DNA of 64,000 nucleotides from Persicimonas caeni. Its GTDB lineage: Bacteria > Myxococcota_A > Bradymonadia > Bradymonadales > Bradymonadaceae. A program made the translations under genes and the position numbers. The notes beneath the pieces are model-generated. The model was given only the letters and a program-made list of their open reading frames with translations, was not told where the DNA came from and did no database searches. The stretch lies in the NCBI RefSeq assembly GCF_006517175.1, contig NZ_CP041186.1, forward strand, positions 6,661,074 through 6,725,073, read 5' to 3'. This document shows, in pieces, positions 1 to 64,000 of the stretch; position 1 is the stretch's first letter, and every line of letters begins with the position of its first letter.

Positions 1-205
1 CGAGCGACGCCTGCTATTGAAGGAGTTAATATTGAAAGGCGGACGATACGCGGCGTTTGCGCGAGGCGGTGCGATGCGCCAATAGCCACGTGGCTGATTG
101 GCAAAACGACCGTCACGCGCAAACGTGTCTGATCGTCCGCCCCTCAATGGTAGTTCTACCTCAATAGGAGGTGTGTGATCCCTGCAGGGCGTTCGAATCG
201 CACAT
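1..205. repeat. Family A palindromic repeat, copy A1 (left end cut by window)
   Basis: This is the first copy of a roughly 200-bp near-palindrome seen again at 3507-3682 plus 5244-5279, 5854-5962 (half) and 5963-6180. The centre is CCACGTGG at 86-93. Matching inverted segments lie on both sides: GGGCGGAC/GTCCGCCC, CGTTTGCGCG/CGCGCAAACG and ATTGA/TCAAT. The outer end is the CCTGCAGGGCGTTCGA motif at about 181-196. This copy is the most diverged. The element is non-coding and could form a large cruciform or hairpin. It looks like a non-autonomous element related to the Y1 transposase at 5434. Confidence 0.8.
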
Positions 206-222
206 CACAGGGAAGGGGGGAT

Positions 223-645
223 ATGGGACGACGTATCTTTCGAAAGTCGACGATGCTTCTGGCCGCCCTTGTGCTCGTCAATCTTTGGGCAGCTACGGTC
301 AGTGGCCAAGACGAAGAGGCATCGAAGAAAGCCACTGCCCAACAGAAGCGCGTCGCCCTCCGGCAGGTCGAGAACCCGCTTAGCAAGATCGTACGGATTC
401 CCGTTGAAGCGCAGTACTTCTTCGGCCAAGGTCCCGATGACCGCTTCGCCTATCAGGTCGACTTGAAAGGCGAGCGGTGGCTGGTACCGGTCGGTTTCGG
501 GGTAGGACGATTGGTGCTCGAAGACCTCTTTCCGTCGAATGTCCGCGTGGAGGGCTACTACCGCGTCGAGCGGCCCGAGAACGCGTCGCCGTGGACGGTC
601 CGGGTGCGCATTACCGTGGTCCTGCCACGCTTGGAAAGATGGTGA
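223..645 (+). CDS. Small exported hypothetical protein
   Basis: The ATG at 223 is chosen because GGAAGGGGGG lies just upstream and the protein then begins with a basic stretch and a hydrophobic segment (about residues 10-26, ending near TVSGQ), a typical Sec signal peptide. The mature part is about 115 residues, mixed charge, with no domain I recognise. It includes aromatic and hydrophobic alternation (EAQYFFGQGP, GERWLVPVGFG) compatible with a small beta-rich periplasmic or outer-membrane protein. It ends 18 bases before the start of the next exported gene, so the two are probably one operon. No function is assigned. Confidence 0.7.
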   Translation: MGRRIFRKSTMLLAALVLVNLWAATVSGQDEEASKKATAQQKRVALRQVENPLSKIVRIPVEAQYFFGQGPDDRFAYQVDLKGERWLVPVGFGVGRLVLEDLFPSNVRVEGYYRVERPENASPWTVRVRITVVLPRLERW

Positions 646-662
646 GAAAACGCGGGGGAGCG

Positions 663-2147
663 ATGAAGGTATGGGGAGGGATTGCAATCGTGATCGGCAT
701 CTTGCTGGCGGCGGTACAGGTGTCCGCTCAAGTCGAGGTGGCAGGCAAGGGCCGCTGCTGTAAGCCGACCGACGGGCGGGTGCTGTGGACCGGCGACCAG
801 ACCCGTATGAGTCTCGAGCAACTGGCGGCCTACGCCGCGCCGGTGTTGTGGTACTCGCCTGACGAGCCGCTGCTCGAAGAGATCGAAGGGCCCGAGCCCA
901 TCAATATCCCGATGGCGTTTCCCTTCGAGGAACCCTCCGAAAAGCCGGTGGTCTACTACCGCGTTCGCGAGATTATCCGGGCCGAGGATGAGAAGGCGTA
1001 TTTCCCCGCCGGCGAGGACCGCAGCAAGGCTCAAATCGAGCTCTCCAAGGTCACCTCCGTCCAGATCGACTACTTCCACTATTACCCGTACGAGGCCGGC
1101 TTGGGCGGGCACACCCACGACGTCGAGTCGGTGGAGGTCAATCTTGTCGTCGTGCGCCATCCCGACTGCCAGAAGTGTCGCTACAGTCTGGCGGCGGTGT
1201 TGGTCAACGCCAAGGCCCACGGCATCAAGTGGTTCGACAATACGCTGGAGACCGACAACTTTAGCCGCTTTCCGATGCACGCCTTCGTCGAGGAGGGCAA
1301 GCACGCAAGCTGCCCCGACCAGAACGCCGATGGGCTCTACACCCCCGGCTTCGACGTCAACCGTCGGGTCAACGATGCCTGGGGCATCCGCGACACCTTG
1401 CGCGGGGGCATGCTGTTCACGGGCGCGTACCAATCGTGGTTCTTCAAGCCTCGCAAAGCGGGCGACCGTGTGTTCCCTCCGTTGCCCGACGACAGCGCGG
1501 TGCGCGACGAACTCGACGAGTACCTCGAGGAGGAGTCCGACCCGACCTTCTACGTGTTGCGACCGTACCCGCGCCTGGCGGCGGCCAAGAAGCACGACGA
1601 CGACAGCATCGTCTGGTTCGTCGACAAGGGCTACGACGATTGGCCCGAGGTCGAGGATGCGCCGGAGCTGCCCGAGCTCACCGAGCAGCTCGAGGCGGAG
1701 ACGTTCACCCGCTCGTTGTCAATCGCAGGTCGCTACGACGGAGACTGGGGCGTCTCGGGCGTCTTTCCCTTTTTCATTGTCGCCCACCTGACCGACCCGG
1801 TAGGCGGCGGCTGGATCATGCACCGGGTCTACCTCAAGGACGAGAAGCTGCGCGACTTCGGCTGGGGCGTGCTCTACACGCCGTCGGCTTCCCGATGGGT
1901 CGATGGCTATACCATCGTGGGCCTGGAGGTCGACGCCGAGCTGGACGCCGCCGGCGAAAAGACCAAGGAGACCGACGTGCTCGTGGAGGGCGGGTTGAAG
2001 TTTCGGGTCAACACCGACCAGTTGCCGCTGGGCTTCATCAACAACCTGACCGACTTCTGGGGCATCCGCCTGGGCGTGACGGCTCGGGGCTTCAGCGGCA
2101 TCGACGACCTGGGGTGGGTGATCGAGCTGGGGGCGGGGTCGTTTTGA
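663..2147 (+). CDS. Exported protein with possible outer-membrane beta C-terminus
   Basis: The start at ATG 663 follows GGGGGAGCG; an alternative ATG at 639 would overlap the upstream stop. The 494-residue product opens with a signal peptide (about residues 1-23, ending VSAQ). A central region carries YFHYYPYEAGLGGHTHDVES, which recalls the HxxDxE-type signature of Vps62/DUF946-like proteins; that match is weak. The last 120 or so residues alternate hydrophobic and polar positions and end in a phenylalanine, as in outer-membrane barrels. Together with the small exported gene just upstream it looks like a two-gene envelope operon. The substrate is unknown. Confidence 0.7.
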   Translation: MKVWGGIAIVIGILLAAVQVSAQVEVAGKGRCCKPTDGRVLWTGDQTRMSLEQLAAYAAPVLWYSPDEPLLEEIEGPEPINIPMAFPFEEPSEKPVVYYRVREIIRAEDEKAYFPAGEDRSKAQIELSKVTSVQIDYFHYYPYEAGLGGHTHDVESVEVNLVVVRHPDCQKCRYSLAAVLVNAKAHGIKWFDNTLETDNFSRFPMHAFVEEGKHASCPDQNADGLYTPGFDVNRRVNDAWGIRDTLRGGMLFTGAYQSWFFKPRKAGDRVFPPLPDDSAVRDELDEYLEEESDPTFYVLRPYPRLAAAKKHDDDSIVWFVDKGYDDWPEVEDAPELPELTEQLEAETFTRSLSIAGRYDGDWGVSGVFPFFIVAHLTDPVGGGWIMHRVYLKDEKLRDFGWGVLYTPSASRWVDGYTIVGLEVDAELDAAGEKTKETDVLVEGGLKFRVNTDQLPLGFINNLTDFWGIRLGVTARGFSGIDDLGWVIELGAGSF

Positions 2148-2160
2148 GTCCGATTTGTAC

Positions 2161-2189
2161 GCCCTGCAGGCGTGTGAACCCGGCAGGGC
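2161..2189. terminator. Hairpin between convergent genes, possible remnant of a family A end
   Basis: GCCCTGC at 2161-2167 pairs with GCAGGGC at 2183-2189, between the stops of two convergent genes at 2147 and 2204. The following CAGGGCGTTCAACTC resembles the outer end of the family A palindromes (CAGGGCGTTCGATTC). The hairpin may therefore be a decayed repeat end that now acts as a bidirectional transcription stop. There is no T-tract, so terminator function is uncertain. Confidence 0.4.
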
Positions 2190-2203
2190 GTTCAACTCCC
2201 ACG

Positions 2204-3412
2204 CTACACCGACAATCCAAAGATCATCACCAGCGCCATGGCGAAGCCGGCGACGCCGAATAAGAGCAGCTCGCCCCAATGCCGCTTGCGGAACGCCAAC
2301 GACATGGCGATGAGCGCTTGCAGCAAGAAGTAGCCGGCGAAGATGCGCGACGCGACCGCGATCGCCTGGGTGACGTCGGCGAGCATGACCAGCGCCACGC
2401 AGGGCGCCACGATGATCGGGTAGGTGTACTTACGATTCAGCTTCTTGTCGGTCGCCTCGACCAGCAGGTCACTGCGCGACGAGAGCGCATTGACGCCGGC
2501 CGACAACTGGCTGGTGATGGCGGCGACCAGAATCAAGAAGGGCAGCATCGGGGTGACGACCTCGCCGATCTGAATGATGGCCACCGGCCTCAACTCGGGG
2601 CGCACGACTGCAAAGGCGATCAGCGTCGATGCGATAAGCAGCACGAAGACCACCCCGGACACGAGTTGAGCAGTTCGCATCGTCGAGATGCGAAAACTAG
2701 CGTCCGGAAAGCGGTTGCGCATGTAGCGCGACGCCTCGAACCCCTGCACGATCGCGAAGAAGCCGAAGAGCTTGCGCAGTCGGTCGGGGTCGTTGGGCGG
2801 ATTGTATTCGGGGATGACCCACTCGCCGGTGACGAACATCTGGACGTTGAACACGATGAATCCCGCCAAGATGGCCAACACCGCGGCGATATTGAAGGCG
2901 GTCGTCTTCTCGCCCAGGGCGTTGAGCTTGCCGAGGCCGAACAGGTAGCCGATGACGCCCAGGGCGACCAACACGGCGGCGGCAGCGAGCGAAAAGAGCT
3001 GTTGGCTCTGCACTCCGAACGGCAAGAAGACCAGCGCGCTCATGAGCTTGATATAGTACGCGATATTCGCCACGGAGGCGGCCAGAAGCGCCCAGCGTGA
3101 GAAGCTCGAGATGCGCCCGAGCGGGTCGTCGGTGCCCAGGAGGGGCTCGAAGTACTTCATGTTGTACGACATCACCACGCCCACCAGCGCGCCGGTGAGC
3201 ACCAGCAGCAACATGAAGATGGGTGAGTCGACCCCGAGCAACAGCACGATGATCGGGGTCATCGCCAAGAAGCCCACGTCCATGATGTTAGCCAGGGGGA
3301 CCACCGTGGCCTGGTACTTCTCCGAGCGCTGCACCTTCTTGGAGTACATCACCAGGCATAGCACCACGAGGGTGACGAGTATGACGACGGTGTTGATGGC
3401 GGTCCACAACAT
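2204..3412 (-). CDS. Multi-pass membrane protein, APC-transporter-like
   Basis: A 402-residue integral membrane protein with about 10-11 hydrophobic segments from the first residues to the last. It has no signal peptide beyond the first helix. Short charged loops (for example VQRSEKYQ, EATDKKLNRKY, RKRHW) separate the helices. The overall pattern and length suggest a secondary transporter of the amino acid-polyamine-cation (APC) superfamily, but I see no diagnostic motif and would not name a substrate. The gene stands alone, convergent with the exported pair upstream. Start is the first ATG of the frame. Confidence 0.6.
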   Translation of the reverse strand: MLWTAINTVVILVTLVVLCLVMYSKKVQRSEKYQATVVPLANIMDVGFLAMTPIIVLLLGVDSPIFMLLLVLTGALVGVVMSYNMKYFEPLLGTDDPLGRISSFSRWALLAASVANIAYYIKLMSALVFLPFGVQSQQLFSLAAAAVLVALGVIGYLFGLGKLNALGEKTTAFNIAAVLAILAGFIVFNVQMFVTGEWVIPEYNPPNDPDRLRKLFGFFAIVQGFEASRYMRNRFPDASFRISTMRTAQLVSGVVFVLLIASTLIAFAVVRPELRPVAIIQIGEVVTPMLPFLILVAAITSQLSAGVNALSSRSDLLVEATDKKLNRKYTYPIIVAPCVALVMLADVTQAIAVASRIFAGYFLLQALIAMSLAFRKRHWGELLLFGVAGFAMALVMIFGLSV

Positions 3413-3506
3413 GGTTGCTCTCCTGCGAAGGCGTCCCCAATGTGCGCGTTCGCGCGTCCGTCAGGCCAAAGCTAGGGGCGAGTCGTCAGCGGCAAGTCTA
3501 CGCAGT

Positions 3507-3682
3507 GCGCCCTGCAGGGCAGCAACGCCGGCTATTGAAGGAATTATTATTGAAGGGCGGACGAATTGCGGCGTTTGCGCGAGGCGGTGCGATTGGCCAA
3601 AAGCCACGTGGCTTATCTGCAGGACGACCGCCACGCGCAAACGTGTCTGGCCGTCCGCCCATCAATGGTAGTTCCACCTCAA
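3507..3682. repeat. Family A palindromic repeat, copy A2 (split by the IS)
   Basis: Left arm, centre (CCACGTGG at 3604-3611) and most of the right arm of a family A palindrome. It matches 5963-6180 closely up to the sequence CCACCTCAA and then breaks off. The missing outer end (TAGC...GGCGTG...CCTGCA.GGCGTTC) is found 1.56 kb away at 5244-5279. The copy was therefore interrupted by the intervening insertion. Confidence 0.85.
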
Positions 3683-3739
3683 ATGTCATGCTGTGCACTG
3701 ACGAGAGACGACAGCAGCGAGCGCGACTTGAAATGAAAG

Positions 3740-3818
3740 TGGGTCATCCCCTGAAATTGAAGTTGGAACGTGGTCCGCACGAGGCGGCCACCAGATTTCA
3801 CTCCAGGAGGATGACCCA
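3740..3818 (+). promoter_or_regulatory. Hairpin covering the transposase ribosome-binding site
   Basis: TGGGTCATCC (3740-3749) pairs with GGATGACCCA (3809-3818), which overlaps the GGAGG ribosome-binding site and the A of the ATG. TGAAAT (3752-3757) pairs with ATTTCA (3795-3800). The loop holds a further hairpin (TGG-T-CCGC at 3771-3778 with GCGGCCA at 3784-3790). A transcript entering from outside the element would fold and hide the start site, a usual safeguard of insertion sequences. It could alternatively be part of a left-end bridge RNA. Confidence 0.55.
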
Positions 3819-4888
3819 TGCGAAACTATAAGATCGACAACGATGTGATTGCAACGACGCGCAAACTGTGGATGGGAATCGACGCCCACAAGCGCACGCT
3901 GCATGTGACAGTCATCGACGATGACGGTGAGATGGTGCTCTCGGAGTCGCTGCCCCACGCCAAGGAGCATGTGGTCGGGCTGGTTCGTCGTCTCGAAGAC
4001 GCCGATTTCGTTGCTGTGTATGAAGCAGGACCCACTGGCTACAAGCTCTTGAAATGGCTCGAAGAGCTCGGCTGTGATGCGTTTATGGTTCCGCCGACAC
4101 ATGTGCGCCAGAAGAAGGGCGGAAAGAAGATCAAGACCGACGAGCGCGACAGCTACGATTTGGCCGAGCAGGCTCGTGCTGGCATGCTTCCGGCCGTTCA
4201 CGCGCTCGACGAGGATACGTACTGCGAGCGGCAGGTAGTGCGTACCCGGGGCCAGCTGGTCGAACACCGCAGCCAGCTCAAGGCTCAGATCAAGTCGCTG
4301 CTGCTGTTTCACGGCGTCTCGGCGCCGGACGATTTGAAGGCCAACTGGTCGAAGCGATTCATGCGCTGGCTCGAGGAGGGGCCGACCGGTGACGAGAATC
4401 TCGACCTAGCGATTGAGGCGCTGGTGGGCGTCATCTACAGCTTCGACAAGCAGATTAAACGGCTCGAGGGGCGACTTCGCCAGATGGAAGAGAGCCAAAA
4501 ATGGGCCGATGAAGCCGAGTTGTTGCGCAGCGTGCCGGGGATTGGCGCGCTGACCACGATGCTCCTTTTGCTCGAGCTCGGTGACGTGAGTCGTTTCGAT
4601 CGCTGCGAGGAGTTTTCGAGCTGGCTTGGGCTTGTGCCAGGCGAGTGGTCCAGTGGAGATGGGCAAAACAAGGGCTCAATCACGCGAGCGGGCAATAAAC
4701 GAGCGCGCTCAGCCCTGGTCGAGTCGAGCTGGACGCTGATCGGCAAAGACGCCGGGATGCGGGCAGTCTATGAGCGCATCAAAGCCAAGAGTGGCGCCGG
4801 TGTGGCGATCGTGGCGGTGGCGCGAAGGCTCGCGCTGGCGATACGTGCAATGCTTCGAGACCAAAAAAGTACGAGTACAACCCGATAA
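3818..4888 (+). CDS. IS110-family DEDD transposase/recombinase
   Basis: The 356-residue protein has the two-part IS110 layout. An N-terminal RuvC-like DEDD domain starts at MGIDAHKRTLHV (first catalytic Asp at residue 22) and continues through YEAGPTGY and KTDERDSYDL. After a coiled middle comes a Tnp_20 domain with SVPGIGALT, SSWLGLVPGEWSSG and GSITRAGNKRAR; the conserved serine of the last motif is Ser287. The ATG at 3818 has CCAGGAGG eight bases upstream. The reading frame is intact, so the element may be active. Family knowledge: the enzyme excises a circular intermediate and inserts it under guidance of an element-encoded bridge RNA. Confidence 0.95.
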   Translation: MRNYKIDNDVIATTRKLWMGIDAHKRTLHVTVIDDDGEMVLSESLPHAKEHVVGLVRRLEDADFVAVYEAGPTGYKLLKWLEELGCDAFMVPPTHVRQKKGGKKIKTDERDSYDLAEQARAGMLPAVHALDEDTYCERQVVRTRGQLVEHRSQLKAQIKSLLLFHGVSAPDDLKANWSKRFMRWLEEGPTGDENLDLAIEALVGVIYSFDKQIKRLEGRLRQMEESQKWADEAELLRSVPGIGALTTMLLLLELGDVSRFDRCEEFSSWLGLVPGEWSSGDGQNKGSITRAGNKRARSALVESSWTLIGKDAGMRAVYERIKAKSGAGVAIVAVARRLALAIRAMLRDQKSTSTTR

Positions 4889-5243
4889 CAGCCTAAAGAG
4901 AATCACCATCTGCTGAGTAGATCAACCGTTTGAACAAGCACTTGTAGATGAACCAAACGACAGAAATGGCAGCTTTGAGGTAGCGGGCATTGGCCATGCT
5001 CGCGAGGGACGACCGCGGCCTGCTATTCGTGCAGCCACAGGACTCACGCCCTCAAATGGCGGCGTCCCACATACCGTAAAAGACACAGGGTGCTAGGCGT
5101 CCATTGCGACGACCACGTATAGGAAAGAGAGCATGTCCTCGCTAACCGCGAGCCGCCACCAAATCGATTGCGAATCCGCAAGCTGCAAGGAGATCAATTC
5201 GACCGATTTTGCCAATCAGGGGACTTGATCACACACATAGGAA
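4889..5243 (+). ncRNA. Candidate bridge RNA in the IS right end
   Basis: A 355-nt non-coding stretch between the transposase stop and the element end. It holds several hairpins: CTCGC/GCGAG at 5138-5142 and 5148-5152; TTGCG/CGCAA at 5168-5172 and 5177-5181; and a long-range TTTGAGG (4974-4980) with CCTCAAA (5051-5057). TTGAGGT at 4975-4981 is the reverse complement of the left insertion flank ACCTCAA. TAGCGGGC at 4981-4988 equals the right flank of intact family A copies. IS1111-type elements carry their bridge RNA here. The exact ends and fold are not established. Confidence 0.4.
5225..5243 (+). promoter_or_regulatory. Right-end -35 element of a circle-junction promoter
   Basis: TTGATC at 5225-5230 lies 13 bases from the right end. 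If the element circularises through its AA core, the sequence CATGCT at 3687-3692 comes to lie exactly 17 bases downstream as a -10 box. Junction promoters of this kind are established for IS110 and other circularising elements. In the inserted form the half-promoters are separated. Confidence 0.45.
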
Positions 5244-5280
5244 TAGCAGGCGTGGGAGCCCTGCAAGGCGTTCAACTCGC
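5244..5280. repeat. Family A outer-end remnant (rest of copy A2)
   Basis: TAGCAGGCGTGGGAGCC followed by CTGCAAGGCGTTCAACTCGC matches the outer right end of the family A palindromes at 5935-5962 and 6146-6180. It is the half of copy A2 displaced by the insertion sequence. Confidence 0.75.
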
Positions 5281-5327
5281 CCAACCGTAAAACAGCGCCA
5301 GCAGAGAAATATCGCCCCTAGCACGCC

Positions 5328-5423
5328 GTCACGCAGAGTTTTCGCGTGGCGTGACGCAACGAATCGCAGAAATTGCCGAAAACCGTAGTGAGGAGTCGTA
5401 CAGGCAAACATTTCTCACTACGG
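5328..5423 (+). other. Two hairpins upstream of the Y1 transposase
   Basis: GTCACGC (5328-5334) pairs with GCGTGAC (5349-5355). CCGTAGTGAG (5383-5392) pairs perfectly with CTCACTACGG (5414-5423), ten bases before the start codon. Subterminal hairpins next to the gene are the recognition sites of IS200/IS605 Y1 transposases. The second hairpin is also well placed to limit translation. Roles are inferred. Confidence 0.5.
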
Positions 5424-5433
5424 GAGCGAACAC

Positions 5434-5853
5434 ATGAGACGCTTTTGGCAAATCTACGTTCATATCGTCTGGGCCACGAAAGGCCGCAGTCACATCATCA
5501 AGGGGCAACTCGAACGTCCCATGCACAGTGCGATTCGGGACAAAATGCGCGAATTGTCGATGGTGCCGGTCTGCGTGAACTCGGCGTGGAACCACACGCA
5601 TTCATTGGTGAGCTGGAATCCGTCCGTTTCAGTCGACGACGCTGTCGAGCAGTTCAAGGACGCCGCCGTCGAGAAGTGGAAGACGCTGCGTCAGAAGCGG
5701 GAGTTGGACGTTCCACTTCTGCAACTGCAAGACGGGTACTCCGCATTCTCGGTAAGTCCCAAGCACGTCGATTGGGTGAAAGACTACGTCGCGAAGCAAA
5801 AGAAGCGCCACAGCACCGGCAAGATTGTCGATGAGTGCGAGATCTGGACGTAG
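5434..5853 (+). CDS. tnpA: Y1 (HUH) transposase, IS200/RAYT type
   Basis: A 139-residue single-domain protein of the Y1_Tnp fold. It opens with IYVHIVWATKGR, carries the metal-binding His-x-His as H54-T55-H56 in NHTHSLV, and the DGYSAFSVSPKHVDW block. The presumed nucleophile is Tyr118 with Gln122 in DYVAKQKKRH. The ATG at 5434 follows GGGAGCG. The stop codon TAG (5851-5853) sits directly against the CCACGTGG centre of a half family A palindrome, so gene and repeat are physically fused. Family knowledge: such enzymes cleave and join single-stranded hairpin DNA. The neighbouring palindromes are its likely substrates, which is inference. Confidence 0.85.
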   Translation: MRRFWQIYVHIVWATKGRSHIIKGQLERPMHSAIRDKMRELSMVPVCVNSAWNHTHSLVSWNPSVSVDDAVEQFKDAAVEKWKTLRQKRELDVPLLQLQDGYSAFSVSPKHVDWVKDYVAKQKKRHSTGKIVDECEIWT

Positions 5854-5962
5854 CCACGTGGCTTGTCTGCAAAGCGATCCCCACGCGCAAACGTGTCTGG
5901 CCGTCCGCCCGTCAATGGTAGTTCCACGTCAATAGCGGGCGTGTGGGTCCTGCAGGGCGTTC
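5854..5962. repeat. Family A half-palindrome, copy A3
   Basis: Begins exactly at CCACGTGG (5854-5861), the palindrome centre, right after the Y1 transposase stop, and runs through the complete right arm to CCTGCAGGGCGTTCGATTC. The left arm is absent, as though replaced by the transposase gene. It shares its outer end with the next copy, so the two lie in tandem. Confidence 0.85.
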
Positions 5963-6180
5963 GATTCGCACGCCCTGCAGACAAGCAACGCCGGCTATTG
6001 AAGGAATTATTATTGAAGGGCGGACGATACGCGGCGTTTGCGCGAGGCGGTGCGATTGGCCAAAAGCCACGTGGCTTATCTGCAGGACGACCGCCTCGCG
6101 CAAACGTGTCTGGCCGTCCGCCCGTCAATGGTAGTTCCACGTCAATAGCGGGCGTGTGGGTCCTGCAGGGCGTTCGATTC
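5963..6180. repeat. Family A palindromic repeat, copy A4 (complete)
   Basis: The best full copy. Outer CGCCCTGCAG at 5971-5980 mirrors CCTGCAGGGCG at 6162-6172, and the centre CCACGTGG is at 6067-6074. Arms of about 95 bp match with few mismatches. It ends some 60 bp before the gnd start codon. Confidence 0.9.
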
Positions 6181-6243
6181 GTGCCGAGCGGCGTACATAA
6201 TCGCATTGTGCGTGCGAATCGTCCCTCCAATCGGGAGCACCCC

Positions 6244-7212
6244 ATGAAAGAGCAACTTCCTTCGAGTTTCGGTGTCGTCGGCCTGGGTCGTATCGGCGGC
6301 GGGTTGGCCCGCCAGGCCCTGGGCAAGGGCATCGCGGTGGTCGGCCACGACACGAGCGAGCCGCCGGACGAGCTGGTCGACGCCGGCCTCGAGTATATCG
6401 ACGACGTCTCGCTATTCGCCGAGCGCTTGGACCGGCCGCGGGTCGTCTTTTTGTACGTGCCCGCCGGGGCGGTCGTCGACGAGGTGTGCGAGGAGCTCGC
6501 CCCGGTGCTCGACGACGGCGACGTCATCGTCGACGGGGGCAATTCGTATTGGGGCGACTCGCTTCGCCGCTACGAGCGCCTCAAAGAGGAGCACGGCGTG
6601 GAGTTCGTCGACTGCGGCACAAGCGGTGGCGTGCGCGGGGCCGAGCAGGGCGCCTGCTTTATGGCCGGGGGCACCCGGCAGGCCTTCGAGGTGATCGAGC
6701 CCGTCCTGAAGGCGCTGTCGGTCGACGGAGGCTACGTCCACTGCGGCGGCCCGGCGGCCGGCCACTTCGTCAAGCTCGTCCACAACGGCATCGAGTTCGG
6801 CATGTTGCAGGCCATCGGCGAGGGGATGCAGCTGCTGGAGCGCTACCGCGACGAGTTGCCTATCGCCGAAGTGTTGCGCACGTGGACCAACGGCTCGGTC
6901 ATTCGCTCGTGGCTCGTCGAGCTCATGGAGGAGCAGTACCGCGCCCAGGGCGGCACCGGCGACATCCCGCCGTTTGTCGAGGACACCGGCGAGGTAAATT
7001 GGTTGGTCGACGACGCGATGCACATGGAGGTGCCCGTGCCGGTCATCGCCCAGTCGGTCATGCAGTTGTTGGCGTCGCGGGACAGCGACCAGACATGGGC
7101 GCGGGCGGTGGCCCTGATGCGCCACGGGTTCGGCGAGCATCCGTTCGGGGCGGATGAAGGGGTGGAGCATCACCGCAAGAGTAGTCGGTTGGGGCCGTTT
7201 CCGGGGGCGTGA
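6244..7212 (+). CDS. gnd: 6-phosphogluconate dehydrogenase (decarboxylating), short form
   Basis: Oxidises 6-phosphogluconate to ribulose 5-phosphate and CO2 in the cytoplasm (pentose phosphate pathway). The 322-residue length fits the short, often NAD-preferring GND form rather than the 470-residue form. Visible motifs: the nucleotide-binding GLGRIGGG near residue 13, the substrate loop CGTSGGVRGAEQGACFMAGG, and the catalytic lysine and asparagine in GHFVKLVHNGIEFG. The ATG at 6244 is chosen for the upstream GGGAG and because the open frame before it runs through the family A repeat. It may share a carbohydrate role with the GH15 and GH65 genes downstream. Confidence 0.93.
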   Translation: MKEQLPSSFGVVGLGRIGGGLARQALGKGIAVVGHDTSEPPDELVDAGLEYIDDVSLFAERLDRPRVVFLYVPAGAVVDEVCEELAPVLDDGDVIVDGGNSYWGDSLRRYERLKEEHGVEFVDCGTSGGVRGAEQGACFMAGGTRQAFEVIEPVLKALSVDGGYVHCGGPAAGHFVKLVHNGIEFGMLQAIGEGMQLLERYRDELPIAEVLRTWTNGSVIRSWLVELMEEQYRAQGGTGDIPPFVEDTGEVNWLVDDAMHMEVPVPVIAQSVMQLLASRDSDQTWARAVALMRHGFGEHPFGADEGVEHHRKSSRLGPFPGA

Positions 7213-7225
7213 TGGCCCCTTGCCT

Positions 7226-7300
7226 GCTCCCCCAGCTCCGGTCGCGCTGCGCGCTCCCTTCGCAGGGGGCTATCAACGCTCCCTTCGCAGGGGGCTATCA
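7226..7300. repeat. Family D repeat, first copy with partial tandem duplication
   Basis: CCCCAGCTCCGGTCGCGCTG and the following CGCTCCCTTCGCAGGGGGCT form a unit of about 48 bp. Its last 24 bases (7252-7275) are repeated directly at 7277-7300. Inverted at 7456-7493 and direct again at 7904-7948. The rest of the 304-bp gap between 7213 and 7516 shows no gene. Confidence 0.7.
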
Positions 7301-7455
7301 AAACGAGGATTTCGCTCTCCGAGCTCCAGGTGGCGTAGGTATGTGAGTGATGCGTGGCCCACGCCACACGAACTCCCTGGCAACTCGCTCCGAGAACGAA
7401 AGGTGGTGGCTCGAGCTCAGCCGACATGCTGCAAGCTCGAAGAGCGTTACCCGAT

Positions 7456-7493
7456 TTGATAGCCCCCTGCGTAGGCGGAGCCGGAGCTGGGGG
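7456..7493. repeat. Family D repeat, inverted copy
   Basis: TTGATAGCCCCCTGCG and then GGAGCCGGAGCTGGGG are the reverse complement of the unit at 7226-7275, with some decay in the middle. It lies just downstream of the stop of the small membrane protein on the minus strand. Confidence 0.65.
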
Positions 7494-7516
7494 CGGGTAG
7501 GTCTTAGGTGTATCGG

Positions 7517-7786
7517 TCAACGCCCCAGGTCGAGGCGTCGGATGATCTTGTTGTAGACCCCGAACGCCAAGAAGGTTGGCGCCCACTGGCCCACAAAGAG
7601 GCTCTTTTCGCCCTCGCCCACCGCGCGCAGGTAGGCCGAGCCGGCGACCGAGGCGAGCGCCGCCCACACGAAGAAGTCCGACGGCAGGCGCGAGGCCTGG
7701 TGGCCGATGGACGTCTTGCGCCGCGAGTCGCTCTGTTGGGGGCGATAGCTGGTCTCTCCGGTGCTGATTCGCTGTTGGGTGCTCAC
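7517..7786 (-). CDS. Small hypothetical membrane protein (89 aa)
   Basis: The start is set at GTG 7786 because AGGAGG lies seven bases upstream; the longer frame to 7960 would translate through a repeat. The product has a polar, Arg/Gln/Ser-rich N-terminus of about 40 residues and then one or two hydrophobic segments (DFFVWAALASVAGSAYL and SLFVGQWAPTFLAFGVY) and a basic tail. I recognise no function. It is flanked by family D repeats on both sides. Confidence 0.65.
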   Translation of the reverse strand: MSTQQRISTGETSYRPQQSDSRRKTSIGHQASRLPSDFFVWAALASVAGSAYLRAVGEGEKSLFVGQWAPTFLAFGVYNKIIRRLDLGR

Positions 7787-7903
7787 GTGTCCCTCCTGGT
7801 TGAGTGGTGGAGTGCGTTGAGTGCCGGAAACTGCCCGAGTGGCTAAGTTTAGGCACAGGTTGGTTGGATTGGAGGGCGGACCTTTTAGATGCGCGCCGCC
7901 AAT

Positions 7904-7948
7904 TCCCCCCACCTCCGGTCGCGCTGAGCGCTCCCTTCGCAGGGGGAT
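7904..7948. repeat. Family D repeat, third copy
   Basis: CCCCACCTCCGGTCGCGCTG and the following AGCGCTCCCTTCGCAGGGGG match the 7226 unit. It ends 23 bases before the GH15 start codon and so lies in that gene's promoter or leader region. Confidence 0.65.
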
Positions 7949-7971
7949 AAGTAAAGACAAAGAGGTCTACT

Positions 7972-9786
7972 ATGTCCCATCACCCCATCGCCGAATACGC
8001 CCTGTTGTCCGATTGCCACGGCTCCGCGTTGGTCCACCGCGCCGGGTCCATCGATTGGCTCTGCATGCCTCGGTTCGACTCGCCGGCGGTGTTTTGCCGG
8101 CTGCTCGACGAGGAGGGCGGGCATTGGTCGATTCGGCCGGTCGGGGAGTTCGAGGTCGAGCGGCGTTACCTGGACGGCACGTTGGTGCTCGAGACGACGT
8201 TTACGACGCCCGACGGCGAGCTCGTGCTGCTCGACGCGTTGGCGTTGGCGCCCAACGAGGAAGCGCACGGCCACGACCTGGGGGCCGACGCGCCGCATTG
8301 CCTGATTCGTCAGGTGCGGTGTACGCGCGGGGAGGTCGACGTCGAGATCGAGTTCCAGCCGCGCCCGGAGTACGGGCTCATCGCGTCGCTGACGCGGCAG
8401 GTCGACGGCGGTGTGTTGGCGCGGGGTGGCGCGAGCGCGTGGATGTTGTCGTGCGACGTCGACGAGGATGTCGAGCAGTCGGTCGTGCGCTCCGAGTTGT
8501 GCATGCGCGAGGGGGATTGCCGACGGTTTGCGCTGCAGTACGCCAGCATTTTGGACGCGCGTCCCGAGGCGTGGCCGCCGGCGCGCATCGGCGAGCAATT
8601 CGAGACGACCTGCGAGGCGTGGCGGCACTGGCAAGAGATGCACCAGTCTTACGAGGGGCCGTGGCGTGACCTGGTGTGGCATAGCGGCCGGATTCTGCAG
8701 GCGCTGAGCTACTACCCGACCGGGGCGATCATCGCGGCGGCGACGACGTCATTGCCCGAGACGGTCGGCGGGGAGCGCAACTGGGATTACCGATACACCT
8801 GGGTGCGCGACGCCAGCTTTACGCTCGACGCGCTGTGGGTGGCCGCGTGTCCCGACGAGGCCGAGAAGTTTATCGACTTTCTGGCCAACGCCGCGTTCAC
8901 CAAGATCGAGCGCGGCCACGATATGCAAATCATGTACGGGATTGCCGGGGAGCACGACCTGAGCGAGCGCGAGCTGGGTCATCTGGCGGGGTGGCGAGGC
9001 AGCCGGCCTGTGCGCGTGGGCAACGGGGCGTGGAACCAGCGCCAGATCGACGTCTACGGTGAGCTGCTCGCCGCGGTTCATCGGCTGCGTGAGCACTTGG
9101 GCGAGGTCGACGAGCTCACCAAGCGCTTTTTGGTCCAGGTCGCCGACGCTGCGTCCCGTTGCTGGAAACAGGCCGACCAGGGCATCTGGGAGGTGCGCGG
9201 CGAGCCGCGCCACTACCTGTACTCGAAGCTGATGTGCTGGGTGGCGATGGACCGCGCCATCGCGTTGTCGGATTGGTTGGAGGCGTCGCACAGAGTCGAC
9301 GCGTGGGACAAAGCGCGCGAGGAGATTCGCCGCGCGATCCTCGACGAGGGGTGGAACGAGCAGGTCGGGGCGTTCACCCAGTCGTTCGGCGACGACGCGC
9401 TCGACGCTTCGAGCCTCGTGATCCCGCTGGTGGACTTCCTGCCCGCCGACGACGAGCGAGTGCTGGCCACCGTCGACGCCATCGAGGAGCACCTGACCGA
9501 CGAACACGGCCTGGTCTATCGTTACCTGCGAGACGACGGGCTGCGCGGCGAGGAGGGGAGCTTTTTGCTGTGCACCTTTTGGCTGGCTCACGCGCGGGCC
9601 CTGGCCGGTCAAACCGAGCACGCCCGCGCCATCTTCGAGCGCGCCGCCTCGTACGCCAACGATCTGGGTCTTCTGGCCGAAGAGGTCGACTCCGAGACGG
9701 GCGAATTGCTCGGTAATTTTCCGCAGGCCTTCAGCCATATCGGATTGGTCAACGCGGCCTGGGCGATTCAGCAGGCGGAGGCTTGA
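7972..9786 (+). CDS. Glycoside hydrolase family 15 (trehalase/glucoamylase type)
   Basis: A 604-residue cytoplasmic protein with the standard bacterial GH15 layout: an N-terminal beta-sandwich opening with EYALLSDCHGSALVHRAGSI and an alpha/alpha barrel from about residue 260. The barrel begins with ETVGGERNWDYRYTWVRDAS. Glu407 in GIWEVRGEPRHY is the likely general acid. Family members act on alpha-glucosidic bonds; proteins of this type include actinobacterial trehalases and other glucosidases, so trehalose is a reasonable but unproved substrate. No signal peptide is seen. The TPP-GH65 fusion gene lies 5 kb downstream. Confidence 0.9.
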   Translation: MSHHPIAEYALLSDCHGSALVHRAGSIDWLCMPRFDSPAVFCRLLDEEGGHWSIRPVGEFEVERRYLDGTLVLETTFTTPDGELVLLDALALAPNEEAHGHDLGADAPHCLIRQVRCTRGEVDVEIEFQPRPEYGLIASLTRQVDGGVLARGGASAWMLSCDVDEDVEQSVVRSELCMREGDCRRFALQYASILDARPEAWPPARIGEQFETTCEAWRHWQEMHQSYEGPWRDLVWHSGRILQALSYYPTGAIIAAATTSLPETVGGERNWDYRYTWVRDASFTLDALWVAACPDEAEKFIDFLANAAFTKIERGHDMQIMYGIAGEHDLSERELGHLAGWRGSRPVRVGNGAWNQRQIDVYGELLAAVHRLREHLGEVDELTKRFLVQVADAASRCWKQADQGIWEVRGEPRHYLYSKLMCWVAMDRAIALSDWLEASHRVDAWDKAREEIRRAILDEGWNEQVGAFTQSFGDDALDASSLVIPLVDFLPADDERVLATVDAIEEHLTDEHGLVYRYLRDDGLRGEEGSFLLCTFWLAHARALAGQTEHARAIFERAASYANDLGLLAEEVDSETGELLGNFPQAFSHIGLVNAAWAIQQAEA

Positions 9787-9900
9787 ACGGTGGATGTCAC
9801 CGGAATCGTTCGTAATTTTGGGTTAAGATGAGTTGGAGTGGTCTCGTGGCTCGACAACAGGTCTATGCTGCGGAGGCCGTGTACTCACAAGGAGGGACTC

Positions 9901-10518
9901 ATGGCGGCTCGATCGAAGGAACTCATAAAGACACCGTACCGGGAGCGATGGGGGTGGGTGGCCGCACGCGGCATCTTTGCCCTCCTTTTTGGCGTCATTG
10001 CGCTGATCTGGCCCGGTATCAGCCTGTTCGCCCTGGTCATTCTGTTCGGCGCCTATGCGCTGATCGATGGGATTGCCTCGCTGGCGTTTGCCGCGAGCGG
10101 GGGCAAGACGCCGTCGGGTAGGACGTGGCCGCTTGTGCTGATGGGCCTTGCGGGCATCGGCGCGGCCGTCGCCGCGTTTGTGTGGCCCGGGGTGACCGCG
10201 TTCGTGTTGTTGTGGATCATCGCAGCTTGGGCCGTGGCCACCGGAATTCTCGAGGTCATCGCCTATTTCTCGTTGCGCAAAAACCTGGACCATTCCTGGC
10301 TGCTGCTGGCGAGCGGGCTGTTGTCTATCGCGTTCGGCGCAGCATTGATGCTGTGGCCGGTGGCAGGGTTGCTTACGGTGGTGGTGTTGGTCGGAGTCTA
10401 CGCCATCTTGGCTGGCCTGACGCTGCTCGCGCTGGCGTTCGCCATGCGGCGTTCGCTCAAACACAAGACCCCGGTCGATCGGCGTCAAACGCCCCCGGGT
10501 GAGCCGACGCCTGCATGA
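9901..10518 (+). CDS. HdeD-family membrane protein
   Basis: 205 residues with about six hydrophobic segments in three pairs. The repeated pattern (RGIFALLFGVIALIWPGISL; ATGILEVIAYFSLRK; GLLSIAFGAALMLWP) is the HdeD/DUF308 signature. HdeD proteins are linked to acid stress in enterobacteria; the role here is unknown. The ATG at 9901 follows AAGGAGGGACTC. The stop overlaps the next start by four bases (ATGA), so the two genes are translationally coupled. Confidence 0.85.
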   Translation: MAARSKELIKTPYRERWGWVAARGIFALLFGVIALIWPGISLFALVILFGAYALIDGIASLAFAASGGKTPSGRTWPLVLMGLAGIGAAVAAFVWPGVTAFVLLWIIAAWAVATGILEVIAYFSLRKNLDHSWLLLASGLLSIAFGAALMLWPVAGLLTVVVLVGVYAILAGLTLLALAFAMRRSLKHKTPVDRRQTPPGEPTPA

Positions 10519-11372
10519 GCACGGGGGAGAACATGCTGCGGGACTTCTTGGCGCTCGAGTCGAACTGGTGGGTGTTTTTCGTGCTCACCTTCGTCGTCTT
10601 TTTGGCGATGGTCGAAGTCGGCTACCGGTTTGGCCGCTGGCGCCGCAAGCGGCAGGCCGATCCGGCCGAGCAGAAGTCTCAAACGGGCACCGTGCTCGCC
10701 GCGCTGTTGGCGCTGTTGGGCTTTTTGTTGGCCATCAGTTTCGGGGTAGCCGCCGACCGGTTCGGAGAGCGCAAAGCGTTGGTGCTCCAGGAAGCCAACG
10801 CCATCGGCACGACGTTTTTGCGCACGGACTTTCTCGACGAGCCGCACCGAACCACCGTGCGCCAGTTGTTGCGAGGCTACACCGCCTCGCGCATTCAATA
10901 CGTTCGGCAGGGGGATTTCACCGACCTGGACGCCGCGCTCGAAGGCGCCGCCCAGGTCCACGACGAGTTGTGGCAGGTGGCCGACGTCGTCGCCGAGCAA
11001 AACCCGCGGTCGGTTCCTGTCGGCTTGTTCATCGACTCGCTCAACGAGGTGATCGACCTGCACGAGGAGCGGGTGACGGTGGCCTTTCGCTACCGAGTCC
11101 CGCCCAGTCTGTTGTGGACGCTGTACCTGGTCTCGGTGTTGGCGATGGGCACGATGGGGCTGCACTTTGGCCTGAGCGGCACGCGCAGCTTGGCGGCGAC
11201 GGTGGCGTTGATCGTGTCCTTTGCAGCTATCTTGCTGCTCATCGTCGACCTCGATTCGCCGACCCAGCGGCTCTTCGATGTGTCTCAGGACCCGTTGGTC
11301 GACACGCTGAAGACGATGGAGGAAGCGCGCGCCCGTGAGCCGCCGGTCGGCGGTGGGCCGGTCGAGGAGTAG
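10515..11372 (+). CDS. DUF4239-type membrane protein (bestrophin-like)
   Basis: 285 residues. N-terminal helices at about 17-37 and 58-80 are followed by a soluble alpha-helical middle with NAIGTTFLRTDFLDEP, then two C-terminal helices near 190-235. This arrangement fits the DUF4239 family, described as bestrophin-like. Starts within the stop codon of the HdeD-like gene. A strong terminator follows at 11390. Function unknown; channel activity would be a guess. Confidence 0.75.
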   Translation: MSTGENMLRDFLALESNWWVFFVLTFVVFLAMVEVGYRFGRWRRKRQADPAEQKSQTGTVLAALLALLGFLLAISFGVAADRFGERKALVLQEANAIGTTFLRTDFLDEPHRTTVRQLLRGYTASRIQYVRQGDFTDLDAALEGAAQVHDELWQVADVVAEQNPRSVPVGLFIDSLNEVIDLHEERVTVAFRYRVPPSLLWTLYLVSVLAMGTMGLHFGLSGTRSLAATVALIVSFAAILLLIVDLDSPTQRLFDVSQDPLVDTLKTMEEARAREPPVGGGPVEE

Positions 11373-11389
11373 TCTTACGAAGCGTGAAC

Positions 11390-11428
11390 AAAAGCGCCCC
11401 GGAGCGGACACCGCTCCGGGGCGCTTTT
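11390..11428. terminator. Bidirectional intrinsic terminator
   Basis: AAAAGCGCCCCGGAGCGG (11390-11407) pairs perfectly with its reverse complement at 11411-11428 around an ACA loop, ending in TTTT on both strands. It separates the rightward HdeD/DUF4239 pair from the leftward surface-protein gene. Confidence 0.93.
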
Positions 11429-11476
11429 GTGTGTGGTCAGACCATGGTTCGGTCAGACAAAAGGTTGACTCACGCC

Positions 11477-14400
11477 TCACTCACGCCGGCGACGCAGGCG
11501 CGGGGCGAGCACGAAGAGCAGGGCGAGCATGGCGGCCAGGCCGTTGGACGGGCCGTTGGTGCTGCTGCAGCCACAGCCGTCGTCTTCGGCGGCGTTGGCG
11601 TTGGTGTTCGTGTCGGTGTCCGGTTCGGTGTCGGTGCCCGGGGTGTCGTCGCACACGTCGCCGATGCCGTCTTCGTCGGCGTCGGCCTGGTCGGCGTTGG
11701 CCGTCAGCGGGCAGTTGTCGGCGTCGTCGAGCACGGTGTCCTCGTCGTCATCGTTGTCGCAGGCGTCGCCGAACTCGTCGGAGTCGGTGTTCGTCTGCTC
11801 GGCGTTGTCGGTCAGCGGACAGTTGTCGGCGTCGTTGTCGACGCCGTCGCCGTCGAGGTCGCCGTCGCATTCGTCGCCCGCGCCATCGGCGTCGAGGTCG
11901 GCCTGGTCGGCGTTGGCGACGGCCGGGCAATTGTCGGCGTCGTTGTCGATGCCGTCGCCGTCGAGGTCGCCGTCGCAGGCGTCGCCGGTGCCATTACCGT
12001 CGGTGTCGGCCTGGTCGGCGTTGGCGACAAGGCGGCAATTATCCGCGTCGTCGGCGACGGTGTCGTCGTCGCTGTCGGTGTCGCGGTAGTCGGGCGTGCC
12101 GTCTGCGTCGGTGTCGACTGCGGGCGTGGACGGATCGTCGTCGCCGGCCTCGTCGGCGTCGAGCAGGCCGTCGCCGTCGGAGTCGTCGTCGAGGGCGTCG
12201 ATGATGCCGTCCGCGTCGGTGTCGGCGGGGGCGTTGCCCGAGCCGTCGGCGTACTCTTCGCCGTCGCCAATCGAGTCGCTGTCGCTATCGGTGAGCGTCG
12301 GGTCCATGCCCGCGGCGGTCTCGTCGACGTCCGAGACGCCGTCGCCGTCGGTGTCCTCGTCGCAGGCGTCACCGATGGAGTCACCGTCGAGGTCTTCCTG
12401 GTCGGTGTTCGCCGCGGTCGGGCAGTTGTCGGCGTCGTCGGCGACGGTGTCGTCGTCGCTGTCGGTGTCGCGGTAGTCGGGCGTGCCGTCCGCGTCGGTG
12501 TCGACTGCGGGCGTGGACGGATCGTCGTCGCCGGCTTCGTCAGCGTCGAGCAGGCCGTCGCCGTCGGAGTCGTCGTCGAGGGCGTCGATGGTGCCGTCCG
12601 CGTCGGTGTCGGCGGGGTCGTTGAAGTCGCCTACCTCGTCGGTGTCGGAGATGCCGTCGCCGTCGGAGTCCTGCGAGGCCGGGTTGAGGCCGTTGTCGGT
12701 CTCCCAGGTGTCCGGAAGGCCGTCAGCGTCGGCGTCGAGGTAGCTCACCGTCACGGTGACGTCGCGCGAGTCACTCGCCGTTCCGTCACTCGCCGAGAGG
12801 GTCAGCGTGTGGTCGCCGGCGTCGGCGTAGCCCGGCGTCCAGTTGAAGTCGCCGGTGCCGGCGTCGATGGTCGCGCCGGTCGGCAGCGGCTGGACGTCGT
12901 AGGTGAGCGTGTCGCCGTCGGGATCATCGGCGGCCACAACAAAGGTGAGGGCGGTGCCTTCGGTCACCGTCAGCGGGCCCTGCGGGGTCGGCGCAGTGAG
13001 CACGGGGGCGTCGTTGATCGGGTTGACCGTGATGGTGACCACGGCCGTGTCGACGCTGCCGTTGCCGTCGGCGATGGCGTAGGAGAACGAATCGGTGCCG
13101 TTGAAGTTGGCGTTCGGGGTGTAGGTGACCGTGCCGTCGCCGTTGTCGGTCGCGGTGCCGTTGGCAGGCGTGTTGACCGTGGTCACCGTGAGCGTGTCGC
13201 CGTCGACGTCGACGTCGTTCGCCAACAGGTCGATCGTGACCTGCATCTCTTCGTCGGTCGTGGCGGTGTCGGCGACGGCGTCGGGCGCGTCGTTCACACC
13301 CGTGAGGGTCACGTCGACCTGGGCGGTGTCGGTGCCGCCGTTACCGTCCGAGACCGTGTAGGTGAACGAGTCGGTGCCGGCGAAGTCGGCGTTGGGCGTG
13401 TAAGTGATCGTGTTGTCGGCGTTGATCGTCACGGCGCCGTGAGCCGGCGTGTTCGTGGCGGTGACGCTGAGCGTATCGCCCTCGGGGTCCGAGTCGTTGT
13501 CGAGCGGGGACAGCGTCACCGGGGTGTCCTCGGTGCCGCTTGCGGTGTCGTCGACGGCATCCGGGGCGTCGTTGACCGGGGTGATGGTGAGCGTGACGCT
13601 CGCCGAGGCGGTGCGCGAGCCGTCGGAGATTTCGTAGGTGAAGCTGTCCGAGCCGTTGAAGTCGGCGTCGGGCGTGTAGGTGAACGAGCCGTCGGCGTTG
13701 AGGGTCAGCGTGCCATGGGCGACGTCGGTGAGCACGCCGGTGACGCTGAGCGGGTCATTGTCGGGGTCGGTGTCGTTGCCGAGTACGCCGGGCGCCGAGA
13801 CGTCGAGCAGCGCGTCTTCGTCGGTGGTGTAGCTGTCCGCGTTGGCCACGGGAGGCACGCCGCCGCCCCAGGTGAGCGCGTTGACCATCAGCTGGGTGCC
13901 GTCGGTATTCGACTCCCAGAAGTCCGAGCGGATGTCCGAGGAGGGCGGAAAGAAGTTCAGGCTGACGGTGCGACCGTTCGACGGGGTCAACGCCGCCACC
14001 AGGGGCAGGCCGTTGGACCAGCTGGCGACGAGCTCGGCGCCCGAGGTCAGCGTCGCGCTGGCGTTGTGGTAGCTCGACGAGCCGCCGTCGAAGGTGTTCA
14101 CGCCTGCCAGAAGCTCGTGGTTGGGGAGCTCTTTGACCAACGTCAGGCGCGTGTTTTGGTCTTGGCCGCTGCCGGTGATGGGGGCGTAGCCGGCCGAGAT
14201 GAAGCGGCCCTGCAGGCCGAGGGAACTCGAGGAGCCCTGCATGCCGAAGGTGGCCAGCACGACGTGGCCGCCGGCGTCGACGTAATCCGCCAAGACATCG
14301 CCGAGGGCGACCGGGCTGGCGAAACTGCTATTCGAGTAGACGAGCACCGCGTCGTATTGCTGCAATTCGGTCAACGACGGGGTGGCCTGATTCGCGTTGT

Positions 14401-14602
14401 GGAGCGTGATGCTCGTAAACGCGCCCGAGCCCTGCAGCTTCGTCTGGACGTCGGGCACATAACTCGGATCGGCGTGATAGATCCCGATATCTTGAGCGAA
14501 GCCCAGGGCGGGGAGCAAGAGGGTGAGGATGACGCCGAGCAGCGCTGCAAAGGCAGGGCGGCTCGGTTGGAGGCGCGAGGAGATGCCTGGTTCTCTATAC
14601 AT
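11477..14602 (-). CDS. Large surface protein: cadherin-like, TSP3 repeats, MYXO-CTERM
   Basis: 1041 residues from ATG 14602 (a longer frame to 14674 is disfavoured because MYREPG leads straight into the signal peptide). Order: signal peptide (to about 37, ending GFAQ); a ThuA/GATase-like region of about 230 residues; three cadherin-like/VCBS repeats of about 95 residues, each with F.YTP.ADF.GTDSFTY-type cores; an Ig-like domain; more than ten Asp-rich thrombospondin type 3 calcium repeats; and the C-terminal tail GCGCSS, a hydrophobic helix and RLRRRR. The tail is a MYXO-CTERM sorting signal, implying cell-surface display. A 51-residue block is repeated exactly in the TSP3 zone. Confidence 0.9.
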   Translation of the reverse strand: MYREPGISSRLQPSRPAFAALLGVILTLLLPALGFAQDIGIYHADPSYVPDVQTKLQGSGAFTSITLHNANQATPSLTELQQYDAVLVYSNSSFASPVALGDVLADYVDAGGHVVLATFGMQGSSSSLGLQGRFISAGYAPITGSGQDQNTRLTLVKELPNHELLAGVNTFDGGSSSYHNASATLTSGAELVASWSNGLPLVAALTPSNGRTVSLNFFPPSSDIRSDFWESNTDGTQLMVNALTWGGGVPPVANADSYTTDEDALLDVSAPGVLGNDTDPDNDPLSVTGVLTDVAHGTLTLNADGSFTYTPDADFNGSDSFTYEISDGSRTASASVTLTITPVNDAPDAVDDTASGTEDTPVTLSPLDNDSDPEGDTLSVTATNTPAHGAVTINADNTITYTPNADFAGTDSFTYTVSDGNGGTDTAQVDVTLTGVNDAPDAVADTATTDEEMQVTIDLLANDVDVDGDTLTVTTVNTPANGTATDNGDGTVTYTPNANFNGTDSFSYAIADGNGSVDTAVVTITVNPINDAPVLTAPTPQGPLTVTEGTALTFVVAADDPDGDTLTYDVQPLPTGATIDAGTGDFNWTPGYADAGDHTLTLSASDGTASDSRDVTVTVSYLDADADGLPDTWETDNGLNPASQDSDGDGISDTDEVGDFNDPADTDADGTIDALDDDSDGDGLLDADEAGDDDPSTPAVDTDADGTPDYRDTDSDDDTVADDADNCPTAANTDQEDLDGDSIGDACDEDTDGDGVSDVDETAAGMDPTLTDSDSDSIGDGEEYADGSGNAPADTDADGIIDALDDDSDGDGLLDADEAGDDDPSTPAVDTDADGTPDYRDTDSDDDTVADDADNCRLVANADQADTDGNGTGDACDGDLDGDGIDNDADNCPAVANADQADLDADGAGDECDGDLDGDGVDNDADNCPLTDNAEQTNTDSDEFGDACDNDDDEDTVLDDADNCPLTANADQADADEDGIGDVCDDTPGTDTEPDTDTNTNANAAEDDGCGCSSTNGPSNGLAAMLALLFVLAPRLRRRRE

Positions 14603-14846
14603 CTTGTCAGCTCTCTGAGGGGAAGTTCGAAAAGGCCATCGAGTGGCCGCTGAACGGTTGCATTTGCCCCCCAAGGGTGTTGTGCGCAGGAGCAGTCTAT
14701 CGGGTGGGCAGGGGAGATGAAAGTTGATTGTGTGACTTTCTGGAGGGGCCGGCGAGATAACTCGTCACCTTTCGGTCTTTCGGGCTTATATTTCGCCGTG
14801 AGCGACGCGCGCCAGCAAATGTGCCACAAACTCCTGGAGGGACACG

Positions 14847-17800
14847 ATGCCCGAGACGCGCAAGCAGACCGTGGAATTGCCCGACGCCGGACTCTTCGTC
14901 GACCATATCGGCGCCAGCGAGTTAGCGATCTATTTCGGATACGAGGGGGCCCTGGTGCCCCCGGGAGACGGCGCGAAGCTCGACGACGCGATCCGCACGC
15001 AGATCGAGAGGCTCTCCAAGCTGTGCCTGTTCGGCGTCGTCAGCGAGCGCGACGTATCCGAGCTGCGCGAGTGTGTGGGGCTCGATTCGGTGGTGTACGT
15101 GGGAAATCACGGCTTCGAGGTGGTCGCCGCGCACGGAAAGCGCATCGACCCCAAGCCGGGAGACGACTATCTGCCCGACCTGGCCGAAGTCGGCCACGAG
15201 CTCTCCCGGCTCCTCGGCGAGCAGGCGGACCGGCTGATCCGCCACCGGTTTTTGCACAAGCTGACCCTCGATGGACTCGAGGCCGACGAGGCGGCCAGGC
15301 TCGAGGAGGTAGTCGACGAAGTGCTGGCCAATCGCCCCGAACTGACGGCGGTGCGATCGACGGACGCCGTCGAGATCATGCCGGCGGTCGGCTGGCACGA
15401 AGGCGCGGCGATGGAGTGGGCGCTCGAGGCGATCGAGCGGGATACGCCGGGGGTCACGCCGGTCTACGTCGGCCCGTCGAGTCATCCCTTCGACCCATTT
15501 CGCTTCCTGGGCGAGCGCGGCATCTCCATTGTGGTTGGGGAGCCCGGTGAGAAGGGGGCGTCGGCCGATTTTTGGCTGCCCGATACCGATGCAGTACTCG
15601 ACTTTCTCGTGCATCTGACCGAACACCTCGACCGGGTGTTGAGCCGCGAGGGGTGGATGCTGCGCTACGACAAGTACGACCCCGACAAAGAGGGCACCCG
15701 CGAGTCGCTTTGCACGCTGGGGAACGGCTATTTCGCCACCCGGGGCGCTGCGCCCGAGGCCGACGCCGACGATATCCACTACCCGGGCACCTATATCGCT
15801 GCCTTCTACAATCGCCTGAGCACCGACCGCGCGGGGCGAAAGGTCGAGAACGAGGACCTGGTCAACCTGCCGAACTGGCTGTCACTGAAGTTTCGCATCG
15901 ATGGGGAGGAGTGGTTCGATCTCGACGAGGTCGACATCGAGTCGTACGAGCAGACCCTGGACATCAAGCACGGACTCTTGCACCGCCACGTGCGCTTTCG
16001 CGACCGCCTGGGGCGCACCACGAAGGTCGACCAGACCCGCTTCGTGCACATGGACGATCCGCATCTGGGTGGGCTCAAGACCACGGTGAAGCCGGTGGAC
16101 TGGAGCGGTGTCCTCGAGATTCGATCGGTGCTCGACGGACAGGTCGTCAACGACAACGTGCGAAGTCACGCCGAGCTTCGGAAGCGTCACCTGGAGGTGC
16201 TCGACCTCGAGGAGGTCGACTCGCACACGGTGTTTCTTCGCGTGCGCACCGTGCAGTCGCGCCGCGAGGTCGCCCAGGCCGCGCGCACCCAGGTCTATCG
16301 CAACGGGGAAGTGGCCGATGCCCACGCTTCGTTTGTGCACGACGTGGCCGGTGAGGTGGGCCACCACTACGTGGTCGACGTCGAGCGCGACGACAAGCTG
16401 GTGGTCGAGAAACTGGTCGCGATGTTCAATTCGCGTGACGTGGCCGTCTCGGAGTGCGGCTACAACGCCCAAAAGCATATCCGGCGCGCGCCGCGCTTCG
16501 ACGAGGCCGTGGTGAGCCACCAGCGCGCGTGGAATCATATCTGGCGTCGCTTCGACATCGGCATGGTGTGCCGCGGAGAGTGTCGCATGGACGCCATGCC
16601 GGTGATGATCTTGCGCCTGCACGTCTTCCACCTCGTCCAGACCGCCTCGCCGAACACTCGCGATATCGACACAGGCATTCCTGCGCGCGGCTGGCATGGC
16701 GAGGCGTACCGGGGGCACGTCTTTTGGGATGAGTTGTTCATCTTCCCGCTGCTCAACCTGCGCATGCCCGAGATTACTCGCGCGCTGCTCCTGTACCGCC
16801 ATCGTCGCCTCGACGAGGCGCGCCACCGCGCGTGTGATATCGGCTGCAAAGGCGCGCTCTACCCCTGGCAAAGCGGCAGCGACGGCGAAGAAGAGACCCC
16901 CATGGCCCACTACCAGCCCGATTCGAAGAGCTGGAAGCCCGAGAACACCTGGCTGCAACGCCACATCAGCGCGGCGGTCGCCTACAACGTCTGGCAGTAC
17001 TACCAGGTCACCGGCGACCTGGAGTTTTTGGACCGCTACGGCAGCGAGATCATCCTGGAGGTGGCGCGTTTCTATGCCAATCTGGCCACCTACAACAACA
17101 AGATCGACCGCTACGAGATTCGGCATGTGGTCGGCCCCGATGAATACCACGACCGATATCCGGGGGCCGAAGAGCTAGGTGTTCACAACAACGCTTACAC
17201 CAACTTGATGGCCGTCTGGGTGCTCACCCGCGCGCTCGAGGTCCTCGAGTTGTTGCCCCGGCGGCGAGCCATCGAGCTGTGCGAGCGGCTGCACGTGACG
17301 CACCGGGAGGTCGACAAGTGGCACGACGTGAGCCGGAAGATGCGCGTGATTGTGCTCGACGACGGGCTCATCAGTCAGTTCGAGGGCTACGAAACCCTCG
17401 AGGAGCTCGACCGCGATCGCTACCGCCAAGAGTATGGAGGCCTGCAACATATCGCAGCCGTGCTCGAAGAAGAGGGGAGGGACATCAACGAGTACAAGAT
17501 CTCGAAGCAGGCCGACGTGCTCATGCTCTTCTACCTCTTCTCGGACAAAGAGCTGCAGGAGCTATTCGCGCGTATCGATGTCGAGTTCGACGAGGAGATG
17601 GTGGGCCGAAACGTCGACTACTACCTCGAGCGCACCGCCCACGGGTCGAGCCTGAGCCGAATCGTACACTCGTGGGTGGAGGCCGACCGCAACCCGGCGC
17701 GGGGTTGGGGGCTCTTTACCGAGGCGCTGCTCAACGACGTGGCCGACACCCAAGGGGGAACCACTCCCGAAGGCATCCACCTGGGGGCGATGGCCGGCAC

Positions 17801-18065
17801 CGTCGATATCGTCGAGCGCAGCTTCGTCGGTTTGGAGATTCGCGAGGACGTGCTTCGGTTCAAGCCAAATCTGCCCGACGAAATCGAGTGGCTGCACGTC
17901 AACCTGCGCTATCGGGGGCACTCGTTGGCCGTCACGCTGCAGCACGACGAGTTGCGGGTGACCACCGACGAGAGCTGCGCGCCGCCCATTCAAGTTGGCT
18001 TTGGCGACGATGTCTTCGAGATGAGCGGCCTCGAGTCGCGTGTGTTCTCACTACCGTGTCACTGA
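14847..18065 (+). CDS. Degenerate trehalose-phosphatase fused to GH65 phosphorylase
   Basis: 1072 residues; ATG 14847 follows TGGAGGGACACG. Residues 1-260 align in order with a HAD trehalose-6-phosphate phosphatase, but the catalytic DxD of motif I is G31-Y32-E33 and the GDDxTDED-type motif IV reads VGPSSHPFDPF, so phosphatase activity is unlikely. From about residue 270 it is a GH65 enzyme: TLGNGYFATRG, general acid Glu766 in VVGPDEYHD, and RTAHGSSLSRIVHS near the phosphate site. GH65 members phosphorolyse trehalose, maltose or related disaccharides. The same architecture is known from mycobacterial OtsB1. Substrate unproved. Confidence 0.9.
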   Translation: MPETRKQTVELPDAGLFVDHIGASELAIYFGYEGALVPPGDGAKLDDAIRTQIERLSKLCLFGVVSERDVSELRECVGLDSVVYVGNHGFEVVAAHGKRIDPKPGDDYLPDLAEVGHELSRLLGEQADRLIRHRFLHKLTLDGLEADEAARLEEVVDEVLANRPELTAVRSTDAVEIMPAVGWHEGAAMEWALEAIERDTPGVTPVYVGPSSHPFDPFRFLGERGISIVVGEPGEKGASADFWLPDTDAVLDFLVHLTEHLDRVLSREGWMLRYDKYDPDKEGTRESLCTLGNGYFATRGAAPEADADDIHYPGTYIAAFYNRLSTDRAGRKVENEDLVNLPNWLSLKFRIDGEEWFDLDEVDIESYEQTLDIKHGLLHRHVRFRDRLGRTTKVDQTRFVHMDDPHLGGLKTTVKPVDWSGVLEIRSVLDGQVVNDNVRSHAELRKRHLEVLDLEEVDSHTVFLRVRTVQSRREVAQAARTQVYRNGEVADAHASFVHDVAGEVGHHYVVDVERDDKLVVEKLVAMFNSRDVAVSECGYNAQKHIRRAPRFDEAVVSHQRAWNHIWRRFDIGMVCRGECRMDAMPVMILRLHVFHLVQTASPNTRDIDTGIPARGWHGEAYRGHVFWDELFIFPLLNLRMPEITRALLLYRHRRLDEARHRACDIGCKGALYPWQSGSDGEEETPMAHYQPDSKSWKPENTWLQRHISAAVAYNVWQYYQVTGDLEFLDRYGSEIILEVARFYANLATYNNKIDRYEIRHVVGPDEYHDRYPGAEELGVHNNAYTNLMAVWVLTRALEVLELLPRRRAIELCERLHVTHREVDKWHDVSRKMRVIVLDDGLISQFEGYETLEELDRDRYRQEYGGLQHIAAVLEEEGRDINEYKISKQADVLMLFYLFSDKELQELFARIDVEFDEEMVGRNVDYYLERTAHGSSLSRIVHSWVEADRNPARGWGLFTEALLNDVADTQGGTTPEGIHLGAMAGTVDIVERSFVGLEIREDVLRFKPNLPDEIEWLHVNLRYRGHSLAVTLQHDELRVTTDESCAPPIQVGFGDDVFEMSGLESRVFSLPCH

Positions 18066-18178
18066 ACTGTGACAGAGAGATTGAAATGCTGACGGGGTTT
18101 GTTTGTTTTGGGTAACGTCCGGCGTCGTTTGGTCCGCTCGACGCCATGATTCTTTCCGTCAGTATGAAAGAGGAGTAG

Positions 18179-19360
18179 ATGCACTATCGAGAACGTCCAT
18201 CCATTTCGGTGTGCGGCGAGCCACCGTTGCAGGGGCGAAGAGGACAGGAGGCCGAGGTGGCTGACCTCGTGACCGATGGAGCGGAAGCGCAGATTCAGTT
18301 CGAGGCAATCTTCGAGCATAGTCCGAACTCGATGGCCTGCGCCGATCCTCAGCGCCGGTTGATCAGGGTCAATCAGAAGTTCACGGAACTGTTTGGCTAC
18401 ACTGAACAGGAGTGCTTGGGGCGCACCACCAAGTTCCTGTATGCCCACCCGGAAGAATATGGGCGCACGGGAGAGCAGCGCTACAACGTCGATGCGCCGC
18501 TGCAACCGGACGCGTATGTGACCGAGTACCGCCGTAAAGACGGCACGACGTTCTTCGCCGAGACCACCGGCGTCCAATTGCGTGATAATGATGGCAGTCT
18601 CATCGGATTCATAGGGGTGCAGCGTGATCTGACCGAGCAAATCGAGTTCGAGGCCGAGCGGCGTCGGCTCAATGAGGCGAGGAGTGAGTTTGTGGCGATG
18701 GTCAGCCACGAGCTTCGCACCCCGCTGACCGCGCTGCTGGGTACGCTCGACCTTCTCGGGAGGCGGGGCGCCGAGCTTCCCGGGGGCGTGGACCGGCTCG
18801 TGGCGATGGCGCTTCGAAACGGCAGGCGTCTCGGGGCGCTCATTAACGATATCCTCGACGTCGAGAAGATCGATAGCGGTCAACTGACCATGGAACTCGA
18901 TTTCTTCGACGTCTGTGACTTGGTCGACGATGTCGTGCTCGGCAACCAGAGCTTTGCCGAGCAGCACGATGTCGAGCTGCGGCTATCTTGTTCAGCGCGT
19001 GCGGCAGAGGTGTGTTTGGACGCGGGTCGTTTCGAGCAGGTGCTGACCAACTTGCTCTCCAACGCGATCAAATTTTCGCCGTCCGGCGAGGTCGTCGAGG
19101 TCGTTGTGCAACGTGTTTGGGGCAATCGGGTTCGCATCGAGGTGTGCGATCATGGCCCGGGCATTCCCGGTGAGTTCCAAGGCCGCATCTTCGAGAGATT
19201 CGCGCAGGCCGGCACCAAGCCGGTGCGTCGGACTCCCGGCACTGGGCTGGGGTTGAGTATTGCTCGAGGCTTGACCGAAAAGATGGGGGGCAGCATCGGC
19301 TTCGAGACCGAAGAGGGCAACGGAACCACGATGTACGTCGAGTTTCCCCTGGAGGTTTGA
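18179..19360 (+). CDS. PAS-domain sensor histidine kinase
   Basis: 393 residues, no membrane segment, so a cytoplasmic sensor. Domains: PAS at about 38-160 (IFEHSPNSMACADPQRRLIR, ending in GVQRDLTEQIEFE); HisKA with phospho-acceptor His177 in AMVSHELRTPLTALL; HATPase with NLLSNAIKFSP, DHGPGIPGEF and GTGLGLSIARGL. ATG 18179 follows AGAGGAGTAG. No response regulator is adjacent, so the kinase is an orphan; the rightward neighbour is a BASS transporter. The signal is unknown. Confidence 0.9.
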   Translation: MHYRERPSISVCGEPPLQGRRGQEAEVADLVTDGAEAQIQFEAIFEHSPNSMACADPQRRLIRVNQKFTELFGYTEQECLGRTTKFLYAHPEEYGRTGEQRYNVDAPLQPDAYVTEYRRKDGTTFFAETTGVQLRDNDGSLIGFIGVQRDLTEQIEFEAERRRLNEARSEFVAMVSHELRTPLTALLGTLDLLGRRGAELPGGVDRLVAMALRNGRRLGALINDILDVEKIDSGQLTMELDFFDVCDLVDDVVLGNQSFAEQHDVELRLSCSARAAEVCLDAGRFEQVLTNLLSNAIKFSPSGEVVEVVVQRVWGNRVRIEVCDHGPGIPGEFQGRIFERFAQAGTKPVRRTPGTGLGLSIARGLTEKMGGSIGFETEEGNGTTMYVEFPLEV

Positions 19361-19459
19361 GCGAGAAATGACTGAAATCTGACGCGAAAGCGGCTTGCCT
19401 GGCTGTGCCCGACGAACGTATGGTGTTGCAACTGTGGAATTAAATCCCGGGCCAGCAAC

Positions 19460-20389
19460 ATGATCGATCAGGTACAACTAGACTTCGACCCCTCGAGCCT
19501 CTTTCTTCTGAACGTGGTGCTGGGGCTGGTGATGTTTGGCATCGCGCTCGAGCTCACCATCGACGACTTCAAGCGCGTCATCGCTGAGCCGCGTGCGGTC
19601 ATCGTGGGGTTGGTCGGCCAGCTTCTGTTGCTGCCGGCGATGACATTCTTGCTGATCTTGGCTCTCGAGCCACATCCGTCGATCGCACTGGGCATGATCT
19701 TGGTCGCCGCTTGTCCGGGCGGCAACATGTCGAATTTCTTCACTCATCTGAGCCGCGGAAACTCCGGGCTCTCCATCTCGATGACCTCGGTGGTCACGCT
19801 CACCGCCGTGATCGCCACGCCCTTCAACGTCGCCTTCTGGGGCTCGAAGATTCCGTCGACCGCGGCGCTCCTGACGGAGGTCCACGTCGATCCTATCAAG
19901 ATGGTCACCATCATCGCGATGTTGCTGGCGCTGCCGATTGCGCTGGGGATGAGTGTGCGGCAGAAGTGGCCCGAGGGCGCCAAACGCTGGGCCAAACGTT
20001 TCAAGTCCTTCTCCCTGGTCGCCTTCGCTGCCTTCGTCGTGATCGCGCTGGGCAAGAACTTCGATCCGTTTTTGGAGCATATCGACAAGGTCTTCTTCTT
20101 GGTGCTCCTTCACAACGGTATAGCGCTGGTGCTGGGCTATGTTTTGGCCAGCATCTCGGGGCTCGAAGAGCGTGACCGGCGCGCCATCACCATCGAGGTC
20201 GGTATCCAGAACTCGGGGCTGGGGCTCGTGCTCATCTTCAACTTCTTCGCCGGCTTGGGCGGCATGGCGGTCATCGCAGCCTGGTGGGGTGTGTGGCACT
20301 TGGTCGCCGGTCTCATCTTGGGCGGCTACTGGGCGCGCATCGAGCCTGTCGAGGCGCAGCAACCTCAGCAGCAAACGGCAAACGGCTAG
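19460..20389 (+). CDS. Bile acid:sodium symporter (BASS) family transporter
   Basis: 309 residues with about ten hydrophobic segments. Hallmarks are MFGIALELTIDDFKRVI at the N-terminus, AACPGGNMSNFFTHLSRGN in the middle, and EVGIQNSGLGLVLIFNFF near the C-terminus, which are the conserved SBF-family stretches around the sodium sites. Family members import organic anions with sodium; substrates range from bile acids to pantoate and other acids, so none is named here. A long inverted repeat follows the stop. Confidence 0.9.
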   Translation: MIDQVQLDFDPSSLFLLNVVLGLVMFGIALELTIDDFKRVIAEPRAVIVGLVGQLLLLPAMTFLLILALEPHPSIALGMILVAACPGGNMSNFFTHLSRGNSGLSISMTSVVTLTAVIATPFNVAFWGSKIPSTAALLTEVHVDPIKMVTIIAMLLALPIALGMSVRQKWPEGAKRWAKRFKSFSLVAFAAFVVIALGKNFDPFLEHIDKVFFLVLLHNGIALVLGYVLASISGLEERDRRAITIEVGIQNSGLGLVLIFNFFAGLGGMAVIAAWWGVWHLVAGLILGGYWARIEPVEAQQPQQQTANG

Positions 20390-20399
20390 TACTGCGCTC

Positions 20400-20456
20400 G
20401 TTCATCACGGGGACACGGCATCTTTTCCCCGTGCGCGCCGTGTCCCCGTGGTGAAC
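20400..20456. terminator. Long inverted repeat between convergent genes
   Basis: A 20-base arm at 20400-20419 (containing CACGGGGACACGGC) pairs with 20437-20456 with one mismatch, across a 17-nt loop containing TTTTCCCC. It lies between the convergent BASS and dioxygenase genes, 11 bases from each stop, and probably ends both transcripts. No classic T-tract follows. Confidence 0.55.
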
Positions 20457-20466
20457 GCGAGCCGCT

Positions 20467-21534
20467 TTATGCCCAGGCGACCACGACCTCACGAGGGCCG
20501 GTGTAGGGCAGGCGGCCGTGGCTGACAGAGTTGTTGTCGATGGCAACCATGTCGCCGTATTTCCAGTCGTAGGCGACCATATTGTTCCAGATGACGTCGC
20601 GCACGTGCTCCATGTCGTCGTCGGCGATTTCGCCGCCGTCGGCGTGGGTGCAGTGTAGGGATTGGTTCTCGGCAGGGGTGAACGTGCGTTTCGCCCAGAC
20701 CATCAGCCGGGTGGCTTGCCACAGTAGCCAGATGCGCGGGGTGCGCTGGGCGTGCTCGAAAATCCGGGCAAATTCGCTCGGGGCGGACGACAGGTGGAAG
20801 ACCTGGGTGTGGTTGAACCAGGCGGGAACGCCTGTCTGCGGGTGCTCTCGCACGGCGTCTTGTTCGTGGACGAGGCGAAGCTGGTCTTTGTCACGCCAGG
20901 TAACCTCGAAGCCCTGTTCGGCGCATTTTTGCTCGACGACCGACCGGTCGGTGGTGCCGAACATGTCGTCCCAGCGCTTCAGCTTCCAGAGGTCGGGGCC
21001 GTCGGGGCTGTTGGGCCCGCTGTAGTTTCGGATGATGCGGACGCCGCGGTCGATGAAGCGCGAGAGCACCGCGTCGTCCATCTGGCGGTAGACCTCACGA
21101 AAGTCGACCAGCGGGGTTTGACCCATGCCGGCGTTGGGCTCTTCGAGGCAGCAAAAGAAGAGGCGTTGCGGTGGGTTCTTGACGAAGGTCATCTCGCAGT
21201 GTTGCGGGATGGGATAGTAGCCGGGAAGTTCGCTGGCCGAGAAGACGTAGTCGGTCAGGTTTTCGCGTGGGGATGTGCCTAGATACTCGTTTTGCAGCCC
21301 CGGCTCGAGGGTGCGGGCGACGTTCTCGAAGTCTTGGGGCCCGCGGACGTCGAAGCCACGAAAGAGCAGGGCACCATGGTCAGTTAACTGCTCGGTGAGT
21401 CGGTCGCGATTTTGCTCGATCCAGCCGACCAGGTCGTCGACCTTTCTGTTGGAGCGGGCCTCGACGACGAGCGGCAGCTCTTGGCCGTTGTCGCGCAGCG
21501 GATAGACTTTCAACGTCTCGTCAAAGCGAGTCAT
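20467..21534 (-). CDS. TauD/TfdA-like Fe(II)/2-oxoglutarate dioxygenase
   Basis: 355 residues. The fold signature is a His-x-Glu metal pair in IPQHCEMTFVKNPP, followed by PNAGMGQTPLVDFREVY, and a distal His in VAIDNNSVSHGRLPYTGPRE near the C-terminus. This subgroup (SyrP-like, with ALLFRGFDVRGPQDF near residue 58) includes hydroxylases of amino acids or carrier-bound substrates. No biosynthetic cluster is adjacent, so the substrate is open. Monocistronic; start is the first ATG, preceded by GGAGGACGC. Confidence 0.88.
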   Translation of the reverse strand: MTRFDETLKVYPLRDNGQELPLVVEARSNRKVDDLVGWIEQNRDRLTEQLTDHGALLFRGFDVRGPQDFENVARTLEPGLQNEYLGTSPRENLTDYVFSASELPGYYPIPQHCEMTFVKNPPQRLFFCCLEEPNAGMGQTPLVDFREVYRQMDDAVLSRFIDRGVRIIRNYSGPNSPDGPDLWKLKRWDDMFGTTDRSVVEQKCAEQGFEVTWRDKDQLRLVHEQDAVREHPQTGVPAWFNHTQVFHLSSAPSEFARIFEHAQRTPRIWLLWQATRLMVWAKRTFTPAENQSLHCTHADGGEIADDDMEHVRDVIWNNMVAYDWKYGDMVAIDNNSVSHGRLPYTGPREVVVAWA

Positions 21535-21633
21535 GCGTCCTCCTTCGCTACTACACCAGAATGTCAGTTGTTCAGAAAATTCCCCTCCGAATCGCGCATG
21601 ACTCGCGTAACGACGTGACTGCAGCGGCGTCGG

Positions 21634-22860
21634 CTAGCTGCAAAGCCGCTTGCGCAGCTTCTTGAGCAGCGCCGAGGGAGGGAATGGCTTGCCGATATAG
21701 TCGGTGAAGCCAGCCTCCAAGAAGCGCTCACGGTCGCCGGGCAGTGCGTGCCCGGTCATGGCGATTACCGGGATGTCTTGGTACCCGTTCATTGTACGCA
21801 ACTTCTGGAGCGCCTGTACACCGTCCATACGCGGCAGGCTGATATCCATGATGACGACGTCGAATTCACGCTCGCCGGCAGCTCTCAGCGCGGTCTCGGC
21901 GTCACTGCAGGTGACCACGTCGCCGAGGGCTTCGAGGAGTTGGGAGAGCACGCGACGGATATCGCGGTTGTCCTCGACGAGCAGCACCGACATCGAGGGT
22001 AGCGTCTGAGACGAGCCACAGCGCGCCGATTTGGCGAGCATCGCGGCCAGGTCGCAAGTCTCGTCGTTGGAATCCTGCGGCGCGCAAGCGTCGATCCAGG
22101 GCAGGCGCACCTTGAAGGTGGTTCCCCGGTCCTTTTCGGAGTCGACGTCGATAGCGCCGTCCATCGCTTCGACCAACCGTTTGGTGATGGCCAGCCCGAG
22201 GCCGCTTCCCTCGTGGGTGCGCGTGAGGCCGGTCGACTCCTGGGTAAACTCCTCGAACATGTCGTGGATGAAGTCCTCGGAGATACCGGCGCCGGTGTCG
22301 CGCACCTCGATGATGATGTCGTCATCGTCAGTCGACACCGCCACCTCGATCTCGCCGTGGTCGGTGAACTTGACGGCGTTTTCGATCAGGTTGACCAAGA
22401 TGCGGCGCATGCAACGCGGGTCGCAGTGGGTGGGCAACTCGTCTTGTTGGGCGCTGACATACAGGGCGAGCTCTTTGTCGTCGGCCTGTGGGCGCAGCGA
22501 GTCGACCGTCTCGGTAACCAGCTCGACAAGGTCGAGATCTTCGGGGCTGGGCTGCAAGAATTGGCCGTCGAGCTGGGCGAGCGTGAGCACCGAATTGAGC
22601 GTCTCGGTCAGGCGTGCCCCGGCGCGTTTGATGGCACGCACCGCCTCGAGGTTCTCATCGTCGAGCCGGCTCTCCAGAATGGCGGCGTGAGCCAACATGC
22701 TGGTTAACGGCGTGCGGATCTCGTGGCTCATATTCGTCAACAACGACGACTTGAGCCGAGTCATCTCTTCGGCTTTCTCTTCGGCCTCGCGCAGTCGCTC
22801 TTGGAGCTCGACAATCTGCTTGGCGAGCATTTCGACGTGCTTTGTTTTCGTCTCGGTCAC
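21634..22860 (-). CDS. Hybrid histidine kinase with C-terminal receiver
   Basis: About 408 residues from GTG 22860. The longer frame to 23193 runs antisense through the acyl-CoA-binding gene and is rejected; ATG 22830 is an alternative start. A coiled N-terminus (residues 1-36) leads to HisKA with His46 in TNMSHEIRTPLTSML, then HATPase (NLIENAVKF, DTGAGI, GSGLGLAITKRLVE), and a receiver domain from about 290 with VLLVEDNRD and phospho-acceptor Asp339 in VVIMDISLPRMDG. No membrane segment. It is divergent from the acyl-CoA-binding gene. Target and signal unknown. Confidence 0.9.
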   Translation of the reverse strand: MTETKTKHVEMLAKQIVELQERLREAEEKAEEMTRLKSSLLTNMSHEIRTPLTSMLAHAAILESRLDDENLEAVRAIKRAGARLTETLNSVLTLAQLDGQFLQPSPEDLDLVELVTETVDSLRPQADDKELALYVSAQQDELPTHCDPRCMRRILVNLIENAVKFTDHGEIEVAVSTDDDDIIIEVRDTGAGISEDFIHDMFEEFTQESTGLTRTHEGSGLGLAITKRLVEAMDGAIDVDSEKDRGTTFKVRLPWIDACAPQDSNDETCDLAAMLAKSARCGSSQTLPSMSVLLVEDNRDIRRVLSQLLEALGDVVTCSDAETALRAAGEREFDVVIMDISLPRMDGVQALQKLRTMNGYQDIPVIAMTGHALPGDRERFLEAGFTDYIGKPFPPSALLKKLRKRLCS

Positions 22861-22963
22861 GCTATTTTCCCACTGCTTACGTCCCGATGGACGCTCTACC
22901 TCGTGTACGATACCCTCCCGGTACCGCGAGAGAGTAACAACGAAATCAACAGGAGCAACCAAA

Positions 22964-23221
22964 ATGTCTGAACTAAGACAGGAATTTGACGACGCCGCCG
23001 AGCGTGTCCAGAACCTTTCCGAGCGCCCCTCGAATGACGATTTGCTCGAGCTGTATGCCCTGTACAAGCAGGCGACCGAGGGCGACGTCAGTGGAAAACG
23101 CCCCGGCCTGACCAACTTCAAGGGCCGCGCGAAATACGATGCATGGAAGGGTAAAAAAGGAATGGAGAGCGAAAAAGCCATGCGCGAGTACATCGCGCTG
23201 GTCGAGCGGCTGGAAGGGTGA
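22964..23221 (+). CDS. Acyl-CoA-binding protein
   Basis: 85 residues, the usual length of a free-standing ACBP. It shows LLELYALYKQATEGDV, GLTNFKGRAKYDAW and KGMESEKAMREYIALVERL, which are the conserved helix 2, loop and helix 3-4 motifs with the acyl-CoA-binding Tyr and Lys residues. ACBPs bind long-chain acyl-CoA in the cytoplasm and buffer its free level. ATG 22964 follows CAGGAGCAACC. Bacterial ACBPs are patchily distributed and recur in Myxococcota. Transcribed divergently from the hybrid kinase. Confidence 0.93.
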   Translation: MSELRQEFDDAAERVQNLSERPSNDDLLELYALYKQATEGDVSGKRPGLTNFKGRAKYDAWKGKKGMESEKAMREYIALVERLEG

Positions 23222-23242
23222 TTATTTCAACCCCAAAATTCT

Positions 23243-23286
23243 GAGCAACGAACAGGTGTCTGAGCAACGAACAGGTGTCAGACACC
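23243..23286. repeat. Tandem 19-bp repeat ending in a REP-like palindrome
   Basis: A 19-bp unit (GAGCAACGAACAGGTGTC plus T or A) occurs at 23243-23261 and 23262-23280. The second copy runs into GGTGTCAGACACC (23274-23286), a perfect palindrome. The same palindrome stands upstream of the RAYT gene at 24683-24699 and again at 43175-43189. GAGCAACGAACA also recurs at about 37972. Confidence 0.75.
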
Positions 23287-23558
23287 GTTCGAGTTAGGCT
23301 ACATGCGGTTGTGAGGGCGATCTGTGGTCCGCCGTGTGAGTCATCGGCGGCGACTTTCGGTCGCTTCATCGCTGATGGCGGCCACTCTCCCTGCTGACCA
23401 CCTGTTTCGTTGTCTTTTCTTGTGCGGTGGAGCTTCCACTGGGGCTCGAAGGAGACCGGCGAGACGCACTGAGGCGGTCTTGCGGACCTGGCCCAGCGAA
23501 TCGACTTGGTACGATGGCTTTCGGGCTGACTCGAGCGCCTACTGGATGGCTTGAGCGC
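23287..23558. other. Gene-free gap downstream of the RAYT gene
   Basis: No convincing coding frame. The only structure noted is a short imperfect duplication GAGCGCCTAC(T/C)GGATGG at about 23532-23570 that runs into the 3' end of the transposase gene. This is probably part of the mobile element's flank. Confidence 0.4.
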
Positions 23559-24521
23559 CTACCGGATGGATGGTGGCGGCTCACGACGTATGTCATGACT
23601 GCCGCCTACGCAGAATTGGTGGCCGGGTGGAATCGTGCCGTCGGGAAAGCTCACCTCTGACTTCCCTTTGCGCCACTTGTCTACGGCATCTCGATAGCGG
23701 TCGACGAGTAGGTGGCAGCTGTCGCGGTATGCAATGCGCTGCTCTAGGTCGCCGCCGTGACACAGGGGGCGCGGGGCTTTCTTGGGCTCTTTCGGGCGGT
23801 CGGTCCAGCTTGTGGCGAGCACTTTTTGGGGTCCAATACACGGTTTTTTGCGCCGCTTAGCTAACTCGCCTGCGTGCTCGTGGCATGTCTCGACAATCTT
23901 CTGGTGATACGCCTCGTCATCGAGGTCCTTCCACTGCGGAAGCTTGGCCATCTCGAGCGTGTAGCGCTCGGTGGCCAGTTCGATGAGCTCTGCTTCAGTC
24001 TTGCCTTCGTTCTTCTTTTTGCGCTTCTCCGCCCAGTACTTCTTTCGGTTGACCACCTCCGCCACCAGCGGCTTTCTGCTCGCGTGAATGTCCCATGAGC
24101 ATAGTCCTGGCCACTTCTTCGGATGGCGCACAAGGTCGGATTCGCACGGGTTGCAGACGATGTAGCGCAAGCGGTCGACCATCGCGTCGTCGTCCAGCAC
24201 CTTGATGGCTGTGTATCGGCGCTCCCAGAAAGTGCCAGTGCGATTACGTAGTTTGTTGATCTTCTTCGCGAGCTGGCTCTGAAAGTCGCGCATGAACAGG
24301 TGCATCTGCAGCGAGCGGCAGCGCGCCAGGAGGTGGAAGTGGTTGCTCATGAAGCAAAACGCAAAGATCTCGACGCCGTAGCGCCAGGCGTACTTGGCCA
24401 GGAGTCCCAGAATAATGCGGTTGACCTCCTCCTCGGGCAGTAGGGCGTATATCTGGTGCAAGGTGCGATTGCCCAATTCGTAGATGGCGTCCTTTTCCTG
24501 ATTTCGCAGCGGGTGTCCCAT
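23559..24521 (-). CDS. REP-associated tyrosine transposase (RAYT), long form
   Basis: 320 residues from ATG 24521, which has GGAGGAG upstream; the longer frame to 24668 has no ribosome-binding site. Residues 20-140 form the Y1_Tnp/TnpA_REP domain: His61 and His63 in FMSNHFHLLAR, then GTFWERRYTAIKV, and the presumed nucleophile Tyr120 in DRLRYIVCNP. The C-terminal 180 residues are Lys/Glu/Trp-rich (RKKYWAEKRKKKNEG) and longer than in typical RAYTs. The gene is bracketed by the palindrome GGTGTC-N-GACACC on both sides, the usual RAYT-REP arrangement. Confidence 0.88.
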   Translation of the reverse strand: MGHPLRNQEKDAIYELGNRTLHQIYALLPEEEVNRIILGLLAKYAWRYGVEIFAFCFMSNHFHLLARCRSLQMHLFMRDFQSQLAKKINKLRNRTGTFWERRYTAIKVLDDDAMVDRLRYIVCNPCESDLVRHPKKWPGLCSWDIHASRKPLVAEVVNRKKYWAEKRKKKNEGKTEAELIELATERYTLEMAKLPQWKDLDDEAYHQKIVETCHEHAGELAKRRKKPCIGPQKVLATSWTDRPKEPKKAPRPLCHGGDLEQRIAYRDSCHLLVDRYRDAVDKWRKGKSEVSFPDGTIPPGHQFCVGGSHDIRREPPPSIR

Positions 24522-24682
24522 TGGCTCGTCTCCTCCGTGAGATAAAGGTTCATCGGTAGCCCTCAATACGGTTTTCGGCAGAAGAGGCCGATTCGTTGCG
24601 TGATTTGGCAAAATTTGTTGTGCGGACGGGACGGGGTGGCGGCCGCAAGATCGCGCTGGCAGGCGCATGAGAGCTGGTCGAC

Positions 24683-24699
24683 ACGGTGTCTGACACCGT
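24683..24699. repeat. REP-like palindrome upstream of the RAYT gene
   Basis: ACGGTGTCTGACACCGT is a perfect palindrome around a central T. It matches the palindromes at 23274-23286 (A at the centre) and 43175-43189. Its position beyond the transposase start makes it the probable upstream recognition hairpin. Confidence 0.75.
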
Positions 24700-24853
24700 T
24701 GGGGGGAGGGGCGAGTTCGGGGGCGGAATTTCTGTTTGCCTTCGTATGCGCTGCTTTACTTCTCGCGATTAGCTGCTTGAATGGAGGGCAGAACAAAAGC
24801 ATCGGCCGTCGGGTATCGTGTCGGCGGCAGCTGACTTGCACTGGAGCAAAGCC

Positions 24854-26587
24854 ATGCAACGCTTCGTCCTCGTCTTGTGTCTGATGACCGCGGTAACCGC
24901 TTGCGGCAACGACCCCGCCGGCGACTCGTCCGACGCCGACCGCTGGATCAACCCCGAGTCGCGTGCCGACGCGGGCGACGATGCGCGTGGTTCCGGTGAT
25001 GTCGGCGGCGCAGGTGATACCGACAGTGCAGACGACGCCGGCGACGCGGGCTCGGACGCGACTGGCGACGCCGGATTGCCCGAAGGCGTCGTCATGACCG
25101 AAGAGGGGCCGGTCCAGGGCGACGAGTTTGCCGGGGTGACCAGCTTCTTTGGCGTTCCCTACGCCAAGCCCCCGGTGGGCGAGCTTCGATGGAAGGCGCC
25201 TCGGCCGCCCGAGCCGCGCTCCGAGACCCTCCAGGCCGACAGCTTCGGGCCCGCCTGTCCGCAACCCCGCGACAACGCCAACTTGCAAGAGCAGAGCGAG
25301 GACTGCCTCAAGCTCAACGTCTGGGCGCCCGGCCTCGGCGATGCGGAGCCCAAGCCCGTCATGGTCTGGCTGCACGGCGGCGGTTTTGTGGGAGGAAGCT
25401 CCCGGCAGACCGGCAACAGCGGGCGTCCGCTCTTCGACGGCGAGGACCTCGCTCGAAACGGTGTAGTCGTCGTGACCCTCGACTACCGTCTCGGGGCGCT
25501 CGGCTTCCTCGCCCACGAATCCTTTATCGGCGACGACCCAACATACCCCGCGGCCGGCAATTACGGGCTGCTCGACCAGATTCGGGCGCTCGAGTGGCTG
25601 CAAGCCAACATCGCTCAGTTCGGCGGCGACCCCGACAACATCACGCTCTTCGGACAGTCGGCAGGCGCAGCGAGCATCTGCACGCTGATGACGCTGCCTC
25701 AGGCCGAGGGGCTCTTCGACCGGGCGATCATGCAGAGTGGGTATTGTCCGGGCTGGCTGCGCAAGCTCGACGAGCGCCAGGTGCGCCAGGAGGCGGCCAC
25801 CGAGCAGGGCGCGCGTCTCGCCCAAGCCGTCGGCTGCGCCGACTCGGCCGACGTCGCCCAGTGTCTGCGCTCGAAGCCTGCCGAAGACCTCGTCCAAGCC
25901 TTCGTCCTTCCCGAAGACTCGACCGAGCGGCCCGAGGGGTTCTCGCCGATTCTCGACGGGCATCTGATCCAACAGAGTCCCCGTCAGGTCGTCGAGCAGG
26001 GCGGGGCACATTCGATTCCGCTGGTCATCGGCGTGAACTCAGACGAGGGCTCGTTCTACGGCTTTCAAGACCGCAACATGACCGACGAAGAGTACGAGAC
26101 GCGCCTCGCCGAGCTCTTCCCGACCCTCGACCATGTCATCATTCGCGAGTACCCGTCCAATGACTACCTCGAGCCTTGGCGCGCGCTGGCCGACGTGTGG
26201 GGGGACGCCATCATCGTCTGCCCGAGCCGGCGCCTCGCCCGGCAGCACCGCGCGGCGGGTAACGATGTGTTCACGTACTACTTCACCCACGTCGACTCGG
26301 TGGGCAGCCAGTACAGCCTCGGCGCCTACCACACCGCCGAGCTTCCGTACGTCTTCGGCGAGTTGTCCGGGCCGAACGGCAAAGACGACGACGTTCGCCT
26401 TTCGCGCGTGATGCAGTCGTGGTGGACGAGCTTCGCCATCGATGGGAGCCCGGGCACCGTCGACGAGCTCCAATGGCCGATCTACGAGGCCAGCGCCGAC
26501 TCGGGCGTCGACCTCAGCGGCGAGTATCTGGGGCTGAAAAGCAACTTTCGCGCCGAGTATTGTGACTTCTGGGATGAATGGCGCTAG
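24854..26587 (+). CDS. Carboxylesterase type B lipoprotein
   Basis: 577 residues. ATG 24854 gives a lipoprotein signal (MQRFVLVLCLMTAVTACGND, lipobox TAC) followed by a 60-residue Asp/Ala/Gly linker. The alpha/beta-hydrolase body shows the oxyanion loop VWLHGGGFVGG, nucleophile Ser269 in FGQSAGAAS, acid Glu in GVNSDEGSFYG, and His in YHTAELPYVFG. It hydrolyses carboxylic esters at the cell envelope; substrate unknown. Asp/Ala-rich linkers after the lipid anchor recur in other lipoproteins of this window. Monocistronic. Confidence 0.93.
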   Translation: MQRFVLVLCLMTAVTACGNDPAGDSSDADRWINPESRADAGDDARGSGDVGGAGDTDSADDAGDAGSDATGDAGLPEGVVMTEEGPVQGDEFAGVTSFFGVPYAKPPVGELRWKAPRPPEPRSETLQADSFGPACPQPRDNANLQEQSEDCLKLNVWAPGLGDAEPKPVMVWLHGGGFVGGSSRQTGNSGRPLFDGEDLARNGVVVVTLDYRLGALGFLAHESFIGDDPTYPAAGNYGLLDQIRALEWLQANIAQFGGDPDNITLFGQSAGAASICTLMTLPQAEGLFDRAIMQSGYCPGWLRKLDERQVRQEAATEQGARLAQAVGCADSADVAQCLRSKPAEDLVQAFVLPEDSTERPEGFSPILDGHLIQQSPRQVVEQGGAHSIPLVIGVNSDEGSFYGFQDRNMTDEEYETRLAELFPTLDHVIIREYPSNDYLEPWRALADVWGDAIIVCPSRRLARQHRAAGNDVFTYYFTHVDSVGSQYSLGAYHTAELPYVFGELSGPNGKDDDVRLSRVMQSWWTSFAIDGSPGTVDELQWPIYEASADSGVDLSGEYLGLKSNFRAEYCDFWDEWR

Positions 26588-26635
26588 GGCCTGGATGGAA
26601 ATAAATGCCCGAGCGAGGGCGAGCTGATTTTGAGG

Positions 26636-26698
26636 CCATTTTTGTTCGTAAAACGTAGGCTTAGCCGCGCTAAGTCGAGGCTTTACGGGCAAAAATGG
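26636..26698. repeat. Large interrupted palindrome (hairpin of about 63 nt)
   Basis: CCATTTTTG (26636-26644) with CAAAAATGG (26690-26698), CGTAAA (26647-26652) with TTTACG (26682-26687), and CTTAGC (26660-26665) with GCTAAG (26669-26674) stack into one long hairpin with small internal loops. It lies in the 255-bp gap between the esterase and the nitronate monooxygenase. It may act as a terminator for the esterase or be a solitary mobile repeat; no second copy was seen here. Confidence 0.7.
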
Positions 26699-26842
26699 AC
26701 CAAAACTCAGCCGTCATTCGCGACCAAATTGATTTTTATGCAGGCCCCAAGCCCGCCGGTTGCAATGAGGGACGAATCCGCCGAAGATTCGACCCGTCAT
26801 CTGCATTTGTCATTACAGAGAGTTCCTCGCACCGGACGTGTT

Positions 26843-27811
26843 ATGTCAGTTCCCGAGATTTTTCAGAACACCCGACTCCCCGTCGTCGCCGCGCCGATGT
26901 TCCTCGTCTCCGGGCCGGAGTTGGTCCTCGCCTCCTGCAAGGCGGGCATCACCGGCACCTTCCCGGCGCTCAACCAGCGCACCACCGAGGGGTTTCGTGA
27001 GTGGGTCGTCGACATCAAAGACGAACTCGCGAAATTTGCCGAGGAAAACCCCGACGCTCCCGTCGGCCCGTTCGGCGTCAACCTGATCGTGCACCGCTCC
27101 AACCCTCGCATGCGTGCCGACCTCGAGGTGTGCGTCGAGCAAGAGGTGCCGCTCGTGATCACCTCGCTCGGTGCGGTGACCGAGGTCGTCGACGCGGTGC
27201 ACAGCTACGGCGGCGTCGTCTTCCACGACGTGACCAACCGTCGCCACGCTCAGAAGGCCGCCGAGGCCGGCGTCGACGGCATCGTGCTCGTCGCCGGCGG
27301 CGCCGGGGGCCACGCAGGCACGACCAACCCGTTCGCGCTGCTGAGCGATATCCGCCCGGTCTTCGACGGCACGATCATCCTGGCCGGCGCGCTTTCGACC
27401 GGCCGCGATATCGCCGCCGCAAAGGCGATGGGCGCCGACCTCGCCTACATGGGCACCCGCTTTATCGCTACCGCGGAGAGCCGCGGCCAGGACGCCTACA
27501 AAGAGATGATCTGCGAGGCGCGTCCCGAAGACATCATCCACACCCCGGCGGTATCGGGTGTGCCGGCGAACTTCATGCGCCAGAGCCTCGAGCAGAACGA
27601 CTTCGACATGGAGAAGCTGCTCGACCCGGGTCAGGTCGACTTTGGCGAAAAACTCACCGTCAGCGACGAGGCCAAGGCGTGGAAGACCGTCTGGTCGGCC
27701 GGCCACGGGGTGAGCGCCATCGACGAGGTGCCCTCGGTCGCCGAACTCGTCGACCGGCTCGAAGCGGAGTACCTCGAGGCGTGCCGCGAGCTGGCAGCCG
27801 AAGTAGGCTGA
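26843..27811 (+). CDS. Nitronate monooxygenase family flavoenzyme
   Basis: 322 residues; ATG 26843 begins the conserved domain (upstream in-frame sequence runs through the hairpin at 26636 and is rejected). FMN-dependent TIM barrel: PVVAAPMFLVSGPELV, GITGTFPALN, VVFHDVTNRRHAQKAAEAG, VLVAGGAGGHAG, GRDIAAAKAMGADLAYMGTR. Family enzymes oxidise propionate 3-nitronate and other nitroalkanes; many homologs have unknown substrates. The C-terminal DEVPSVAELVDRLEAEY is typical. Monocistronic. Confidence 0.92.
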   Translation: MSVPEIFQNTRLPVVAAPMFLVSGPELVLASCKAGITGTFPALNQRTTEGFREWVVDIKDELAKFAEENPDAPVGPFGVNLIVHRSNPRMRADLEVCVEQEVPLVITSLGAVTEVVDAVHSYGGVVFHDVTNRRHAQKAAEAGVDGIVLVAGGAGGHAGTTNPFALLSDIRPVFDGTIILAGALSTGRDIAAAKAMGADLAYMGTRFIATAESRGQDAYKEMICEARPEDIIHTPAVSGVPANFMRQSLEQNDFDMEKLLDPGQVDFGEKLTVSDEAKAWKTVWSAGHGVSAIDEVPSVAELVDRLEAEYLEACRELAAEVG

Positions 27812-27826
27812 ATTGCAACCATATGC

Positions 27827-27872
27827 TAGGTAGATGCTCTCAACTTCAAATAGGTAGATGCTCTCAACTTCA
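27827..27872. repeat. Tandem 24-bp direct repeat before the paralog pair
   Basis: TAGGTAGATGCTCTCAACTT plus CA occurs at 27827-27848 and 27851-27872 with a 24-bp period. The second copy ends 20 bases before the GTG start at 27893, so the repeat occupies the leader or promoter region and could be a protein-binding site or a recent slippage duplication. Confidence 0.8.
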
Positions 27873-27892
27873 CTAACCGGAGGGGATAGCCC

Positions 27893-28507
27893 GTGGCACT
27901 TTTCAAAGACCTCGACAAAGAGACGACTCTCAAAGCCATCGGGCGAGTGGTAATCGCCATCGTCGGCGCGGCCGCCATCCTTTTGTGTTTGTTGTTGGGG
28001 TTGGGCGGCGTCCTGGTGATTGCCGACGGTGAAGGGAGCCTGGCCGCCAACATCACGTTGCTCTTTGGCGTCGTGATTACCGGCTATGGTGGCTATCGAT
28101 TGATGCGCAAAGGGCTCGACGGCAGCCACGGTTCGAAAGCCGAGCAGTCCCAGACTGAGCAGCGCTCACCCCAGATTCAGGTCGATCCTTCGCGTCAATC
28201 CTCCGAGAGGGAGCAACGCGAAGCCCTTCGCATGGCGCGTGACATGAATGGGCACCTGACCGTGGCCGAGCTCGCGCTGGATACCTCGCTCGATATCGAC
28301 GCGGCGCGCACGCTGCTCGACGAACTCGTCGACGATGGCGTCGCCGACCTCCAGCTGACCGACTCCGGCAGCAGGGTCTACGTGTTTCCGGCGTTTGTCG
28401 ACGGCGGCCGTGGGAAGTTCAGCGCCCGCTCGATGCTCGACGACGACGCCGAGATCGAGCTCGAGTTCGAAAAGCTTGCGGCGCAGCAAAAGCAGAACAA
28501 GGACTGA
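27893..28507 (+). CDS. Membrane-anchored protein with C-terminal wHTH-like domain, paralog 1
   Basis: 204 residues; GTG 27893 with GGAGGGG upstream. Two hydrophobic segments at about 20-45 and 50-70 are followed by a polar linker and a C-terminal domain (about 105-195) with the pattern RMARDMNGHLTVAELAL, LLDELVDDGVADLQL and YVFPAFVDGG. That domain is shared with the gene directly downstream and looks like a winged-helix fold (helix, helix, then hairpin). Three bases separate the two genes, so they form one operon made by tandem duplication. Function unknown. Confidence 0.75.
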   Translation: MALFKDLDKETTLKAIGRVVIAIVGAAAILLCLLLGLGGVLVIADGEGSLAANITLLFGVVITGYGGYRLMRKGLDGSHGSKAEQSQTEQRSPQIQVDPSRQSSEREQREALRMARDMNGHLTVAELALDTSLDIDAARTLLDELVDDGVADLQLTDSGSRVYVFPAFVDGGRGKFSARSMLDDDAEIELEFEKLAAQQKQNKD

Positions 28508-28510
28508 TCC

Positions 28511-29350
28511 GTGCACCTCTCGTGGAAAAAGGTCGACAAGGGCTCGCTGATGCGTCCGGTCTTTCGGGTCGCTCAGGGGCTCTTTGGGCTGAGCGTGCTG
28601 ATGTTCTGCCTTCTGGGGGCGATCCTCTTTACCATTTTTGCCATCGCCAAAGGTCACCTGCTGTACGGGCTGCTGGTGTCCATGTTCGCCCTCGGGTTCG
28701 GCTTCGCGGGGGGCATGATCCTGTGGGACGCGCTGACGCCTTGCTATCTGCTCGACAAGTACCTCTACAAATACACAAAGAAGTTCCGGAAGAAGGCGCG
28801 CAAGGTCACCAAGTATATCGACGACGACTACAAGGGGCGCAAAAAGCGCAAGAAGTACAAGGATAAGAAGTACAAGGACAAAAAGGACTACAAGCGCCGG
28901 AAGTACAAAGACAAAAAGTACAAGCGCGACGACGAGCACGCGCCAAAAGATGACGCGCCGAGAAGGAAGCAAGAGCCCGAGCTTACCCCCGAACAGCAGC
29001 GTGAACGACGCGAGCGCGAAGTGCTGCGCCTGGCGCGCGACCACGACGGCCGGCTCACCGTCGCCGAACTCGCCTTGGAGACCTCCCTCGACGTCGATGC
29101 CTCCCGGGCCTTGCTCGACGAGTTCCTCCAAAAGGACGTGGCCGAATTGCAGGTCGCCGATTCCGGCAGCTCCGTCTACGTCTTTCCCGCCTTTGTCGAC
29201 GGAGGCCGCGACAAGCACAGCTCCCGCTCGCTGCTCGACGACCGCGACGAGGTCGAGTTGGAGTTCGAAAAGCTCGCCGAGGAGTTCGAGCACCAACACG
29301 CCGAGCATCAACAAGCCAAACCGGACAAGAGCGAGCACAAAAAGGGTTGA
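28511..29350 (+). CDS. Membrane-anchored protein with Lys/Tyr repeats and wHTH-like domain, paralog 2
   Basis: 279 residues from GTG 28511. Two hydrophobic segments (about 20-45 and 50-75) precede a strikingly basic stretch of about 60 residues built from YKDKK-like repeats, then the same C-terminal domain as paralog 1 (RLARDHDGRLTVAELALETS, YVFPAFVDGGRD) and an acidic/His tail. The basic stretch would favour contact with nucleic acid or acidic phospholipid head groups. Compared with paralog 1 it has gained the basic linker and the tail. Function unknown. Confidence 0.75.
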   Translation: MHLSWKKVDKGSLMRPVFRVAQGLFGLSVLMFCLLGAILFTIFAIAKGHLLYGLLVSMFALGFGFAGGMILWDALTPCYLLDKYLYKYTKKFRKKARKVTKYIDDDYKGRKKRKKYKDKKYKDKKDYKRRKYKDKKYKRDDEHAPKDDAPRRKQEPELTPEQQRERREREVLRLARDHDGRLTVAELALETSLDVDASRALLDEFLQKDVAELQVADSGSSVYVFPAFVDGGRDKHSSRSLLDDRDEVELEFEKLAEEFEHQHAEHQQAKPDKSEHKKG

Positions 29351-29423
29351 TTGGCATTTCGGGCGGCAATTGGTGTAAAACAAGGGCGTTACGCCAAACC
29401 AACAACGCTCCGAATCGGCCGCC

Positions 29424-31778
29424 ATGCTCTATCGACGCCACGCCGCTCCCCTCGTCCTGCTGTCTCTGCTCGTTTTGTCCGCCTGCTCCGACGGCGACGG
29501 TAACACCGAACAACCACTCGACGCTTCGACGCCCGACGCGCAGGCCGACGTCCTCTCCGATACCGGAGACACGAGCGACGCCGGCGAGACGAATGACGCC
29601 GGTGAGGAACCGCAGATCGTCGACGCCCAACGAGCCTTCGAGCTGGTCGACCCCTTTATCGGCACCGGCGGGCTCGGCTTCGGCTACGCCGCGCTCACCC
29701 CGGCCGCGCAGATGCCCAACGGACTCGTCAAGCTCGGCCCCGACACCACCAAGCAGGGCTCGCACGGCGAGCTCAATCACTTCAGCGGCTACCACTACGA
29801 CGACCCGGACACGCGCGGGTTCAGCCACCTGCACCTCGTCGGCACCGGCGCGGCCGGCCTCGGAAACCTGCGCGTGCTGCCGGTCGCGCAGGTCGACGCC
29901 GCCAAGCCGTGGGAGCAGTACACCGCGATGGACAAAGCGTCCGAGGCCGCCCAGCCAGGCTACTACACCGTCGACCTCCCCGACGCCGGCGTCACCGCCG
30001 AGCTGACCGCCTCGCTCCGCGGCGGCCTCCACAAATACAGCTCTACGGACGGCGGCGTGACGCTCCTGTTCAACCCGGCCGGCGCGGTCAAGACGACGCC
30101 GAACACCACGGTCGACATGACCGTCGACGGGACGACCATCGAAGGAAACGTGATCTACTCGGGCGACTTCGCCACGCGCAGCGGCCCGTTCACCTTGCAC
30201 TTCTCGGCGACGATGGACCCTGCTCCGACGAGCGTGTCGGCGTGGAACGATGACGGCGTGCAGGATGACCAGACCTCCGCGCAGGGCACACAGGGCGGGG
30301 CAGTGCTCGAATTCGACGGCGCCACTGAGGTCGAGCTTCGAGTGGGCTTGTCGCTGGTCGACCTCGACCAGGCGAGGCTCCACCGCACCGAGGAGCTCGA
30401 CGAAAAGACCTTCGCCGAGGTGCGCCAAGCCGCCAAGGACGCCTGGCTCGACAAGCTCGGCCGGGTGCGCCTCAAAGGCGGCTCGGTGGAAAATCAGACC
30501 ATCTTCTACACCGCGCTCTACAATATCTGGCGCATGCCCACCCGCCTCGACGGCATCGACGGGCGCTACCGCGGCGTCGACGACGAGGTCCATCAGGCCG
30601 ACGGCTTCGCCTACTACTCCGACCTGTCGCTGTGGGACACCTTCCGCACGCTGCACCCGTGGCTCGCCCTCGTCGACCCCGAACTGCAGCGCGACTCGCT
30701 GAAGTCACTGTTGGCGATGAAGGACGCCTCCGGCTATATCCCGCGCTGGCCGGCGATGCAGACCTTCACGGGCAGCATGATCGGCACCCCCGCCGACCTC
30801 GTCTTCGCCGAGAGCGCGCTCAAAGGCATCGACGGCGTCGACTACGAGGCCGCCTTCGACGCGCTGTACGAGACGGCGACGCAAAAGCCCGCCGACGGGG
30901 CGATGTTCAGGGGGCGCACCGGCGTCGAGCGCTACGTCGAGCTTGGCTACCTGCCCGCCGACGAATACGACGAGTCGGTCTCGCGCACCCTCGAGTTCGC
31001 CTGGAGCGACTGGGCGCTCGCCAACCTCGCCGACCACCTGGGCCGCTCGGAAGCCGCCGAGCTGCGCGCTCGCGGCGAGAACTGGAAGCACCTCTACAAC
31101 CCCGACAACGGCTTCTTCGCCCCCAAGAACGCCGACGGCACCTTCGAAGAGATTGGCGGCTCGACCTTCGGCCGCGAAGGCCCCTACACCGAGGGTAACG
31201 CCTGGCACTATCGCTTCTATCCCATCTGGCACCCCGAGGAGCTCGCCGCGACCTTCGGCGGCGAAGAGGCGCTCTACGATCCCCTGTCGACCTTCTTCGA
31301 GGACTCCAAGCTCGAGAGCGACCGCTTCCAGACAGTGCTCCCCGACCAGATGTATTGGCACGGAAACGAGCACGACCTCGGCGCCGTCTACCTGTTCCAC
31401 TACGCCGGCCGCCCCGACCAAGTCGGCCGCTGGAGCCGCGTCATCCAGACGACCGCCTATACGACCGAGCCCGACGGCCTCGCCGGAAACGACGACGGCG
31501 GCACCTTGTCGGCCTGGTACCTCTTCAGCGCGCTCGGCTTCTCGCCGGTCGCCGGCGGTGACTGGTATATGCTCGGCTCGCCGCTCTTCACGTACGCCGA
31601 GGTCGACGTCGCCGACGGCCAGACGCTCGTCATCGAAGCCGAGGGCGCCGACGTCGACACGCCCTACGTCACCGGCGTGAGCCTCGACGGCGAGGCGGTC
31701 GAGGGGGCGACGATCACCCACGAGCAGCTTATGGGCGCGACGTTGCGCTTCGAGATGAGCCCGGACGCGCCTCAATAA
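29424..31778 (+). CDS. GH92 alpha-mannosidase-like lipoprotein
   Basis: 784 residues. A lipoprotein signal (LVLLSLLVLSAC) and an Asp/Thr-rich linker precede the GH92 body: VDPFIGTGGLGFGYAALTPA, GFSHLHLVGTG, SDLSLWDTFRTLHPWLALV, and NDDGGTLSAWYLFSALGF near the C-terminus, all GH92 landmarks. GH92 enzymes are calcium-dependent exo-alpha-mannosidases that trim mannan or N-glycan chains. As an outer-surface lipoprotein it would release mannose outside the cell. Preceded by the paralog pair, followed by another lipoprotein gene. Confidence 0.92.
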   Translation: MLYRRHAAPLVLLSLLVLSACSDGDGNTEQPLDASTPDAQADVLSDTGDTSDAGETNDAGEEPQIVDAQRAFELVDPFIGTGGLGFGYAALTPAAQMPNGLVKLGPDTTKQGSHGELNHFSGYHYDDPDTRGFSHLHLVGTGAAGLGNLRVLPVAQVDAAKPWEQYTAMDKASEAAQPGYYTVDLPDAGVTAELTASLRGGLHKYSSTDGGVTLLFNPAGAVKTTPNTTVDMTVDGTTIEGNVIYSGDFATRSGPFTLHFSATMDPAPTSVSAWNDDGVQDDQTSAQGTQGGAVLEFDGATEVELRVGLSLVDLDQARLHRTEELDEKTFAEVRQAAKDAWLDKLGRVRLKGGSVENQTIFYTALYNIWRMPTRLDGIDGRYRGVDDEVHQADGFAYYSDLSLWDTFRTLHPWLALVDPELQRDSLKSLLAMKDASGYIPRWPAMQTFTGSMIGTPADLVFAESALKGIDGVDYEAAFDALYETATQKPADGAMFRGRTGVERYVELGYLPADEYDESVSRTLEFAWSDWALANLADHLGRSEAAELRARGENWKHLYNPDNGFFAPKNADGTFEEIGGSTFGREGPYTEGNAWHYRFYPIWHPEELAATFGGEEALYDPLSTFFEDSKLESDRFQTVLPDQMYWHGNEHDLGAVYLFHYAGRPDQVGRWSRVIQTTAYTTEPDGLAGNDDGGTLSAWYLFSALGFSPVAGGDWYMLGSPLFTYAEVDVADGQTLVIEAEGADVDTPYVTGVSLDGEAVEGATITHEQLMGATLRFEMSPDAPQ

Positions 31779-31852
31779 GCCTGGGCGCGCCGACGCGAAA
31801 GCATATTGATTGGAATTGATTGGATAACTGAAATCCGACACGAGAAGTCTAG

Positions 31853-33502
31853 ATGCGAGGCAGATACTGGGGATTGTTCGTTGCGCTTGTTGCTCTTATG
31901 TCCGTCTCTTGCGGCGACGCCGGCTCTTCGGAGCCGTGCACGGTCGCGGAGACCGATTCCGGTGCAGCGGTCATTTCGTGTCCCGATGGAACGAGCGCCG
32001 TCGTCGAAGACGGAGCCGATGGCAGCGCGTGCACGGTGGACGATAACGGAGATGGGACTAAGACCATCTCGTGCGATGACGGCACCTCGGTGACCGTCGC
32101 CGATGGAGCCGATGGAGCCGACGGAGCCGACGGAGCAGATGGCTCCTCGTGTACGGTGAGCGACAACGGCGACGGCACCAAGACCATCTCTTGCGACGAC
32201 GGAAGCTCGGCGACGATCGCCGACGGTCAGGGCGGTGGCGCGTCCTGCACGGTGAGCGACGACGGGAATGGAACAAAGACGCTCTCTTGTGACGACGGAT
32301 CTTCGGTGACCATCTCAGATGGCGCGGACGGAGCCGACGGAACAAACGGCGCCGATGGAGCCGACGGCGCAGATGGCTCCTCGTGCACTGTAGCCGATAA
32401 TGGCGACGGCACCGCGACTATCTCGTGCGATGACGGCACCTCCGTAACGGTGGGGACCACGAACTGCACATCGCTGGAGGGGCCGCTGGCGATCGACGAT
32501 CACCTCGAGGCTCTGCTCTTCGCCGCCAGTGGGTGCACCGAGGTTCAGGGCGACCTGACGATCGATGCGACAGCCCTGACGAGCCTCGACACGTTCAGCA
32601 CGCTGACCACGGTGGGAGGCGATTTGATCATTGCCAACAACGCCGACCTCCTGGATATCGACGGGCTGAGCTCACTTGCTACAGTCGGAGGTGAACTCCG
32701 CATCGCCGACAATGCCGTGCTGGGAAGCGTCGACGGGTTGAGCTCACTGACCAGCGTCGGGGGCGGCTTGGTCATCAGAAATAACCCGATGATCCCAGAT
32801 CTCGATGGGCTAGCCTTATTGAACAGCGTCGGAGGTGAACTGCGGATCAGAAACAACTCGGCGATGACCGACGTCGACGGCCTCAATGCCGTGACCTCTA
32901 TCGGAGGAGACCTTCGACTCTTCTACAACGAGGCACTGGCGTCGCTCGACGGGTTCACAGCCCTCACCAGTGTCGGCGGCTCGGTGCGCATGTTCGACAA
33001 CGCCACGCTCACCTCGTGTGATGGCTTCCCTTCGTTGGCCACTGTTGGGGGCGCGGTGATGATTTCTAGTCACCCTTCACTCACCTCACTTGCCGGATTT
33101 GACGCGTTGCACACGGTGGACGGGCTGCCCCAATACCAGACTGGGGGCTCACTCGGGCTGAAGCTCAGGCACAATCATTCCCTTGCGACGATCGCCGGCT
33201 TCGGCGCGTTGAACGATGTCGGAGGCGACTTCGAGGTCGCATTTAATGACGCGTTGATGAACCTCGACTCGTTCGGCGCGCTGACCAATATTGCCGGAAC
33301 GCTCGAGATCCGTAACAACGGGGCGTTGACCGACCTCCACGGGCTGAGCTCGATAAACGCGGTGGGGCGTTACTTTCGTATTCGCGACAACGTCACGCTG
33401 CCGACCTGTGAGGCCGAGTGGTTGCGCGACAGCATCGGCACCCAGAATATCGTTGGGACTGTGTATATCGACGGCAACGATGCTAGCGGAACCTGTCCGT
33501 GA
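31853..33502 (+). CDS. Lipoprotein with GAD/CTV repeats and receptor-L-like repeats
   Basis: 549 residues; lipobox ALMSVSC. Residues 25-200 contain four or five copies of a unit of about 28 residues, S(S)CTVSDNGDGTKTISCDDGTS with two cysteines, which resembles the DUF7151 repeat. Stretches of Gly-Ala-Asp triplets (collagen-like G-x-y) separate them. Residues 205-549 are tandem repeats of about 24 residues such as LSSLTSVGGGLVIRNNPMI, typical of receptor-L/leucine-rich solenoids. An adhesive surface protein is the reasonable inference. The near-identical DNA repeats make it prone to length variation. Confidence 0.8.
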   Translation: MRGRYWGLFVALVALMSVSCGDAGSSEPCTVAETDSGAAVISCPDGTSAVVEDGADGSACTVDDNGDGTKTISCDDGTSVTVADGADGADGADGADGSSCTVSDNGDGTKTISCDDGSSATIADGQGGGASCTVSDDGNGTKTLSCDDGSSVTISDGADGADGTNGADGADGADGSSCTVADNGDGTATISCDDGTSVTVGTTNCTSLEGPLAIDDHLEALLFAASGCTEVQGDLTIDATALTSLDTFSTLTTVGGDLIIANNADLLDIDGLSSLATVGGELRIADNAVLGSVDGLSSLTSVGGGLVIRNNPMIPDLDGLALLNSVGGELRIRNNSAMTDVDGLNAVTSIGGDLRLFYNEALASLDGFTALTSVGGSVRMFDNATLTSCDGFPSLATVGGAVMISSHPSLTSLAGFDALHTVDGLPQYQTGGSLGLKLRHNHSLATIAGFGALNDVGGDFEVAFNDALMNLDSFGALTNIAGTLEIRNNGALTDLHGLSSINAVGRYFRIRDNVTLPTCEAEWLRDSIGTQNIVGTVYIDGNDASGTCP

Positions 33503-33577
33503 CTGGAGGCCTCCACGCGCCGTGGCTGCCTCGAACGCAAACTGATTGCCGCTCTAGGCGAGTGCAGGAGGTACGAC

Positions 33578-34249
33578 GTGCGCATTCTCGTCATCGAAGA
33601 CGAACCCAAGATTGCCGGCTTTTTGGAGCGCGGCCTGACCGAAGAAGGTCACCGCGTCGATGTGGTCGAGGACCTGGCGCAGGCGCGCTTGGCGGCCAAG
33701 GTCGACGAGTACGACCTGTTGCTCGTCGACCGCATGCTCCCCGACGGGGACGGGCTGACCGTGGTGCGTGAGATGCGCCGGCGCGACGACCACACTCCCG
33801 CCATCTGTCTGACCGCGCGCGACCGGGTCGACGAGAAGGTCGAGGGTTTGTACGGCGGCGCCGACGATTACCTGGTCAAGCCCTTCGAGTTCGACGAATT
33901 GCTCGCTCGCATCGCCGCGGTCACCCGGCGCACGCCGATGGGCGAGCGCATCGAGGTCGGCGAGTTGGCCATCGACGTGCCTGCACGCCGGGTCTACCGC
34001 GCCGGCCAAGAGGTCCAGCTCACCGCCCAAGAATTCGACCTCCTTCGCTACCTCGCCGAGCATCGCGGCCAGGTCTTGTCGCGCACCCGCATCCTCGACG
34101 CCGTGTGGGATATGACCCACGACCCGCGCACCAACGTCGTCGACGTCTATATCAGCTACCTTCGCGCCAAAATCGACAAAGACTTCGACTACCCGCTCAT
34201 CCACACCGTGCGTGGAGTGGGGTATGTGCTCGAGGACCGTCCCCGATAG
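33578..34249 (+). CDS. OmpR/PhoB-family response regulator
   Basis: 223 residues from GTG 33578 (GCAGGAGG upstream). Receiver domain 1-115 with acidic pocket Glu7-Asp8, phospho-acceptor Asp51 in LLVDRMLPDGDG and the conserved Lys in YLVKPF. C-terminal winged-helix DNA-binding domain 125-220 with LTAQEFDLLRYLAEHRGQVL and NVVDVYISYLRAKID. The kinase gene begins ten bases after the stop. A spaced TTCTAAT direct repeat upstream of the cytochrome gene at 35727 is a plausible binding site. Confidence 0.95.
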   Translation: MRILVIEDEPKIAGFLERGLTEEGHRVDVVEDLAQARLAAKVDEYDLLLVDRMLPDGDGLTVVREMRRRDDHTPAICLTARDRVDEKVEGLYGGADDYLVKPFEFDELLARIAAVTRRTPMGERIEVGELAIDVPARRVYRAGQEVQLTAQEFDLLRYLAEHRGQVLSRTRILDAVWDMTHDPRTNVVDVYISYLRAKIDKDFDYPLIHTVRGVGYVLEDRPR

Positions 34250-34259
34250 GTCAACTCAG

Positions 34260-35573
34260 ATGACAGACTCGATCGCCAAGAGAGTCGCCGCCGGGGGCAC
34301 GGGCATCCTCGTGACCACGCTCGTGGTCGTGGGCGTGGCCACAGCCGGCGTGCTGCACACCCAGCGCGTCGAGGCGCAGGACGGCGCCTTGCTCGCCGCC
34401 GCCCACGGCCGCGCCCATCCCGATATCGGCGACGAGGTCGAGGTCGAGCACAGCCGCTCGCCTGTCGACGCCTGGCTGGTCGATCTCGACGAACACGCGT
34501 TGCCCCAGGACTACGCCGAGCGCGCCCTCGACACGGAGCGGCCCGTCTTCTTCGACACCGCCGACCGGCGCATGGTGTTGCTCCCCTTTGAAGTCGAGGG
34601 CGACGACGAGCACGAGTACCAGCTCGCCGCGGCCTCGGCGCCCACGCTCACCTTGGCGCGCACGGTCGGCCCGTTCGCGCTCGTGTACGGCATTCTGGCC
34701 GCAGTGGCCGCGGTCCTGGCGACCTTCGTGCAGCTTCGGGTGGTGCGCCGCGCCTTCGCCCCCTTGGAGCGCGCCCGCCACGAGGCCGACCACGTCGTCG
34801 GGCTCGGCGAGGGGACGCGCTTGAGCGAGGACGCCCCCGACGAGGTCCAGCCGCTGCTGCACGCCATCAACGAGCTGCTCGACCGCCTCGACGCGGCCTA
34901 TCAGGCCCAGAGTCGGTTCACGGCCGAAGCCGCCCACGAGCTGCGCACGCCCGTGACCGCCATGCTCGGTGAGCTCGACGTCGCGTTGCGCGGCGAGCGC
35001 TCCGAGGAGGAGTATCGCGAGCTGTTGACGTCGGTGCGCGAGGAGGTCGATCGCCTGCGCAGGCTCGTCGAGGGGCTCACGGCGATGGCGCGCATCGACG
35101 CCGGCCAAGTCGACCGCGGCCGCGAGCTCGTCCGCGCTGCCGAGGTCGCCAACGCGGCGATGCGCACGGAGTCTGACACCCTGTCGCAGGCCAAAAACAC
35201 GGTGCGCCTCGAGGTCGACGACGACCCCGAGCTGCAGGTGCATCGCTCCCTTCTGGAGATTTCGCTGGGCAACCTGCTTCGCAACGCCGCCCGCCACGCA
35301 CCCGGCGCCGAGGTCGTCGTGCGTGTTCGCCGCGACGGCAACACGGCCGTCTTCGAGATCGACGACGCCGGCCCCGGCGTTGCCGAGCAAGAGCGCGAGG
35401 CGCTCTTCGACCGCTTTGCGCGCGCCGGAGAGTCGCGACGCCGCGACCGCTCGGGCCTGGGCCTCGGCTTGCCCATCGCCCGCGAGGTCGCCCGGCGCCA
35501 CGGCGGTGAATGCACGCTGCACGACTCGCCGCTTGGCGGTCTTCGGGCGCGACTGACGGTGAGCGTAGCGTGA
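34260..35573 (+). CDS. Two-component sensor histidine kinase
   Basis: 437 residues from ATG 34260, ten bases after the regulator stop. Membrane helix at about 14-36, a periplasmic sensor of about 100 residues rich in Asp, Glu and His, a second helix near 140-162, a HAMP-like linker, HisKA with His226 in TAEAAHELRTPVTAMLGELD, and HATPase with LGNLLRNAARHAP, DDAGPGVAEQE and GLGLGLPIAREVA. It is the partner of the regulator upstream. The acidic/His sensor could see a metal or redox cue; that is only inference. Confidence 0.93.
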   Translation: MTDSIAKRVAAGGTGILVTTLVVVGVATAGVLHTQRVEAQDGALLAAAHGRAHPDIGDEVEVEHSRSPVDAWLVDLDEHALPQDYAERALDTERPVFFDTADRRMVLLPFEVEGDDEHEYQLAAASAPTLTLARTVGPFALVYGILAAVAAVLATFVQLRVVRRAFAPLERARHEADHVVGLGEGTRLSEDAPDEVQPLLHAINELLDRLDAAYQAQSRFTAEAAHELRTPVTAMLGELDVALRGERSEEEYRELLTSVREEVDRLRRLVEGLTAMARIDAGQVDRGRELVRAAEVANAAMRTESDTLSQAKNTVRLEVDDDPELQVHRSLLEISLGNLLRNAARHAPGAEVVVRVRRDGNTAVFEIDDAGPGVAEQEREALFDRFARAGESRRRDRSGLGLGLPIAREVARRHGGECTLHDSPLGGLRARLTVSVA

Positions 35574-35607
35574 GCGACCTGGCGTGATCGACGTGGGGCG
35601 CCGCCGA

Positions 35608-35625
35608 TTCTAATCGAATTCTAAT
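35608..35625. promoter_or_regulatory. Direct repeat, probable OmpR-family operator
   Basis: TTCTAAT at 35608-35614 and 35619-35625, separated by CGAA, gives two half-sites with an 11-bp period. That is the usual spacing for OmpR/PhoB-type dimers. It sits about 100 bp before the cytochrome b561 start and just after the two-component genes. Confidence 0.55.
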
Positions 35626-35726
35626 GTGCCTCGCAGACTCCCTTGAGAACCTGCTGCTAAATTCGACTCGTAGATTGGAGGCAGCCGTTTCGGGCTGCTC
35701 GAGTTCGGACACGCAGGAGGTCCACG

Positions 35727-36467
35727 ATGAAACGCATATTGGCCTGGGATATCCCCACTCGCTTATTTCACTGGTTGCTGGCCGGCGCCTTCTTGGGCGC
35801 CTTCATCATCGGCAACGTCGCCGAGGACGAAGGTTCACTGTTCAGCGTGCACATGCTGTTGGGGGCGACCGCCGGGTTCATGGTGCTGTTGCGCATCATC
35901 TGGGGCTTCGTCGGTTCGCGTTATGCGCGATTCTCCTCGTTCACCCTGTCGCCCGCCAAGGTGCTCGCCTACCTCAAGGGCACGGTCAGCGGCGGCGCAC
36001 AGCGCTACGCCGGCCACAACCCGGGCACCAGTTGGACCTCGATCGCTATTTTCGTGATGGTGCTCGGGCTGGTGGCGACCGGGGTGTTGATGGGAAATGG
36101 CGGCGGCGAGGCCGTCGAAGAGATCCACGAGGTGCTCGCCTTCGGCACGCTGGCCGTCGTCGGCGTGCACGTGGCCGGCATCATCTTCCACACCATTCGC
36201 CACCGCGAAAATATCGCCGCCAGCATGTTCCACGGCCGCAAACAGGCCGGCGACGGCGACGATATTCGCTCGCCGCGCCCGGTCGCAGCCGTGGTGTTCC
36301 TGGTGCTCACCGGCCTGTGGTCCGGCGGCCTGGTCAGCGGCTACGACGCGGCCACGAGCCAGGTGACCCTGCCGCTCATCGGCCAGACGATTCAGGTCGG
36401 CGAGGGGGAGGAGCACGGCGAACACGAAGAGTACGAGGAACACGAAGAACACGAAGACGACGACTGA
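35727..36467 (+). CDS. Cytochrome b561 (di-heme membrane cytochrome)
   Basis: 246 residues; ATG 35727 with CAGGAGG upstream. Opens with WDIPTRLFHWLLAGAF, the classic first heme-ligand helix, followed by helices containing SVHMLLGATAGF, IHEVLAF and VVGVHVAGIIFHTIRHR, which supply the other histidines. A fifth hydrophobic segment follows at about 190-210. The C-terminal 20 residues alternate Glu and His, a likely metal-binding tail. Such cytochromes pass electrons across the inner membrane. Gene order suggests control by the two-component system upstream. Confidence 0.9.
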   Translation: MKRILAWDIPTRLFHWLLAGAFLGAFIIGNVAEDEGSLFSVHMLLGATAGFMVLLRIIWGFVGSRYARFSSFTLSPAKVLAYLKGTVSGGAQRYAGHNPGTSWTSIAIFVMVLGLVATGVLMGNGGGEAVEEIHEVLAFGTLAVVGVHVAGIIFHTIRHRENIAASMFHGRKQAGDGDDIRSPRPVAAVVFLVLTGLWSGGLVSGYDAATSQVTLPLIGQTIQVGEGEEHGEHEEYEEHEEHEDDD

Positions 36468-36638
36468 GGCGGGCAAGACTGCGTGCGATAAGGACGTGAG
36501 GGCTGCGAGTTGCGGCGCCATGGTGGTTGCACTCCCGAGCGACGTCAGCCAAAGCGACCCCGAAATCATTCACGCCCGCAGTTCAGGGCGCCCAAAATAG
36601 CGGGCGCAGCTCTCCTGCATGGCCCCCACCGAAGCAAC

Positions 36639-37853
36639 TCAACCCTCCGCCTCGTCGAGATCGCCGCGATAAAACGCGGTCTCGCGATAAATCGCCATCA
36701 GGTCGGGCCACACAATCCGAATCGCCCCGGCCAGGGGCACGATGAGCAGCATGCCCCAGATGCCGGCGAGCTCGGCGCCCGCCAACAGCAAGATGATGAC
36801 GGCGATGGGATTGAGGTCGACGCTGTCGCCCAAGATTTTGGGGCCGACGACGTAGCCCTCCAAAAACTGGTTGATCAGAAAGACGATGACCACGGCGAGC
36901 ACGCCTCCCCAGCCGGGCCAGTTGAGCAGGACGACCAAGGTGGTGATGAGCGAGGCGACGATCATGCCGAAATAGGGGATGATATTGAGCACCGCCACGA
37001 TGATCCCGATGGCGATCCCCAACTTGGGGTCGATGTCGGCGATGGCGAACGCGACGACCAGCCCCACCCCGTACAGCACGCCCATGAGCGAGGCGACCTG
37101 GACCTGGCCGCGAAACCAACTGCCCACCGCCGAGTCCATGCGCGACAGAAGCCCCAGCGTGTACTCGCGACGCCGCACCGGCAGCCAGCCGGCGATGGCG
37201 TGGCTGGCTTGGTCGAATTTGCGCAAGAAGTAGTACGAGAAGAGTGGGATTAGCAGCAGGTTGAACGCGGCGAAGAGCACCTGGCCGGTCTTGAAGACCG
37301 CGCCCACCGTCCAACTGCCCGCCCGCTGGGCGACCTCGGGCAGCGAGGTGCCCGCGCGTTGGCCGGCCGACTCGAGCCCCTCGCGTACCGTTGTGGGCAA
37401 CTCGGTGCGAAGACGCCGCTCGAGCCAAGGAATCCACTCTTCTTGGATCGTGGTGATCAACTTCGGGATATCGGCGATGACGTCGCCGAGTTGTCGGATG
37501 AGCGGGGGCAGAAGAAAGACGGCCACGATCCCGAGGGTCAAGAAGGCGGCGGCAAGCACGACGACGATGCTCAGCCTGCGGCTCAGTCCGCGCGCCTCGA
37601 TCGTGTCGATCCACGGGTGCAGCAAGTACGCGAGCACCAGGCTCGCCAGCAACGGGAAGAGCAGGGTGCCGAGCGCCTCGGCCAGCCAGAGGATGGCGTA
37701 GCCGATGATCACCGCGAAGAGCACGCGCATCAGGATATAGGTGTAGCGGAGCAGCCGCGTTTTGTACTGCTCGGCGCTCAAGCGCTGAAAGAGGGCTGAT
37801 TCGGGGTGCTCTTTGGCGTCGACGTCGTGTTCGCTCATCGGTTCATTGGTCAT
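36639..37853 (-). CDS. AI-2E family transporter (PerM/TqsA-like)
   Basis: 404 residues from ATG 37853; a GTG at 37895 would add 14 residues but has no ribosome-binding site. About eight membrane segments: two pairs at the N-terminus, an amphipathic soluble middle (IPKLITTIQEEWIPWLERRL), then helices with LLIPLFSYYFLRKF and GIAIGIIVAVLNIIPYFGMI, the best conserved stretch of the family. Members export AI-2 or act as Na/H antiporters, so the substrate is not assigned. Monocistronic; convergent with the cytochrome. Confidence 0.9.
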   Translation of the reverse strand: MTNEPMSEHDVDAKEHPESALFQRLSAEQYKTRLLRYTYILMRVLFAVIIGYAILWLAEALGTLLFPLLASLVLAYLLHPWIDTIEARGLSRRLSIVVVLAAAFLTLGIVAVFLLPPLIRQLGDVIADIPKLITTIQEEWIPWLERRLRTELPTTVREGLESAGQRAGTSLPEVAQRAGSWTVGAVFKTGQVLFAAFNLLLIPLFSYYFLRKFDQASHAIAGWLPVRRREYTLGLLSRMDSAVGSWFRGQVQVASLMGVLYGVGLVVAFAIADIDPKLGIAIGIIVAVLNIIPYFGMIVASLITTLVVLLNWPGWGGVLAVVIVFLINQFLEGYVVGPKILGDSVDLNPIAVIILLLAGAELAGIWGMLLIVPLAGAIRIVWPDLMAIYRETAFYRGDLDEAEG

Positions 37854-38004
37854 CAGGATAGGGCTTCCATTTGGTGCCGGTTTGAAGATCTGCACGAGGA
37901 GGCGAAGGAGTAGGCAATGCCTCCGCCAAATCGACCTTACATAACACCTAAATCTGCGTTATCCGCACAGAGCAACGAACAACCTACAACAAAAAGAGCC
38001 AACG

Positions 38005-40284
38005 ATGTCCAACGACCACGAAAACCAGCAAGAAACCAGGAAGAACCGCCGCCACGAAGCCCTGCGCTACCACGAGTCGCCGCGCCCCGGAAAACTCGAG
38101 ATCCAGGCGACCAAATCCCTCTCCAGCCAGCGCGACTTGTCGCTGGCCTACACGCCGGGCGTGGCCGAGCCATGTCGGCGTATCGACGAGGAGCCGCTCG
38201 ACAGTTACCGGTACACGAACCGGGCGAACCTGGTGGGCGTGGTCACCAACGGCAGCGCCACGCTGGGGCTGGGCGATATCGGAGCGCTGGCGAGCAAGCC
38301 GGTCATGGAGGGCAAGGCCGTGCTCTTCAAGCACCTGGCCGGGGTCGACGCGTTCGACATCGAGCTCGACACCGACGACGTCGAGGCGTTCATCCAGTGC
38401 GTGCGCACCATGGAGCCGACCTTCGGGGGCATCAACCTCGAGGATATCGCCGCGCCGGCGTGCTTCGAGATCGAGGAGCGTCTGAGCGCCGAGATGAATA
38501 TCCCGGTCTTCCACGACGACCAGCACGGCACCGCGATCATCACCAGCGCGGCGCTGCTCAACGCCCTGGAGCTGCAGGGCAAGAATATCGAGGACGTGCG
38601 CTGCGTCTTCTCGGGCGCCGGCGCCGCGGGCGTGGCCTGCGCCAAGCTCTTCGAATCGCTGGGCGTGCCCCACGAGCACATCATGTTCGTCGACTCCAAA
38701 GGCGTGGTGCACACCGGGCGCGACAACCTGAACGAGCAAAAACAAGCGTTCGCCCTCGAGACCGACCGGCGCACGCTGGCCGACGCCATGGAAGGCGCCG
38801 ACGTCTTCGTGGGCGTGTCGGTCGCCGGCATCGTCAAAAAGGAGATGGTTGCCTCGATGGCCGACCGGCCGATCATCTTCGCCCTGGCCAACCCCGACCC
38901 CGAGATCGCGTACCCCGACGCCATGGAGGTGCGCGACGACCTGATCATGGCCACGGGGCGCAGCGATTACCCCAACCAGGTCAACAACGTGCTCGGCTTT
39001 CCGTATATCTTCCGCGGCGCCCTCGACGTGGCCGCGAGCTCCATCAACGAGAAGATGAAGCTCGCCGCGGTCCACGCGCTGGCCGACCTGGCCCGCGAGG
39101 ACGTCCCCGAGACGGTCACCGACGCCTACGAAGAGGACCACTTTCGCTTCGGCCCCGAGTATATCATCCCCAAGCCCTTCGACCCGCGCGCGCTGCTGCG
39201 CGTGTCGCCGGCCGTCGCGCAGGCGGCCACCGAGTCGGGCGTGGCCCGCAAGCCCGTCGAGGATATCGACGCCTACCGCGAGAGCCTCGAGCAGATTCAG
39301 AGCGCGGCCAAGGCGCTGATCCGCGGGCTCATCAACAAGGCCAAGCGCGCGCCCAAGCGCATCATCTTTCCGGAAGGCGAGCACCACCAGATCTTGCGCG
39401 CGGCCAATATCCTGGTCGACGAGGGCATCGCCAAGCCGGTGCTCATGGGTGACCGCGAGTGCATCGAAACCCGCGCTGCTCAGCACGACATCGACCTGGA
39501 CGATATCGAGATCTTCGACCCGCGCGATGACGAGCGCCGCGACGAGATGGTCTGCGCCTACTACGACCTGCGCCAGCGAAAGGGCGTGACGATGACCGAG
39601 GCCGAGGCGCATATGGCCCAGCCGGAGGTCTACGCGATGATGATGCTCCGAAAGGAGCGCGTCGACGGCGTGGTCAGCGGGCTGACGAAGGCGTATGTCG
39701 AGTCGCTTCGCCCGGCGCTGCAGATCGTGGGCGTCGCCGAGGGCGTCACCGGCGCGGCCGGCGCGCATATCGTGGTCTCGCGCGACAACGGCGTGAAGTT
39801 CTTCTCGGACACCACCGTCAACATCGACCCCGACCCCGAGACCCTCGCCCAGACGGCCATCAAGATCTCCGAGCTCGCCCGCACCCTCGACGTCGAGCCC
39901 AAGATCGCCATGCTCAGCTACTCGGCCTTCGGCACCAGCCGACACCCCAACGCCTCCAAGGTCGCCCAGGCCACGCGCATCTTGCGCGAGCGCCACCCCG
40001 AGCTCATCGTCGACGGCGAGATGCAGGCCGACGCCGCCCTCGACCCCGAGCTTCGCTGCGAGGCCTTCGACTTCGCCGAGCTCGACGGCGAGGCCAACGT
40101 GCTCGTCTTCCCGAACCTCGACGCCGGCAACATCAGCTACAAACTGCTCGACAAGCTCGGCGGCGCCGAGGTCATCGGCCCGGTCTTGCTGGGCATGAAG
40201 CAGCCGGTCAACGTGCTGCAGCGCGGCTCGAGCGTGGCCTCGATCGTCAATTTGACGGTGCTGACGGTGCTCAACGCGCAGTAG
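38005..40284 (+). CDS. maeB: NADP-dependent malic enzyme with phosphotransacetylase-like domain
   Basis: 759 residues. Residues 1-430 are the malic enzyme: [54 protein letters not shown] and a [12 protein letters not shown] nucleotide-binding loop. Residues 440-759 are a phosphotransacetylase-like domain beginning [20 protein letters not shown], which in MaeB proteins is regulatory (acetyl-CoA sensing) rather than catalytic. It converts malate to pyruvate, making NADPH and CO2. PEP carboxylase at 58699 feeds the same C4 pool. Divergent from the AI-2E gene. Confidence 0.95.
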
Positions 40285-40333
40285 CAGTTTGTTCGAAGCG
40301 AGGACGAGATGCCCTCGTTTCGATAGCGCCTGC

Positions 40334-41494
40334 TCAGAACGTCAAGCACGCCCCGAAATCATCGAAGCAAGCCCCTTTGACGCATTTGCCGTCCGTGCAG
40401 TCGGCGTCGGTCGAGCAGGTGCGTCGCTCGCAGGTGTTGTTGCCGCCGCACGCGTAGTGAGCGGGGCAGTCGGCGTCGGTCGTGCACCCGATGGGTCCGC
40501 AGTGGCCGGTGGTGGTGTCGCACGCCTCGCCTTCGCGACAGTCGGCGTCGAGGGCGCAGGGCGGCTGGCAGGTGCGCACCTCGGGGTTGCACAGGCACGC
40601 CTCCATCGGCGCCTGACGACACACAGCCCCGCTGCCGCCGCAATCGGCGTCGTTGAAGCAGGCGTTGGGCGCCTGCATCTCGCACGACTGCGGCGGGCAC
40701 ATGTTGAACTCCATGAACTCGGGGGGCGTCATGCACTGGCTCGAGCAGTCGGCGTCGGTGCGGCAGAGCCCTTCGCCGGGGCCGTCGGAGGTGATGGTGG
40801 CGTCGAAGCTGAGCGCCTCGATGCACCAGTTTTCGGCGCCGCCCCCGTTCGACATCATCTGGAGCATCGTCGCGCTGTCCAGACTGCCGGTGAGCTGATC
40901 GCCGCCGGCCTGGCCGAGCGCGGTGACCGTCAGGTCGCCCGCGGTGGCGATATAGTAGCTCATGCAACTTGTCGTGCTCGGCTCGCCCGTGCATCCCGCG
41001 TAGGCCTCGACGGCCACCTTCGCGCTGCTGGGGTCGGCGGTGGGTTGCAAGACATACGGGTCGTAGTCGGCAGTGTCGATGCTCGCCCCGGCGGGGAAAT
41101 TCCAGGTGATCACCAGCACGTCGGTCTGGCCGTAGTCGGCTGCGGCGACCGCGGTGGCGGTCAGCACGCCATTGTCATCCAAGTGGGCCTCGACGGTCGG
41201 CGAGCTCAGTCCGTTCTTGCCACAGTCGGAGCCCGAGGCGTCGGCCTGGGCGTCCTGGTCGCTGCCGGTGTCGGCTCCTGTGTCGGCACCTGTGTCTGCG
41301 TTGGTGTCGGCGTCGGCCTGCGTGGTCGCGTCGTCCTCGGAGCCGGCGTCGTCGGCGGACGTGTCGGTCGCGCTCACGTCGGAGCCGGCGTCGAGCGGGG
41401 TCTTCTTTTTGGAATTATCGTCGTCGGAACATCCGGCGGCGAGGAGGGCTACTGCACAAAACGACACACAGGCAATCAATCGGTACTTCGACAT
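40334..41494 (-). CDS. Cys-rich lipoprotein with D-A-D-C repeats
   Basis: 386 residues from ATG 41494 (GAGGAACGAAG upstream; the longer frame runs through a dispersed repeat). Lipobox ALLAAGC, then an Asp/Thr/Ala linker of about 65 residues (DTGADTGADTGSD), a beta-rich domain of about 170 residues, and a C-terminal region with at least six units of the kind (T/L/N)DADCxxxxxC. These short two- to six-cysteine units are abundant in secreted proteins of Myxococcota and probably form disulfide knots on the cell surface. No enzymatic motif. Confidence 0.82.
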   Translation of the reverse strand: MSKYRLIACVSFCAVALLAAGCSDDDNSKKKTPLDAGSDVSATDTSADDAGSEDDATTQADADTNADTGADTGADTGSDQDAQADASGSDCGKNGLSSPTVEAHLDDNGVLTATAVAAADYGQTDVLVITWNFPAGASIDTADYDPYVLQPTADPSSAKVAVEAYAGCTGEPSTTSCMSYYIATAGDLTVTALGQAGGDQLTGSLDSATMLQMMSNGGGAENWCIEALSFDATITSDGPGEGLCRTDADCSSQCMTPPEFMEFNMCPPQSCEMQAPNACFNDADCGGSGAVCRQAPMEACLCNPEVRTCQPPCALDADCREGEACDTTTGHCGPIGCTTDADCPAHYACGGNNTCERRTCSTDADCTDGKCVKGACFDDFGACLTF

Positions 41495-41752
41495 TTCTTC
41501 GTTCCTCTGGTGGTGCAAAAGTGAGGCAATGAAGGGGAAGGAGCCGCAACGATACACCCCCATCCGACCAACGCGGCGGATGGCTGTCTGGCGCTTCCTA
41601 TGTGAAGGAGGATTCTGGGGTGGTTGCGAGCTTCCCCGGTGATGTTCCAGTTCCTCTACACCCGCAGGCGGGCTTCGGTCCGTAGTTAATTCGTCTAGGG
41701 GGGCATTTCCACCGTTCGAGAGGATATGTGAAGTGTGTGGGCGGTTGAGGGG

Positions 41753-41880
41753 CGACCACGCAAGGCGACGCCGGAGGCGGTCGCGGCGGCGCAGAGCACC
41801 GCGCCCCGGCCTGGTTGTGGCGTGCAGCTGGGTCGGGGCGCGGTCGTCGCGACCGCCGGCGGCGCCTCTGGCCCGCCGAG
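41753..41880. repeat. Family B dispersed repeat, copy B1
   Basis: Begins CGACCACGCAAGGCGACG and contains GCAGAGCACCGCGCCCCGGC and the palindrome GCGGTCGTCGCGACCGC. Recurs at 43208-43283, 44801-44832 (fragment) and 44941-45062. The 394-bp gap 41495-41888 has no other feature I can support. Confidence 0.8.
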
Positions 41881-41888
41881 AGCATCTC

Positions 41889-42929
41889 TCAAGTAAGCGC
41901 AGCCAATCGACCCGCCTCACGCTGAAGCACACCGGCGCCTTGAACCTCTTGCCACGGCAAATCGCCAAAGGCATCCATCCCACCACTGGCACCTACAAGC
42001 GCCCCATACAATGCAGCGACGGTATCGACGTCGCCGCCTGCTCGAAACAGCGCCGAAAGCCCCTGTTCGAAGTCATTCGGCCAGCGCCAAAAGAGATAGA
42101 GGACGCTCGGGATCGTGTGAAAGACCCAGCCGGTGGTGCCTAATTCGTCGAGCCCGTCATCGCCCGATTCGGCAAGCTCCTTCGCCGCCGAAAGGAGCTT
42201 CTCCCAACGCTCGATGTTTTCGCTGGACGCCCGCGGAAGAAGGCTGACGACCTCTAGTGGTTCGCCTCGCAAAAGCAGTCGCGTCGCTCGGCCGGCGACT
42301 TCGGCGCCGGCGATCGCCTCGGCATCCGCGTGCGTTGGACGGCTGCTGTTCCGAACAGCGTCGAGCATCGCTTCGAGGTCGTCGACGTATGCAATCGCAA
42401 GCGGCACAACTCGCATGGCGGCTCCATTTCCCTGGCTGTTCCGGTCTCCCGGAGCAGAATCCCCGTTCATAAGGCGCTCGACTGAAGCGCACGTCGCCCG
42501 CCCCGGGCCGATGCGGATGCGCCACCAGTCGGCGAGTTCGCGCTCGAATGTCTCGGCGTCGAAGCTTCCGTCGTCTCGGATTGCCTTCGCCACAGCGATG
42601 GTGAGCTGCGTGTCGTCGCTAATCGTGCCCCGGCGTCGCAGCACCCGCAGTATCCCACGCCTCAGTGTGGGCTTCGCGCCGAAGCGCAACTGTGTCAGCC
42701 ACACCGGGAGGCTCTCGCGGGGCATGCCGAGGGCATCGCCAAGCGCCACACCCACGAGCGCGGCGAACGCATGGTCGTCATAGGTATCGCCAGTCTCGGC
42801 TGCGAACGCGCCGGACGCGAACGGAATCGCCTGATAGCTACGCAGTTGTCGAAGCGCAACGTCGCCGGCGCGATACGCGAGGTAGGCGAACGAGGGCAGG
42901 GCGATACCGAGAAAGAGGAGATCGAGCAT
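41889..42929 (-). CDS. ADP-ribosylglycohydrolase-family protein with N-terminal membrane anchor
   Basis: 346 residues from ATG 42929. The hydrolase fold shows the metal-binding DDTQLT near residue 100, SQGNGAAMRVVPLAIAY, and AGGDVDTVAALYGALVGA at the C-terminus, the DraG-type GDxDT signature. These enzymes remove ADP-ribose from arginine, DNA, RNA or other acceptors. Unusually, the protein starts with a hydrophobic segment (LLFLGIALPSFAYLAY), suggesting membrane tethering. It sits alone in a repeat-rich islet. ADP-ribosyltransferase partner not seen in the window. Confidence 0.85.
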   Translation of the reverse strand: MLDLLFLGIALPSFAYLAYRAGDVALRQLRSYQAIPFASGAFAAETGDTYDDHAFAALVGVALGDALGMPRESLPVWLTQLRFGAKPTLRRGILRVLRRRGTISDDTQLTIAVAKAIRDDGSFDAETFERELADWWRIRIGPGRATCASVERLMNGDSAPGDRNSQGNGAAMRVVPLAIAYVDDLEAMLDAVRNSSRPTHADAEAIAGAEVAGRATRLLLRGEPLEVVSLLPRASSENIERWEKLLSAAKELAESGDDGLDELGTTGWVFHTIPSVLYLFWRWPNDFEQGLSALFRAGGDVDTVAALYGALVGASGGMDAFGDLPWQEVQGAGVLQREAGRLAALT

Positions 42930-43061
42930 GTCAGCTGGGGGCGGACGACGAGCAAATAGGGGCTGCACCGAGCTTAACACAAATGGGTCTCGTGATTAGT
43001 CCGGCATGCAGGGGGAGCCCCGTCATGATGCGCCTAAAGGCATCTCCCTGAATCCCTTTTA

Positions 43062-43189
43062 TGAGGGCAAGATGCCCCCGCACCGAACAAATCGCGCGCT
43101 TTCGGTGCGAGTGCTTCCAGCTCTCGCAGGCGAGGGCAAGATGCCCCCGCACCGAACAGATACCGCGCACAACATGGTGTCTGACACCG
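43062..43189. repeat. Short tandem repeat and a stray REP palindrome
   Basis: GAGGGCAAGATGCCCCCGCA and CCGAACA occur at about 43062-43088 and 43131-43157. Each contains the hairpin GGGCAAGATGCCC. CACGGTGTCTGACACC-type palindrome core GGTGTCTGACACC at 43176-43188 matches those bracketing the RAYT gene 19 kb away. A related GGGCATCTTGCCC lies at about 44857. Confidence 0.65.
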
Positions 43190-43207
43190 TGTTTGAAGGT
43201 CGCACGT

Positions 43208-43283
43208 CGACCACGCAAGGCGACGCCGGAGGCGGTCGCGGCGGCGCAGAGCACCGCGCCCCGGCCTAGTTGTGGCGTGCAGC
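43208..43283. repeat. Family B dispersed repeat, copy B2 (truncated)
   Basis: Matches 41753-41828 nearly base for base (CGACCACGCAAGGCGACG to GGCGTGCAGC) and stops exactly where the 42-bp array begins. Confidence 0.8.
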
Positions 43284-43284
43284 A

Positions 43285-43704
43285 AACTCGCGACGGAGGC
43301 GCCCGCCGTTAGCGACCGTCGAAGCATTTTTCGGGCGGAGCCATCTGCCCGTCGAGGCAACTGGAGCAGTTTTTTGGCGGAGCCGTCCGCCCGTCGAGGC
43401 AACTGGAGCACGTTTTTGGCGGAGATGTCCGGCTTTGGCGTGCTCTGGAGCATCGAAGGGGCGGAACCGTCCGCCCGTCGAGGCGGTTAGAGCATTTTTT
43501 TGGCGGAAGCGTCCGGCTTTCGAGGCTGTCGACGAAGAAAAACGGCGGACGCCTCCGCCGTCGCAATGCTTTTGTGCACTTTTTTGGCGGAAGCGTCCGT
43601 CTCGAACATGAAAAAAAGCATCGCCAGGCCGGAGATCTCCGGCCTGGCGATGCTCTGGTGGACTTTCGGAGCGGAGCGCTCCGGGATCAGACTGGTTCGG
43701 TGAC
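43285..43704. repeat. Array of ten 42-bp units, each with a central palindrome
   Basis: Unit boundaries fall at 43285, 43327, 43369, 43411, 43453, 43495, 43537, 43579, 43621 and 43663, exactly 42 bp apart with no indels. Most units end in GCA and begin with a T-run followed by GGCGGA-N4-TCCGCC or a variant. The four central bases and the flanking 26 bp vary, while the CGGA...TCCG core persists in nine of ten units. In one unit (43621) both arms changed together to GCCGGA/TCCGGC. The last unit overlaps the stop codon of the minus-strand gene. No convincing coding function. Confidence 0.85.
43611..43654 (-). terminator. Perfect 38-bp palindrome with T-tract (minus strand)
   Basis: 43617-43654 is a perfect palindrome centred on AGATCT (core GGCCGGAGATCTCCGGCC). 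Read on the minus strand it is followed by seven T residues (43611-43617). It is a textbook intrinsic terminator for the gene ending at 43687, and it occupies units 8 and 9 of the 42-bp array. Confidence 0.9.
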
Positions 43705-44478
43705 GTCGGCGTCCACGGGCTCCTCGGGTTGGGGCTCGTCAGTGGACGCGTCGTCCTCGGCGCGCCGCCGCGCGGTCTCTTCAGCCTCGCGCAGGCTGGC
43801 GAGCAGGTCGTGGCGCTGCTCTTCGTCGAGGTCGGTGAACTCGAGCATCGTCAACAGCGACTTGGTCGCCCGAATCCACTCCAGGCGCGCGTCGCGCAGG
43901 TCGTCACTGCCGACCGCGTTGGGGTCGTCGCTCTCATCATCCGCCAGACGAGCCCGCTCGTCGACGCGGCGGCCCATCAGCAGCGCGGTGTCGAGCCAGG
44001 CGTCGACCACCTCGACCAGCGGTCGGCCGGCGAAGACCTGCGAGGCCAGAAAGTCGCGGTCCTGCTCGGTGAGCCGCTCTTTGACCTGCTGGGCGGCGCC
44101 CGCCTGCGCGCGGTAGGTCGCCTGGGTGATCTGCAGGCCCTCGGGGAACAAGGTGTCGCGCGTGCCCTCGAATCGGGCGGCCTGCTGGGCGTCGTCGGCC
44201 AGGTCGACGCCGGCGTCGAGCACGTTGTACACGCCGCGGGCCATCCGGTCGTGCTGGGCGTCGAGCCGGGTCAGCTCGGCGGTCAACTCCGCGACACGCT
44301 CGGAGCTCACGCTCTCCTGTCGTTGCATCGTCAGCAGCTTGCGGTGCGCCACGGTGATCACGCGCGCCGGCCCCACCAAAAGCTCCTGGGCCTCCAGGGT
44401 GGGCAGGTCGCGCTGCGGGTCGACCCACGGGGCCGACACCGTCACCATCTCCTGTGAATTCAAATCGCGTAAAGCCAT
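43687..44478 (-). CDS. Acidic coiled-coil hypothetical protein
   Basis: 263 residues from ATG 44478, with GAGGAATCTG upstream. No signal peptide or membrane segment. Mostly helical and charged: coiled stretches at about 55-90 (SERVAELTAELTRLDAQHDR) and in the C-terminal third, ending in an acidic Pro/Glu/Asp tail (PQPEEPVDADVTEPV). I recognise no family. It is the only gene within 600 bp of repeats on one side and the 42-bp array on the other. Confidence 0.7.
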   Translation of the reverse strand: MALRDLNSQEMVTVSAPWVDPQRDLPTLEAQELLVGPARVITVAHRKLLTMQRQESVSSERVAELTAELTRLDAQHDRMARGVYNVLDAGVDLADDAQQAARFEGTRDTLFPEGLQITQATYRAQAGAAQQVKERLTEQDRDFLASQVFAGRPLVEVVDAWLDTALLMGRRVDERARLADDESDDPNAVGSDDLRDARLEWIRATKSLLTMLEFTDLDEEQRHDLLASLREAEETARRRAEDDASTDEPQPEEPVDADVTEPV

Positions 44479-44564
44479 CAGATTCCTCGTCGTTGCCAAG
44501 AGTGCATTGAAATGTGCTCGCCCCCCATTCGGGCGCGGCACGACGTGGCCCGCCTTCGGGCCCC

Positions 44565-44744
44565 ACTGAGTAACTACACGGAGATTCTGTCGGTCATCTC
44601 GGCGGTTCTGAGCGCCAATGACTGCGTTGCTCCTTCTCGACGATGCGCTGCATCGCCTCGGCGTCGCGCCTTGTCCTTGACACTCAGCCCTCGCCGAGGC
44701 TTTCCCGCACAATCCCCGTGCAGTTACTTAAATTACTGCGATTG
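44565..44744. repeat. Family C element with imperfect inverted ends
   Basis: The right end (44691-44744) reads TCGCCGAGGCTTTCCCGCAC and then AATCCCCGTGCAGTTACTTA. The left end (44565-44609) is its imperfect reverse complement (GAGTAACTACACGGAGATT...CTCGGCGG). A single-ended copy of the right end lies at 55763-55821. This looks like a MITE-sized element of about 180 bp. Confidence 0.6.
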
Positions 44745-44800
44745 CGTTAGGGTCGTCGGCGGAAGGAGGGTTGTCAAGGGCGCCCCGACTGGGCTGAAGG

Positions 44801-45062
44801 GCGACAATAGGTCGGGGCGCGGTCGTCGCGAGGCTGTCGCAAAAGCCTTTGGAGGCAGGGCATCTTGCCCTGGGAGCAAGGCCGCACGCTCCTGCAACCA
44901 GCGCTGGAAGCGCTGCCTCCAAACGACAGCGACAATAGGTCGGGTCGCGGCGGCGCAGAGCACCGCGCCCCGGCCTGGTTGTGGCGTGCAGCTAGGTCGG
45001 GGCGCGGTCGTCGCGACCGCCGGCGGCGCTTTATGCGGGTTGACCGTGCTCCGGCCCGCCGA
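44801..45062. repeat. Family B repeats B4 (fragment) and B3
   Basis: B4 (44801-44832) keeps GTCGGGGCGCGGTCGTCGCG. B3 (44941-45062) spans GTCGCGGCGGCGCAGAGCAC to the GCGGTCGTCGCGACCGC palindrome and CGGCCCGCCGA. Between them lies an inverted repeat GGAGGCAG...CTGCCTCC (about 44851-44920). The 626-bp gap 44479-45104 otherwise has no supported gene. Confidence 0.75.
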
Positions 45063-45104
45063 ACGTGTGTGGGTGGCGGGTGGAGAGGATGCCCTCGCCT
45101 TAAC

Positions 45105-46670
45105 TCACCCGCGCGAAAACCACCGCGCGGCGTGACTGTCGCCCGGCGAGGTCGGCGCGTCGATGCCCAGCGCGGCGCTGCAGATCGGGTGGATGTCGAC
45201 TGCGCGAGGCAGCTTGGGCACGTCGACGTGGTCGGGGGCGCCGACGACCAGCAGCGGGCTGATCGAGTCGTACAGGTGCAGTGAGCCGTGGGAGCCGCCG
45301 CCGACGTGGGCGGCGGCGTCTCTGCTGCCGAACTCGAAGCCCGGCTGGGCGGTCACCCACAGGTCGGCGCTCTTGGTCGAGCCCGGCCCGCCTGCGATGC
45401 GCTCGAAGGCGTTGGGGTACTTGTCGAAGACCAGCTCGCCGGTCTCGACGCGTCCGTCGACCGCCGACAGCGAGCCCTGCCAGCTCCATTGGAAACCGTA
45501 GGCGTCGCGGGCGGTCTTGGGGCCGGCGTCGCCGGGGCGAAACTGCAGCTCGCCGCGCTCGGCGGTGCGCACCAGGTAGGCTTCCGGCGCGCCCTCCTCG
45601 AAGCTCTGGCGGCGGATGACCTGGTCGATGCGCTCGTCGGCCAGCAGGGTGTCTTCGACGCGCTCGACGAACGCGGGTTCGTGGCTGGCCAGGTAGATCT
45701 GCGAGGCGCGCAGGTTCGGGCAAATTGCCAACTCTTCGGGGGCTTCGAGGGGCGTGCCGTAATCGGCCACGTGAAAGTCGGCGAGCAGGTCGTCGAGCAT
45801 GATGCCGGCGGTGTCTTTGTTGTCGACGATGTCGCACTGGGAGTGGTCGCCGGTCAGCACGATGCAGAAGTCCTCGAGCACCGCGTCGAGACCTCCGTAG
45901 GCCTCGATGAAGCGCCCAATATGGGCGTCGACGCCCTCGACGGTGGGACTCGCCGGGAACGGCCCTTTTTCGTGGCTCGCAAAATCGTTTTCGGGGAAAT
46001 ACGCCAACGTCATGTCGGGCATCGCGCCCTGACGAGCCAGCCGCGCCAGCGCCTCGCCGGTGTGGGTGTCGTCCATCCCGTACATGTCGGAGATCTCCTC
46101 GACGATACTGTCCGTTTGGACGTCGTCGATGGGCAGCGTGTCCAGAAAGTCTCCCAGAAACATCCGGCTGGGGCCGCAGATCTCGGTGCTCGAAGGCAGC
46201 CCCGGCATCACGTCGACCAACCAGGGGAGATCGATCTCGTGGGGCGTGTCCCCGCGGTGGATAAGGTAGTTGAGGCTGCAGGCTTCCCTGCCGGCGCGCT
46301 CGACGGTTTGAAACAGGGTCTCGGCCTGCAGGCGGTCTTGGTTGAGGTGGTACAGGAAGTCGCGCAGAAACTCGCCGCCCCCATGCTGCAAGACAACCCA
46401 GAAGTCCGAGCCGAAATAGACGACCTCGTCGGTGCCCTCGTCGAGCCAATAGGCGCCCTGAATCCCGTGCTCGCGCGGGTAGCGCCCTGTGATCAGGGTC
46501 GAGGTCGCCGCCGGGGTGATCGACGGGAAGATGGATAAGGACGCCCCCCGATAGGTCCCATGTTCGTGCAGCCGGCTCAGGTGGGGCAGCTTTCCGCTCG
46601 AGAGCAGGTCGTCGTAGACCTCGGCGGTGAGTGCGTCGACGATAACGAGGAGTACTTTTTTCGAGTGCAT
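45105..46670 (-). CDS. Type I phosphodiesterase/nucleotide pyrophosphatase-family hydrolase
   Basis: 521 residues, alkaline phosphatase superfamily. Metal ligands and nucleophile are visible in order: Asp12 in LLVIVDALTAEVYD, Thr52 in FPSITPAATSTLITGRYPRE, Asp/His in AYFPENDFASHEKGP, DH in VLTGDHSQCDIVD, and a distal His in GGGSHGSLHLYDS. No signal peptide, so a cytoplasmic enzyme or one moved by another route. Members cleave phosphodiesters, pyrophosphates or phosphonoacetate. Substrate unknown. Head of a leftward gene pointing into the repeat islet. Confidence 0.88.
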   Translation of the reverse strand: MHSKKVLLVIVDALTAEVYDDLLSSGKLPHLSRLHEHGTYRGASLSIFPSITPAATSTLITGRYPREHGIQGAYWLDEGTDEVVYFGSDFWVVLQHGGGEFLRDFLYHLNQDRLQAETLFQTVERAGREACSLNYLIHRGDTPHEIDLPWLVDVMPGLPSSTEICGPSRMFLGDFLDTLPIDDVQTDSIVEEISDMYGMDDTHTGEALARLARQGAMPDMTLAYFPENDFASHEKGPFPASPTVEGVDAHIGRFIEAYGGLDAVLEDFCIVLTGDHSQCDIVDNKDTAGIMLDDLLADFHVADYGTPLEAPEELAICPNLRASQIYLASHEPAFVERVEDTLLADERIDQVIRRQSFEEGAPEAYLVRTAERGELQFRPGDAGPKTARDAYGFQWSWQGSLSAVDGRVETGELVFDKYPNAFERIAGGPGSTKSADLWVTAQPGFEFGSRDAAAHVGGGSHGSLHLYDSISPLLVVGAPDHVDVPKLPRAVDIHPICSAALGIDAPTSPGDSHAARWFSRG

Positions 46671-46727
46671 GGCACGATCGAGGGTGCAGAGAGACGAGAT
46701 GAGGTCACCGCACCGAATTTGCTCGCA

Positions 46728-48326
46728 TCACCGAGCGGGTAAAGCTCCCGGGTCCGTCGCGGTGGGTGTTTCAGTCGATGGATTCGCCTGTTGCGCGTAC
46801 CACTCGAAGAAGGCCGCCTCGGCGAGTCTGGTCTCGGCGATGGGCGTGCCTCCGAGGCGGCGAATCGCCTCGCCGGCGGCCTCCGAGTAGACGCGCACCA
46901 ACACGGGGCGTGCGTCCCAGTCGGAGAGCAATTGGAGGTTGTCCGAGGCCCGCGACATCGTCGAGATGATGCAGCGCGCGGCTTTGGCGCGGGCGTGCTG
47001 CAAGATGCGCGGGTCGCTTCCGTCGCCGCGAATCGCGGGGACCTCCTGGCGAACGAGGCGCTCGACGACGCCGGGGTCCTCGTCGATGACGACGACCGAG
47101 ATCTGGCGGCGCTGCAGTTCGTCGAGCACTAGCTGGCCGGTCTCTCCGCAGCCGATCAACACCACGTGGCCGCTCAGCCCGTGCGACAGGGGAGGGCGGT
47201 TTGGCGTCGGGAAGAATCGCAGCAATTTGCGGATGAACTTGTCGGAGGTGACCAGCGGGGCGGCGGCCATGGTCACCACGGCCAGGGCTGCGACGACCGC
47301 CAACAGAGCCTCACCGACGTGACCCATCTTGAGGCCGATCAAGACGACGACCAGCGACAATTCGCCCACGTTAGCCAGCGCGGCGACCATCTCCAGCGCG
47401 CTTCGCCGCGTCATGCCGCGTCGGCGCAAGATGAGCCAGAGGACCAGCGGTCGGACCAGGAAGACGCCGACGACGAGGATGCTCTCGGCGACGAATTGCG
47501 TCGGGTTGGGCACGGTGACGAGGACGCCCAGGAGGACGAAGAAGAGGACCGTAAAGAAGTCCGAGAACGAGGCGACGTAGCTTCGTACGGTGCCGCCCAC
47601 CGGGAAGGCCGATAGCGAAAACGCCGCCAAAAAGACTCCCAGGATGAACGGGAGATCGGCCCACCAGCACGCCCCCACAAAGGAGAAGATGAGGCCGAGC
47701 ACGAAGAGCAGGCGCTCTTCTTCGCCGAGCTTCGAGCGCAGCAATACCCGCGGGGCGACCCACGTCTTGGTGATCCAGGTGAGCGCGGCGAGGGCGGCGA
47801 CGACCGCGAGCGAGCGCGGAGTTGGGGCGTCGTCTGGGAGGACGACGAAGAGCAGCGTCAACAGGGCGATGACCGCGGCGTCCTGGGTGAAGCTCGTCGC
47901 ACGCACGATTCGGCCGACCGGGTCGAAGAAGCGCTCGCTTTTGCGAAACAGCGCGACGGCCAAGAGCGTCGAACTCGAGGCGAGCGCCAGCACGAGGTAG
48001 GTCAGCGTCAGCGGGTCGAGGCGCAGCACGCTCCACAACACGAGCGCGATGGCGGCGGTCACGATCAGGTTCGCCGCCGTGATGGCGATGGCCGTGGGAC
48101 GGCAATGGATGACCGTCTCGCGCTCGGTCTCGGTGCCGGCGGCGAAGATCAGAAACGTCGCCGCCAGCAAAAGGCCCTGGCGGACCAGGTCGCCGTCGAG
48201 GGCGACCGGTGCTGCGCTGAGAGCGACGCCTGCCAGAATGGCCATGACCGCCGGCGGAAGGCCCGTGCGACGTGCCAGGCCCACGGCCACGGCGGCGACG
48301 GCGATGGCGAGTGCGATGGTGGTCAT
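46728..48326 (-). CDS. CPA2-family cation:proton antiporter with TrkA-N domain
   Basis: 532 residues from ATG 48326, which overlaps the upstream stop by four bases (ATGA). About 11-12 membrane helices (residues 1-370) include LDPLTLTYLVLALASSSTLL and TSFTQDAAVIALL. A cytosolic RCK/TrkA-N domain follows from about 385 (GHVVLIGCGETGQLVLDELQ, SVVVIDEDPG, AIRGDGSDPRIL). KefB/YbaL-type proteins exchange K+ or Na+ for protons under nucleotide control. Translationally coupled to a second antiporter of the same class. Confidence 0.9.
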   Translation of the reverse strand: MTTIALAIAVAAVAVGLARRTGLPPAVMAILAGVALSAAPVALDGDLVRQGLLLAATFLIFAAGTETERETVIHCRPTAIAITAANLIVTAAIALVLWSVLRLDPLTLTYLVLALASSSTLLAVALFRKSERFFDPVGRIVRATSFTQDAAVIALLTLLFVVLPDDAPTPRSLAVVAALAALTWITKTWVAPRVLLRSKLGEEERLLFVLGLIFSFVGACWWADLPFILGVFLAAFSLSAFPVGGTVRSYVASFSDFFTVLFFVLLGVLVTVPNPTQFVAESILVVGVFLVRPLVLWLILRRRGMTRRSALEMVAALANVGELSLVVVLIGLKMGHVGEALLAVVAALAVVTMAAAPLVTSDKFIRKLLRFFPTPNRPPLSHGLSGHVVLIGCGETGQLVLDELQRRQISVVVIDEDPGVVERLVRQEVPAIRGDGSDPRILQHARAKAARCIISTMSRASDNLQLLSDWDARPVLVRVYSEAAGEAIRRLGGTPIAETRLAEAAFFEWYAQQANPSTETPTATDPGALPAR

Positions 48327-49975
48327 GGGCGCACCTCCGCCGTTTGTTCGAGCGCGGCGACGAGGCCTCGGGCCGCCAGCTCTTTTCCGTCTAGTACCTG
48401 CGCGGCGCCCGCTTCGCACAGGTGAGCGAGCGTCCAGTGGTCCATCCCGTAGATCACGCACGGGATGCCCATCTGGTGCATGCGGTAAGCGAAGAGCTTG
48501 TTGACCGTCTCGATGCGAAGCGCGCTGACGGCCAGCTTGGCAGCGCCCATGCGTGCGCTTTCGAGGGTCGAGGGGAAGTCGACGTCTCCGATGACGGCTT
48601 CGCAGGGCAAGCCTTCGAGTTTGCCCGCGTCGGTGTCGACGGCGACGACCTGCTCGCCCATCTCGTGGAGCTGCCGGCACAGGCGTCTGCCGAGGTCGTT
48701 CATGCCCACCACGACGATGTGGCCGCGAACGCCGTCTTCGTCGGGCTCCTCGTCGACATTGTGGGAGGCGCCGAAGACGCGGAGTATGCCGGTGGAGCGG
48801 AGCAAGTCGTAGAGCGGGCGGTTGTAGAGGATCATATACGCCGACAAGCTGATGGTGACGATGCCCACCAGGGTGATGAGCGAGAGCACGCCCGCGTCGA
48901 TCACGCCGAGGCTGAGCCCGAGCGCGGCGAAGATGAACGAGAACTCGCTGATCTGGGCGACGGTCACGCTCGTGAAGAATGAGGTGCGCTCGGAGTAGCC
49001 GTACCGGGCAATAATCCACATGAAGATGAACGGATTGCCCACGAGCACGAACAGCGAGAGCACCACGGCCTCGACCCAATAGTCGGCCGCGGCGCCGAAC
49101 TCGGTCTGAGCGCCCAGCGACACGAAGAAGACGGCGATGAAGAAGCTCATCAGCGGGTGGATGCGCCGGCGCAAGTCCTCGGCGACCTCGAGCTGGGCGA
49201 TGGCTAGCCCGGCGACGAAGGCGCCGATTTCGAGCGACAGGTCGAGCAACTGCGCGGCGAGCACGAAGCCGAAGCACCACGCGAGGCTCCACATGAAGAG
49301 CACGCGCGGTGAGCGGGCGGCCCAGCCCAGCGCGCGTGGGAGCAGGTAGCGCGCCGAGAGGAGGGCGACGACAATCAAGCAGGCGACGCCGCTAAACGCC
49401 TTGCCGAGGCTGGTCGCCAAGCCCATGGGCGTCATCGCCTCGGGGCTTCCCAGCCCGGCGAGCAGCGTCAATATGACGACCACGACGAGGTCTTGAACGA
49501 GGAAGATGCCGACGGCGATGCGTCCGTACAGCGAGGAGAGGTCGCCTTTCTGGTCGAGGAGCTTCACCACCACGACGGTGCTGCTGAAGGTCAGCGCGAC
49601 GGCGATGAACAGCGCGGGCATCGGCTCGAAGCCGAGCGCCCAGGCGAGTAAGAAGCCGCCGGCGGCGGTGAAGACGACCTGCCCGAGTCCTGCGGCCAGC
49701 GCGACCCGGCCGACCTGCCGGATGCGGTCGAGGCTGAGCTCGACGCCCACCAGGAACAGCAGCAGCACGATCCCCATCTTCGAGATGGTCTGCAGCGCCG
49801 TCTGCTCGTCGACCGCTGGGGCCACCCATCCGAAGAGCGGGCCGATGGCCAGGCCCGCAAGGAGGTACGAGACGATCGAGGGCATGCGCGCCAGGCGGCC
49901 GACAAACGCCATCACTGCCGCCGCGACGACCAAGAGCGCCAAGCCCACGAGAAATTGTCCGGCCGCTGCTTCCAT
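48323..49975 (-). CDS. CPA2-family cation:proton antiporter (KefB/YbaL-like)
   Basis: 550 residues from ATG 49975. Twelve predicted membrane helices: MPSIVSYLLAGLAIGPLFGW, KMGIVLLLFLVGVELSL, FSSTVVVVKLLDQKGDLSS and GIFLVQDLVVVVILTLL are the conserved CPA2 helices. RCK/TrkA-N domain from about 415 (GHIVVVGMNDLGRRLCRQL, VVAVDTDAGKLEGLPC). It begins the two-gene antiporter operon. Pairs of CPA2 proteins may act separately or as hetero-oligomers; the overlap suggests matched production. Confidence 0.92.
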   Translation of the reverse strand: MEAAAGQFLVGLALLVVAAAVMAFVGRLARMPSIVSYLLAGLAIGPLFGWVAPAVDEQTALQTISKMGIVLLLFLVGVELSLDRIRQVGRVALAAGLGQVVFTAAGGFLLAWALGFEPMPALFIAVALTFSSTVVVVKLLDQKGDLSSLYGRIAVGIFLVQDLVVVVILTLLAGLGSPEAMTPMGLATSLGKAFSGVACLIVVALLSARYLLPRALGWAARSPRVLFMWSLAWCFGFVLAAQLLDLSLEIGAFVAGLAIAQLEVAEDLRRRIHPLMSFFIAVFFVSLGAQTEFGAAADYWVEAVVLSLFVLVGNPFIFMWIIARYGYSERTSFFTSVTVAQISEFSFIFAALGLSLGVIDAGVLSLITLVGIVTISLSAYMILYNRPLYDLLRSTGILRVFGASHNVDEEPDEDGVRGHIVVVGMNDLGRRLCRQLHEMGEQVVAVDTDAGKLEGLPCEAVIGDVDFPSTLESARMGAAKLAVSALRIETVNKLFAYRMHQMGIPCVIYGMDHWTLAHLCEAGAAQVLDGKELAARGLVAALEQTAEVRP

Positions 49976-50053
49976 GGTGCACCGACGACGAGAGACCCGG
50001 GCTGGCGAGCAAAAGATCCGCGCCCTTGTGGGGTGGTCAAGGTGGCTATCGCC

Positions 50054-50090
50054 GACGCGTTTGCGCGAGGCGGTCGTCTTGCTGATGAGC
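50054..50090. repeat. Family A fragment, copy A5
   Basis: GACGCGTTTGCGCGAGGCGG followed by TCGTCTTGCTGATGAGC matches the inner right arm of the family A palindrome in inverted orientation. The rest is absent. It lies in the 196-bp gap between the antiporter and VWA genes. Confidence 0.65.
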
Positions 50091-50171
50091 AACAATTTTA
50101 GATCCATCGCCGACCGCGCTCGTTTGCACCCATGACACGGAAACAAACCCCTGTTCATGTGGAGGCAGACG

Positions 50172-51557
50172 ATGAAGCGCACGGTGATGATGGCATTGAT
50201 GTTGGTGGCGATTTTGGGCTTGGCGACCTCGGCGAGCGCCAAGCAGGCGGCAAAGCCCGCGCCGAAGGCGTCGGCGGGTGGCACGCTCGACTTGGAGGCC
50301 GCGCTCTCGCACGGCTATGTGCCGGCGAAGGCCGACAAGACGATTCACGCGCGGATTCAGGTGCGCGCCGACGACGCCAAGGCCAAGGAGCGCGCGCCGA
50401 TGAACCTGGCGGTGGTCATCGACCACTCCGGCTCGATGGCCGGCGGACGCCTCGACCAGGCCAAGCAGGCGGCGCATACGCTGGTCGACCGGCTCGGGGA
50501 GAGCGACCGACTGGCGGTGGTCAGCTACGGCAACCACGTGACCACCAACATGAACTCGGTGTTCGTGACCGAGGCGAATAAGGAGAAGCTGCACGCGGCC
50601 ATCAGCTCGATTCGCCTGCGCGGGTCGACCAACTTGGCCGGCGGCTTCGAGAAGGGGGCGAGCATCGTGGGCGAGCACCCGACCGACGACTCCATCAACC
50701 GCGTGGTACTGCTGTCGGACGGCCACGCGAATATCGGCGCCAAGACCCCGCACGCGCTGGGCAAGCTCGCGTCGAAATATCTCGAGAAGGGCGTGTCGGT
50801 GAGCACGATGGGCATCGGGCTCGACTACAACGAGAAGCTCATGGCCGAGATGGCCAAGCAGGGCGCGGGCAACTACTACTTCGTCGAGGACGAAAAGAAG
50901 CTCGCCAAGATCTTCGCGCAGGAGTTCGAGACGCTCTCGCAGGTGGTCGCCCGCGACGCCAAGCTCGTGCTCGACATCGGCGCCGGCGTCGAGCTGCTCG
51001 ACCTGCACGGCTTCCCCTACACGAACAAGCGCGGCAAGGTGACCGTCAAGCTGGGCGACTTCTACGCCCGCCAGCACAAAGACATCATGCTCGACCTGTC
51101 GGTCAGCCCGCGCGGCGAGGTTCGACGTGACGTCGTCACCGCGCGCCTCGAGTTCGCCGACGTGACCAAGTCGAATAAGCGTGTCCACTCGAAAGCGACG
51201 CTCGCGGCGGTCGGCAGCGACGACCAAAAGCAACTCGCCCAGGTCGACAAGTCGGTCATGCGCCGCGTCGAGCAGATTAACTACGCCAAGAGCGTCGCCA
51301 AGGCGACCGACGCCTACGAAAAGGGCGACCGCAAGGAGGCCGAGAAGATTCTGGCCGACCAGCAAAAGCGCCTCAAAGATGCCCAGAACTCCTATGAGTT
51401 CGACGCCGACAAGGTCAGCGAGAAGGTCGCCGAACTCGAAGAGCAGAAGAAGGAGATGAAGCGCTCGCGCTCGAGCAGCTCGAAGTCGGGCAAGCGACTC
51501 AAGAAGAGCTCGCGCAAGAAGATGCTCGACGTCATGCAGAGCGCCGAGGCGTTCTGA
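50172..51557 (+). CDS. Exported von Willebrand factor A domain protein
   Basis: 461 residues. ATG 50172 is preferred to ATG 50157 because GTGGAGGCAG lies between them as ribosome-binding site. Signal peptide to about residue 24 (ATSASAK). The VWA domain (about 75-250) has a complete MIDAS: Asp84-x-Ser86-x-Ser88 in VVIDHSGSM, a Thr in RGSTNLAGG, and Asp in [11 protein letters not shown] beta-rich region follows, then a long Lys/Glu coiled coil and a Ser/Lys tail ([19 protein letters not shown]). Periplasmic or secreted adhesion or assembly role inferred. Its 3' end overlaps copA tail to tail by 26 bp. Confidence 0.88.
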
Positions 51558-53871
51558 GGTCGGGCGTGCCGAGCGAGGCCGTGTTGAGGTGGGACTTTTG
51601 TAGGGCTGAGGCTGCGAATCCGCGCAGCCTCAGCCCGTTTGCCAACACGAAGATGCTGCTCAGAGACATCGCTCCCGCAGCGAGCATGGGCGAGAGCTGG
51701 AGCTCGAAGACCGGGTAGAGCACACCGGCGGCGACCGGAATCAAAGCGGCGTTGTAGACGAAGGCCCAGAACAGGTTCTGCTTGATATTGTCGAGGGTGG
51801 CCTTGGAGAGCGCGATGGCGTTCGTGATGCCGTTCAAGTCGCCGCTCATCAGCACCACATCGGCAGCCTCGATGGCGATGTCGGTGCCCGAGCCAATGGC
51901 CAGGCCGACGTCCGACTGCGCCAGAGCAGGGGCGTCATTGATGCCATCACCGACGAAGGCGACCTTGTGGCCGTCCTGTTGGAGCCGGGCGACAGCCTCG
52001 GCCTTCTCGTGGGGCAGAACCTCGGCCAGCACCTGCTCGATGCCCAATTCGCGCGCGATGGCCTCGGCGGTCTTGCGGTTGTCCCCTGTGATCATGGCGA
52101 CTCGCAACCCGAGGTCGTGCAGCGCCCTCACAGTCGCCACGCTCGAGGGCTTGATCGGATCGGAGACGGCCATGACCGCGGCGACGGTGTCGTCGACGGC
52201 GACGTAGAAGGGCGTTTTGCCCTCGCGAGCGAGCTTGGCCGCTTCGACGGCATGGGCGCGCAGATCGATGCCCAACCGCTCCATGAAGCGGTCGGCGCCC
52301 ACGGCTACCTCGCGCCCGTCGGCCGCTGCGCGTACTCCGTAGCCGGCCACGGCCTCGAAATCGCGCACGGGCGGGAGGTGCAGCTGTCGGGATTGGGCGG
52401 CGTCGACGATGGCGCGGGCGATGGGGTGCTCGGAGTGGTCCTCGACGGCCGCCGCCAGCTTCAATACATCGAATTCGTCGAACGCCTCCCCGACACTCAG
52501 ATCGGTCAATCGCGGGCGGCCTTCAGTCAGCGTCCCGGTCTTGTCGAGGGCGACGACTTCGACCTCCTGGAGGGTTTGCAGTGCGTCACCCTTGCGGAAC
52601 AAGACGCCCATTTCGGCCGCCTTGCCGGTTCCCACCATGATCGAGGTGGGCGTAGCCAATCCCATCGCGCACGGGCAGGCGATGATGAGGACGGACACGG
52701 CGGCGACGAGCGCCGAGGTGAGCGCCGGCTCGGGGCCGACGAAGTACCATACGCCGAAGGTGATCGCGGCGAGCACGAGCACCACGGGCACGAAGACGGC
52801 CACGACTTTGTCGGCGAGCGCCTGAATCTGGGGCTTGGACGCCTGAGCCTGCTCGACGGTGCGAATGATCTGGGCGAGCACCGTCTCGGCGCCGACGCGA
52901 GTGGCTTCGAAGGCGAAGCTGCCGGTGGTGTTGATGGTCCCGCCGACGACTTCCGCCCCCGCGGCTTTCTCGACCGGCACCGGCTCGCCGGTGATCATCG
53001 ACTCGTCGACGTAGGAGGTGCCCTCGACGACGCGTCCATCGACCGGAACCTTCTCGCCGGGGCGCACGCGAATGACGTCCCCGGAGCGCACCTCGTCGAT
53101 CGGCACCTCGGTCTCTCGGCCGTTCCGGATCACGTTAGCCGTCTTCGCCTGCAGGCTGAACAACTTGCGTATCGCCTGGCTGGTGCGCCCCTTGGCGACC
53201 GCCTCCATGTATTTGCCGACCAAGATCAGGGTGACGATGACCGCGGCCGCCTCGTAATAGACGTGAACTGCGCCGGCAGGCAGGAGGCTCGGCATGAAGG
53301 TCGCCACCACCGAGTAGCCGTAGGCAGCGCTCGTTCCGATCATCACGAGCGTGTTCATGTCGGGACTGCCCCGCCGAAGTGCGGCCCATCCTGCGCGGTA
53401 AAAGCGCCATCCCGGCCCGAATTGAACGGCGGTGGCGAGCGCGAAGAAGAGATACCACAGCGTTTGGGTGGCGATGACGCCCGTGAGCCACTCGCGTACC
53501 GGCGGCAAGAGCATCGGCACCATCTCCAAGAGCAAGAGCGGTACCGTCAGTGTCGCAGCCACGGTCAGTCGGCGGCGCATCTCGATTAGCTCGCGTCGAC
53601 GGGCGTCCTGCTCGCCGCGTGCACCGGCCGCTCCGTCGGTGATAGCCAAGGCTTTGTACCCGGCTTTGCGGACGGCAGCCTCGAGATCGGCGAGGCTGAT
53701 TTTGTCCGGCAGGTAGTCGACGGTCGCGCGTTCGGTGGCGAGGTTGACCGATGCCTTCGAAACTCCTTGGACCTCGCCGAGCGCCTCTTCGACGTGGCTC
53801 ACGCACGACGCGCAGTTCATCCCCTCAATTCGCATGGTTTCAGTTCGCGTGGTGTCCGTCAGTTGAGTCAT
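51532..53871 (-). CDS. copA: Copper-translocating P-type ATPase
   Basis: 779 residues from ATG 53871. An N-terminal heavy-metal domain has Cys20 and Cys23 in [15 protein letters not shown]. About eight membrane helices follow, with the CPC metal site in [12 protein letters not shown], the phosphorylated Asp in [11 protein letters not shown], the HP motif in [10 protein letters not shown], and [16 protein letters not shown]. This is the P1B-1 copper class that pumps Cu+ out of the cytoplasm. An ECF-type promoter precedes the gene and a CorE-like sigma factor gene lies just upstream on the same strand. The C-terminus extends past the usual end by about 20 residues. Confidence 0.95.
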
Positions 53872-53928
53872 GTCCGTATCCTCTCGGTTCACAGTGAATG
53901 TTGCGCCTTTGGGGCGCTTCACCACTGC

Positions 53929-53954
53929 AGACGTGCGCCGATGGATGCGGTTAC
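53929..53954 (-). promoter_or_regulatory. ECF-type promoter of copA
   Basis: On the minus strand, GTAACC (53949-53954) and CGTCT (53929-53933) are separated by 15 bases. That gives AAC and CGT 16 apart, the spacing of ECF sigma promoters. It lies about 58 bases before the copA start and right next to the gene of the Cys-rich ECF factor. A small hairpin GCGCC/GGCGC (53903-53917) lies in the leader. Confidence 0.6.
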
Positions 53955-53983
53955 ACCTCCAATTGAATTTTGTTGAAAAAGAC

Positions 53984-54016
53984 AAACCCGCGGCTGCCGA
54001 GGGCGGCCGCGGGTTT
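53984..54016 (-). terminator. Intrinsic terminator of the ECF sigma gene
   Basis: AAACCCGCGGC (53984-53994) pairs with GCCGCGGGTTT (54006-54016). On the minus strand the stem is followed by GTCTTTTTC. It insulates copA from the sigma-factor gene, so copA must rely on its own promoter. Confidence 0.88.
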
Positions 54017-54052
54017 CGAGCTTGGAAGCTGGCTGCGTGAGATTTCGGGCTG

Positions 54053-54598
54053 TTATTCGTGGCAAGTACAGTCGAGGCAGCCGCGCTCGGCGCAATCACC
54101 GCAGCACTCCTCGAGGCGCTCCTTGAGCTTGTTGCGTGCTCGGTAGCGACGGACCTTGAGATTGTTTCGGCTGATACCGAGCCGCTGTGCGACTTGCTCG
54201 GACTCGCCGTCGCCCAACTCCATCACTTCGATCATCTCCTGATACTCGTCTTTGAGCGTCGGGATGAGATCGTGAAGGCAGGTGCAGAGGCTGGCTTGCT
54301 CGTCGGGCGTGACGGCGACTTGTTCGTCGCGGGCGTATTTCTCGAGGTACTTCGCCTCGGTCTGTTGCCGGCGTCTTCGATCGATGATGGCGTGGCGAAC
54401 GATCTGGTAGAACCAGGCCACCAACTTGTCCGGATCGTCGAGCTGCTGGAGCGAGCGCGCGGCCTTGAGGAGGCTGTCGTGCAAGATGTCTTCGGCTGCC
54501 TGCGGGTCCGCGACCTTCGTGCGAATAAAGCCCAGCAACTTGTCGCGATGCTCCAAGAGTTCGCGTTCGAGGGTGTCGTGGTCGACCGTCTTTGACAT
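54053..54598 (-). CDS. corE: CorE-like ECF sigma factor with Cys-rich tail
   Basis: 181 residues from ATG 54598 (GGGAAG upstream; ATG 54610 is possible). Sigma region 2: [20 protein letters not shown] through [16 protein letters not shown]. Region 4: [20 protein letters not shown]. Between them is a CTC motif (SLCTCLHDL), and the C-terminus ends with six cysteines in about 16 residues ([18 protein letters not shown]). CorE of Myxococcus has the same linker cysteines and Cys-rich tail and is switched on directly by copper without an anti-sigma factor. No anti-sigma gene is seen here, and copA is the neighbour. Symbol given by analogy. Confidence 0.85.
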
Positions 54599-54696
54599 GA
54601 TACTTCCCATCCGTCATCGATACCGTTCGCAGTCTTAACATTCTTGGGCTCGTCTGCCTTCCCTGGCTTTGGGGTGAGCTTCGATTCGGGGCAGGC

Positions 54697-55680
54697 TCAG
54701 CAGCAGTGCGTCGCCGCGCCGCTCACGACCACGTCTCCGCGTGGACGGTCGTCTTCGACCCGGGCGTGAGCGTCGCGGATCTGCTCGAGCGGAAAGCAGC
54801 GGTCGAGCTCCGGACGCACGTCGTGCTCCTCGACGATGTCGCGCACCTCGTCGAGCTTCTCTGCGCTCGGCAGGGCGATGGCGAAGAGGGCTCGAGGCCC
54901 GCCGATGACGGCGGTTAGGAGCATGTGCATGAGCAACGTGAATTGCAGATACAGCGACATAAACCGGCCGTTTGGGGTGAGCGAGGCGCGGCAACTCGAA
55001 AAGCTCGCCGTGCCGGACGTGTCGAAGATGACGTCCCAGCGTCCATCCTTTTGCCGAAAGTCCTCGAACGTGTAGTCAATCAGATGGTCGGCGCCGAGGC
55101 TGCGCACCATCTCGAAGTCCGCGCCGCGGCACACGCCGGTCACCTCGGCGCCGAACTGCTTGGCGAGGGAGACGGCCATGCGTCCCACGCCGCCGGCCGC
55201 GCCGACAATCAACACGCGTTCGCCGGGTCGGACGTCGGCGAGGTCGCGCAGGAAGGTCAACGCGGTGACTGCGCCGTAGGGCAGGGTGGACGCCCTTTCG
55301 TAGCTTATGTTCTTCGGCATCGGCGCGACCGCGCTGTCCTCGGCGACGCACAGATACTCGGCGTAGGCGCCGAAGTCGCACGCCCCGTAGACGTCGTCGC
55401 CCACTCCAAAGCGGGTGATCTCGGCTCCCACAGCGACGACTTTGCCGGCGAAGTTCGTGCCGGGGACGCGTTGGCTCGGCCGGAAGAGTCCCGTCATCAT
55501 ACATCCGGGCACTTTCAAGATGCCCGGGTAGTCCGCTGCGCGCACCCGGCGGTCGCCTTGCGTGACCGGACTCGCAAGAACCTGCACCAGCACCTCGTGA
55601 GCGCCGACGGTGGGGGTGTCGACTTCCTCGATGGTGAGGACATCGGGGGCTCCGTAGGTATCGTAGGTCGCTGCTTTCAT
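54697..55680 (-). CDS. MDR-family NAD(P)-dependent oxidoreductase (quinone reductase-like)
   Basis: 327 residues. GroES-like domain (residues 1-120: YGAPDVLTIEEVDTP, VPGTNFAGKVVAVGAEI) and Rossmann domain with RVLIVGAAGGVGRMAVSLAKQ. The zinc-binding cysteines of alcohol dehydrogenases are lacking, so it belongs with the zinc-free quinone or enone reductases. The last residues THCC are unusual. Divergent from a LysR gene 175 bp away, the usual arrangement of a regulator and its target. Confidence 0.9.
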   Translation of the reverse strand: MKAATYDTYGAPDVLTIEEVDTPTVGAHEVLVQVLASPVTQGDRRVRAADYPGILKVPGCMMTGLFRPSQRVPGTNFAGKVVAVGAEITRFGVGDDVYGACDFGAYAEYLCVAEDSAVAPMPKNISYERASTLPYGAVTALTFLRDLADVRPGERVLIVGAAGGVGRMAVSLAKQFGAEVTGVCRGADFEMVRSLGADHLIDYTFEDFRQKDGRWDVIFDTSGTASFSSCRASLTPNGRFMSLYLQFTLLMHMLLTAVIGGPRALFAIALPSAEKLDEVRDIVEEHDVRPELDRCFPLEQIRDAHARVEDDRPRGDVVVSGAATHCC

Positions 55681-55729
55681 GGGTTTGCTCCTTCAATGAG
55701 GGGAACGGTTGGTCTCGGTCGTCTCGACG

Positions 55730-55821
55730 GCTAACGACGCCAAATCACTGCGTCGCCGTTAGCTCGCCGAGCTTTCTCGCACGATCTCCGTGCAGTTACT
55801 CAACTGTATCCATGCGATTGT
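55730..55821. repeat. Hairpin and family C end in the MDR-LysR intergenic region
   Basis: GCTAACG (55730-55736) pairs with CGTTAGC (55757-55763). It is followed by a family C right end (55763-55821: TCGCCGAGCTTTCTCGCACG then ATCTCCGTGCAGTTACTC) that matches 44691-44744. The repeat occupies the shared promoter region, so it may have replaced or supplied regulatory sequence. Confidence 0.6.
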
Positions 55822-55854
55822 GTTTCGAGTATTGACCGAAGCAGCAGGTCTGGT

Positions 55855-56751
55855 ATGCGTAAATGCATGGAATGGCAGACCGTGAATTTTGACTGGAATC
55901 GAGCCAAGGCGTTCTTGGTGGCCGCCGAGGAGGGATCGTTTTCGGCGGCGGCGCGAGCGCTCGGGGTGACGCAGCCGACAGTCGGCCGGCAGGTCACGGC
56001 GCTCGAAGAAGAGCTGGGCGTGACGTTGCTCGAGCGGGTGGCCCACGGCATCGAGCTCACCCCGACCGGGCTCGAGGTCGTCGAGCATTTTCGCGCCATG
56101 AGCGAGGCGGCCGCGCGCGTTTCACTGGTGGCCGCCGGTCAGTCCGTGTCGCTCGAGGGCACGGTCTCGATCAGCGCGAGCGAGGTCATCTCGACGCACC
56201 TGTTGCCGCCCATCATCCGAGCGATCCGCGTCGACTATCCCGGCATCGAGATCGATATCGTGGCTTCGAACCTCGCTAGCGACCTTCGCCGGCGCGAGGC
56301 GGATATCGCCGTGCGAAACTTCCAGCCACAGGACCCGGAGTTGGTCGCCCGCAAGGTCAAGGAGAGCCGCGCCTGGTTGTACGCCAGCCCCGCCTACCTG
56401 GAGGAGTTGGGGCACCCGACCTCACCAGAGGACTTGTCGAACGGTGAGTTTATCGGCTTCGACCGCACCGATGCGCTCATGGAAGGGCTCAACGCGCTGG
56501 GCCTCGACCTGACCGGACGCAGCTTCCCCATCATCACCGAGAGCCAGCTCGTCCAATGGGAGCTGTGCAAGCAGGGGGCGGGGATTTGCGTGATGATGGA
56601 GGAGGTGGGCGACGCCGAGCCGCGCGTCCAAAAGGCGCTGCCCGACTTGCCGCCGTTTCCCGTGCCGATGTGGCTGGTGAGCCACCGTGAGGTGCGCATG
56701 AGCCGTCGCGTGCGGGTGGTGTTCGACGCGCTTGCTGATGGGCTTTCGTAG
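55855..56751 (+). CDS. LysR-family transcriptional regulator
   Basis: 298 residues from ATG 55855 (ATG 55867 is an alternative). N-terminal winged helix: NRAKAFLVAAEEGSFSAAAR, ALGVTQPTVGRQVTALEEEL. The effector domain has SLEGTVSISASEVISTHLLP and VSHREVRMSRRVRVVFD. It probably controls the divergent MDR oxidoreductase, by the general rule for LysR genes; the inducer is unknown. Its stop is 30 bases from the convergent SLC13-type gene. Confidence 0.93.
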   Translation: MRKCMEWQTVNFDWNRAKAFLVAAEEGSFSAAARALGVTQPTVGRQVTALEEELGVTLLERVAHGIELTPTGLEVVEHFRAMSEAAARVSLVAAGQSVSLEGTVSISASEVISTHLLPPIIRAIRVDYPGIEIDIVASNLASDLRRREADIAVRNFQPQDPELVARKVKESRAWLYASPAYLEELGHPTSPEDLSNGEFIGFDRTDALMEGLNALGLDLTGRSFPIITESQLVQWELCKQGAGICVMMEEVGDAEPRVQKALPDLPPFPVPMWLVSHREVRMSRRVRVVFDALADGLS

Positions 56752-56781
56752 CGCTTTCAGGCAGTCGCCTCCCCGCAAACG

Positions 56782-58566
56782 TCAGGCGAATAGCACGTAG
56801 ATGAGCAGCGTACTCACCGTCACGAATACCACCGACAAAATGCTGCCCGCCTTCAGATAGTCTGCTACGCGGTAGCCGCCGGGGGTCATGAGCAGCGCGT
56901 TGACGTGGTGGGTGGGCAAGACGAACGAGTTCGCCGCGCATACGCCGACCTGTAGCACGAGGGCCTGCGGGGAGAGCCCGCCCAGCCCGGCGATGCCCAG
57001 GACCAGGGGGACGAGCAAGACCGTGGCGGCCACGTTGGACATCAACAGCGACAGCCCTGTGGTCAACACCCCCACGCTCGCCAAGATCACCAGCGGATGC
57101 GCGCCTTCGAGGGCGCCAACGAGGCTGTCGGCGATCAACGCCGCGACCCCGGAGTTCTCCATGGCGAGCCCGATGGGGATGAGCCCTGCGATCAAAAAGA
57201 CGACCTGCCATTCGATGGCTCGATAGGCTTCCTCGATGCTGAGCACGCCGGCTAAGATCATGGCCACTGCGCCGCTCAGAAAGCCGATGGAGATGGGCAA
57301 GTCGGACACAAAGACGACGGCCAGGGCCCCGACGAAGCTCGCCAGTGCCTTGAGGGCCTGCTCGGGGCTGGTTGGTTCGTACTCGAACGGCGTGACGCTG
57401 ATGAAGTCTTCGCTCTCGTTGAAGAACTGCAGGTTCTCTTTGCGGCCGTGGAGCACGAGGGTGTCGCCGGCCTTGATGACGCGGTCGGCGATCCCCTCCT
57501 CGATGATCTCACTGTCGCTGAAGAAGAGGACCACCTGCACGTTGTAGGTCTCGCGCAGAGCGGCTTCGCGTAAGGTCTTGCCCACGATATTCGACCGCGC
57601 CGGGATCACGACCTCGAGGTAGCCACGTTTGGAGCCGGCGGGGGTCTTTTCGTCCTGCTCGACCATCTGGAGGCCGCGCCCCTCCGCAAAACGCAACACG
57701 TCTTCTTCGCGTCCCTGGATGACCAGGGCTTGGCCGGCTTCGAAGCGCAGGTTTTTGTCGACGATACGGTCGGTCGAGCGGGCGCTGTAGGCCCGGAGCA
57801 GGTTGATGTCGAACTCTTTGCCCATCTGCGATTCTTCGACCGTCTTGCCCGCGAGCGGGCTGTCGGGGAGCACCCTGAACGTATAGATCGCGTCGGAGAG
57901 GCCCCACACGTTGATGCGCTTTTTGCTCGGCGAGACGTCTTCCATCTTCTCGAGCTTGGACGGGAAGACGAGCGGGCCGAAGAGGGCGAAGTAGGCCACC
58001 GCGGTCACCAGGAGCACCACCCCGATGGGGGTGACGCTGAACAGATGGAAGGTCTCGAGCCCTCGATGCGCTAGAAGGTCGTTGAGCACGATGAGGGAGC
58101 TTGTGCCGACCATCGTCAAGGTGCCGCCGACGAGCGCGGCGAAGCCCATCGGCATCAACAAGCTGGAGACGGGGATCTTCTGACGCTTGGAGATGCCCAT
58201 CATCACCGGCAAGAAGAGCGCCGCCGCGCCGATATTCTGCATCACCCCCGACATCAGCCCCACGGTCAGCGAGGTGGTCGAGATGATGCGTCGCCGACTG
58301 GCGCCGGCCACGCGCAAGATGAAGTGGGCGAGCTTGTCGGTCACCCCGGACTTGAACAGCCCGCGGCCCATGACCATGACGCCGATAATCGCCAGCACAG
58401 CGTTGCTCGAGAAGCCGGAGCGAGCCTCTTCGGGGCTGATGGCACCCACCCAGACAAGCGACAGCATCGCCATGAGGGCCACCAGATCGATGCGCCATCG
58501 CTCGGTGACGATCAGAAAGACGGTGGTCGCCAAGATGACGAGCACCAAAATCAACTGCATGTCCAT
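56782..58566 (-). CDS. SLC13/DASS-type transporter with two RCK_C domains
   Basis: 594 residues. Two membrane halves (about 1-185 and 400-594) show ISPEEARSGFSSNAVLAIIG, ALVGGTLTMVGTSSLIVLND and AANSFVLPTHHVNALL, matching Na+/anion (SLC13, CitMHS/ArsB-like) transporters. In between are two TrkA-C (RCK_C) domains: FRVLPDSPLAGKTVEESQMG and VVIPARSNIVGKTLREAALR. The RCK domains imply ligand gating. Substrates in this group are sulfate, dicarboxylates or other anions; not assigned. Monocistronic. Confidence 0.9.
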   Translation of the reverse strand: MDMQLILVLVILATTVFLIVTERWRIDLVALMAMLSLVWVGAISPEEARSGFSSNAVLAIIGVMVMGRGLFKSGVTDKLAHFILRVAGASRRRIISTTSLTVGLMSGVMQNIGAAALFLPVMMGISKRQKIPVSSLLMPMGFAALVGGTLTMVGTSSLIVLNDLLAHRGLETFHLFSVTPIGVVLLVTAVAYFALFGPLVFPSKLEKMEDVSPSKKRINVWGLSDAIYTFRVLPDSPLAGKTVEESQMGKEFDINLLRAYSARSTDRIVDKNLRFEAGQALVIQGREEDVLRFAEGRGLQMVEQDEKTPAGSKRGYLEVVIPARSNIVGKTLREAALRETYNVQVVLFFSDSEIIEEGIADRVIKAGDTLVLHGRKENLQFFNESEDFISVTPFEYEPTSPEQALKALASFVGALAVVFVSDLPISIGFLSGAVAMILAGVLSIEEAYRAIEWQVVFLIAGLIPIGLAMENSGVAALIADSLVGALEGAHPLVILASVGVLTTGLSLLMSNVAATVLLVPLVLGIAGLGGLSPQALVLQVGVCAANSFVLPTHHVNALLMTPGGYRVADYLKAGSILSVVFVTVSTLLIYVLFA

Positions 58567-58698
58567 GGTGGCCTTCGAATCTGTGGGACGACGGACGACG
58601 TGCGCGAGTGTTCAGGAAAGCAGCCGTGCGAATCGGCGAAGCTAGCAGATACACCGCAAGCAAGTAAGCCTCGCCGGGCTGGTCGGTGTGGGGCCGCG

Positions 58699-61470
58699 CT
58701 AGCCCGTATTTTGCATAGCCGCGGCGATGCCGTTGAGGCTGAGCAAGAGCGCGTGACCCAGCGCCGGGCATTCGGTGTCGTCAGCGGTTTGCCAGCGTTT
58801 CATCAGCTCGATCTGGATGGCGTTGAGCACGTCGGTGTACGGATTGCGCACGGCGATGAGGTTTCGGATGGTCGCGTTGTGCGACAGCAACACATCGGCC
58901 TGGGTAATCGTGAGCAAGACATCGCGGGTGCGTTCGAACTCGGCGGCGAGTTTGTCGTGAAAGCCGTCGTCGTCGAGCTGGGCGTAGTGGCGGGCAATCT
59001 CGAGGCGAGCGCGCGCCATCTCGAGCTGGGCGTTGTCGATGACGCTTCGGAAAAACGGCCACTCGGCGTACCAAGCGCGAAGTCCGTCGACGGTGCACTC
59101 GTCCTCGTCCAACGCGTGCTTCAGGCCCGTCCCCACACCATACCAACCGGGCAGATTATAGCGCGTCTGGGTCCAGGCGAAGTTCCACGGGATGGCCCGA
59201 AGTTTCTCGAAGCCGGCATCGTTGCCGCCCGAGCGCGACACCGGGCGCGAAGCAATCGGCAGTCGGCTGATATGCTCGATTGGGGTGATACGCTGGTACC
59301 ACGGCCAAAACTCGGGGTCGTCGATGAGTTCGCGATACGTGCGCATCGAGCGCTCGGCGACCACCTCCATGAACGCGTCGCGAGAGGTGTCTTCGGCGCT
59401 CGACGCTCGGATGCCGGCCTCGACCATCGAGTGGACCAACTGCTCGAGGTGGCGATGGGCGATGGCGTCGAGCGCGTAGCGAAACGAGATGACCTCTCCC
59501 TGTTCGGTCAGCCGGATGCGCCCCGAATAGGCTTCTGGCGGAAGGCCGAGGAGGGCGCGCTTGGTCTGGCCGCCGCCGCGGCCGACGGTGCCGCCGCGGC
59601 CGTGGAAGAGGCTCAGGCGCACGCCGTGCTCGCGACACGCCTGCGCCAGGGCCCGTTGCCCCTTGTGTAGCGACCAATTCGCCATCCAAAATCCGCCGTC
59701 CTTCGAGCTGTCCGAGTAGCCGAGCATCACCTCTTGGGCGCGGCCGCGCCCGTCGAGTTGCGCCGCATACGCCTCGCTCGAGAAGAGCTCGCCCATGAAT
59801 TCGGCGGCGCCGGCGAGGTCGTCGATCGTCTCCAAGAGCGGGACGACGTCGATGGGCACATATCCGCGGCCATGCGCGCCGTGTTCGCCGCTTCCGCGCT
59901 CCCACAGGCCCACCTCTTTGGCGAGCACGAGGACCTCGAGCAGGTCGCTGACTTCGTGGGTCATGCTCACGATCCAGGCGCGCACCGACGCCGGCTCGCT
60001 CTGGTGCGCCCGGCGGGCGATGTCGAAGACCTCGAGCAGTTCGCGAGTCTTGTCGCTCAGCTCGGCGCCCACCCGTGGTTGGAGAGGCCGGGGCGTAGAC
60101 AACTCGGCCTCGAGAATCTCGAGGCGGGCGGCTTCGTCGAGGTCTTCGTAGTCGTCGGTCACCCCGGCGATGCTCAAAAGCTCGGCGACGGCGCTCTCGT
60201 GGACCGAGCTATGCTGGCGAAAGTCGAGCGCGGCCAGGTGGAAACCGAAAGCCTCGACCTGCACGAGCAGGTCGGCCAGCTCGCCGTCGGCGAGGCGGTC
60301 GAGACCCATCTGACGGAGCGCTGCGCCCACCACGGTGAGGTCCTGCCCAAAGGCTGTCGAGTCGTAGCGGGGCGTGTCGGGATATTCGTCGAACGCGCCG
60401 GCCTTGGATGCCTCGCGCAGCTTGGCGAGCACATAGGTGAGCTTCTGGCGAAACGGCTCGTAACGGTAGTTGCGCTCGACCAGGCGCCGCTCGGCGTCGT
60501 CGAGCTCGACGTGCTCGGCGTCGGCCTCGATGGATTCGAAGAGCGCGTCGGGCACTGGCGCTTGGCGCCGAGAGACGCTCAACTTGTCGCGAAGCGCCTC
60601 CACGGCGCTCTTGTGCTTGGCCAGCGCGACGCGGCGCTGCTTGTCGAAGGCGTGGCGGGTCACCTCGGGGGTGACGTTGGGATTGCCGTCGCGATCCCCG
60701 CCAATCCACGACACGTACCGCAGCACATTAGGCACCGCCGGCGGGTCATCGAAGCGCTCGGCGAGGGCTCGGCGAAGGTCGCGATGGATGGCGGCAATGC
60801 TGTCCCAGATGGTCGTCGCCAGAAAGTACAACCCGAAGTCGAGCTCGTCTTCGACCCGGCGGCGTTCGACGCGTACCTCGTCGCTGGTCAGCATCAGCTC
60901 GATCTCCGAGCGCACCTCCTCGGCGGCGCGGTCGCGCTCGACCGGCGTGAGCGCTTCGCGGCCGAGTTCGGTCAACCGCGCGGCGATGCGCCCCTGTATG
61001 TCGAGCAGCGTGCGGCGCCGCGCTTCGGTGGGGTGCGCCGTGAGCGTCGGCTCGATGAGGAGGTTGTCGAGCAGGTCGGCGACCTTGTCTTTCTCCCAGC
61101 CTAGCTCGTCGAGGTGCTCGATGGCCTGGGCGACCGACTCTTCGCGCGGCTCTTCGCGTGTCGCTCGGCGCTCGCGCTCGCGGTTGATGCGCGCAATCTC
61201 GAGCTGCTCGGTGTTGTTGACCAGCCGAAAATAGGCCGCGTAGCTTCGCAGCACCCCCTCGAGCTCGTCGAGCGAAAGGTCTGCGACGCGCTCGAGCAGT
61301 CGCGCGGCGTCGCTGTCGGCCTTCGCGCACTCTCGCAGAGACTCGACCGCCTCGAAGATCTCCTCGCCGAGGTGCTGCTTGATGGAGTCGCCCAGCATGT
61401 GGCCGAGCAGGTTGACCTGTCGGCGAAGGGGCTCGGTCAACGCCTGGTTTTCGGGTTCTTCGAAGGTCAT
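58699..61470 (-). CDS. ppc: Phosphoenolpyruvate carboxylase
   Basis: 923 residues from ATG 61470 (TGGAGCAGG upstream). The catalytic His region is TLTAHPTEARRRTLL. GGDRDGNPNVTPEVTRHAF, GYSDSSKDGGFWMANWSL and FHGRGGTVGRGGG are all intact, and the chain ends in the conserved QNTG. It makes oxaloacetate from PEP and bicarbonate and is usually an allosteric tetramer. Together with MaeB (38005) it sets the PEP-pyruvate-C4 balance. Confidence 0.96.
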   Translation of the reverse strand: MTFEEPENQALTEPLRRQVNLLGHMLGDSIKQHLGEEIFEAVESLRECAKADSDAARLLERVADLSLDELEGVLRSYAAYFRLVNNTEQLEIARINRERERRATREEPREESVAQAIEHLDELGWEKDKVADLLDNLLIEPTLTAHPTEARRRTLLDIQGRIAARLTELGREALTPVERDRAAEEVRSEIELMLTSDEVRVERRRVEDELDFGLYFLATTIWDSIAAIHRDLRRALAERFDDPPAVPNVLRYVSWIGGDRDGNPNVTPEVTRHAFDKQRRVALAKHKSAVEALRDKLSVSRRQAPVPDALFESIEADAEHVELDDAERRLVERNYRYEPFRQKLTYVLAKLREASKAGAFDEYPDTPRYDSTAFGQDLTVVGAALRQMGLDRLADGELADLLVQVEAFGFHLAALDFRQHSSVHESAVAELLSIAGVTDDYEDLDEAARLEILEAELSTPRPLQPRVGAELSDKTRELLEVFDIARRAHQSEPASVRAWIVSMTHEVSDLLEVLVLAKEVGLWERGSGEHGAHGRGYVPIDVVPLLETIDDLAGAAEFMGELFSSEAYAAQLDGRGRAQEVMLGYSDSSKDGGFWMANWSLHKGQRALAQACREHGVRLSLFHGRGGTVGRGGGQTKRALLGLPPEAYSGRIRLTEQGEVISFRYALDAIAHRHLEQLVHSMVEAGIRASSAEDTSRDAFMEVVAERSMRTYRELIDDPEFWPWYQRITPIEHISRLPIASRPVSRSGGNDAGFEKLRAIPWNFAWTQTRYNLPGWYGVGTGLKHALDEDECTVDGLRAWYAEWPFFRSVIDNAQLEMARARLEIARHYAQLDDDGFHDKLAAEFERTRDVLLTITQADVLLSHNATIRNLIAVRNPYTDVLNAIQIELMKRWQTADDTECPALGHALLLSLNGIAAAMQNTG

Positions 61471-61637
61471 GGGCCTGCTCCATCTGCTCAATCTTTGTGT
61501 TCGACGCGCCCGAACCTACGAACGCTGCGTGCCATGACAATGTGAGCCGTTGTCCCCGCGCTGGACGCGACGCGATGCCACCCTACCTTTCGCGTTGTCT
61601 TCAGGGGGGAGGCTTCGCGTTGTCTGCAGGGGATTTG

Positions 61638-63527
61638 ATGGGGACACGATCGAAAATGACGCGTCGGGTGTTCCTGTGGGGGCTGCTCGGCTTGATCGCC
61701 TTGGTCGCGGCGGCGTGGGGCGCGCTGCAGACCGAGGCAGCCCGCAAGTACGCGCTCGACGAGTTGACCGAGTTGCTCAACCGCAAGCTCGCAGGCGAGG
61801 TCGCCGTCGAGCGGGTGACCGGCTCACTTCTTTGGGGGGCGACGCTGCACGACTTCGAGCTGCGCGATGGGCGCGGCAACTCGGTGCTTCGGGTGGACGA
61901 GGTTGACACCACCTACGCGCTGGTCACGCTGCTTCGCGGGGACCTCGTCTTCGGACGAGTCGAACTCGAGCGCCCCGAGTTTGTCGTTCGCCGCTACGAC
62001 GACGGGACCCTCAACCTGTCGACGTTGGCCGAGCCGAAGGGTCCGGATGAGCCGCCCCCCGAGCGTGGACCCGAGCGCGACAAGCTGCAAATCTATCGGC
62101 TGGTGGTGTCGGACGGCACCTTGCACTACGAAGACGAGACCTTCGAGGACGTCGATGCGCGCGCCAACTTATTCGTGTCGACTCATGGCGCCGTGCGAAG
62201 CTCGATCGACTCACTCGGGTTTAACACCTCGGCCGGGCCGCTCGAGAGGTCCGTGTCCGTCGTCGTCGACACGGCGAGCGTGGACGTCCGCGCAGGGGAG
62301 GTTCGCTTCGCCTCCGACGAGGTCGTCGTCGCCGAAGACTCTCGTTTCGACGATATTCGTTTCTCCCGCAAGCCCAGCGGCGAGGACGCAGACCAGAACG
62401 GCTCCTCCCACCTGGCCGGAGAGGTCGAGCGCATGAAGATTGCCCCAACGCTCGCGCTTGCGCTCTCGGGAGACACCGCCCTGACTTCGCCGGTCGAGGC
62501 GACGCTGACCTTCGAAGGACCGGCGGATAACTTGGGGGTCTATGCCCAAGCGAAAGTCGCGGGAGGCGGCGAGATCGACTTGCGAGGCGCGTTCGAGCGC
62601 CCCGCCTCTACGCTCGACCTCGAAGTTCGAGCCGACTCACTCGCCCCCGCCGCCTGGGTCGACATGGACGCGGAGGACATCGCGGTGGGCGTGTTCGAAG
62701 GGGACCTCCACGTCGGTCTGACAGAGCAGCGGCCCGTCGACTACACACTGACGGGGTCGGCCAGGGGCGTGCGGGTCGAAGGGCGCACGGCCGAACGCGC
62801 CGACTTCGATCTCACGGGCAAGTGGGTGCGCGGTGCGCCTGGTGCGGACGAAGGCCTCCAAAGACTCACGGCCAAGGGGACACTATCGCTGCGTGGATTC
62901 GAGGCCGACGGAACGCGAGCACGCCAACTCGATTCCCGGGTCGACTTCGTACACACGCCATCGCGTGACACGGGAGATATCCGAGCCGACCTCGACCGGC
63001 TGGTGGTCGACGAGCGCGTCTACGGTTCGGGTCGCGTCGAGCTCGATCTGGAGCCGGGCGGGAAGTTCCGGCTCGACGTGCGCGCGGTGCCCGAGGCGGC
63101 GCCCGACTTTCCTCTCCGACTCGACGCTGTGGGCGTGCACTCGGAGGCATTCGACTCGTTCGAGTTGTCGCGGTTTCAGGTGGGCGGGCGCGGTCTTCTG
63201 TGGAAGCTTCGCGAGACCGCCCAGATCAGGATCACCGACGAGGCCGTCGTCATCGAGTCGCTCGTACTCGTCGGGCCGGGCCAGCCGATTCGCCTCGACG
63301 GAACCTATCCGCTCGACGGCACGCTCGCCGCCATCGCCGAGCGCCTCGGCAACGCAGGGCTCGATGCGCTGATGAGCGGCAAGCAGATGCCCGCCGTTCT
63401 GCGCGACGCGTTGCCTGAGAACCTCGACAGCCTCACCCCCGAAGAGATCCGCGAAGCGATTCCCGACGAGGTCGAAGAGCAACTCTCCGACGAGATCAAA
63501 CGGCGGCTACGGCTGCCGAAGTTCTAG
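61638..63527 (+). CDS. AsmA/TamB-like envelope protein
   Basis: 629 residues from ATG 61638 (AGGGGATTTG upstream). An N-terminal signal anchor (FLWGLLGLIALVAAAWGAL) is followed by repeated long beta strands. The opening VERVTGSLLWGATLHDFELR then GDLVFGRVELERPEFVVRRY is the AsmA/TamB pattern, in which stacked beta units form a hydrophobic groove. The protein is shorter than TamB and lacks an obvious C-terminal DUF490. A role in lipid transport or envelope assembly is inferred from the family. Divergent from ppc. Confidence 0.8.
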   Translation: MGTRSKMTRRVFLWGLLGLIALVAAAWGALQTEAARKYALDELTELLNRKLAGEVAVERVTGSLLWGATLHDFELRDGRGNSVLRVDEVDTTYALVTLLRGDLVFGRVELERPEFVVRRYDDGTLNLSTLAEPKGPDEPPPERGPERDKLQIYRLVVSDGTLHYEDETFEDVDARANLFVSTHGAVRSSIDSLGFNTSAGPLERSVSVVVDTASVDVRAGEVRFASDEVVVAEDSRFDDIRFSRKPSGEDADQNGSSHLAGEVERMKIAPTLALALSGDTALTSPVEATLTFEGPADNLGVYAQAKVAGGGEIDLRGAFERPASTLDLEVRADSLAPAAWVDMDAEDIAVGVFEGDLHVGLTEQRPVDYTLTGSARGVRVEGRTAERADFDLTGKWVRGAPGADEGLQRLTAKGTLSLRGFEADGTRARQLDSRVDFVHTPSRDTGDIRADLDRLVVDERVYGSGRVELDLEPGGKFRLDVRAVPEAAPDFPLRLDAVGVHSEAFDSFELSRFQVGGRGLLWKLRETAQIRITDEAVVIESLVLVGPGQPIRLDGTYPLDGTLAAIAERLGNAGLDALMSGKQMPAVLRDALPENLDSLTPEEIREAIPDEVEEQLSDEIKRRLRLPKF

Positions 63528-63641
63528 CTGTCTCGGCTGCATGTGAGGGGCCGAATCCGTGACTTTTGGCTTCCGAGCACCATCTTTAGCTCACGTTCTA
63601 CAGTGAATCCGGTACTCGAATAGTCGAACTGCGGAGGTAAG

Positions 63642-64000
63642 ATGCTCTCACGTGAAGAAGTGGAGAAGATAGCCGAGGTGCTCGATGGAATGCCCGTTTG
63701 GGGCTGCATTCCCGGAAGCCCTGCTCAGAAGGCCGGGATTCAGTACGGTGACGTTTTGCTGCGCGTCAACGGCTGCAGGGTCAAGTGCTTCAAGGAGTAT
63801 GCGGCCGCCCAGAAGCTCGACAGCCGGAAGATGACCGCCCAGGTAGCTCGTGAGGATGAAATCTTCGAGGTCGAAATCAATCTCAAAGATCCTGAGTGGC
63901 GTCCCGAGCCCGAAGAGACGTTCAAGAAAATCGCCGACAAAGGGTATATGGCCCGCTTGTTGGGGGATGACTCGGGGAGCGACGACAAACGAATCACCTG
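63642..64000 (+). CDS. PDZ-domain protein (runs off the window)
   Basis: ATG 63642 has GCGGAGGTAAG upstream, and the frame stays open for 119 codons to the end of the window. Residues 15-80 are a PDZ domain: MPVWGCIPGSPAQKAGIQYG then DVLLRVNGCRVKCFKEY. There is no signal peptide. A charged region follows (KDPEWRPEPEETFKKIADKG). The C-terminal partner domain, which would show whether this is a protease or a scaffold, lies beyond the window. Confidence 0.8.
   Translation, partial: MLSREEVEKIAEVLDGMPVWGCIPGSPAQKAGIQYGDVLLRVNGCRVKCFKEYAAAQKLDSRKMTAQVAREDEIFEVEINLKDPEWRPEPEETFKKIADKGYMARLLGDDSGSDDKRIT

Follow-up and report, generated by a model that had tools for sequence, protein, structure and literature searches.

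The architecture in which a Y1 HUH transposase gene is accompanied by its own palindromic repeats is covered by the RAYT/REPIN systems (PMC3116915, Bertels and Rainey 2011; PMC8266576, NAR 2021). According to the available passages of these two papers, a single-copy Y1 HUH gene (RAYT, or TnpA-REP) has its own palindromes both adjacent to it and dispersed, these palindromes form hairpins as inverted pairs, tandem clusters are located near the gene, and several enzymes have a family each. Why bacteria retain RAYT genes, which are single-copy and do not move themselves, is given as an open question in the available part of PMC3116915. TIRtrons, in which some of the long repeats overlap the gene at its 3' end ('3'ov'), are also already published (PMC3733652; Di Nocera 2013). 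The TIRYT gene is RAYT-like, and its long flanking repeats are unrelated between genes and are in some cases self-complementary and family-forming. The locus analyzed here is similar to both systems in these respects. It is located in a window of 64,000 nucleotides, which is the whole stretch of DNA analyzed, from Persicimonas caeni, a predatory member of Bradymonadales (PMC7188933, available passages). The palindrome-transposase pair of this locus belongs to a known architecture (RAYT/REPIN or TIRtron), and its unexpected part is a motif upstream of the gene. The features are listed in Table 1.

Table 1. Positions of the features in the window
Feature	Position	Strand	Basis or remark
Family A copy	1-199	+	its first 20 bp lie outside the window
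Family A copy, right arm broken by IS110	3508-3682	+	
IS110-family element inserted in family A	3685-5246	+	approximate borders, judged against the 4.74-Mb copy (99%)
IS110-family transposase gene, 356 aa	3818-4888	+	part of the inserted element
Family A right-end remnant past IS110	5242-5273	+	from the interrupted copy
Promoter-like motif CGCAAC-N13-TGCCGAAAAC	5355-5383	+	common to all 26 Y1 genes; 84 exact genome sites
Possible 5' mRNA hairpin directly after the motif	5384-5422	+	CGTAGTGAG (5384-5392) with CTCACTACG (5414-5422)
Y1 HUH transposase gene, 139 aa, RAYT/TIRYT-like	5434-5853	+	Pfam match, residues, structure search
Family A half copy, right arm	5852-5967	+	overlaps the stop codon
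Family A full palindrome copy	5962-6180	+	
Second Y1 ORF, large (320-335 aa type, approximately)	23559-24668	-	true start downstream of the motif
Second promoter-like motif copy	24571-24600	-	
Family A fragment	50054-50093	-	

The Y1 gene and its palindrome

The 139-aa protein matches Pfam Y1_Tnp (PF01797) with an E value of 2e-15 and contains the catalytic set H54-T-H56 (the HUH pair), Y118 and Q122. H54, H56, Y118 and Q122 are invariant in the alignments of its relatives. These results agree with the initial annotation, in which the gene product was described as a 139-residue HUH enzyme. The AlphaFold2 model of the protein has a pLDDT of 84.8. The best PDB folds for this model are ISDra2 and IS608 TnpA, with RAYT 4er8 at rank 29 (E 4.9e-5), and the structure search does not separate the RAYT type from the IS200 type. 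The NCBIfam IS200/IS605 model scores 49.1 bits, under its cut-off of 55, and no RAYT model was matched among the NCBIfam models searched. The gene is single-copy, with the closest paralogue in the genome being 58% identical. No second copy of the gene plus arms, and no gene copy above 58% identity, was found genome-wide. Relatives of the enzyme (E <= 1e-8) are detected in 7 of 114 other genomes.

The stop codon of the gene is the TAG at 5851-5853. The family A match starts at 5852, which corresponds to query position 104, and the centre of symmetry of family A is located between query positions 109 and 110. Therefore, the stop codon overlaps the central AGCCACGTGGCT of the half copy. The half copy is 94% identical to the full copy, and the two overlap by 6 bp at their junction (5962-5967). 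The coordinates 5851-5853, 5852-5967 and 5962-6180 confirm the earlier description of a transposase stop at the centre of a copy that lacks its left arm and is followed by a full copy in tandem. Further copies or fragments nearby and at 50054, which had been noticed as well, are seen at 1-199, at 3508-3682 with 5242-5273, and at 50054-50093. Aligned over 219 bp with its reverse complement, the full copy is 72% identical, and its calculated folding energy is -141.5 kcal/mol.

In the upstream flank of the Y1 gene, the IS110-family element splits a family A copy into a part at 3508-3682 and a remainder at 5242-5273. The 99% copy of this element, at genome positions 4,744,816-4,745,868, is likewise located within a palindromic repeat, and both copies are inserted at an CAAATAGC-type (AATAGC-type) site. 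Insertion of IS110-family elements in REPs is known, for example for ISPpu9 (PMC8450116, available passages). The window element and its 99% copy are similar to ISPpu9, as described there, in that they lie in palindromic repeats, but they differ from it in that the IS110 member and the palindrome are others.

The genome (8.05 Mb; a single contig of 8,047,206 bases, of which the window covers 6,661,074-6,725,073) contains 80 family A matches on both strands. These matches collapse to 47 places, a few of which are pieces of one broken copy. Tandem clusters are present at 304-311 kb and 6647-6667 kb. The half-plus-full arrangement is also present at 310,629-310,972, beside an unrelated lipoprotein gene and without a Y1 gene, suggesting that this arrangement is a general feature of the tandem arrays. 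The copies beside the Y1 gene are most similar to the reference (94-95%), the reference itself being a gene-adjacent copy. A count of family A genome-wide and in relatives had been suggested, with abundance in genomes without the enzyme as the opposing case. The count gives 47 places in this genome and none in 114 related genomes, among which there is no other member of the genus, in a first look that scored at most six candidates per genome and could miss diverged copies; such abundance without the enzyme is not seen in these relatives.

Eighteen of the 19 near-full copies (18 listed and the window-start copy) were aligned, with L055, which is 19 bases shorter, being omitted. An exact GTAG is present in 9 of the 18 aligned copies; it forms part of the long stem and does not precede a short hairpin. 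Covariation is weak, because both sides are changed in only 2 of 42 pairs, and gives no support for selection at the RNA level. The window copy had raised the possibility of a strand asymmetry of the hairpin, with G.U pairs retained on one strand; this was rejected, because the top strand is more stable in 11 of 18 copies and the mean energies are equal. The length of family A had been regarded as special, being far beyond that of ordinary REPs. This view is not retained, because REPIN/BIME hairpins and the published long-repeat TIRtrons cover such a length; two inverted REP-like cores with a spacer give a long hairpin (REPIN/BIME), so that a unit of approximately 219 bp is within known REP biology.

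Repeats beside other Y1 genes

A flank repeat is counted here wherever the two flanks share a repeat, direct or inverted, that scores 40 bits or more. Among the small Y1 loci (6 from this genome and 10 from other genomes), 14 of 16 have one. Such a repeat is detected at 4 of 138 control places, which are evenly spaced over the rest of the window, and at neither of two large Y1 genes. The two small Y1 loci without it are those of G006, which is near a contig end, and G003. The sequences of the flank repeats differ from locus to locus. The higher-scoring repeat is direct at 8 and inverted at 6 of the 14 positive loci. The flank repeat of the window is direct, and its score of 40.1 bits barely passes the threshold, because the upstream copy is displaced by the IS110-family element.

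Each of the four closest paralogues in the genome has a distinct palindrome family. The 668-, 4646- and 1381-kb paralogues have families of their own; counted on both strands of the genome, the 668-kb family has 62 matches and the 4646-kb family 136. The 668-kb paralogue (58% identical) also has the gene-half-full order, with another palindrome family, whereas the 4646- and 1381-kb paralogues have palindromes on both sides. At the 668-kb gene (L067:1995-2504), the palindrome encodes the last residues and the stop codon, which is the TAG of GTAG. The core of this family, approximately 36 bp, is also present alone and in tandem, in steps of approximately 63 bp, at genome positions 1,265,232, 2,486,981, 7,846,792 and 7,576,804.

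The distribution of family A (0 of 114 other genomes), that of the enzyme relatives (7 of 114) and the locus-specific repeats fit private enzyme-repeat pairs. It may be inferred from the sequences that family A is a non-autonomous MITE/REPIN-like family linked to the 139-aa enzyme. The initial annotation had proposed MITE-like derivatives mobilized by this enzyme. A MITE/REPIN-like distribution is supported indirectly by the absence from 114 relatives, the 14 of 16 loci with flank repeats and the 94-95% identity beside the gene. Mobilization by the enzyme is putative, and no second gene-plus-arms copy was found.

A motif upstream of Y1 genes and other genes

The motif was first seen in six leaders, those of the four paralogues and of two other small Y1 genes, as CGCAAC-N-TGYCGAAAAC. 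The pattern CGCAACN{12,16}TGYCGAAAAC gives 84 exact matches in the genome, and the reversed pattern gives none. It is present 5' of all 26 Y1 genes, on the same strand and within 500 bp, with an expectation of approximately 0.003 per gene. Because the motif was derived from 6 of these 26 genes, the remaining 20 represent new tests. The distance from the motif to the Y1 domain match is 81-182 bp, except for one of 389 bp. Clustered at 50% identity, the 26 proteins fall into 7 groups, one with 17 members, indicating that the motif is not one duplicated leader. The second Y1 ORF of the window belongs to this 17-member paralogue group, two tested members of which are without flank repeats. In 16 of the 26 genes, 33-51 nt separate the motif from the predicted start, an earlier in-frame start having been taken by the script for the other 10; in the window gene, the motif is approximately 50 nt 5' of the start codon. 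It does not precede the IS110 gene at any of six IS110-family loci.

The spacing of the two boxes is 14 or 13 nt, at 46 and 27 of 73 distinct sites, respectively. The second box is GCCGAAAA in this genome, with a CGAYAATRA variant in relatives. The conserved stretch extends past the motif as cgTAaTGaGGGg, and the hairpin pairing after the motif scores 5.04, as compared with 4.33 +/- 0.14 for shuffled partners (best stem, 52 sites). The second box recognized by sigma-28, the FliA -10 box, is GCCGATAA-like, and the second box of the motif resembles it. The genome contains a FliA/WhiG sigma gene at 3,128,843-3,129,487, which scores 208.5 bits against a curated cut-off of 189.6. The two boxes, their near-fixed spacing, the position close to the start, the conserved start region and the hairpin pairing are read most simply as the signs of a promoter.

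Fifty-eight motif sites do not precede Y1 genes. Of these, 23 (of 84 in total) precede a dispersed, noncoding-looking repeat of approximately 0.8-0.9 kb, and the other 35 were scanned for downstream ORFs, yielding 40 ORFs. The motif precedes the genes for SctV, SctR, DprA and YifB/ComM, all of which score above the NCBIfam cut-offs. It also precedes the genes for ComF and an HHH/ComEA-like lipoprotein, which are assigned by Pfam, with NCBIfam comEA under its cut-off, and a gene for a FliK-like protein, which is under the cut-off as well. Other genes behind the motif encode YraN, an Eco57I-type methylase, two 23S_IVP proteins and one weak Y1 protein (under the cut-off). No family is assigned at 12 of the 35 scanned sites, and no other transposase family is found among the ORFs after these sites. 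The motif is also seen 5' of three DUF559 and two PDDEXK_3 nuclease-like genes (L126, L145, L174, L151, L171). In the noncoding-looking repeat, 23 copies of which are present (L125, L131, L134, L136, L137, L141, L142, L144 and 15 further loci), the motif is located near the 5' end. The copies may represent a family of RNA genes that is controlled in the same way.

In 57 genomes, the exact motif gives 23 matches outside this genome, as compared with 5 for the reversed motif. Fifteen of these 23 matches (1 reversed) are in a single relative of the same family (G008; 5.0 Mb, single contig), for which loci were obtained for 11 of the 15 sites. The ORFs behind the motif in G008 encode DprA, ComF, HHH/ComEA-like, FHIPEP/SctV, FliK-like and Y1 proteins. 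Four more ORFs resemble, by eye, motif-linked ORFs of this genome, and one site is without a clear ORF. The motif precedes YraN in G003 and a FliP/SctR protein gene in G007. The looser pattern CGCAAN{16,18}CGAYAATRA gives 22 sites in 24 genomes, as compared with 3 for its reverse. By eye, eight of these sites lead to SctR, ComF, Y1 and small conserved ORFs, and the rest do not obviously do so. A relaxed motif is present before only 3 of 10 Y1 genes of other genomes, and this number is not independent, because three Y1 leaders from other genomes suggested the relaxed pattern, which is therefore partly modelled on them.

Interpretation and comparison with known systems

The Y1 gene is probably of the RAYT/TIRYT type, with its own family A that is spread in trans by the enzyme, and with a sigma-28-like promoter that is shared with type III and transformation genes. 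It is called RAYT/TIRYT-like, and is not placed in one subfamily, because of the length of the unit and because no more than 9 of 18 copies have an exact GTAG. According to this proposal, the gene would encode a single-copy single-strand transposase flanked by family A, the unit of which would be an inverted pair of a REP-like core forming a hairpin of approximately 200 nt. As judged from its distribution, family A would have been spread in trans by the action of this enzyme, or of an ancestral form, on folded single strands of DNA; local multiplication into tandem arrays would have followed. A promoter resembling those of sigma-28 (FliA/WhiG), at 5355-5383, would drive the gene, and the transcript would start a few bases past GCCGAAAAC/TGTCGAAAAC at the Y1, sctV and dprA genes. 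This promoter type would be common to every Y1 gene and to the SctV, SctR, DprA, ComF, ComM and ComEA-like genes, so that the Y1 enzymes would be made together with secretion and DNA-uptake proteins. This last step is proposed from the sigma-type motif together with the up-regulation of five type III export-apparatus genes of bradymonabacteria during predation, as reported in the available passages of PMC7460792. In short, the motif may be taken to be a promoter that a FliA/WhiG-type sigma factor reads, and the enzyme may be taken to mobilize family A.

Two other origins of family A are conceivable. The gene and its arms may be an autonomous IS of the IS200/IS605 type, with family A representing its internal-deletion MITEs. 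In the window and at the 668-, 4646- and 1381-kb loci, the gene lies between same-strand direct repeats, as would be expected of the ends of an element, and ISDra2 and IS608 TnpA are the nearest solved folds. Nevertheless, this origin is improbable, because the small Y1 proteins are each distinct, with 58% identity for the closest, because the lack of a second gene-plus-arms copy weakens the IS reading, and because the flanks are inverted in several relatives. Alternatively, the palindromes may multiply independently of the enzyme, through slippage, recombination or a different transposase, with the Y1 gene simply located within an array, as the half-plus-full copy without a Y1 gene at 310 kb and the tandem clusters at 304-311 and 6647-6667 kb would allow. 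This origin is unlikely, because the flank repeats are concentrated at small Y1 loci (14 of 16, as compared with 4 of 138 controls) and a different palindrome family is present at each of the four closest paralogues.

The leader motif may not be a promoter but an operator, to which a shared repressor or activator would bind, or a cis element of some other kind that is kept near Y1, secretion and uptake genes. The conservation that continues past the motif (cgTAaTGaGGGg), where hairpin pairing is above that of shuffles, is consistent with such an element, and the sigma reading depends on likeness to the FliA consensus. However, the box spacing is nearly fixed (14 or 13 nt, 46 + 27 of 73), and the motif is placed directionally 5' of genes, its distance to the predicted start being 33-51 nt for 16 of 26 Y1 genes. 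An operator or other cis element is therefore a possible, but rather doubtful, reading of the motif, and the sigma-28-like promoter is preferred.

It is conceivable, although only tentatively proposed, that the Y1 transposases, both RAYT-like and larger ones, share one regulon with type III secretion and DNA uptake and are made when foreign single-stranded DNA enters, the incoming DNA being either the substrate for palindrome jumps or a substrate that the enzymes would process to the benefit of the host. If this is true, RAYT-like enzymes gain a concrete time and place of action. The apparent joint control of Y1, type III and transformation genes makes a host role, or the timing of REPIN spread, testable. 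A literature search, which covered listings of papers available without subscription, gave no listed paper linking Y1 transposases to the control of competence or secretion. With its long palindromes and several enzyme-palindrome pairs in one genome, this lineage is added to those in which the RAYT/TIRtron pattern is seen.

The locus differs from RAYT/REP systems, as far as these are described in the available passages of PMC3116915 and PMC8266576, in that the unit is approximately 219 bp, as compared with 20-50 nt for REPs, and no short bulged hairpin is identified in it. In addition, REP is a hairpin preceded by GTAG, whereas GTAG is located inside the stem here, and in only half of the aligned copies. 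As in REPINs, described in the same passages, the unit is a dispersed hairpin built of two inverted REP-like cores and a spacer (72% over 219 bp, 18 near-full copies). Further marks of the RAYT type are binding and cleavage of the single-stranded repeat but not of its inverse, and those of REPINs are doublets conserved better than singlets and excision intermediates. TIRtron repeats are described as terminal inverted (PMC3733652); the higher-scoring repeat at the small Y1 loci is direct at 8 and inverted at 6 of 14 loci. The modelled fold and the catalytic residues of the Y1 protein are similar to those of the IS200/IS605 TnpA proteins (ISDra2, IS608), but the locus differs from IS200/IS605 in that there are no repeated gene-plus-ends copies and in that the NCBIfam score is 49.1 against 55 bits. 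The predation genes of PMC7460792 are similar to those found here in that they encode the type III export apparatus, of which SctV and SctR have the motif. Transposases, a shared motif and co-regulated DNA-uptake genes are absent from the available passages of that paper.
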